Shown here: one piece after another, positions 1-25,787 of the stretch | How the letters are laid out: every line of letters begins with the position of its first letter | Position numbering within the stretch: the stretch's first letter is position 1 | Origin: a virus | Reading direction: 5' to 3' (one strand) | Length of the DNA: 25,787 bases | Virus record (IMG/VR): IMGVR_UViG_3300044858_003322 | Span: 1 to 25,787 of that record | The notes under the pieces: model-generated | Told to the model about the DNA's origin: nothing | What the model saw: only the letters and a program-made list of their open reading frames with translations | The model's database searches: none | Position numbers and translations under genes: made by a program

Positions 1-8
1 GGGCAGCG

Positions 9-371
9 ATGATCGAGTACATCAACGTGCAGCTGAGCATCTGGGGTAAATGGGCGATGCGCCAGAACAGCAAGGGCTTGGGCTATCCCAGCGTCAGCCC
101 GATGTTCAACCAGGCGCAGCACGGCGGCAGCTATGGCAGCCAGTTGCCGCCGGGTGTGTGCGATTGCGAGTACGTGCGCGAGACGGATCAGGCCGTGGCA
201 CGGCTGCCTGCTGAGGATCAGGCGCTGTGCGTAGAGTTCTATCAGCGCGGCGGTACGGCGGTCGTAGTGGCGCAGCGCCTGGGTATTGCGGTTCGGACCA
301 TGTACGATCGATTGGGTAGAGTTCATCGCGCCATCATGGGCCACCTGAACGACATTGCGGCGGGGTGTTGA
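9..371 (+). CDS. Antiterminator Q-like protein
   Basis: This 120-residue protein resembles phage late antiterminators of the Q family (phage 21/82 type). The N-terminal half has a W-G-x-W-A segment and a G-YPSVSPMF segment of the kind seen in these proteins. The C-terminal third (about residues 70-112) reads as a helix-turn-helix related to sigma-70 region 4, with ALCVEFY, then AQRLGIAVRTMYDRL. Q proteins bind at the late promoter, load on RNA polymerase and let it read through terminators. The context supports this strongly: a consensus-like promoter overlaps the stop codon and a strong terminator follows about 50 bases later. The ATG at 9 may not be the true start, because the frame is open to the window edge. 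A generic HTH regulator is the main alternative. Confidence 0.75.
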   Translation: MIEYINVQLSIWGKWAMRQNSKGLGYPSVSPMFNQAQHGGSYGSQLPPGVCDCEYVRETDQAVARLPAEDQALCVEFYQRGGTAVVVAQRLGIAVRTMYDRLGRVHRAIMGHLNDIAAGC

Positions 372-396
372 CATGCCCGCACACTTCCAGTATAAA
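368..396 (+). promoter_or_regulatory. Late promoter (PR'-like), sigma-70 type
   Basis: A perfect -35 TTGACA (368-373) is separated by 17 bases from a TATAAA -10 (391-396). The -35 overlaps the TGA of the Q-like gene. The predicted start is near 403, so the leader would meet the terminator at 423-459 after only about 55 bases. Promoter directly after Q and then a terminator is the PR'-tR' arrangement of lambdoid phages. A Q-binding element would be expected in or near the spacer but I cannot define it. Confidence 0.85.
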
Positions 397-422
397 ACCG
401 GCACGCTGTTCGAATTGTCTCC

Positions 423-459
423 AAAGCCTTGCCACTCACCCGAGTCGCAGGGCTTTTTT
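423..459 (+). terminator. Leader terminator (tR'-like)
   Basis: Bases 423-432 pair with 447-456 (10 bp, one wobble), and 434-437 pair with 442-445 inside, leaving a four-base loop. A run of six T (454-459) follows. It lies between the late promoter and the first late gene, so it should block late transcription unless RNA polymerase is modified by the Q-like protein. Confidence 0.85.
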
Positions 460-466
460 GTTGCTC

Positions 467-877
467 ATGCCTAGCGCCGCCGCAAGGCCCTGCAGTCAGC
501 CTGGCTGCGGCGTGTTGGTGCGCGATGGGTCGGGTCGGTGCGCTAAGCACCCAAGGAAAGCCGCTTCCGGTTCATTCGCTGACCGGGAGCGCGGCAGCCG
601 CCACGATCGCGGCTATGGAACGGACTGGGATAAGAAGCGCAAGAAGATCCTGAAGCGCGACTGCGGGCTGTGCCAGGAGTGTAAGCGGAACGGCATCTTG
701 AAGGCGGTAGGCGACAAGCCATTCTCGGCCTATGTGGATCACATCAAGCCGAAGGCCGAATGTCGCGCGCTGGGTTGGACACAGGAACAAATCGACGATG
801 ACAGCAACCTGCAGACCCTCTGCAGGAGTTGCCACACCGCGAAGACTGACCTGGAAAAGAATCGGGGTAGGGGGTAG
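467..877 (+). CDS. HNH endonuclease, packaging-associated
   Basis: This 136-residue HNH nuclease has an early cysteine cluster (CSQPGCG), a CGLCQEC zinc-type knuckle near residue 68, the YVDHIKP motif supplying the Asp-His pair, and an N-LQTLCRSCH segment with the Asn and final His. In HK97-type phages an HNH protein encoded next to the small terminase is needed for specific cleavage of the packaging site by terminase. I start it at ATG 467, after the terminator hairpin. The longer open frame from 365 would translate through the promoter and terminator and has no supporting features. The neighbouring terS and terL fit a role in DNA packaging. Confidence 0.88.
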   Translation: MPSAAARPCSQPGCGVLVRDGSGRCAKHPRKAASGSFADRERGSRHDRGYGTDWDKKRKKILKRDCGLCQECKRNGILKAVGDKPFSAYVDHIKPKAECRALGWTQEQIDDDSNLQTLCRSCHTAKTDLEKNRGRG

Positions 878-930
878 CAAATCTCTACAACTCTTTGCGG
901 CAGGACCGAGCGATAAGTCAAATTTTTACG

Positions 931-962
931 TGCGGGGGTTTCGGGGGAGGGGGGGGGTAGGG
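931..962 (+). other. G-rich tract in the HNH-terS gap; possible cos region
   Basis: The 157-base gap between HNH and terS contains four G-runs on the plus strand: 934-938, 943-947, 949-957 and 960-962, joined by one- to four-base spacers. This fits a G-quadruplex pattern. In cos-type HK97-like phages the packaging site often lies between the HNH gene and terS, so cos may be in this gap. I cannot see the nicking sites, and the cos assignment is inference from position. Confidence 0.35.
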
Positions 963-997
963 TGCCCCAGTCGAGACGTCTGCACTGTTGATCACTG

Positions 998-1020
998 AAC
1001 CGCCTCCGGGCGGTTTTTCT
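998..1020 (+). terminator. Intrinsic terminator before terS
   Basis: AACCGCC (998-1004) pairs with GGCGGTT (1009-1015) around a four-base loop, and the T-rich tract runs on to 1022 with one C. The terS ribosome binding site (GGAG, 1024-1027) follows at once. Within a late operon it would limit unmodified polymerase. Confidence 0.75.
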
Positions 1021-1034
1021 TTTGGAGCTACGCC

Positions 1035-1580
1035 ATGGGATCACGAGGACCGCAGCCGCTGCCGGCCAACGTGCATCTCCTGCGCGGGAACCCGTCCAAA
1101 AAATCTGCGGAGGATCTGCTCGGCGACTTCAATCCCGAGATCGAGATCCCGAGCTGCCCGGCCTGGTGCTGGAAGGAAGCGAAGAAGGAGTGGAAGCGGA
1201 TCACGCCGGAGCTGGAGCGCTACGGCCTGGTCTCAAAGGTCGATCGCGCCGCGCTGACGCTGTACTGCCAGGCGTGGGCCGAGTTTGTGTTTCACAAGCA
1301 GCGGCTGAGCGCCGACATGGCGCGCGCCGAGGCGCAGCGTGCCGAAGTGGAAGCCAAGGGCGAGATCTACAAGGGCGGCGACGGCATCTCCGTGGCCACG
1401 CCAAACGGTGGTTTCACCTATTCGCATCACTGGGTCTGCGCGCGGCGCGCCGAAGACCAGGTCAATAAGTTTCTTGCCGCGTTCGGCATGTCGCCCAGCG
1501 CGCGCGGACGAGTACGCACCAGCGACAACCGCCAGCAGACCCTGTTCGAACAGCCTGGAACGGAAGCATGGAACCTGTAG
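1035..1580 (+). CDS. terS: Terminase small subunit, P27 family
   Basis: The 181-residue protein starts with the MGSRGPQP-LP signature and then LRGNPSKKS, typical of P27-type small terminases. The middle (CPAWCWKEAKKEWKRITPEL, then LVSKVDRAALTLYCQAWAEF) is the conserved helical DNA-binding and oligomerisation core. The family recognises the packaging site and hands it to the large subunit. GGAG lies seven bases before the ATG. The gene overlaps terL by 13 bases, which implies translational coupling. Length is normal for the family. Confidence 0.92.
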   Translation: MGSRGPQPLPANVHLLRGNPSKKSAEDLLGDFNPEIEIPSCPAWCWKEAKKEWKRITPELERYGLVSKVDRAALTLYCQAWAEFVFHKQRLSADMARAEAQRAEVEAKGEIYKGGDGISVATPNGGFTYSHHWVCARRAEDQVNKFLAAFGMSPSARGRVRTSDNRQQTLFEQPGTEAWNL

Positions 1581-3295
1581 CCCTCTCATTTGCCGACCGC
1601 GCCACGCAGTACGCGCGCGCCGTCGTAGCAGGGGATGTCCCTGCCTGCAAATGGCACCGGCTCGCCTGCGTCCGCCACCTCAAGGATCTGGATCGCATCG
1701 GCAGCGAGGGCTTCCCCTACACCTTCAACCCCGAACTGACCGACGCTGACGGGATCACCTACCAGCCGGCCGAGCGCGTCTGCAAGTTCGCGCAGCTCAT
1801 GCCGCACATCAAGGGCGACTGGGCTGGCCGCGGCGAGCTGATCAAGCTCGAAGGATGGGAAGTTTTCATCCTGGTCAGCGTCTTCGGCTGGGTGCATACC
1901 GTCACCGGCAAACGTCGCTTCCGCGTGGCCGACCTGATCGTGCCGCGCAAGAATTCCAAGAGCACGCTGGCCGCGATCATCGGCAACTTCATGCTCGCCG
2001 TCGACGGTGAGTTCGGCGCCGAGGTCTATTCCGGCGCCACCTCGCAAGACCAGGCGATGGAAGTATTCCGCCCGGCTCGCCTTATGGCGCTGGCCACTCC
2101 GATCTACCGGCAGAAGTTCGGCGTCGTCGCCAACGTCAGCAACCTCGCCGTCATCGAGAAAAACGCCAAGTTCGAGCCCGTCATCGGCAAGCCCGGCGAC
2201 GGCGCCAGCCCATCTTGCGCCATCGTCGACGAGTACCACGAGCACAAGACCAGCGAGCTGTACGACACCATGCAGACCGGCATGGGCGCGCGCTCGCAGC
2301 CGCTGATGCTGGCCATCACCACCGCCGGCAGCGACATCAGCGGCCCCTGCTACCAGCACCAGGCCGAGCTGCAGAAGATCCTCGAAGGCACGCTGGAGAA
2401 TGACCAGCGCTTCGGCATCATTTTCGGCATCGATGAAGGCGACGATTGGACCAGCGAAGCCGCGCTGATCAAGGCCAACCCGAATTACGGCGTCAGCGTC
2501 GATGCCGAATTCCTCAAGGCGCAGCAACGCGACGCCCTGGCGGACCCGCGCAAGCAGAACACCTTCAAGACCAAGCACCTCAACGTCTGGGTTGCCGCCG
2601 CCTCGCCCTGGCTCAACCTCTACCACCTGCAGCAGGCTGGTGACGCCACGCTCACCCTCGATCAGTTCAAGGGCGAAGAGTGCGTCGTCGGCCTCGACCT
2701 CGCCAGCAAGCAGGACATCGCCACCGCCGTGTGGGAATTCAAGCGCCGCATCGATGACGAAGACCACTACTACGTCGTCACCCGCAACTACGCCCCGCAG
2801 GCCGCCATCGACAAGGAAGAAAACGCGCACTACCGCGGCTGGGTCAATTCCGGCCACCTGATCGCCACCCCCGGCAACATGATCGACCTGGAACAGATCC
2901 AGGAAGAGATCATCACCAGCGCCGAGACCGTGCTGATTCGCGAGATCGCGAAGGATCCCTGGGGCGGCCAGCAGATGGGCGCCAACCTCGCCAAGGAAGG
3001 CTTCGAAGTCGTCGATATACCGCAGCAAGTGCGTTACCTCAGCGACCCGATGAAAGACATCCAGGCGCTGGTCGATGCCGGCCGCTACCACCACGACGCC
3101 AACCCCTGCACCGTTTGGCAATTCAGCAACGTCGAAGTCGCGCCCGACCGCAACGAAAACATCTTCCCGCGCAAGCTGCGTGCGGCGAACAAGATCGATG
3201 CTGCCGTGGCCGCGATCGATGCGCATGGGCGGGCGATGGTAGGCGCCAACGACTCCGACAGCGTCTACAACTCCCGCGGCATCATCGTCGTCTGA
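1568..3295 (+). CDS. terL: Terminase large subunit (ATPase and nuclease)
   Basis: The 575-residue protein is a Terminase_1-type (HK97-like) motor. A Walker A-like segment PRKNSKST lies at about residues 126-133 and a Walker B segment CAIVDE at 217-222, followed by the AITTAGSD coupling motif. The C-terminal nuclease half shows VVGLDLAS near residue 375 and a later KDPWGG segment. It pumps DNA into the prohead through the portal and cuts concatemers, helped by TerS and HNH. Many homologues have Gly where the first Ser of KNSKST lies; Ser should still support ATP binding. The start inside terS is fixed by homology-like N-terminal content and a 13-base overlap. Confidence 0.95.
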   Translation: MEPVALSFADRATQYARAVVAGDVPACKWHRLACVRHLKDLDRIGSEGFPYTFNPELTDADGITYQPAERVCKFAQLMPHIKGDWAGRGELIKLEGWEVFILVSVFGWVHTVTGKRRFRVADLIVPRKNSKSTLAAIIGNFMLAVDGEFGAEVYSGATSQDQAMEVFRPARLMALATPIYRQKFGVVANVSNLAVIEKNAKFEPVIGKPGDGASPSCAIVDEYHEHKTSELYDTMQTGMGARSQPLMLAITTAGSDISGPCYQHQAELQKILEGTLENDQRFGIIFGIDEGDDWTSEAALIKANPNYGVSVDAEFLKAQQRDALADPRKQNTFKTKHLNVWVAAASPWLNLYHLQQAGDATLTLDQFKGEECVVGLDLASKQDIATAVWEFKRRIDDEDHYYVVTRNYAPQAAIDKEENAHYRGWVNSGHLIATPGNMIDLEQIQEEIITSAETVLIREIAKDPWGGQQMGANLAKEGFEVVDIPQQVRYLSDPMKDIQALVDAGRYHHDANPCTVWQFSNVEVAPDRNENIFPRKLRAANKIDAAVAAIDAHGRAMVGANDSDSVYNSRGIIVV

Positions 3296-3297
3296 CC

Positions 3298-3456
3298 ATG
3301 CGCACATTGCTCCTCAAACTTCGCGGCCTCGTTGATCTGCGCGACGCCTTCGTCTTTACCGGGCTCGCCCTGGTCGGCTACGGCCTCTACGCCATTTACC
3401 CGCCGGTGGCATTCGTCGTCGTTGGCACGGCGCTGTTCTGGATGGGAGCACACTGA
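3298..3456 (+). CDS. Small membrane protein between terL and portal
   Basis: This 52-residue protein begins two bases after the terL stop and shares one base with the portal start (TGATG). A basic N-terminus is followed by two hydrophobic stretches, about residues 18-32 and 36-49, so it probably forms a membrane hairpin or one long helix. A small membrane-like gene at this position occurs in a number of HK97-like phages, but I know of no assigned function. The tight coupling to flanking genes argues that it is translated. Confidence 0.7.
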   Translation: MRTLLLKLRGLVDLRDAFVFTGLALVGYGLYAIYPPVAFVVVGTALFWMGAH

Positions 3457-4712
3457 TGGGCATCGTGTCTCGCCTTGAAGAGCAGCGCGGCTCGGTGATG
3501 ACCGGCCATCCGCGCGACCCGGTCGTCGCCGAATGGTTCGGCGGCAACAGTTCGGCCACCGGCCTGTCGGTTACCCCGGATACGGCGCTGCGCGTCACCG
3601 CTGTCTTTCGCGCCGTCGCCATCCTGGCGCAAACCTACGCCAGCCTGCCGCTCGGCGTCTATCGCCAGTTGGACAACGGCGGCAAGGAACGCGATCGCAA
3701 TCATCCGCTCGACCCAGTGCTGACCAAGTGCCCGAACCGCTGGCAGACCAGCTTCGAATGGCGGGAGATGATGGCCGGCCACTTCGCCCTGCGCGGCCGC
3801 TGCTACTCGGAAATCATCGCCACCGGCGGCAAGTCCGTCGCCGAACTCGTGCCGCTGCACCCAGATCGTGTGAGGCCCTTCCGAGCGCCCGACGGCCGGA
3901 TCGCATTTGAATACTTCCAGCAGGAAGGGGGCAGCCGCATCATCCTGCAGCACGAGATGCACTTCATGCACGGCCTCACCACCGGCGCCGACGGCATCAC
4001 GCCGCTGTCGCCGATCGGCGCCTGCCGCGAAGCTATTGGCCTGGCGCTGGCCACCGAAGAGCACGGCGCCCGCCTGTTCGGCAACGGCACGCGCCTGGGA
4101 GGCGTACTGACCATGACCGGACACCTCAAGGACGATGCGGCCCGCAACAACCTGCTCAAGAGTTGGAAGGACGCCTACAGCGGCCTGCGCAACACTGGGA
4201 AGACCGCCCTGCTCGAAGACGGCATGGACTGGAAAGCGCTGGGCATGACCAACGAGGATGCCCAGTTTCTCGAAGCGCGCAAGATGCAGATCGCCGAAAT
4301 TGCGCGCATTTTTGGCGTGCCGTTGCACATGCTCTCTGAACTCGATCGCAGCACCAACAACAACATCGAGCATCAGGGCATTGAATTCGTCACCCACACC
4401 ATCCGGCCCGGCACCGTGCGCCGCGAAGAGGCGATGGAGCGCGATCTACTCTCCGGCGCATCGAGTCGCACTCACTGCATCTACTTTGACCTCGACGGTC
4501 TGCAGCGCGGCGACTCCGCATCGCGCTCCACCTACAACAACAGCATGCTGCAAAACGGCGTGCTGAGCCGCAACGAAGTCCGCATCAGTGAAGGTAAGAA
4601 CCCGTCCACCGCTGCCGGGATGGACGACTACACCGTGCAGCAGAACATGGCCCTGATCCAGTTCCTCGAATCCCTCGGCAAAGCCAACACCCAGCAAGGA
4701 GCCACCCAATGA
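3456..4712 (+). CDS. Phage portal protein, HK97 family
   Basis: The 418-residue protein has the family's usual features: TALRVTAVFRAVAILAQTYASLPL near the start (about 45-70), a central hub region with HPDRVRPF, and the ARKMQIAEIARIFGVPLHML segment near 270 followed by NNIEHQGIEF. It forms the dodecameric ring at one capsid vertex through which terminase packs DNA and to which the connector attaches. Its end overlaps the protease start by four bases (ATGA). Length is typical. Confidence 0.95.
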   Translation: MGIVSRLEEQRGSVMTGHPRDPVVAEWFGGNSSATGLSVTPDTALRVTAVFRAVAILAQTYASLPLGVYRQLDNGGKERDRNHPLDPVLTKCPNRWQTSFEWREMMAGHFALRGRCYSEIIATGGKSVAELVPLHPDRVRPFRAPDGRIAFEYFQQEGGSRIILQHEMHFMHGLTTGADGITPLSPIGACREAIGLALATEEHGARLFGNGTRLGGVLTMTGHLKDDAARNNLLKSWKDAYSGLRNTGKTALLEDGMDWKALGMTNEDAQFLEARKMQIAEIARIFGVPLHMLSELDRSTNNNIEHQGIEFVTHTIRPGTVRREEAMERDLLSGASSRTHCIYFDLDGLQRGDSASRSTYNNSMLQNGVLSRNEVRISEGKNPSTAAGMDDYTVQQNMALIQFLESLGKANTQQGATQ

Positions 4713-5287
4713 AAACCCGTGAAACCCGCATCGCCGTCGCCGAGCTGCGCGTCCTCGCTGCCGACGGCGCGCCGACCAAGATCGCCGGCCATGCCGCCAA
4801 GTTCGATTCCCTCTCCGAGGATCTCGGCGGCTTCCGCGAGCGCATCGCGCCCGGCGCCTTCGCCAAGTCCATTCAGTCCAGCGACATCCGCGCCCTGTGG
4901 AACCACGACGCCAACATTGTGCTTGGCCGCAACAAGGCCGGCACCCTGCGCCTGTCCGAAGACAGCGCCGGCCTCGCCTTCGAAGTTGATGCCCCCGACA
5001 CCCAGCTGGTGCGAGACATGGTCATGGCCCCCATCGCCCGCGGCGACGTCAACCAGTGCAGCTTCGGCTTCTACACTGTCGACGACAAGTGGGCAAAGGT
5101 CGATGGCGAATGGATTCGCACCCTGCTTGAGTGCGATCTGCTTGACGTCTCGCCCGTCACTTACCCCGCCTACCCCAGCACCGACGTCGCCGTGCGCAGC
5201 CTGCAGGCCGCGCAAGCCTCCGTCGTGCCGCCCGCCGAACTGTGGCGCGCCGATCTGATGCGCCGCCGCCTGGAGTTGTCGCAGTAA
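4709..5287 (+). CDS. Prohead maturation protease, HK97 family
   Basis: The 192-residue protein has the U35-type protease pattern: KIAGHAAKFDSLS near residue 24, FRERIAPGAFAKS at 42-54, the probable catalytic His in LWNHD (His 66), and the probable catalytic Ser in QCSFGF (Ser 118). The segment ending DVSPVTYPAYPST follows at about 146-158. It cleaves the N-terminal scaffolding (delta) domain of the capsid protein during head maturation. It overlaps the portal gene by four bases, and a terminator-like hairpin follows its stop. Confidence 0.94.
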   Translation: MKTRETRIAVAELRVLAADGAPTKIAGHAAKFDSLSEDLGGFRERIAPGAFAKSIQSSDIRALWNHDANIVLGRNKAGTLRLSEDSAGLAFEVDAPDTQLVRDMVMAPIARGDVNQCSFGFYTVDDKWAKVDGEWIRTLLECDLLDVSPVTYPAYPSTDVAVRSLQAAQASVVPPAELWRADLMRRRLELSQ

Positions 5288-5307
5288 CCCGTTCTTACCC
5301 CGTCACC

Positions 5308-5338
5308 GGCCGCCCTGGGAAACCACGGCGGCCTTTTT
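5308..5338 (+). terminator. Intrinsic terminator between protease and capsid genes
   Basis: GGCCGCC (5308-5314) pairs perfectly with GGCGGCC (5327-5333) across a 12-base loop, followed by five T (5334-5338). It sits 20 bases after the protease stop and 80 bases before the capsid start. Confidence 0.65.
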
Positions 5339-5348
5339 GTTTCCGGCA

Positions 5349-5398
5349 ATCCGCTCACGCCCTGGCAGCGGATGCCTCGCGGTGTTCTCCGCCAGGGC
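5349..5398 (+). promoter_or_regulatory. Possible RNA pseudoknot before the capsid gene
   Basis: ATCCGCT (5349-5355) pairs perfectly with AGCGGAT (5367-5373). The loop of that hairpin contains GCCCTGGC (5359-5366), which pairs perfectly with GCCAGGGC (5391-5398). Together these form a classic H-type pseudoknot topology, or two mutually exclusive hairpins. It ends nine bases before the capsid ribosome binding site (5407-5412), so it could set capsid translation or protect the capsid mRNA 5' end. Function is inferred. Confidence 0.45.
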
Positions 5399-5418
5399 TC
5401 TCTTCGAAAGGAACCACA

Positions 5419-6819
5419 ATGAAAAAGAAGCATGTATTCGGGATATTGATTGCCGTCACCCTGGCGGCGCTTTCCCCCTTCGCCCTGGCGGCCATCGCAT
5501 CACCGCCGGATCTCCTGCTTGGGCTGCAGCACGCCCTGGCGTCAACCGACTCCACCTGGCTCAGTTATGCCGGCCTTGCCATCGGCAACATCAAGCTGAA
5601 AGAGCTGCGCGACCAGCGCGGCAAACTGATCCACGATGCTCGCGCCATCCTCGACAAGGCCGATGAAGAAAAGCGCGCCCTGACGGAAGCCGAGGACAAG
5701 ACCTACAAGGAAGTCTTCGGCAAGGCCGACGAACTGCGCACGCGCATCGAGCGTGAAGAGCAGCTCGCCGAAGCCGAGCGCACCGCCGCCGAGCAGTCCC
5801 TGCGCGGCAAGCCCGGCAATGAAAATCCGGAAGGTCAGCGCACAGCCGGCAAGCGCGGCAGCGACGAATACCGCGCAGCCTTCGACCGCTTCATCGCCAG
5901 CGGGCGCACCGCCCTGTCCGAATCCGAGATCCGCGCCCTGCAGGCGGACAGCGATTCTGGCGGCGGCTTCATGGTTGCCTCCGAGCAGTTCGTCGATACC
6001 CTGATCAAGGGCGTCGACGACATGGTCTTCATCCGCGCCAAGGCCACCAAGTACCGCGTCGAATCGGCCGGCTCGCTGGGCGCACCCTACCTGGCCGCCG
6101 ATCCGGACGACGCCAATTGGACGGCCGAAATCCTCACTGGCTCCGAAGACAGCACCATGAGCTTCGGCAAGCGCTCGCTCACCCCGCACCCGCTGGCCAA
6201 GCGCATCAAGGTCAGCAACAAGCTGATGCGCATGAATGCCGGCATGGGCAACCTGGTCGCCAATCGCCTGGCGTACAAGTTCGGTATCTCGCAGGAAAAG
6301 GGCTTCATGACCGGCTCCGGCGCCGCGCAGCCGCTGGGCATCTTCACCGCCAGCAACGACGGCATCCCCACCTCGCGCGACGTCTCCACCGGCAATGCCG
6401 CCACCGCGCCGACCTTCGACGGCCTGATCGCCGCCAAGTTTGCACTCAAGGGCAACTACTGGAACAAGGCGGAGTGGATCTTCCATCGCGACGTGCTGGC
6501 CGTCATCGCCAAGCTGAAGAACGGCGAGGGTGACTACATCTGGCGCGAAAGCGTGCGAGCTGGCGAGCCGGATCGCCTGCTCAACCTGGCGGTGAACATG
6601 TCGGAATACGCGCCGAGCACCCTTACCGCCAGCCAGTACGTTGGCGCGCTGGGCGACTACAGCCAGTACTGGATCGCCGACGCCCTCGACCTGCAGGTGC
6701 AGCGCCTTACCGAGTTGTACGCCGAGACCAATCAGATGGGCTTCATCGGCCGCCTGGAGTCTGACGGCATGCCGGTGCTGGCCGAAGCCTTCGTCCGCGT
6801 CAAGCTCGCCGCCTCCTGA
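5419..6819 (+). CDS. Major capsid protein, HK97 fold, with signal-like N-terminus
   Basis: The 466-residue protein has an HK97 layout. Residues about 57-145 are a charged coiled-coil delta (scaffold) domain starting NIKLKELRDQRGK. A linker and the coat domain follow, with SGGGFMVASEQFVDTL, FMTGSGAAQPLGIF and a C-terminal AEAFVRVKLA. The start at 5419 is well supported by AAAGGA six bases upstream; there is no other ATG before the coiled coil. The oddity is residues 1-27: MKKK, a hydrophobic core, then ALAAIAS, which look like a signal peptide or membrane anchor ahead of the scaffold domain. Prohead protease would be expected to remove the whole region up to about residue 150. Confidence 0.93.
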   Translation: MKKKHVFGILIAVTLAALSPFALAAIASPPDLLLGLQHALASTDSTWLSYAGLAIGNIKLKELRDQRGKLIHDARAILDKADEEKRALTEAEDKTYKEVFGKADELRTRIEREEQLAEAERTAAEQSLRGKPGNENPEGQRTAGKRGSDEYRAAFDRFIASGRTALSESEIRALQADSDSGGGFMVASEQFVDTLIKGVDDMVFIRAKATKYRVESAGSLGAPYLAADPDDANWTAEILTGSEDSTMSFGKRSLTPHPLAKRIKVSNKLMRMNAGMGNLVANRLAYKFGISQEKGFMTGSGAAQPLGIFTASNDGIPTSRDVSTGNAATAPTFDGLIAAKFALKGNYWNKAEWIFHRDVLAVIAKLKNGEGDYIWRESVRAGEPDRLLNLAVNMSEYAPSTLTASQYVGALGDYSQYWIADALDLQVQRLTELYAETNQMGFIGRLESDGMPVLAEAFVRVKLAAS

Positions 6820-6836
6820 CCCACCCCTTCGCGCTA

Positions 6837-6858
6837 GCGGCCCGCGCAGGCGGGCCGC
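6837..6858 (+). other. GC-rich hairpin after the capsid gene
   Basis: GCGGCCCGC (6837-6845) pairs perfectly with GCGGGCCGC (6850-6858) around a four-base loop. No T-run follows, so it is unlikely to be an efficient terminator. It may block 3' exonucleases and stabilise the abundant capsid message. Confidence 0.5.
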
Positions 6859-6886
6859 ATCCGCAACCAGATAAAGGAAACGCATC

Positions 6887-7327
6887 ATGAATCTCAGCAA
6901 AGACATCAAGGTCACGGTGGTGGAAGCCGCTGCCACTGCCGCCACATCCGAACTCGTCTCCGACGTACTGGATATGTCCGGTTTCGACGGTGTGATGTTC
7001 ATCGCCCTCACGGGCGATGTGACCGCCGCCAGCGTTTTGACTCTCACCGTCAAAGCCAACAGCGCTAACAGCGTCAGCTCGCCGACGCCCGTCACGCAGA
7101 AGGCCACCGCAGCGGTGACCGCCGGCGCCACGGATTCCGACAGCAAGGTGCTGATGGTCGACGTCTATAAGCCGACTCTGCGCTACGTGTTCGCCAGCCT
7201 GACCCGTGCCGATCAGAACGCCGTCATCGGCGGCGTCATCGCCATCCAGTACGGCGCCAAAGCCAAGCCCACCACGCAGGACGCCACCGTCATCGCCAGC
7301 GCCTTCGGCGTCGGCCTGGCTTCCTGA
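6887..7327 (+). CDS. Unknown head-module protein A
   Basis: I do not recognise this 146-residue protein by family. It is rich in Ala, Thr, Val and Ser, with alternating patterns (VLTLTVKAN, KVLMVDVYKPTLRYVFASL, AVIGGVIAIQYG) that suggest a beta-sandwich. It has no signal peptide and no membrane segment. AAAGGA lies eight bases before the ATG. Its place directly after the capsid gene is where decoration or cement proteins are usually encoded, so a capsid-decorating role is a reasonable inference but not shown. Confidence 0.75.
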   Translation: MNLSKDIKVTVVEAAATAATSELVSDVLDMSGFDGVMFIALTGDVTAASVLTLTVKANSANSVSSPTPVTQKATAAVTAGATDSDSKVLMVDVYKPTLRYVFASLTRADQNAVIGGVIAIQYGAKAKPTTQDATVIASAFGVGLAS

Positions 7328-7353
7328 TTCACCTGATCCACCCGTAACACCCT

Positions 7354-7379
7354 GCAGGCCGGCATCGCCGGCCTGCTTT
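7354..7379 (+). terminator. Hairpin with short T-run (weak terminator)
   Basis: GCAGGCCGGC (7354-7363) pairs perfectly over 10 bp with 7367-7376 around ATC, followed by only TTT. It may act as a weak terminator or an mRNA stabiliser between two head genes. Confidence 0.45.
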
Positions 7380-7432
7380 CCCGCGTCTTTGGACTACTCG
7401 GCGATCGCCGGGGCAACCAGTGGAGATTTACC

Positions 7433-7948
7433 ATGGATAAAAGCTACCAACCCAAGGTCTACCGCAAGCAGGGCGGCGATGAGCAAGTCATCGCCAGCGG
7501 CGGCGTGCAAACATTCGAATCCGGCGGCACGCAAACGCTGGCGGCCGGCTCGCAGCTCAACGTGCGGGGCACCAAGTTCGAAGCGCAGGGCGCCCCTACC
7601 GCCAAGACGGTCGCCAACACCCTGACCATCGCCGAGCTGCTGACCAAGATCATCAACGCCACGCCCACGGCAACGGGCGCCACCGCGGCCTACACGCTGC
7701 CCACTGGTGCGTTGATCGATGCCGGCGTGACCATGGCAGTCGATGACAGCTTCGACTGGTGCCTGATCAACAACGCGCTGGCCGCCGCCGACACCATCAC
7801 CGTTACCGCAGATACCGGCCATACCATCGTCGGCAATCCGATCGTGCAGTCCCTGCACTCCAGCACGGGCGGCATCATGGGTTATTCGTCGATGTGGCGG
7901 ACCCGCAAGACCGCTGCCAACACCTTCGTTACGTATCGGATTGCGTGA
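7433..7948 (+). CDS. Unknown head-module protein B
   Basis: This 171-residue protein has no family I can name with certainty. Residues 1-55 contain short repetitive stretches (IASGGVQTFESGGTQTLAAGSQLNVRG begins near 20), a pattern of beta turns seen in head fibres and other elongated phage proteins. The rest has a helix (TLTIAELLTKIIN) and a beta-rich domain ending MGYSSMWRTRKTAANTFVTYRIA. A trimeric head-fibre or decoration role fits both composition and position. GGAG lies upstream of the ATG, and the stop shares one base with the next start. Confidence 0.72.
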   Translation: MDKSYQPKVYRKQGGDEQVIASGGVQTFESGGTQTLAAGSQLNVRGTKFEAQGAPTAKTVANTLTIAELLTKIINATPTATGATAAYTLPTGALIDAGVTMAVDDSFDWCLINNALAAADTITVTADTGHTIVGNPIVQSLHSSTGGIMGYSSMWRTRKTAANTFVTYRIA

Positions 7949-8322
7949 TGAGCTACATCAAGCGCCTGGCCGCCGTGGCGGTGACCACGGCGGCCGACGG
8001 ATCGGCCACGGCCTATTCTGAGGTCTGCACCGGCAAGGTGTCGACCATCCGCTACGTCAAGACCGATTTTGCCGACGGCGCCACCATCACCGTCACCAGC
8101 GAAGCCACCGGCGAGTCGATCTGGACCGAGACCGGCGTCAACGCCAGCGCGACGCGCGCCCCGCGTCAGGCCACGCACTCGACCGCTGGCGCTGCCGCGC
8201 TGTATGCCGGCGGCGGCGCGGCCGTCAACGACAAGATCGCCCTGGCCGTCGACCGCCTCAAGATCGTCATCGCCAACGGCGGCAACGCCAAGAGCGGCGC
8301 CTTCCACATCGTTATGGAGTAA
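7948..8322 (+). CDS. Unknown head-module protein C
   Basis: This 124-residue protein starts at the ATG overlapping the previous stop (TGATG). The reading frame is open further upstream, but that part only mirrors the previous gene. It is beta-rich (GKVSTIRYVKTDFADGATITVTSE, DRLKIVIANGG) and ends with a probable strand FHIVME. It resembles small conserved proteins found between capsid and connector genes in siphophages; I cannot assign a function. Coupled translation with its neighbours suggests a structural or assembly role. Confidence 0.72.
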   Translation: MSYIKRLAAVAVTTAADGSATAYSEVCTGKVSTIRYVKTDFADGATITVTSEATGESIWTETGVNASATRAPRQATHSTAGAAALYAGGGAAVNDKIALAVDRLKIVIANGGNAKSGAFHIVME

Positions 8323-8325
8323 GCC

Positions 8326-8697
8326 ATGCACATCAAGCACACCACCCTGATGTCCGGCCCCGCCGGCAACTTTCCGATTGGCCACGAACGGGAGATCGAC
8401 GACGCCGAAGGCCGCGACCTGGTCACCGGCGGCTACGCCGTCGAGCTCAAGCGGCGCGCCCCCGAAACCGCCACCGCCCGCCCCGGCGAAACCACCACTG
8501 CCGCCGAGCAGGAAGCGGCCAAGCATCTGAAGGCGATTGCAGCGGCAGGCAAGGGCGGCGGCAAGGGCGGCGGCAAGGGCGGCGGCAAGGGCAAGCGGAC
8601 CACTCCGCCCGCCGTCCCGCCAGCGCCGACTTCTGCGGGCGGGAGTGCAGACGTCTCGCCGCCCGGCATCATCGGCGGCGTGGGGTCGGGCGAGTAA
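8326..8697 (+). CDS. Small head-module protein with Gly-Lys linker
   Basis: The first 45 residues of this 123-residue protein (GPAGNFPIGHEREIDD then EGRDLVTGGYAVEL) match a pattern common in small phage head proteins, a compact domain with a conserved glycine turn. A helix (EQEAAKHLKAIAAAG) leads into a perfect GKGG repeat and a Pro/Ala/Ser-rich tail, which are probably disordered. The start lies three bases after the previous stop. Function is unknown. The basic repeat could touch DNA, or it may be only a flexible tether. Confidence 0.7.
   Translation: MHIKHTTLMSGPAGNFPIGHEREIDDAEGRDLVTGGYAVELKRRAPETATARPGETTTAAEQEAAKHLKAIAAAGKGGGKGGGKGGGKGKRTTPPAVPPAPTSAGGSADVSPPGIIGGVGSGE
8548..8595 (+). 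repeat. 12-bp tandem repeat, four units
   Basis: The unit GGCAAGGGCGGC occurs three times in tandem (8548-8559, 8560-8571, 8572-8583) and a fourth time with a changed last codon (8584-8595). It encodes Gly-Lys-Gly-Gly units. Such repeats change length easily by slippage. Confidence 0.95.
8611..8632 (+). repeat. Dispersed coding repeat, copy 1 (partial)
   Basis: This 22-bp stretch differs only at the sixth and seventh bases from the copies at 12177-12202 and 16239-16264 over their first 22 bases. It is read in the same frame in all three genes, giving AVPPAPT here and AVSPAPTFS in the other two. Confidence 0.7.
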
Positions 8698-8703
8698 CAC
8701 CGC

Positions 8704-9654
8704 ATGACCGCACTGGTCCAATTCGCCGCGCCGGCGGTCGAGCCGCTTTCGATCGCCGAAGTGATGGCCCATTGCCGGCTTGACGCCAGCAACCAGGAGC
8801 CCGCGCCCGGCGCGCTCACCTGCGCACTGGCCTCGCCCGCGGTGGCCGGCAGCGTCACGGCCGGTGCGCATCGCTACCGCGTCACCTTCGGCACCGCCGA
8901 CGGTGAGACGGAAGCGGGCGCCATTTCCAGTGCCGTCACGGTGGCCGATGCCGCGGTGAATGGCAAGGTAGCGCTGTCGGACATCCCGCTGGGCGGCGCG
9001 CTGGTCACCGCGCGCAAGCTGTGGCGCACGAAAGCTGGCGGCGATATTTATTACCTGCTGGCCACCCTCGCCGACAACACCGCCACCACCTACACCGACA
9101 ACATCGCCGACGCCGCGCTGGGCGCCGGCGCGCCCAGCACCAACAGCACCAGCGACCCGCTGCTGTCCGGGCTGATCAAGGCCGCCCGCGTGTCCGCCGA
9201 GACCCTCACGCGCCGCGCCCTGATCACCCAGACATGGGATCTGTACCTCGATCAATTCCCCTGCGGCGCGATCCACATCCCGAAGCCGACGCTGCAGTCC
9301 GTCTCCGCCATCACCTACCTCGACAACGACGGCGTCGAGCAGACGCTGGCCGCCGATCAATACCTGGTCGATGCCAAGGCCGAGCCCGGCCGCATCCTGC
9401 CGGCCTATGGCCTGACCTGGCCAGTCGCCCGCCGCCAGGCCAACGCCATCAAGGTGCGCTTCGTCGCCGGCTACGGTGCCGCCGCGGCCGTGCCGGATGG
9501 CATCAAGCAGTGGATGAAGTTGCGGATTTCGCATCACGTGGATTTCCGCGCTCCAGTCAACGTCGGTAGTAGTGTTGCCGAATTCCCGCGCTCATTCATC
9601 GATGGCTTGCTTGATGACTACGCGGTGCCAAGCTTCAACTGGGAGCCTGACTGA
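8704..9654 (+). CDS. Head-tail connector (phiE125 gp8/HK97 gp6 type) with inserted domain
   Basis: This 316-residue protein has the connector family's two conserved parts: an N-terminal helix (PLSIAEVMAHCRLDAS, residues 14-29) and a helical plus beta core from about 151 on (DPLLSGLIKAARVSAETLTRRAL, then TQTWDLYLDQFP and the VRFVAGYG segment). Between them, residues 30-150 form an extra beta-rich domain (GAHRYRVTFGTADGETEAG, then ARKLWRTK, then NTATTYTDNIAD) resembling immunoglobulin-like or fibronectin-like modules seen elsewhere in phage virion proteins. Family members without it are about 190 residues. The connector ring docks on the portal. It runs to two bases before the head-closure start. 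Confidence 0.85.
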   Translation: MTALVQFAAPAVEPLSIAEVMAHCRLDASNQEPAPGALTCALASPAVAGSVTAGAHRYRVTFGTADGETEAGAISSAVTVADAAVNGKVALSDIPLGGALVTARKLWRTKAGGDIYYLLATLADNTATTYTDNIADAALGAGAPSTNSTSDPLLSGLIKAARVSAETLTRRALITQTWDLYLDQFPCGAIHIPKPTLQSVSAITYLDNDGVEQTLAADQYLVDAKAEPGRILPAYGLTWPVARRQANAIKVRFVAGYGAAAAVPDGIKQWMKLRISHHVDFRAPVNVGSSVAEFPRSFIDGLLDDYAVPSFNWEPD

Positions 9655-9655
9655 C

Positions 9656-9976
9656 ATGGCTCTCGCCCGCCTCGATCAGCGCATCGTCCTGCAGACCGCT
9701 ACCCTCACGCGCGACAGTGTGGGTGGCCCGGTCGAAACATGGGTGGACACGGCCACGCTGTGGGCCGAGGTACGCCCGGTCTCGGCGCGCCAGGCCACCC
9801 TCGCCGCGCAATCGCAGGTCATTGCGCGGCGCGCGGTGCATTTGCGCTGGCGAGCCGGCCTTTCCGCGGGGCAGCGCGTCAGGTTCAATGACACCACAAC
9901 GGCGCGCGTGGCATGGGTTGAGGAATACCCGCGCGAGGGCAAGGCCGTATTGCTCGTGGAAGATGTTGATGGCTAG
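9656..9976 (+). CDS. Head closure / head-tail adaptor protein
   Basis: The 106-residue protein fits the SPP1 gp16/HK97 gp7-type head-tail joining family: LDQRIVLQTATLTRDSVGGPVETW, then LWAEVRPVSARQ, then a beta-barrel end with VHLRWRAGLSAGQRVRF and AVLLVEDVDG. It seals the neck after packaging. The start at 9656 follows the connector stop closely; the open frame upstream from 9572 is a shadow. Its end overlaps the next gene by eight bases. Confidence 0.87.
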   Translation: MALARLDQRIVLQTATLTRDSVGGPVETWVDTATLWAEVRPVSARQATLAAQSQVIARRAVHLRWRAGLSAGQRVRFNDTTTARVAWVEEYPREGKAVLLVEDVDG

Positions 9977-10448
9977 CAGCGTCGAAATCAAAGGCCTCGC
10001 CGAGCTGCACAAGACGCTGCAGGATCTGCCCGCCAAGATCGAGCGCAACGTCCTGCGTGGCGGCCTGCGTGCCGGGGCCAAGGTGATGGAAGTCGCAGCA
10101 AAGGCACAGGTGCCAGTCAAGCACGGCGATCTTCGTCAATCGATCCGGGTATCGATGCGGGTCTCGTCGAAAACCGGCACCGTGCGCGCCCAAGTGAAGG
10201 CGGGCGACAAGAAAGCCTGGTACGCCCACCTGGTCGAGTTCGGTACCGCCCGCCACTGGATCAAGCCGAAGAATCGCAAGAGCCTGTTTATTGCCGGGTT
10301 GATGAAGGAAATCGTCGATCACCCCGGCGCACGCGCCAAGCCTTTCATGCGGCCCGCCTTCGACGGCAAGTGGCGGCAGGCCATCGACGCCATGGCGGAC
10401 TACATCCGCACCCGGCTGCCGAAAGAATTCAAGAAAGCCGGCAAATGA
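9969..10448 (+). CDS. HK97 gp10-family tail/neck protein
   Basis: This 159-residue protein has the gp10 family pattern: VEIKGLAELHKTLQDLPAK at the start, a helix carrying ARAGAKVMEVAAKAQVPV-like sequence, then KHGDLRQSIRV and WYAHLVEFGTARHWIKPK, with KPFMRPAFDGK near the end. Members help join or complete the tail at the neck. It starts inside the end of the head-closure gene and ends overlapping the next gene by four bases. The open frame upstream of 9969 is not coding. Confidence 0.88.
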   Translation: MASSVEIKGLAELHKTLQDLPAKIERNVLRGGLRAGAKVMEVAAKAQVPVKHGDLRQSIRVSMRVSSKTGTVRAQVKAGDKKAWYAHLVEFGTARHWIKPKNRKSLFIAGLMKEIVDHPGARAKPFMRPAFDGKWRQAIDAMADYIRTRLPKEFKKAGK

Positions 10449-10843
10449 GCGCCGAACTCGTCATCAAAACCCTGCTCGATGCCAGCAGCGGCCTCGCCGC
10501 GCTGGTGTCCACGCGGCTGTACTCCGGCGCGCGTCCCGAAGGCGATCCGCTGCCCGCCGTGGTTTGGGTCGAAGTGTCCGACCTGCCGCGCCCGCCGATC
10601 GACATCACCACCGGCACCGAGCCGATGAGCGGTCGCATCCAGGTCAATTGCCTGGCCACCACCTCGGCCGGGGTCAAGGCCATCAAGGACGCCGTCATTG
10701 CCGCCTGCCACAAGCAGAGCGGCGTGATCGGCGGCATCACCGTGCAATCGGTTCTGCAAGACAGCGCAGGGCCGCGCAGTTACGACGCGCTGGTGGATAC
10801 CTTCCAGCAGCCCGTCGATTTCATCGTGCAGTACCTGCGCTGA
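10445..10843 (+). CDS. Tail completion protein, DUF3168 family
   Basis: The 132-residue protein shows the DUF3168 pattern: an N-terminal helix ending in LVSTRLYSGARPEGDPLPAVVW, a central strand with MSGRIQVNCLATTSAGVKAIKDAV, and a terminal strand FQQPVDFIVQYLR. These proteins resemble tail terminators that cap the tube and bind the neck. It overlaps the previous gene by four bases, and a terminator hairpin follows before the tail tube gene. Confidence 0.88.
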   Translation: MSAELVIKTLLDASSGLAALVSTRLYSGARPEGDPLPAVVWVEVSDLPRPPIDITTGTEPMSGRIQVNCLATTSAGVKAIKDAVIAACHKQSGVIGGITVQSVLQDSAGPRSYDALVDTFQQPVDFIVQYLR

Positions 10844-10872
10844 CGTTTTCACCGCCCGCTTCACCACCCATG

Positions 10873-10898
10873 ACCCGCTTCGGCGGGTTTTGTTTTTT
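10873..10898 (+). terminator. Intrinsic terminator before the tail tube gene
   Basis: ACCCGC (10873-10878) pairs with GCGGGT (10883-10888) closed by a stable TTCG tetraloop, followed by TTTTGTTTTTT. The tail-tube ribosome binding site GGAG (10899-10902) is immediately after the T-run, the same layout as before terS. Confidence 0.75.
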
Positions 10899-10908
10899 GG
10901 AGATCATC

Positions 10909-12117
10909 ATGACCATCGCCGCCGGCGTTGCCAAGCAACTGCGTTACAAAGTCGAATCCGCCTTCGGCACCGCGCCCGGTGCCACCGGCGCCCAGGTTCT
11001 GCGCCGGGTGTCCTCCACCCTCGATCTGTCGAAGGACACCTACCAGTCCGGCGAGATCCGCGCCGACATGCAGATCGCCGACATGCGTCACGGCGTGCGT
11101 CGCGTTGGCGGCAACATCAAGGGCGAGCTGTCGCCAGGCACGTATAAGGACTTCATTGCCGCTGCCCTGCGCAAAGCCTGGGCCGCCACCACGGCCATCA
11201 CCGGCATGTCGATCACCGTCGCCGGCAGCGGGCCCTACACCATTACCCGTGCCGCCGGCGATTTCCTCGCAGGCGGCATCAAGATCGGCGACGTAGTGCG
11301 GCTCACCGCCGGCAGCTTTGTTGCTGGCAACCTCAACAAGAATATCCTGGTGACGGGCGTTACCGATACCGTCATCACCGGCATCGTGCTCAACGCCAGC
11401 GCCCTGACGGCCGAAGGTCCGATCGCCAGCGCCACGCTGACCGTTGTCGGTAAAAAAACCTGGGTGCCCACGAGTAGCCACACGGACCTGAGCTACAGCA
11501 TCGAGCACTGGTATTCCGACATCAGCCAGTCGGAGCTGTTCCGCGGCTGCAAGGTCAATACCGTCGGCATCAACCTGCCGCCTACCGGCATGGCCGAGAT
11601 CGATCTCGGCTTCATCGGCCAGGACATCACCACCGACAGCAGCGTCTACTACACCAGCCCGACGGCCGCCACCGCCACCGGCATCGTCGCCGCCGTCAAT
11701 GGCGCGCTGCTGGTCGGGGGCACGCAGATTGCCATCTGCACCGGCCTCTCGCTCAACATCGCCGGCGGCTACAGCGGCGACCCGGTCGTCGGCGCCAACA
11801 CCATCCCGGCGCTGCTGCCGGGCCGTGTTGTCGTAGGCGGGCAATTCACTGCCTACTTCACCGACGGTACCCTGCGCGACAACTTTATCGACGAAGACGA
11901 GATCACCCTGGTCGTCGCCCTCACCACCAGCAACGCCGCCGCCGCCGATTTCCTGACGCTGGTGCTGCCGCGCATCAAGGTCGGCGGCGCTGGCAAGGAC
12001 GACGGCGAAAAGGGCCTGGTCGCCACCTTCCCCTTCACCGCGCTCTACAACAGCGCAGGCGGCTCCGGCATCAGCAGCGAGCAGACCACGCTGGTAGTGC
12101 AGGACAGCACGGCATGA
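10909..12117 (+). CDS. Major tail tube protein
   Basis: The 402-residue protein begins AAGVAKQLRYKVESAFGTAPG and LDLSKDTYQSGEI, typical of long-tailed siphophage tube proteins. A second domain carries HTDLSYSIEHWYSDISQSELFRGCKV and GMAEIDLGFIGQD, and the end has TLRDNFIDEDEITLVVAL. Residues about 95-180 (ITVAGSGPYTITRAAGDFLAGGIKIGD and onward) look like an inserted beta domain. It polymerises into the tail tube around the tape measure. GGAG is seven bases upstream of the ATG, and its stop overlaps the chaperone start (ATGA). Confidence 0.88.
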   Translation: MTIAAGVAKQLRYKVESAFGTAPGATGAQVLRRVSSTLDLSKDTYQSGEIRADMQIADMRHGVRRVGGNIKGELSPGTYKDFIAAALRKAWAATTAITGMSITVAGSGPYTITRAAGDFLAGGIKIGDVVRLTAGSFVAGNLNKNILVTGVTDTVITGIVLNASALTAEGPIASATLTVVGKKTWVPTSSHTDLSYSIEHWYSDISQSELFRGCKVNTVGINLPPTGMAEIDLGFIGQDITTDSSVYYTSPTAATATGIVAAVNGALLVGGTQIAICTGLSLNIAGGYSGDPVVGANTIPALLPGRVVVGGQFTAYFTDGTLRDNFIDEDEITLVVALTTSNAAAADFLTLVLPRIKVGGAGKDDGEKGLVATFPFTALYNSAGGSGISSEQTTLVVQDSTA

Positions 12118-12608
12118 ACCTTCTGCATCGTCTGTGGCGCCGCGTCTTCGCGCGGCAGTACGTTGTCGACGCGTGCGCCGTATCGCCAGCGCCGACTTTC
12201 TCCGGCGCGGACGTGGTCGACCTCGCCACCATCCGCAGCCGGCTGCAGGCCACGGTGGATCTGCGCCACCCGGTCACCGGCGACTTGCTCGGCGCCCGCG
12301 TCACGCTCGCCAGCCCGGACCACCCGGCGCGGCGCCAGGCGCGGCTCGACATTGCCCGCGCCGATCGCGGCCGTGACGATCTCGATGGCGACACCGCGCT
12401 GGAGCTGGTCGACGAAGCCGCCATCGAATTCCTCGCCCGTATCGTCTTCGGATGGGAAGGCATCAAGGTCGATGGCGCGCCGCTGGTGTATTCCGCTGCC
12501 GCCGTGCGCGAGCTGCTGCGCCCCGAGCCGATGCGCTGGCTGGTGAATCAGCTGCTCAACGAAGCGGCGCGCGCCGAAAATTTTATCGAGACCTCCGCAC
12601 CCGCCTGA
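12114..12608 (+). CDS. Tail assembly chaperone (gpG-like)
   Basis: The 164-residue zero-frame product has a conserved core beginning VDLATIRSRLQATVDLRHPV and ending in a segment with FGWEGIKVDG and RELLRPEPMRWLVNQLL, typical of G-like chaperones. These bind the tape measure and recruit tube subunits. The first 33 residues (basic, then AVSPAPTFS) look like an added N-terminus. A slippery heptamer at 12578-12584 near the end lets a fraction of ribosomes shift to the -1 frame and make the fusion. It lies in the standard position between tube and tape measure genes. Confidence 0.85.
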   Translation: MNLLHRLWRRVFARQYVVDACAVSPAPTFSGADVVDLATIRSRLQATVDLRHPVTGDLLGARVTLASPDHPARRQARLDIARADRGRDDLDGDTALELVDEAAIEFLARIVFGWEGIKVDGAPLVYSAAAVRELLRPEPMRWLVNQLLNEAARAENFIETSAPA

Positions 12609-12937
12609 TCGCACACGCGGAGGGTGAAGCACGGCTGGCCAAGCCGCAAGGCGACGGCAAGCCGCTGCGCGATCACCTCAAGGCCGTCGCCCGCGCCACG
12701 CGGCAACGGCCGAAAGAACTGGATGTACCGGCCCTGCCGGTGTCGCTGCAACCGCTGTGGCAGATCTACCTGCAGCTCGATGCCGGGCGCGGCGGTACCG
12801 GCTTCGGCGCCGCCGTCATCGGCTGGCAGGACATCGCCGCCTGGCAACGCATCACCGGCCAGCCGCTCACCGGCTGGGAAGCAGAAACACTGATCCGCAC
12901 CGATCGCGCCGTCCGCGCGATCCTCGACAAGGACTGA
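12114..12937 (+). CDS. Tail assembly chaperone, frameshifted G-T fusion
   Basis: A -1 frameshift at 12578-12584 would join residues 1-157 of the gpG-like protein to a 117-residue extension encoded at 12584-12937, giving about 274 residues. The extension begins YRDLRTRLIAHAEG and contains LPVSLQPLWQIYLQLD and VIGWQDIAAWQRITGQPLTGWEAETL, a tail-chaperone C-terminal domain. It has no convincing start of its own: the reading frame opens inside gpG. In lambda the G-T fusion is made in small amounts and is essential for tail assembly. Confidence 0.85.
12177..12202 (+). repeat. Dispersed coding repeat, copy 2
   Basis: Bases 12183-12202 are identical to 16245-16264 (20 bp), and the match extends upstream with one mismatch. 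Both copies encode AVSPAPTFS in otherwise unrelated tail genes. A related third copy is at 8611-8632. Confidence 0.85.
12578..12623 (+). promoter_or_regulatory. Programmed -1 frameshift site with downstream hairpin
   Basis: The heptamer A AAT TTT (12578-12584) is in the zero frame of the gpG-like gene and is a canonical X XXY YYZ slip site. After a seven-base spacer, CCTCCGC (12592-12598) pairs perfectly with GCGGAGG (12617-12623). Slip site, spacer and stem are all of the expected size, and the -1 frame is open to 12937. The zero-frame stop (TGA, 12606-12608) lies in the hairpin loop. Confidence 0.88.
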
Positions 12938-12938
12938 C

Positions 12939-14819
12939 ATGGCAACGGAAATCGGCAGCCTGCTGATCGACATGCGGGCGGATGTGGCACGTCTGTCGCA
13001 GGACATGGCCAAAGTTCAAGGCACCGTCGATGGTGCCATGAAGAATGTCCAGACGGCAGCCAGCCGCGCAGTGACGGCGCTTGGGTTGATCGGCGTCGGC
13101 GTGTCAGTCGCGGGAATGATCGGCATCGTCAAGCACGCCGTCGGCGCCATGGCCGCACTGGACGACATGGCCGCCAAGGCCGGCACCACCGTCGAAAAGT
13201 TTTCCGCCCTGGCAGATGTTGCCAAGATCGGCGGGCACGACATCGGGCTGGTCGAAGGCGCCATGGTGCGTTTGACCAAAGCGCTGGCGGGTGGCGATGA
13301 GGAAGCCAAGGGTGCGGGGCATGCGCTGGCCGCGCTCGGGCTCAAGGCAGAAGAGTTGCGCAAGATGGACACCGCCGACGCCATGCTGAAGGTGGCGATG
13401 GCGCTGAACAAGTACGAAAACAGCGGCGCCAAGACTGCGCTCATGCTCGACCTGCTGGGCAAGAGCGGCGCTGCGGCCATTCCCTACCTCGAAGACCTCG
13501 CTGAAAAAGGCGAGTTGGTGGCCAAAGTCACCACCGAACAATCTGCCGCCGCCGAGAAGTTTGAAAAGAATCTCGGCGCGGTAAAAGTGGCTGCCGACGA
13601 TCTGACGCGCAGCCTGGCCGTTCCGCTGGTCGGCGCACTGAATGAGGTCATCAAGAACTTCAACGCCGCGCGCGATGCCGGTTATGGATTCTTTCAGTCC
13701 TTGACCGGCATCGGCGTGCGCGGGCTGGGCGAGGGCATCGGCGATGCCAAGGCCAATGCCGGGCAGCGCATCAAGGAATTGAAGGAGGAAATCGCTAGCC
13801 TTGAAGCGGATCGTGATCGCCAGTTGAAGTTCGGTGCGGGCGCCAGCGCCACCAGTGTGCAGGTCGGCATCGACACCGCGCAGCAGCGTCTGAAGTACTA
13901 CAAAACCATTCAGCGACAGGCCGCCGAGGATCAGTGGTCCGGCACCAGTCATCTGGACGCCCGCGATCTGCGGGCGCGGCAAAAAGAGAGCCTGGCCGGT
14001 TACGAATCCAAAAACGACAAGGACAAGAAGAAAAAAAAGGATCATTTCGACCCGGAAGGCGACTTCGACCTCAAGTTCGCTGTCATGAACGAAAAGGCCA
14101 AGCGCGCCGGTTTCGACGAGCGCGACAAGGCCGCCGAAGCCGAGGCCGCCGCGCTCGACAAGCTGCGCGAAAAATACATCGGCATGGCCGACCCCCTGCA
14201 GCAGTACCGGGTGCAGCTCGACGAAATCAACAATCTGCGCGCCAACGGCCTGCTGAGCACCGACCAGGCCCTCGAAGCCGAGTGGGCGGTGAACGAGGCC
14301 ATGGACAAGGCCATCGACAAGATGAACGGTCTGGGCGAAGCGATGAAAGAGAACGGCAACTTCGCCCGCGACATGGGGCTGTCGTTTACCAGCGCCTTCG
14401 AAGACGCCGTGGTCGGCGGCAAGGAAGCCATCGACGTGATCCGCTCGCTGGGGCAGGACATCAGCCGCATCATCATGCGCAAGAGCATCACCGAACCCTT
14501 TGGCAACGCCCTCAGTGGTGCCCTGGGGAAAATCGACTTCGGCAATCTGTTCAAGGCCGAAGGCGGCCCGGTCTCCGGCGGGCAGTCCTATATTGTCGGC
14601 GAGCGCGGACCGGAGCTTTTCACGCCGGGGGCCTCCGGCAATATCACGCCAAACAATAAGCTGATCGGCGGCGGCACCAGCAACCACTTCACCGTCGACA
14701 TGCGCGGCGCCTCCGTCGAAGCCGTCGCGCGCCTCGAACAACTGGTGATGTCGGTCAACGGCTCCATCGAGCGGCGCGCCCTGAACGTGATGGGCCAGGC
14801 CCGCGTGCGGGGCGGGTAA
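12939..14819 (+). CDS. Tail tape measure protein
   Basis: The 626-residue protein follows the chaperones, as tape measures do. It has an N-terminal helical region, a hydrophobic stretch (ALGLIGVGVSVAGMIGIV, about residues 47-64), long charged helices with likely coiled coils, a lysine-rich patch near residue 365, and a C-terminus with the IVGERGPELFTPG motif common in lambda-type tape measures. It sets tail length and helps DNA entry. At about 1.5 angstrom per residue it would specify a tail near 90-95 nm, short for siphophages. The stop overlaps the next start by one base. Confidence 0.92.
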   Translation: MATEIGSLLIDMRADVARLSQDMAKVQGTVDGAMKNVQTAASRAVTALGLIGVGVSVAGMIGIVKHAVGAMAALDDMAAKAGTTVEKFSALADVAKIGGHDIGLVEGAMVRLTKALAGGDEEAKGAGHALAALGLKAEELRKMDTADAMLKVAMALNKYENSGAKTALMLDLLGKSGAAAIPYLEDLAEKGELVAKVTTEQSAAAEKFEKNLGAVKVAADDLTRSLAVPLVGALNEVIKNFNAARDAGYGFFQSLTGIGVRGLGEGIGDAKANAGQRIKELKEEIASLEADRDRQLKFGAGASATSVQVGIDTAQQRLKYYKTIQRQAAEDQWSGTSHLDARDLRARQKESLAGYESKNDKDKKKKKDHFDPEGDFDLKFAVMNEKAKRAGFDERDKAAEAEAAALDKLREKYIGMADPLQQYRVQLDEINNLRANGLLSTDQALEAEWAVNEAMDKAIDKMNGLGEAMKENGNFARDMGLSFTSAFEDAVVGGKEAIDVIRSLGQDISRIIMRKSITEPFGNALSGALGKIDFGNLFKAEGGPVSGGQSYIVGERGPELFTPGASGNITPNNKLIGGGTSNHFTVDMRGASVEAVARLEQLVMSVNGSIERRALNVMGQARVRGG

Positions 14820-15439
14820 TGGCGATCACCTTCCCCCTCTCGCTGCCCTCGGTCGGCGGCATCTCCGGCGTCACCATCACCATGGTCGACGTGGTCGGCG
14901 TCGGCGAATCGCCCTTCACCCTCTCGCAGGAGACCTTCGAGCACGCCGGCAAGCGCTTCGAGGCCGCGGTGCAGGTCGGGCGCATGGCCCGCGCCGATGC
15001 CGAGCAGTGGGTGGCCTTCCTCGCCACCCTGCGCGGGCGGCGCGGCACCTTCCTGATGGGCGACCCCATCGGCGCCACGCCGCGCGGCGTCGCCACCGGC
15101 ACGCCGCTGGTGAAGGGTGCCGCCCAGACCGGCGGCACCCTGCTGACCGACGGCTGGACCATCAGCACCACCGGCATCCTCAAAACCGGCGACTGGATAC
15201 AGCTCGGCACCAGCACGTCGTCGCGGCTGCACAAACTGCTGCAGGATGCCAACAGCGACGGCAGCGGCAACGCCACGCTGGAGCTGTGGCCCGGCCCGCG
15301 CATCGCGCCGGCCGACAACGAGGCCATCGTGGTCAGCAATGCCAAGGGCCTGTGGCGGCTGGCCGGCAATTCGCGCAGCTACGACATCGGCGCCGCCATG
15401 ACCATCGGCCTCGGCTTCAACTGCGTGGAGGCCTTGTAA
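14819..15439 (+). CDS. Minor tail / distal tail protein
   Basis: The 206-residue protein follows the tape measure, where lambda gpM-like or Dit-like tip proteins are found. It has a beta-rich N-terminal domain (SPFTLSQETFEHAGKRFEAA, then MARADAEQWVAFLATLRGRRGTFLMGDP) typical of tail-tip ring proteins. A second domain (GWTISTTGILKTGDWIQLGT and RLHKLLQDANSDGSG) resembles the galectin-like or OB-like extra domains of distal tail proteins. It probably forms the ring joining tube and tip. The exact family is uncertain. Confidence 0.75.
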   Translation: MAITFPLSLPSVGGISGVTITMVDVVGVGESPFTLSQETFEHAGKRFEAAVQVGRMARADAEQWVAFLATLRGRRGTFLMGDPIGATPRGVATGTPLVKGAAQTGGTLLTDGWTISTTGILKTGDWIQLGTSTSSRLHKLLQDANSDGSGNATLELWPGPRIAPADNEAIVVSNAKGLWRLAGNSRSYDIGAAMTIGLGFNCVEAL

Positions 15440-15441
15440 TC

Positions 15442-16002
15442 ATGGCGCGCGCACTTACCGCCGGCATGCTCGCCGCCATGGCCACCGGCAATCTGCGACC
15501 GCTGATCCTCTACGAGGGCGAGTTCGCTGGCGGCACCGTGCGCCTGTTCTCCGGCCACGGCTCGCTGGTCTGGAACGGCAACACCTTCACCGGCAGCGGC
15601 CAGATGCTGCGGATATCCGCCATCCAGGAAGTCTCGGCCCTGCAGGCAATCAACTTCACCATCTCGCTCAACGGCGAGCTGCCGGCGCTCATCCAGGTGG
15701 CGCTGGCCCAGGTGCGCCGCGGCAAATCCGGCAGCGTCTGGCTTGGCCTGCTCGACAGCAACAACGCGCTGATCGCCGATCCTTTCTTGTGCTTCAAGGG
15801 CCGCGCCGACAAACCGGACATCGTGCCCGACCCGTCGCACACCGTGATTTCCGTCGCCTACGAATCGCGCCTGATCGACGCCTCGCGCCGGCGCGAGCGG
15901 CGCTACACCTCGGAAGACCAGCAAATCGATTTCCCGGGCGACAAGGGCTTCGATCAAGTGCCCAGCCTGCAGGACACACAATTCACCTGGGGGCGGCGAT
16001 GA
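15442..16002 (+). CDS. Minor tail protein (tip/hub, gpL-like position)
   Basis: This 186-residue protein starts two bases after the previous stop. It shows RPLILYEGEFAGGTVRLFSGHG, WNGNTFTGSGQMLRIS, SLNGELPALIQVAL and YESRLIDASRRRERRYTSEDQQ, a pattern common in siphophage tip proteins between the distal tail protein and the NlpC-like protein. The tail-tip hub assignment is from order and pattern. The frame is open upstream in the previous gene, but no start there fits. Confidence 0.75.
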   Translation: MARALTAGMLAAMATGNLRPLILYEGEFAGGTVRLFSGHGSLVWNGNTFTGSGQMLRISAIQEVSALQAINFTISLNGELPALIQVALAQVRRGKSGSVWLGLLDSNNALIADPFLCFKGRADKPDIVPDPSHTVISVAYESRLIDASRRRERRYTSEDQQIDFPGDKGFDQVPSLQDTQFTWGRR

Positions 16003-16421
16003 GGCGCGACGGATGGGAATCACGGCTCGCCGCCGTGATCGAAGCCGCCGCCGGGCGGCCCTACGTGCTGGGCGAGAACGATTGCCTGCGCCTGGCTTGC
16101 GCCGCCGTCGAGGCGCTGACCGGCGTCGACTTCTGGCCGCGCTTTAGTGGAAAACGCGGCTACAAAACCAAGCGGCAGGCGCTGGTGACCATCGCCAAGA
16201 TCGCGCCCTCACTGGGTGAAGCAGTGACGGCCACGCTCGCCGTGTCGCCAGCGCCGACTTTCTCGGCCCTGCGCGGCGACCTGCTGCTGTACCGCGACGA
16301 GCAGGGCGAAGACCATCTGGGCGTCTGCGTCGGCCGCGACGTAGTGCTGATGGCCGCTGAAGGACCGCTCACCGTCGGCATCGAGCATGCCGGCCTGCTG
16401 TGTTCGTGGAGGATCGGCTGA
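15999..16421 (+). CDS. Tail assembly protein, NlpC/P60-like (DUF6950 type)
   Basis: The 140-residue protein has PYVLGENDCLRLACAAVEALTGVDF near residue 21, where the Cys (about residue 29) is placed like the nucleophile of NlpC/P60 hydrolases such as lambda gpK. A later DHLGVCVG segment supplies a possible catalytic His. Such proteins sit before the J-like protein and act at the tail tip in assembly or peptidoglycan entry. A linker AVSPAPTFS shares a 20-bp repeat with the chaperone gene. The start overlaps the previous stop by four bases. Confidence 0.78.
   Translation: MRRDGWESRLAAVIEAAAGRPYVLGENDCLRLACAAVEALTGVDFWPRFSGKRGYKTKRQALVTIAKIAPSLGEAVTATLAVSPAPTFSALRGDLLLYRDEQGEDHLGVCVGRDVVLMAAEGPLTVGIEHAGLLCSWRIG
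16239..16264 (+). repeat. Dispersed coding repeat, copy 3
   Basis: Bases 16245-16264 match 12183-12202 exactly, with one difference in the five-to-six bases before. It encodes AVSPAPTFS in the NlpC/P60-like protein, in the same frame as in the chaperone gene. Confidence 0.85.
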
Positions 16422-19045
16422 TGCCTACCTCTGTTGTTGCCGCGGTGGCCGCTTCAGCTGTCTCCGAGTATGTGGTCGGCGCCGCCATATTTGAAACTGT
16501 GCTGGCGAATCAAATCCTCGGCGCAGTGGCCGGCGGCCTGACATCCATGGCGGTCAACGCCGCCTTCTCCGATTCCTCCGACACCAGCCAGGGCCAGCAG
16601 CAATTCGTCCAGGAACTGCGCGACAACCTGGTCACCGTGCGCCAGCCGATCTCGCACTGGCGGTACATCTACGGCCGCGACCGCGTGCCCGGCGCGCTGA
16701 CCTTCATGCATGAGAGCGCGGACGACAAGCTCCACATCGTGATCACCTTCGCCGGACATGTCTGCGAAGAGATCGAGGCCATCCAGTTCAACGACGAGGT
16801 GGTGCCGCTCGATGTCGACGGCAACGCCACCGGCCGCTACGCCGGCTACGTGCGCATCAAGAAGTCGCTCGGTGCCGAAGCCGGCCAGCCCTTCCCCGAC
16901 TTGGTGGCCGAATCCGAAGGCAAGTGGACCGACACCTGGCGCCAGAGCGGCCGCACCAAGATTTACGTGCGTCTCACCTTCAGCCCTGACATCTTCCCCA
17001 CCGGCCTGCCGAACATCACCGCCATCATCAAGGGCAAGAAGGTCTATGACCCGCGCACCGCGACCGAGGTGTGGAGCGACAACGCCAGCCTGTGCCAGGC
17101 CGACTTCCTCTGCGACGCCCCCGCCGGGCTCGGCTCCGTCTATGCCGTCGAGATCGACGAGCCGCAGCTGATCGCGGCGGCAAACATCGACGACGAGCCG
17201 GTCAACCTCGCCGCCGGCGGCACCGAAAAACGCTACACGCTCAACGGCAGCTTTTTCGTCAATGCCGAACCGCGCACCCCGCTGGGGCGGATGCTGACGG
17301 CGAACGCCGGCAAGGCGCGCTACATCGGCGGCGTCTGGCGCCTGCATCCGGCGGCCTACGCCACGCCGACCATCACGCTGAATGAAGGCGACGTCCGCGC
17401 CGTGCCGCACATCACCCCGCGGCTGTCTGGTGCCGATCTGGCCAACGGCGTCAAGGGCTTGTACGTCTCGGAAGACAACTACTGGCAGTCGACCGACTTC
17501 CCGCCGATCACCAACGCCACCTACCTCGCTGAAGACGAAGGCGAGCGCTCCTGGCGCGAGCTGGACCTGCCCTTCACCAAGAGCGCCGCCACCGCGCAGC
17601 GCATCGCCAAGATCGAGCTGGAGCAGGTGCGCCAGCAGATCGGTGTCGATTGGCCGGGGAAATTCACCTGCTACCGCCTGCAGCCTGGCGATACCGTCAA
17701 GCTGGATTTCACCCTGCTGGGCTGGTCCGAAAAGGTCTTCGAAGTCGAGCAGGCCGGGCTGGTGTTCGAAGAAGACGACGGCATTCGCATCGGCTGCGAC
17801 ATGGTGCTGCGCGAAACGGCGTCGAGCGTCTTCGACTGGAATTCCGGCGAAGAAACCATTGTCGACCCCGCGCCGGACACCAACCTGCCCGACCCCTACA
17901 CCGTCGCCGCCCCCGGCACGCCCGACGTCGCCGAAGCCCTGTTCGAGACCACTGGATCGGCGGGCGTCAAGGCCCGCGCCACGATGTCGTGGGCGGCGGT
18001 CACCGATGCCTTCGTGCGCGATTACCTGCCCGAGTACCGCGTCGCCGGGGGCGCGTGGGTAGTGCTGCCGGCCTCCGCCGCGCTGGCGATCGACATCAAC
18101 GACATCGCGCCGGGGCAGTATGAATTCCGCGTCCGCGCCCGCAATTCGATGGGTGTTTCGTCTGCGTATTCCGCCACCCGCGCCAAAGAAATCCTCGGCC
18201 TCACAGCGCCGCCAGCGGACATTACGGGGCTGGGTATCCAGGCCGCCGGCGGCTTGGCCATCCTCACCTTCGCGCTGCATCCGGATCTCGATGTGCGCCA
18301 GGGCGGCGCGATTCGTGCGCGGCACTCGCCCAGCCTTTCCGGCGCGACATGGGAAACCAGCACCGGCATCGGCGAAGCCGGCGCCGGCACGGCCACCGTG
18401 CTGGTGCTGCCGCTCAAGGCCGGCACCTACCTGCTCAAGGCTGAAGACAGCGGCGGCCGGCCCTCCGTCACCGCCGCCAGCATCAGCACCAAACAAGCCA
18501 CCGCGCTGGCGTGGAGCACGCTGTCATCGGTGCAGGAGGACGACGACTTCCTTGGCACGCATTCCAGCACCTACGTCGACGGCGTCGATCTGCAACTGGG
18601 CAGCGACACGCTGTTCGATGCCGCGACGGGCAATTTCGACGATGCCGCCGGCCTCTTCGACTACTTCGGTGGCGTGGCAGCAGCTGGCACTTATGACTTC
18701 GCGGCCGGCATGGACCTGGGCGTCGTGTCGCGCGTTCGCCTGACCTCGTTGATCGCCGCCTCGGCGGTCAACGTATCGACCAGTTTCGACGAAACGGCCG
18801 GGCTGTTCGACGATGCCGCCGGGCTGTTCGACGGCACCGAAGGCGCGCCGGTCGACGCCTGGGTCGAAGCGCGCGAGACCGACGACGACCCCGCCGGCAC
18901 CCCGACGTGGTCTGCCTGGAAGCGGCTCGACGCCGCCGAATTCGTCGCCCGCGGCTTTGATTTCCGCGCCCGCCTGACCAGCGGCGACCTGAACTACACC
19001 ATCAAGATCACTCAGTTGCGCGTCGCGGCTGAGCAAATTGCCTAA
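16421..19045 (+). CDS. Tail tip / host specificity protein (J-like)
   Basis: This 874-residue protein starts at the ATG overlapping the previous stop, with GGAGGA seven bases upstream. Residues about 1-55 are an Ala/Gly-rich hydrophobic segment like that of J homologues. Hub-like domains follow, with QPISHWRYIYGRDRVPGALTF near residue 72, RTPLGRMLTANAGK near 286 and GCDMVLRETASSVF near 465. Residues about 500-580 form a fibronectin III-like module (QYEFRVRARNSMGVSSAYS). Near 731-749 and 788-806 lie repeats of a seven-residue unit FD-x-A-A-G-L. It closes the tail tip and may contact the host. The receptor-binding part may reside in the next gene. Confidence 0.87.
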   Translation: MPTSVVAAVAASAVSEYVVGAAIFETVLANQILGAVAGGLTSMAVNAAFSDSSDTSQGQQQFVQELRDNLVTVRQPISHWRYIYGRDRVPGALTFMHESADDKLHIVITFAGHVCEEIEAIQFNDEVVPLDVDGNATGRYAGYVRIKKSLGAEAGQPFPDLVAESEGKWTDTWRQSGRTKIYVRLTFSPDIFPTGLPNITAIIKGKKVYDPRTATEVWSDNASLCQADFLCDAPAGLGSVYAVEIDEPQLIAAANIDDEPVNLAAGGTEKRYTLNGSFFVNAEPRTPLGRMLTANAGKARYIGGVWRLHPAAYATPTITLNEGDVRAVPHITPRLSGADLANGVKGLYVSEDNYWQSTDFPPITNATYLAEDEGERSWRELDLPFTKSAATAQRIAKIELEQVRQQIGVDWPGKFTCYRLQPGDTVKLDFTLLGWSEKVFEVEQAGLVFEEDDGIRIGCDMVLRETASSVFDWNSGEETIVDPAPDTNLPDPYTVAAPGTPDVAEALFETTGSAGVKARATMSWAAVTDAFVRDYLPEYRVAGGAWVVLPASAALAIDINDIAPGQYEFRVRARNSMGVSSAYSATRAKEILGLTAPPADITGLGIQAAGGLAILTFALHPDLDVRQGGAIRARHSPSLSGATWETSTGIGEAGAGTATVLVLPLKAGTYLLKAEDSGGRPSVTAASISTKQATALAWSTLSSVQEDDDFLGTHSSTYVDGVDLQLGSDTLFDAATGNFDDAAGLFDYFGGVAAAGTYDFAAGMDLGVVSRVRLTSLIAASAVNVSTSFDETAGLFDDAAGLFDGTEGAPVDAWVEARETDDDPAGTPTWSAWKRLDAAEFVARGFDFRARLTSGDLNYTIKITQLRVAAEQIA

Positions 19046-19056
19046 AGGACCCCGCC

Positions 19057-20205
19057 ATGCCGCAACATGACATGATCATCGCAAACGCGAACTTCCCCAC
19101 CCTTCGAGCCGACGTCAACGACGCCCTCGCGGCGCTGGTAGCCAACAGCAGCGGCGCCACGGCGCCGGCTACCGCTTACGCCCACCAATGGTGGGCCGAT
19201 ACTACCGCTGGCATTCTCAAGCGCCGAAATACCGCCAACAGTGGATGGATCGATGTCATGAGCCTGGCCACCGGCCTGGTCATCGGCACCGACGTGCAGG
19301 CGTATGACGCCAACACGGTGAAGAAGAACGTCGCCAACACCTTCGGCGCCGCCCAGCGCGGCGCCTACGTCGTACTCACCGATGGCGCGACGATCACGCC
19401 GGACTTCGCACTGGCCAACCAGTACCGGGTGCAGCTCGGCGGCAACCGCACCCTGGCGAATCCGAGCAACCTGGTCGCCGGCCAATCCGGCGCGATCGAC
19501 ATCTACCAGGACAGCACCGGCAGCCGCACGCTGGCTTACCAGTGGGGCTGGCAGTTCGCCGGGGGTACGGCGCCGACGCTCACGACCACAGCGCGCGCCA
19601 AGGACAAGCTGGCCTACTCGGTCGATGTGTATGCGCAAGCGACCGTCACCATCACCATCGCCACACCGGGCGTGGTGACCTGGAATGCCCACGGCTTGAT
19701 GGCGGGGCAGCAGGTACAGCTCTCCACCACCGGAGCGCTGCCCACGGGCCTTGCGGCAGCCACGACTTACTTTGTAATTCCGGTAGACGCCAACAGCTTC
19801 CAGCTCGCCGCGACGCAGAGCGGTGCCGCGATCAACACCACCGGCTCACAGTCCGGCGTGCACACCATGACGGCGATCAGCATCACCGGCGCACTGAACA
19901 CCGGCGAGTCTGCTCCAATGTTTGAATGCTGTGCATGGGTGTTTTTCAACGGCACCGGAACTGTTTCGATTTATGGTAGCGGCAACGTGTCGAGCATTAC
20001 TGACCACGGGACCGGCGATTACACCGTGAATTTCACGGCGGCACTGCCTGATGCGAATTACGCCATTGTCGGCAGCACGCAGTCGGTCTTCAACTCCTAC
20101 AACGGCACCGACGCTCGGACGGCGTCTGCCGCCAGGGTGCGGACCATCAACTCCGGCGGATCGGTAACTGATTGGTCCTACGTTGATATTGCCTTCTTCC
20201 GCTAA
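19057..20205 (+). CDS. Tail fibre / receptor-binding protein with inserted module
   Basis: The 382-residue protein begins with an N-terminal attachment region (ANFPTLRADVNDALAALVANSSG) and a WWADTTAGILKRRN segment common in phage fibres. Residues about 120-190 are a beta-structured shaft. Residues about 194-272 look like an inserted beta module (VVTWNAHGLMAGQQVQLSTTGALP), a type seen in many virion proteins. The C-terminal head carries FFNGTGTVSIYGSGNVSS and TVNFTAALPDANYAIVGS, a fibre tip domain found in adhesins. It probably binds the host surface. AAAGGA overlaps the previous stop. Confidence 0.83.
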   Translation: MPQHDMIIANANFPTLRADVNDALAALVANSSGATAPATAYAHQWWADTTAGILKRRNTANSGWIDVMSLATGLVIGTDVQAYDANTVKKNVANTFGAAQRGAYVVLTDGATITPDFALANQYRVQLGGNRTLANPSNLVAGQSGAIDIYQDSTGSRTLAYQWGWQFAGGTAPTLTTTARAKDKLAYSVDVYAQATVTITIATPGVVTWNAHGLMAGQQVQLSTTGALPTGLAAATTYFVIPVDANSFQLAATQSGAAINTTGSQSGVHTMTAISITGALNTGESAPMFECCAWVFFNGTGTVSIYGSGNVSSITDHGTGDYTVNFTAALPDANYAIVGSTQSVFNSYNGTDARTASAARVRTINSGGSVTDWSYVDIAFFR

Positions 20206-20228
20206 CTACTACCGCAAGGAGACCCCCG

Positions 20229-20483
20229 ATGAATACGCGCATTATTTTTCAAAACAACGCAGGCGGCGTTGTCATCATTATTCCGTCACCAGAAGCCCTC
20301 AATAAATACGGGATCGAGGCCATCGCGCAGAAGGATGTGCCGGCGGGCAAGCCTTACAAGATCGTCGATGTCGCCGACATTCCAACCGACCGCACCTTCC
20401 GCGCGGCATGGGAAGTTGATGTCGCCACCCTCACCGACGGCGTTGGCGCAGAGAGCAACGAATTCCCGCAGGAGGCTATGTGA
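20229..20483 (+). CDS. Small fibre-associated protein
   Basis: This 84-residue protein follows the fibre gene with AAGGAGA eight bases upstream. It contains VVIIIPSPEALNKYGIEAIAQKDVPAG and TDRTFRAAWEVDVATL, a pattern often seen in small proteins encoded next to phage tail fibres. It may help fibre folding or attachment. I cannot give a specific family. The next gene starts at a GTG that overlaps its stop. Confidence 0.7.
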   Translation: MNTRIIFQNNAGGVVIIIPSPEALNKYGIEAIAQKDVPAGKPYKIVDVADIPTDRTFRAAWEVDVATLTDGVGAESNEFPQEAM

Positions 20484-20776
20484 TTACGATCAATCAAAAT
20501 AGAGCGGCACTACATACCCGAGCCACCGCCAAAGTCGCCCGCGCCGCCGCCGTCGCCGCGATCGCCGTCACGGTGGGCGACAAGACGTTCGACGGCGACG
20601 AGCAAAGCCAGACCCGCATGGCCCGCGCCATCCTCGGCCTGCGCGCCGCCGGCGTGCCGACCATCGTCTGGACGCTGGCCGACAACACCGTGACGCCGGT
20701 GACCGAAGCCGAGCTGACTCAGGCGCTGATCCTTGCTGGACAAGCGCAGGCCGCGCTGTGGCCGCTCAACGTGTGA
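20480..20776 (+). CDS. DUF4376-type tail fibre-associated protein
   Basis: The 98-residue protein starts at GTG 20480, with GGAGG at 20471-20475 and overlap with the previous stop. It has the DUF4376 pattern: an N-terminal helix, VTVGDKTFDGDEQSQTRMARAI, then TIVWTLADNTVTPVTEAELTQAL. This domain occurs in fibre-associated or tail-fibre assembly proteins. The role is inferred from this linkage. Confidence 0.8.
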   Translation: MITINQNRAALHTRATAKVARAAAVAAIAVTVGDKTFDGDEQSQTRMARAILGLRAAGVPTIVWTLADNTVTPVTEAELTQALILAGQAQAALWPLNV

Positions 20777-21060
20777 TGTACGAGTACTTCCACAACCTGT
20801 TCCTCGCCGTGGATCAACTGTGCAACACGATCATCGGCGGTGATCCCGACGAGACATTTTCATCGCGGGTGGGGAAGTGCCTGCGCGGGGATCATGGAGT
20901 GCTCATCAGCATCTTGGCGTACCCGCTGGCGGTGGTCATCAACCTGCTGTTCATCTGGCAGGGCTGGAAGATGGATCACTGCCAGCAGTGCATCGAGGAT
21001 GACGAAGGGCAACGAGAGCTGGTTTTGAATACCCACTTGAAAGGACAGAATGGTGCCTGA
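20776..21060 (+). CDS. Lysis-region membrane protein
   Basis: This 94-residue protein begins YEYFHNLFLAVDQLCNTIIGGDPDETFSSRVGKCLRGDHG, a pattern I associate with small conserved proteins at the start of lysis cassettes in Pseudomonas and Burkholderia phages. One transmembrane segment (about residues 42-61, ISILAYPLAVVINLLFIW) is clear, followed by an HCQQC and a charged tail. A holin, antiholin or lysis-accessory role is possible but unproven. It shares a base with the previous stop and overlaps the holin by 11 bases. Confidence 0.7.
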   Translation: MYEYFHNLFLAVDQLCNTIIGGDPDETFSSRVGKCLRGDHGVLISILAYPLAVVINLLFIWQGWKMDHCQQCIEDDEGQRELVLNTHLKGQNGA

Positions 21061-21370
21061 AAAAATCGTCCAAGCCGCCACCGAATGGCGCGAGGCCATC
21101 GCACAGGCGCTTCTGTTCGGCCTGATCGGCACGCTGACTGGCCTTGGCCAGCTTCTGGCCAGCAAGGAAATCCTGACGCGGCGCATTGTGATCGGCCGCT
21201 GCCTCTCCACAGCAGGCATCGCCATGGCGGCGGGCGTGGTACTGCTGGCTTTCCCTGGCGTGCCGCCGATCGCGCAGATCGGCGTGGCGGCCGCTCTCGC
21301 CAGCCTGGGAACCTCGGGCCTGGAGCGCGTCATCCAGCGCGCACTCGGCATCGGCCGGGCGGGGGGCTGA
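21050..21370 (+). CDS. Holin, three transmembrane segments (LydA-like)
   Basis: The 106-residue protein has three hydrophobic segments at about residues 17-37, 50-69 and 74-95, and a basic loop (SKEILTRRIVIGR) between the first two. Size, topology and position before the endolysin fit a class I holin of the LydA/Phage_holin_3_3 kind. It would form inner-membrane holes that release the endolysin. AAGGA is four bases upstream of the ATG. The next gene starts three bases after its stop. Confidence 0.8.
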   Translation: MVPEKIVQAATEWREAIAQALLFGLIGTLTGLGQLLASKEILTRRIVIGRCLSTAGIAMAAGVVLLAFPGVPPIAQIGVAAALASLGTSGLERVIQRALGIGRAGG

Positions 21371-21373
21371 GCG

Positions 21374-21490
21374 ATGAATACCGTCGTCATCCTCGCGCTG
21401 ATTCTTCCCGTTGTGCTGATCGCCGTCGGTGGCTGGGCGATGTTTTGCGGGCACCGACATGACCGCGACAATCGAAAGGAGAAACCATGA
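21374..21490 (+). CDS. 38-residue single-pass membrane peptide in lysis cassette
   Basis: This short gene is easily missed. It encodes a Met-Asn start, a hydrophobic segment at about residues 4-24 (VVILALILPVVLIAVGGW), then a short His/Arg/Asp/Lys-rich tail. It begins three bases after the holin stop and overlaps the endolysin ATG by four bases (ATGA), the tight coupling expected of a real gene; its own 3' end carries AAAGGAG, which can serve as the endolysin ribosome binding site. It could be an antiholin, a pinholin-like peptide or a lysis modulator. No family is recognised. Confidence 0.6.
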   Translation: MNTVVILALILPVVLIAVGGWAMFCGHRHDRDNRKEKP

Positions 21491-21969
21491 TGATCGATCC
21501 GCAATGGCTCGCCATCGCCCGCCCGTTGGTCGGGCTGCATGAAATACACGGCCCGGACCACGCGCCGGAGATCCTCGACATGTGGCGCGCGATCAAGCGC
21601 AGCGGCATCCAGTCGGACGAGGTGCCGTGGTGCGCGGCGTTCGTCGGTGCCTGTCTGGAACGCGCCGGCATCCGCAGCAGCCGCTTCGAGTCGGCGGCGA
21701 GCTATCTCACTTGGGGCGTGCGGCTCGACGGGCCGCAGCATGGCTGCATCGTAGTGTTCAGCCGCGAGGGCGGCGGCCATGTCGGGTTCGTGGTCGGCAT
21801 GGACGCGGCGGGCAAACTGCTGGTGCTGGGCGGCAACCAGGGCGACAGCGTGAGCGTGAAGGCGTTTCCGCAGGATCGCGTGACCGGCTACCGTTGGCCG
21901 GTGGATGTGCCGATTCTGTCGCATGTGCTGCAAATCGGCACGGCGGAAACCAGTGCGAGCGAGGCGTGA
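21487..21969 (+). CDS. Endolysin, cysteine peptidase type (TIGR02594-like)
   Basis: The 160-residue protein carries the CHAP/NlpC-like catalytic pattern: VPWCAAFVGACLE with Cys 49 as probable nucleophile, GGGHVGFVVG with His 98, and LGGNQGDSVSV with Asn 117. An N-terminal segment (ARPLVGLHEIHGPDH) matches the TIGR02594 family. It should cleave peptide bonds of murein once the holin opens the membrane. No signal peptide is present, so release depends on the holin. It lies between holin and spanin genes. Confidence 0.88.
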   Translation: MMIDPQWLAIARPLVGLHEIHGPDHAPEILDMWRAIKRSGIQSDEVPWCAAFVGACLERAGIRSSRFESAASYLTWGVRLDGPQHGCIVVFSREGGGHVGFVVGMDAAGKLLVLGGNQGDSVSVKAFPQDRVTGYRWPVDVPILSHVLQIGTAETSASEA

Positions 21970-21970
21970 T

Positions 21971-22324
21971 ATGAATCCGACCATCCTGCTCGCGATCCTG
22001 CTCGCTATCTCCGTCGCCGGTAACGCCTGGCTGTTTCACGACCGCGACAAGCAGATCGCCGTCAGCGCCAAGACCGAGCAATTGGCCAAGGATACTCAGG
22101 CCGCCGCGGAGGCCTGCACGGCCGGCGTGACCGATCTCGAAACCGCCGGCAAGCGCCGCCATGCCGACCTGGTGGCCAAGCTCGCCGCGCAATCGGGCGA
22201 AGTGTCGGCGCTGAAGGGCGCTGCGATCGGCGCGCTCAACGCCAAGCCGACCGATCCCGCCGACTTGTGCAAGAGCATCGAACTCTACCTGCGCGGCGAA
22301 ATACGCAAGGAAAGGGGAAGGTGA
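21971..22324 (+). CDS. i-spanin (Rz-like)
   Basis: This 117-residue protein has an N-terminal membrane anchor (TILLAILLAISVAGNAWLF, about residues 3-21) and then a charged Ala-rich periplasmic coiled-coil region (DKQIAVSAKTEQLAKDTQAA). That is the layout of Rz-type inner-membrane spanins, which span the periplasm with a lipoprotein partner and fuse the two membranes in the last lysis step. The stop shares one base with the next start. Confidence 0.85.
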   Translation: MNPTILLAILLAISVAGNAWLFHDRDKQIAVSAKTEQLAKDTQAAAEACTAGVTDLETAGKRRHADLVAKLAAQSGEVSALKGAAIGALNAKPTDPADLCKSIELYLRGEIRKERGR

Positions 22325-22593
22325 TGCGCGCACATAAATCAATGTGTCTGGCGGCGCTGTCCGCGATCGCGCTGGCCGGATGCGCTGGCACAGCTACCGC
22401 GCCTGGTACGGTCAAGGTCGCCGTGGCCACCGCGTGCGATGCACCGGTGCCCGCCAAGCCGGTATTCCCGGCCGACACGCTTACGGGCGACGAGGACATC
22501 TTCACCTTGGGCAAAACGCTGTGGGCCGACCGCAAGGCGCGGCAGGCTTACGAGTTGGAGATACGCACGGCGCTGGAGGGTTGTGTGAAATGA
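22324..22593 (+). CDS. o-spanin lipoprotein (Rz1-like)
   Basis: The 89-residue protein has a lipoprotein signal: a basic start, a hydrophobic stretch and the lipobox LAGC with Cys 20 as the lipidated residue. The mature part is Pro/Ala-rich at first, then a helical tail with two Cys. It follows the Rz-like gene with a one-base overlap instead of being embedded in it, so this is a separated two-gene spanin. It would anchor in the outer membrane. Confidence 0.82.
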   Translation: MRAHKSMCLAALSAIALAGCAGTATAPGTVKVAVATACDAPVPAKPVFPADTLTGDEDIFTLGKTLWADRKARQAYELEIRTALEGCVK

Positions 22594-22606
22594 GATCCGG
22601 AATATT

Positions 22607-22626
22607 GCGCTGCCGATCGGCAGCGC
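22607..22626 (+). repeat. 20-bp perfect palindrome after the lysis cassette
   Basis: The 20 bases from 22607 to 22626 are a perfect palindrome centred on CGATCG. In RNA they would fold back on themselves; in DNA they could bind a dimeric protein. A second small hairpin (CGACG/CGTCG, 22629-22642) follows at once. No T-run follows either, so neither is a standard terminator. Confidence 0.8.
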
Positions 22627-22650
22627 TTCGACGGCGGCGTCGATAAAAGA

Positions 22651-22764
22651 GTAGGCGACCGGCAGGGTGTGTCACCACCCCGCCGGCCGCCGCAACCCAC
22701 AGGCATGCACCTGTGAGCCTTGGCCAAGGCCTACCCACCACGCGCGTGGCGGGCCGAAGCCTAC
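22651..22764 (+). ncRNA. Candidate structured RNA before the Dam-type gene
   Basis: The non-coding gap before the methylase contains a set of nested pairings. GTAGGC (22651-22656) can pair with GCCTAC (22759-22764) as a closing stem. Inside lie CCGGC-A-GGGTG (22659-22669) with 22676-22686, CACAGG/CCTGTG (22698-22703/22710-22715), GCCTT/AAGGC (22717-22721/22726-22730) and CCAC/GTGG (22738-22741/22746-22749). A second GCCTAC at 22729-22734 offers an alternative closing partner. It ends seven bases before the methylase ribosome binding site. It may be a leader controlling methylase translation or a separate RNA. No known RNA family was recognised. Confidence 0.45.
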
Positions 22765-22782
22765 CAGATTCGAGGGCTCACC

Positions 22783-23574
22783 ATGTCTGCACCCATCATT
22801 CCCTGGCTCGGCGGCAAGCGCCGCCTGGCCGATCGCCTCATTCCACTCTTCCCGCCCCATGAGTGCTACGTCGAGTTGTTCTGCGGCGGCGCCGCGCTCT
22901 ATTTCCTGCGCCCGGTGCCGGCATCGGTCGAGATCCTCAACGACGTCAACGGCGAGCTGATCAACCTCTATCGCGTGGTGCAGCACCACCTCGAAGAGTT
23001 CGTCCGCCAGTTCAAGTGGGCGCTGACCAGTCGCCAGGTGTTCAAGTGGCTGCAGGACACCAAGCCCGAGACGCTCACCGACATCCAGCGCGCCGCGCGC
23101 TTCTACTACCTGCAGCACCACGCCTTCGGTGGTCGCGTCGAAAGCCAGTCCTTCGGCACCTCCACCACGGTGCCAGCGATCAACCTGCTGCGTATCGAGG
23201 AGAGCCTCTCGGCCGCACACCTGCGCCTGGCCAACGGCACCACCGTCGAGAACCTGCCCTGGCTGGATTGCCTGACACGCTACGATCGCGCGCACACCTT
23301 CTTCTACGCCGACCCGCCCTACTGGCAGACCGAGGGCTATGGCGTGCCGTTTCCCTTCAGCGAATACCAGGCGCTGGCCAGCGCCATGCGCACCATCAAG
23401 GGCCGCATGATGGTCAGCATCAACGACCACCCGCAGATCCGCGAGGCCTTCGAGGGCCTTGTGATGCACGATCTGGAGATCACCTACTCGGTCGGTACCG
23501 CCGACTCGCACCGCGCCAGCCGCGAGCTGGTGATCACCAACTGGGAGATCTCGGACCTGGGGCAATTATTTTGA
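22783..23574 (+). CDS. DNA adenine methylase, Dam (D12) type
   Basis: The 263-residue protein has D12-class N6-adenine methylase motifs: IPWLGGKRRL near the N-terminus, the SAM-binding ELFCGGAA at 31-38, NDVNGELINLYRVVQ at 53-67, and the catalytic DPPYW at 177-181. It probably marks phage DNA against host restriction or affects packaging and regulation. The target site cannot be read from sequence. GAGGG precedes ATG 22783; a TTG at 22720 in frame would place the start inside the structured region and is less likely. Phage methylases of this kind commonly lie in accessory slots after lysis genes. Confidence 0.92.
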   Translation: MSAPIIPWLGGKRRLADRLIPLFPPHECYVELFCGGAALYFLRPVPASVEILNDVNGELINLYRVVQHHLEEFVRQFKWALTSRQVFKWLQDTKPETLTDIQRAARFYYLQHHAFGGRVESQSFGTSTTVPAINLLRIEESLSAAHLRLANGTTVENLPWLDCLTRYDRAHTFFYADPPYWQTEGYGVPFPFSEYQALASAMRTIKGRMMVSINDHPQIREAFEGLVMHDLEITYSVGTADSHRASRELVITNWEISDLGQLF

Positions 23575-23584
23575 CTGGAACCGC

Positions 23585-23613
23585 TTGACTTGTGCCGGCA
23601 CCAGAGCGTTACT
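23585..23613 (+). promoter_or_regulatory. Weak possible promoter with a dyad in the spacer
   Basis: TTGACT (23585-23590) is followed at 17 bases by GTTACT (23608-23613), a poor -10. The perfect palindrome GTGCCGGCAC (23592-23601) lies between. The ten bases CTTGACTTGT (23584-23593) recur at the stronger promoter at 24010-24019. This may be a weak relative of that promoter driving the two small genes. Confidence 0.3.
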
Positions 23614-23644
23614 GCCGACGTCGCCAACGCGCCCGGAGCCCACC

Positions 23645-23815
23645 ATGGACCAGACCCTGCAGCAGATCGCCAAAACCGCCCTCGATATCGATACCCTGGA
23701 GACGCAGCGCTCTGACCGTCTGGACTTCCACGACGTGGCCGTCTGGCGCCTCAAGGCGGCCCTGGAAGCGGCCTACCAGGCTGGCCAGCAGGCGGCTGCC
23801 GGGAGTCGGTCATGA
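23645..23815 (+). CDS. Small DUF6900-like protein
   Basis: The 56-residue protein contains ALDIDTLETQRSDRLDFHDVAVWRLKAALEAAYQAG in its middle, a pattern of small proteins found in phages and mobile elements (DUF6900-like by my reading). It folds probably as a small helical unit. Its role is unknown. It overlaps the next gene by four bases (ATGA), so both are likely co-translated. Its place next to the Aca2-like operon makes it a secondary anti-defence suspect only by location. Confidence 0.65.
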   Translation: MDQTLQQIAKTALDIDTLETQRSDRLDFHDVAVWRLKAALEAAYQAGQQAAAGSRS

Positions 23816-24390
23816 GCCAATACACCAGCGGGGAATTCACGGTGGACCAGATCGGATTCATCCAGATCGCCGACGTCGAGGTCCTGGCCGCCGTTGCGCG
23901 CGGCGAGATCGACCTCAACCAAATCGCCCGCGAGGAGCTGGCCAGCCGGGGGATGAGCGATCAGGGACGGTGGGTGGGGTTTGATGCTGCAAAAAAATTC
24001 TCGAAAGGACTTGACTTGTTCGCAAACGCGAACTATGATCTAATCATAGTGAATCGCAACCGGCGGTTCCTACTCCAGGAGAACACCATGAACACACAAC
24101 TTCAAGCCTTCGCAGTCGCCACCAACAACGAGCTGTTCGATGTCGACTACAACGGCGGCGAGTGGATGATCGAAGCGGTCGAAACGCACGAGACGATCGA
24201 CCAGTTCGTGCAATCTTCAAACGGCTACAACGAGTGCACCCGCGAGAAGTTCGGCGAGATCGCCGGCTTCAAATTCGTGGCCTTCAGTCAAGTTCAGCCG
24301 CGCAAGGGCGATCAGCGCCGCCAGCTCTCGGTGATCGACTTCGGTGATGTACGCTACGCGCTCAATTGCGATCTGACCGACTTCACATGA
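23812..24390 (+). CDS. Small mobile-element protein whose frame runs into the acr candidate
   Basis: The first about 62 residues (FTVDQIGFIQIADVEVLAAVARGEIDLNQIAREELASRG and then GRWVGFDAAK) match a type of short protein common on phages and integrative elements, normally ending near WVGF plus a few residues. Here no stop follows: the frame continues through a promoter (24011-24039) and its dyads, then joins in frame with the gene at 24088. Residues about 63-92 therefore translate regulatory DNA. The likely history is insertion of the acr-aca cassette at the 3' end of this gene, with loss of its stop. A fused 192-residue product is possible, but the two-gene reading is preferred. Confidence 0.55.
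   Translation: MSQYTSGEFTVDQIGFIQIADVEVLAAVARGEIDLNQIAREELASRGMSDQGRWVGFDAAKKFSKGLDLFANANYDLIIVNRNRRFLLQENTMNTQLQAFAVATNNELFDVDYNGGEWMIEAVETHETIDQFVQSSNGYNECTREKFGEIAGFKFVAFSQVQPRKGDQRRQLSVIDFGDVRYALNCDLTDFT
24011..24049 (+). promoter_or_regulatory. Strong promoter with two operator dyads (acr-aca type)
   Basis: TTGACT (24011-24016) and TATGAT (24034-24039) are 17 bases apart. The spacer contains a perfect inverted repeat GTTCGC-AAAC-GCGAAC (24018-24033) that ends right at the -10. A second perfect inverted repeat CTATGAT-CTA-ATCATAG (24033-24049) covers the -10 and transcription start. A dimeric repressor at either site would block polymerase. The natural candidate is the HTH protein encoded downstream at 24387. 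Confidence 0.82.
24066..24084 (+). promoter_or_regulatory. Possible RNA hairpin over the ribosome binding site
   Basis: GTTC (24066-24069) and GAAC (24081-24084) flank the Shine-Dalgarno AGGAG (24077-24081), so the mRNA could fold to hide it. The half-sites match the outer bases of the DNA dyad at 24018-24033. Aca2 of phage ZF40 is reported to act on both its promoter and its mRNA, so this could be a second control point. The stem is short, so this is tentative. Confidence 0.35.
24088..24390 (+). CDS. Candidate anti-CRISPR protein (unknown family)
   Basis: This 100-residue protein is not recognised. It has a good ribosome binding site (AGGAG, 24077-24081) and its own strong regulated promoter. 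It is acidic (about 16 Asp/Glu against 8 Lys/Arg) and of mixed helix/strand type: NNELFDVDYNGGEWMIEAVE, then FGEIAGFKFVAFSQV and LSVIDFGDVRYAL. There is no signal peptide or membrane segment. It overlaps by four bases with an Aca2-like regulator gene. Small, acidic, unknown proteins in this arrangement are typical anti-CRISPRs, which inhibit Cas complexes. The base composition is visibly less GC-rich than the virion genes. The anti-CRISPR call is by association only; the target system cannot be inferred. Confidence 0.6.
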   Translation: MNTQLQAFAVATNNELFDVDYNGGEWMIEAVETHETIDQFVQSSNGYNECTREKFGEIAGFKFVAFSQVQPRKGDQRRQLSVIDFGDVRYALNCDLTDFT

Positions 24391-24845
24391 CCCCTGCCAC
24401 CCTGCAGGCGCTGCGGCGCCTGCTCTTCTTCACTGTCGAGGAGGCCGCTGCGATGATCGGCGGTGTTTCGCCTCGCTCGTGGCAATTCTGGGAGCGTGGC
24501 GAACGGACCATTCCGGCCGATGTGATCGAAACCGTCCAGCGCCTGCTGGCCTGGCGTGCCCAGGCGCTGGCTACGGCTCAAAACGCCATGGCCGAGATTC
24601 AGGCCCAGCACGGCCCGGCTGAGGGTATTCGGCTGGTGTGGTACCAGTCCGCCGACGATTGGGCCACGGTGCCAGGATTTGATCCGCTGCTGTGGCGTCC
24701 GCATTGCTCGGTAGCCGCTGACCTGGCCGCGAATCATGGCGCGGAGCTGGTGGCGTTCGATGGTCCGGCCTACGCGGCCTGGCTCGGGAAGCGCAAGGAC
24801 TCTGAGTCGATGCGGGGTGCGTGGGCGGCGAATTCTTGTCAGTAA
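24387..24845 (+). CDS. Aca2-like HTH autorepressor (DUF1870/YdiL family)
   Basis: The 152-residue protein begins TLQALRRLLFFTVEEAAAMIGGVSPRSWQFWERGERTIPADVIE, the helix-turn-helix of the DUF1870/YdiL family, which includes Aca2, the repressor of anti-CRISPR operons. The C-terminal part (IRLVWYQSADDWATVPGFDPLLWRPHCSVAADLAANHG) matches the family's dimerisation half. It is longer than Aca2 and YdiL (about 116-118 residues), with a longer linker and tail. It overlaps the upstream gene by four bases. It probably dimerises on the dyads at 24018-24049 and limits its own operon. Membership in DUF1870 is a firm reading; the Aca2 role is inferred. Confidence 0.82.
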   Translation: MTPATLQALRRLLFFTVEEAAAMIGGVSPRSWQFWERGERTIPADVIETVQRLLAWRAQALATAQNAMAEIQAQHGPAEGIRLVWYQSADDWATVPGFDPLLWRPHCSVAADLAANHGAELVAFDGPAYAAWLGKRKDSESMRGAWAANSCQ

Positions 24846-24848
24846 TTC
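24837..24848 (+). repeat. Integrase arm-site-like repeat 1 (inverted)
   Basis: TGTCAGTAATTC here is the reverse complement of GAATTACTGACA at 24889-24900 and 25031-25042. It overlaps the stop codon of the Aca2-like gene. Copies on both sides of the tRNA-like core suggest integrase arm-binding sites. Confidence 0.75.
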
Positions 24849-24886
24849 CAACGAGAACGGCGCAACCACGCGGGTATAATAGCTGC

Positions 24887-24902
24887 CTGAATTACTGACA
24901 GA
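24887..24902 (+). repeat. Integrase arm-site-like repeat 2
   Basis: CTGAATTACTGACAGA is repeated exactly at 25029-25044 (16 bp). It lies on the late-gene side of the attachment core and forms an inverted pair with the copy at 24837-24848. Confidence 0.78.
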
Positions 24903-24915
24903 ATATAACTAAGTC

Positions 24916-24987
24916 GCTGTTTTGTCGGGTTTTGGCGTCTGCTTCGTAATCAGTAGGTCGCCAGTTCGATTCCGGCCAACAGCACCA
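24916..24987 (+). other. attP core: degenerate tRNA-Thr(CGT)-like sequence
   Basis: The segment from about 24943 on reads as the 3' part of a tRNA: anticodon loop TTCGTAA (anticodon CGT, 24945-24947, Thr), a variable AGGTC, a T-arm with GTTCGATTC (24964-24972, one stem mismatch), an acceptor strand CAACAGC and ACCA (24984-24987). GCTGTTT (24916-24922) pairs at six of seven positions with the acceptor strand, but the D-arm is short and the anticodon stem has mismatches, so the 5' half is degenerate. It is probably the integrase crossover region that restores the host tRNA gene after integration. A functional tRNA is unlikely. Confidence 0.65.
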
Positions 24988-24994
24988 ATACTTC

Positions 24995-25026
24995 AACGGG
25001 TTAGCATTGCGCTAGCCCGTTTTTTT
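24995..25026 (+). terminator. Intrinsic terminator after the attachment core
   Basis: Bases 24995-25005 pair with 25011-25021 (11 bp, one wobble) around a five-base loop, followed by a T-run through 25026. It could be the native terminator of the tRNA gene carried in the att sequence. The stop codon of the minus-strand integrase lies in the second arm. Confidence 0.8.
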
Positions 25027-25787
25027 GTCTGAATTACTGACAGATGTCAGTAATTCCGCCTCCTCTGGCCGCATCGGGATCGATCCCGGTAGCGTGTCGA
25101 TTCGCACCTCGTAATGACGTGCGGTTGTGCGCGGGTCGGTATGCAATCCGCGTCGGCGCGCCTCCTCGAGCGTGGCTGCCTGGTTGAGGCTCGTCTTGCG
25201 CAGATCCCTCATCTGCCAGTCGATGAAGGCTTCGCCAATATCTTCCCTCGCCTTGATTCTGGCGTCGTCGAATCGATTGCGCAACATGGCGTGGGTTACT
25301 CGCTGGCCCTCGTCCGTCTGCAGCAGCCAGGGGCCGGTCGCCTTCCGCTTGCGTTCCTTCAGTTCCTCGATCAGCGCCTTCAGGTCGCGCTCGACGGCCA
25401 TCAGGCCGAGCGTTCCCGTCTTGGTCGATCGGTACCGCAGTGCATCCTTCTTGTCGCCGTCAGTCACCACGTCTGTGCGCATGATTCTGGTGATGTCGCT
25501 GACCCGTTGGCCGATGACGATGTCCAGACGCATCCAGTCTCGCAGCACCTGGTCGCCGCGATCGTAGATCGCCCAGAACATTTCCGCCGTGACCAGGACT
25601 GTGCGCACTTCTTCGGCGTAGCCTTCGACGCCGGTGCAAGGGTTGGGTAGGTCCGTCTTGCCGCGTGATCGCGCCCAGTTCCACATGCGCGAGAGCGTGG
25701 CCTTGATGCGGTTGGCCAGCACCGGCGTGCCGGCCAGTTCGTCAAGCAGCTTGCCGACGTGTACCGGCTTGATCGTGGCCATGGGCG
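25012..25787 (-). CDS. int: Tyrosine integrase (C-terminal part, cut by window edge)
   Basis: The visible 256 residues after Met 25782 cover the end of the core-binding domain (ANRIKATLSRMWNWARSRGKTDLPNPC) and the catalytic domain: IGQRVSDI with the first Arg, STKTGTLG with the Lys, WQMRDLRKT with the second Arg (the usual His position is Arg here, as in some phage integrases) and TTARHYEVR with the probable Tyr nucleophile. The frame is open past the Met to the window edge, so the N-terminal arm-binding domain lies outside. Its last codons overlap two arm-site-like repeats (25029-25057). It would recombine attP with the host tRNA-Thr gene. It is transcribed toward att, as in lambda. Confidence 0.9.
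   Translation of the reverse strand, partial: PMATIKPVHVGKLLDELAGTPVLANRIKATLSRMWNWARSRGKTDLPNPCTGVEGYAEEVRTVLVTAEMFWAIYDRGDQVLRDWMRLDIVIGQRVSDITRIMRTDVVTDGDKKDALRYRSTKTGTLGLMAVERDLKALIEELKERKRKATGPWLLQTDEGQRVTHAMLRNRFDDARIKAREDIGEAFIDWQMRDLRKTSLNQAATLEEARRRGLHTDPRTTARHYEVRIDTLPGSIPMRPEEAELLTSVSNSDKKTG
25029..25057 (+). repeat. Integrase arm-site-like repeats 3 and 4 (paired)
   Basis: GAATTACTGACA (25031-25042) and TGTCAGTAATTC (25045-25056) form a perfect 12-2-12 inverted repeat. Copy 3 with flanks (25029-25044) matches 24887-24902 exactly. Both lie in the last codons of int, on the other side of the core from copies 1 and 2. Confidence 0.8.

Follow-up and report, generated by a model that had tools for sequence, protein, structure and literature searches.

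The window, that is, the whole stretch of DNA analysed here, is a 25,787-bp IMG/VR virus record in which terminase, portal and CHAP-domain genes are present. At positions 24011-24845 lies a two-gene operon, in which the ORF of an acidic 100-aa protein (16 D+E, 8 K+R) overlaps by four bases, ATGA, with the ORF of a helix-turn-helix (HTH) regulator of the Aca2 family. An earlier, sequence-only reading of this DNA had put the cassette between lysis/methylase genes and attP; its flanks are a methylase upstream (Pfam D12, 0.5 kb away) and an integrase downstream, on the other strand at the right end of the window. The G+C content is 64.7% in the window, 47.6% in the promoter-leader, 56.4% in the 100-aa gene and 66.0% in aca2. 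The locus comprises the following features:

24011..24016, + strand: -35 hexamer TTGACT
24018..24033, + strand: Aca2-type operator GTTCGC-AAAC-GCGAAC (predicted), with arms as in ZF40 (L003) and L056 and 16/16 bases identical in L054
24032..24050, no strand assigned: second dyad ACTATGAT-cta-ATCATAGT, perfect, covering the -10 hexamer and the start site
24034..24039, + strand: -10 hexamer TATGAT
24051..24069, + strand: predicted leader RNA hairpin GAAUCGC-AACCG-GCGGUUC, from folding, at the position seen in nine further leaders of Aca2 type
24077..24081, + strand: Shine-Dalgarno-like AGGAG, within the short palindrome CTCC-A-GGAG (24073-24081)
24088..24390, + strand: 100-aa candidate anti-defence or anti-CRISPR protein, from homologue scans, alignment and an AlphaFold2 model
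24387..24845, + strand: Aca2-family HTH regulator of 152 aa, from Pfam and PDB sequence matches, alignment and a survey of loci
24995..25021, + strand: stem of 11 pairs with a T run, resembling an intrinsic terminator, downstream of the two genes

The promoter TTGACT-N17-TATGAT (24011-24039) is the sole sigma-70-like match in 23560-25100 (10/12 matches; shuffles mean 0.3). The predicted operator GTTCGC-N4-GCGAAC sits between its -35 and -10 hexamers and occurs in exact form once in the 25,787 bp, and a 6-N4-6 inverted repeat arose by chance in 61 of 20,000 promoter shuffles. As for the second dyad, shuffling the intergenic region 1000 times gave arms of at least 8 bp in 9 cases, and the dyad is absent from the same place in L054, a viral locus whose operator is identical. 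Terminator-like sites numbered two, against a mean of 1.1 in shuffles. Operon and regulator are very likely what the sequence-only reading had taken them to be: the sigma-70-type hexamers, the dyads at 24018-24033 and 24032-24050, the acidic ORF and the Aca2_YdiL gene overlapping it by 4 bp were all recovered.

An ORF upstream of the operon (23812-24390) matches phrog_22970 (E 1.6e-14, up to position 80 of 84); having no stop, it stays in frame through the operator and on into the 100-aa gene, which gives the impression that the cassette landed on the 3' end of the phrog_22970 ORF. The same letters are found at this junction in the copy contigs L005 and L006. At 24837-25057, the 12-mer GAATTACTGACA occurs in four copies and both orientations around a segment resembling a tRNA 3' end (about 24930-24985, delimited by eye; a whole tRNA was not found by ARAGORN), and this region is likely an attP with integrase arm sites. 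An exact 32-base att-like segment was present in 0 of 200 genomes from the order of a Xylophilus MAG that carries a relative of the 100-aa protein, a count in which a single base difference would hide a match; it excludes nothing and lends no support to the betaproteobacterial host implied earlier.

The HTH gene with four-base overlap had been assigned to DUF1870/YdiL, and its product indeed matches Pfam Aca2_YdiL (PF08965) above the curated cut-off (70.7 bits against 23.8, E 1.5e-19); the top five matches among PDB sequences comprise four of Aca2 and one of YdiL. In alignment, it is 36-37% identical to the proteins of ZF40, Pm86 and CFP3, and Arg30, which PMC8434428 names as key to DNA binding by Aca2, is invariant in all four Aca2 proteins aligned. 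The recognition helix SPRSWQFWE fits the form SxRSWQ[YF]WE, as in ZF40. Matches to the regulator were found in 5 phage and 8 plasmid records, with the surroundings viewed for ZF40, Pm86 and CFP3. The protein had also been thought long enough to represent a divergent branch. Length was rejected as a mark of a new branch, 152 aa being not unusual: the mean of Aca2 is given as 136 aa (PMC9410906), lengths of 143-187 aa are found in 9 of the 21 other viral loci surveyed below, and L053-L055 and Pm86 have 148-157 aa. The sequence supports the regulator as an Aca2-family member with a predicted operator of Aca2 type.

A scan of viral contigs recovered 23 Aca2-type loci, two of which are copies of the window, and 25 rows were surveyed (the 21 other viral loci, the window, ZF40, Pm86 and CFP3). 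A TTCGC-type inverted repeat lies at the promoter in 8 of the 9 rows with an RSWQ[YF]WE helix, namely the window, L003, L054, L056, L060, L061, L063 and L065, with one mismatch in one arm in L060 and L061 and a different outer base in L065; the ninth row, L053, has none there. Some rows depend on one another, L003 and L063 being one phage and L060 and L061 having a common protein start and site, so the group is more fairly counted as 6 of 7 distinct loci. GTCG-type repeats accompany the WQRWE helix in three rows out of four (L004, L062 and L067, not L066), and a TTCGC-type site at the promoter was found in none of the 12 remaining surveyed rows; L064 has one with a single mismatch about 1.1 kb upstream, away from the lead gene. 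Operator type, as predicted from these repeats, largely follows the recognition helix across the 25 Aca2-type loci. The Aca2 of L054 is 62% identical to that of the window and its 16-base operator is identical, yet its 90-aa lead gene is a different one, which indicates that operator and regulator remain linked when the lead gene is exchanged.

The earlier reading had pointed to the neighbours of DUF1870 genes, and on viral contigs the lead genes do include kin of known Acrs, in L056 (PDB AcrF6, E 8.1e-6) and in L062 (Pfam AcrF8, E 6.7e-7); the lead gene of ZF40 is AcrIF8 (PMC8434428). The helix-operator correspondence would offer a route to acr operons from regulator and operator alone, with L054, L065 and L067 as the next loci. 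L054:2732-3001, the 90-aa lead gene behind the identical operator, is an acr candidate, and L065:2309-2776 and L067:2756-2959 are further candidate acr lead genes; none of the three has a Pfam match.

Association with Aca2 alone is weak evidence for an acr gene, because an acr is found upstream in only 35 of 1223 Aca2-like proteins, or 3% (PMC9410906). This low share would suit an accessory gene that has no counter-defence role (host takeover, superinfection exclusion or metabolism) and is merely controlled by an Aca2-like autorepressor, as would the location of YdiL and SO3848 outside prophages (PMC8434428) and the position of the closest other Aca2 relative (64%, L053), which follows an R2K ATP-grasp gene. 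However, the L053 arrangement is a different one, since the Aca2 operator was not found in the 1.2 kb upstream of its regulator, whereas the window has an operator of the kind that known acr operons carry; the context of a polyvalent protein, described below, also indicates conflict. We regard such an accessory role as quite unlikely. In L053 itself (2204-3004), the R2K-clade ATP-grasp gene overlaps the Aca2 relative and the Aca2 operator is absent.

A 2024 Nature paper reportedly describes control by Aca2 through a leader RNA hairpin, with RNA binding by Aca2. In predicted folds, a first hairpin occurs in all ten Aca2-type leaders examined, and it is followed in nine by a hairpin at the Shine-Dalgarno sequence, the exception being the window with just two pairs. 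The window hairpin alone is not significant, as 133 of 500 shuffles fold equally well (z -0.59 for the leader, or -1.64 with other bounds). Taken jointly, the ten leaders reach a Z of -7.2, a value inflated because the bounds were hand-picked after the hairpins had been seen. A MAFFT alignment of the ten left the stems out of register.

The 100-aa protein is, as the sequence-only reading held, acidic and without a recognised family: Pfam, NCBIfam, PADLOC and PDB-sequence searches gave no named family, with nothing above the curated cut-off in Pfam or NCBIfam and nothing in PADLOC. Its best PHROG match is weak and nameless (phrog_8066, E 0.0018) and, being matched by 1 of 11 family members, was rejected as a family name. 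A tblastn search found no match in 50,697 phage or 72,556 plasmid records; the relatives in L010, searched against plasmid records, and in L014, against phage records, had none either. Successive scans of viral contigs with growing alignments retrieved 3, 4, 7, 13 and 13 loci. The family is rare: outside the window it was found on 13 viral contigs, of which two are window copies, identical over the 2 kb compared. Genome contigs yielded one match, a 72% relative in the Xylophilus MAG. In samples of the taxa to which this MAG belongs, carriers made up 2 of 399 genomes at order level, 2 of 399 at family level and 1 of 369 at class level, with the MAG itself counted each time; the others are G335 (58% identity) and G530 (a distant relative, E 2.7e-6).

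An alignment of 11 family members contains 20 invariant columns, and the gene is under purifying selection (pS 0.61 and pN 0.17 against L007; pS 0.46 and pN 0.19 against L010). AlphaFold2, run on this alignment, gave a pLDDT of 94.3, with all five models above 93, and a predicted fold of helix, strand, helix, four strands and short helix. Fold searches with a first model (PDB, BFVD, VIA) and a second one (PDB, VIA) returned nothing at E <= 0.001; the best VIA Z values, 4.8 and 5.0 respectively, are below the level common for models without a clear match, and AcrID1 appeared at chance level (E 1.7). PDB sequences matched the family profile by chance only (best E 0.21). In the profile and structure searches of 24088-24390 that the earlier reading had proposed, the protein is confidently modelled; the libraries searched (Pfam, NCBIfam, PADLOC and PDB sequences) hold no match indicating kinship with a known Acr and the fold searches gave no clear match. 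Word-based literature searches found no paper naming the family, and word matching cannot show a family to be unpublished. The lead protein is a member of a family unnamed in the libraries searched, and is of an already known kind.

Gene neighbours were examined in 12 loci, comprising the window, L007, L014-L017, L025-L027 and the genomic L010, L021 and L034, with L022-L024 left out. An Aca-type HTH gene lies downstream of the family member in 4 of the 12 and was not recognised in the other 8, which were judged by eye with few family scans. Aca2 was seen as the partner in no locus other than the window and its copies; among six carrier records, PF08965 scored above its cut-off in one, itself a window copy. 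Elsewhere the HTH gene is Aca10-like, and is the next gene in L014, separated by one gene in L026 and by two in L007. These genes match PDB 7xi5 (E 1.4e-16 for L007, 8.7e-20 for L014 and 1.1e-10 for L026), which is taken as Aca10; it is cited once in PMC9410881, the Aca10 structure paper, and chain and protein both have 65 aa. The L014 gene matches no phage record and 81 plasmid records, 63 of them from Klebsiella.

Between the -35 and -10 hexamers, a palindrome pairs 8 of 9 positions in L007 and L014 and 6 of 9 in L026. The last says little, because relatives that have no Aca10-like gene likewise show upstream palindromes with 6-7 of 9 pairs. The three palindromes resemble the published Aca10 repeat only marginally, with 7, 8 and 89 of 500 shuffles as good for L007, L014 and L026, respectively. 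In L007 (4578-4919) and L026 (1581-2090), the second-gene products have MTGKH[FY]NWHKRW in common near their start; encoded after the family member and before the Aca10-like gene, they are a further anti-defence candidate, and the one in L026 has no match in phage records.

Gene order and the 4-bp overlap resemble those of type II toxin-antitoxin pairs, and the Aca10-like genes match the MqsA antitoxin model weakly (E 2.4e-4 in L007, 0.022 in L014), which raises the reading of the locus as a 100-aa toxin with an HTH antitoxin. Yet the regulator varies among loci between Aca2 and Aca10-like, one relative has no recognised partner (L021), another is a domain of a large ORF (L010), and neither family nor fold searches gave a toxin match; on these grounds the toxin-antitoxin reading, which we hold to be highly improbable, was rejected. 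Among the remaining neighbourhoods, the next protein in L025 and L027 has no family match, and in L015-L017 the family member is followed by runs of small genes. In these three loci, several small genes, the family member among them, stand behind a near-identical promoter-leader sequence, and the other small genes include repeats beginning MIDPNFDP.

In L010, the locus of the Xylophilus MAG, a 1793-aa ORF includes the 72% relative as a domain, along with InPase (E 4.2e-49), DarA_N (E 9.3e-46) and DUF2958 (E 3.4e-4) domains. DarA_N is a defence-against-restriction domain. In this one case the family occurs within a polyvalent protein, and the apparent double role, as lead gene of an operon and as polyvalent-protein module, stands out as the most surprising finding, read from the sequence of a single locus. 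The lead gene is supported as an accessory gene, with relatives upstream of Aca10-like regulators and, in one instance, within an ORF that has a DarA_N domain.

Judged by the DarA_N context, restriction is indicated no less than CRISPR. The lead protein could accordingly be an anti-restriction or other anti-defence protein rather than an anti-CRISPR, with Aca2 merely its off switch; besides the ORF with DarA_N and InPase, this would agree with the D12 methylase that the phage carries 0.5 kb upstream and with the clustering of Acr loci with anti-restriction genes described in PMC7648647. Against it stand the regulators of the family, which fall into two types that acr operons are known to have, and the presence of type I-C cas8c in the genomes of both close relatives. 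We consider this alternative possible, if on the unlikely side.

The cas8c gene (PF09709) is found in both G001 and G335, the two MAGs with close relatives, compared with 41 of 399 genomes in the order sample; the chance of two out of two is 0.010, in a test picked after the cas genes had been seen, and this post hoc link to type I-C is weak. Cas1 matches occur in G001, G335 and G530, the one in G001 covering 91 of 283 positions and containing a stop. By eye, no intact cas7 or cas4 ORF was seen in G335, and a CRISPR array was not found in G001 or G335 with the one repeat ending tried. In G530, a locus of type II-C-like appearance was recognised by eye, with a 1117-aa Cas9-like ORF and a CRISPR array in which 97 spacers were read; the array lies beside Cas1 and the Cas9-like ORF (L036 and L037:2043-2072). 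When spacers were compared with the window and the collected loci, one from G530 matched its own genome at 30 of 30 bases, in a prophage-like region about 7.6 kb from the distant relative, and a second matched at 22 of 23 bases.

Our preferred reading, to which we assign a probability of roughly 0.58, is that the operon, negatively autoregulated by Aca2, produces an anti-defence protein early on, an anti-CRISPR being the most likely kind. That the lead protein serves anti-defence at all is probable; that CRISPR is its target is about an even question. From the operon layout, the repressor family, the recognition helix, the operator and the lead-protein family with its neighbours, all read from the sequence, we infer repression, timing, inhibition and CRISPR as target. 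Upon phage entry, with Aca2 absent, the promoter would fire and give a burst of the 100-aa protein. Translation of the overlapping aca2 gene would then supply an Aca2 dimer, expected to occupy GTTCGC-N4-GCGAAC between -35 and -10 and to exclude RNA polymerase; Aca2 may additionally bind the leader hairpin and restrain translation. The small acidic alpha+beta protein would then presumably attach to a host immune complex and block it.

A more speculative and unlikely proposal is that of a portable inhibitor module, used both as an early gene switched by Aca2 or Aca10-like regulators and as a domain of an injected virion polyvalent protein, with type I-C CRISPR-Cas as target. If true, the same inhibitor would act at entry and after expression, and anti-CRISPR operons would be linked to DarA-type polyvalent proteins. 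The locus offers a small, confidently modelled candidate inhibitor that is associated with two Aca types and belongs to no named family in the libraries searched, and through a module in common with a polyvalent protein of DarA type, expressed anti-defence genes would be connected to injected ones.

Among known systems, the operon resembles acrIF8-aca2 of Pectobacterium phage ZF40 in its lead gene followed by Aca2, its predicted leader hairpin and its predicted operator GTTCGC-N4-GCGAAC, with the same arms between -35 and -10; a published Aca2 oligo also has these arms (PMC9410881). Unlike in ZF40, the lead proteins have no recognised similarity, the 100-aa protein missing the Pfam AcrF8 model, and the ZF40 Aca2, 36 aa shorter, is 35% identical to that of the window over residues 1-122. 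The acrIF6-like-aca2 operon of L056, in which the first 60 residues of Aca2 equal PDB 7ezy, has the operator arms and the helix SPRSWQ[FY]WE in common with the window, but its lead protein matches PDB AcrF6 and that of the window does not. With the acrIC7-acrIC6-aca10 operon of Pseudomonas citronellolis the likeness lies in the L007, L014 and L026 relatives upstream of Aca10-like HTH genes; PMC7913775 gives WP_080050315.1 as the accession of AcrIC6 and WP_003294373.1 as that of AcrIC7. Phage-type polyvalent proteins with DarA_N and InPase are resembled through L010, where the 72% relative is one domain; unlike in these proteins, the domain in the window is a separate gene with its own promoter and regulator.
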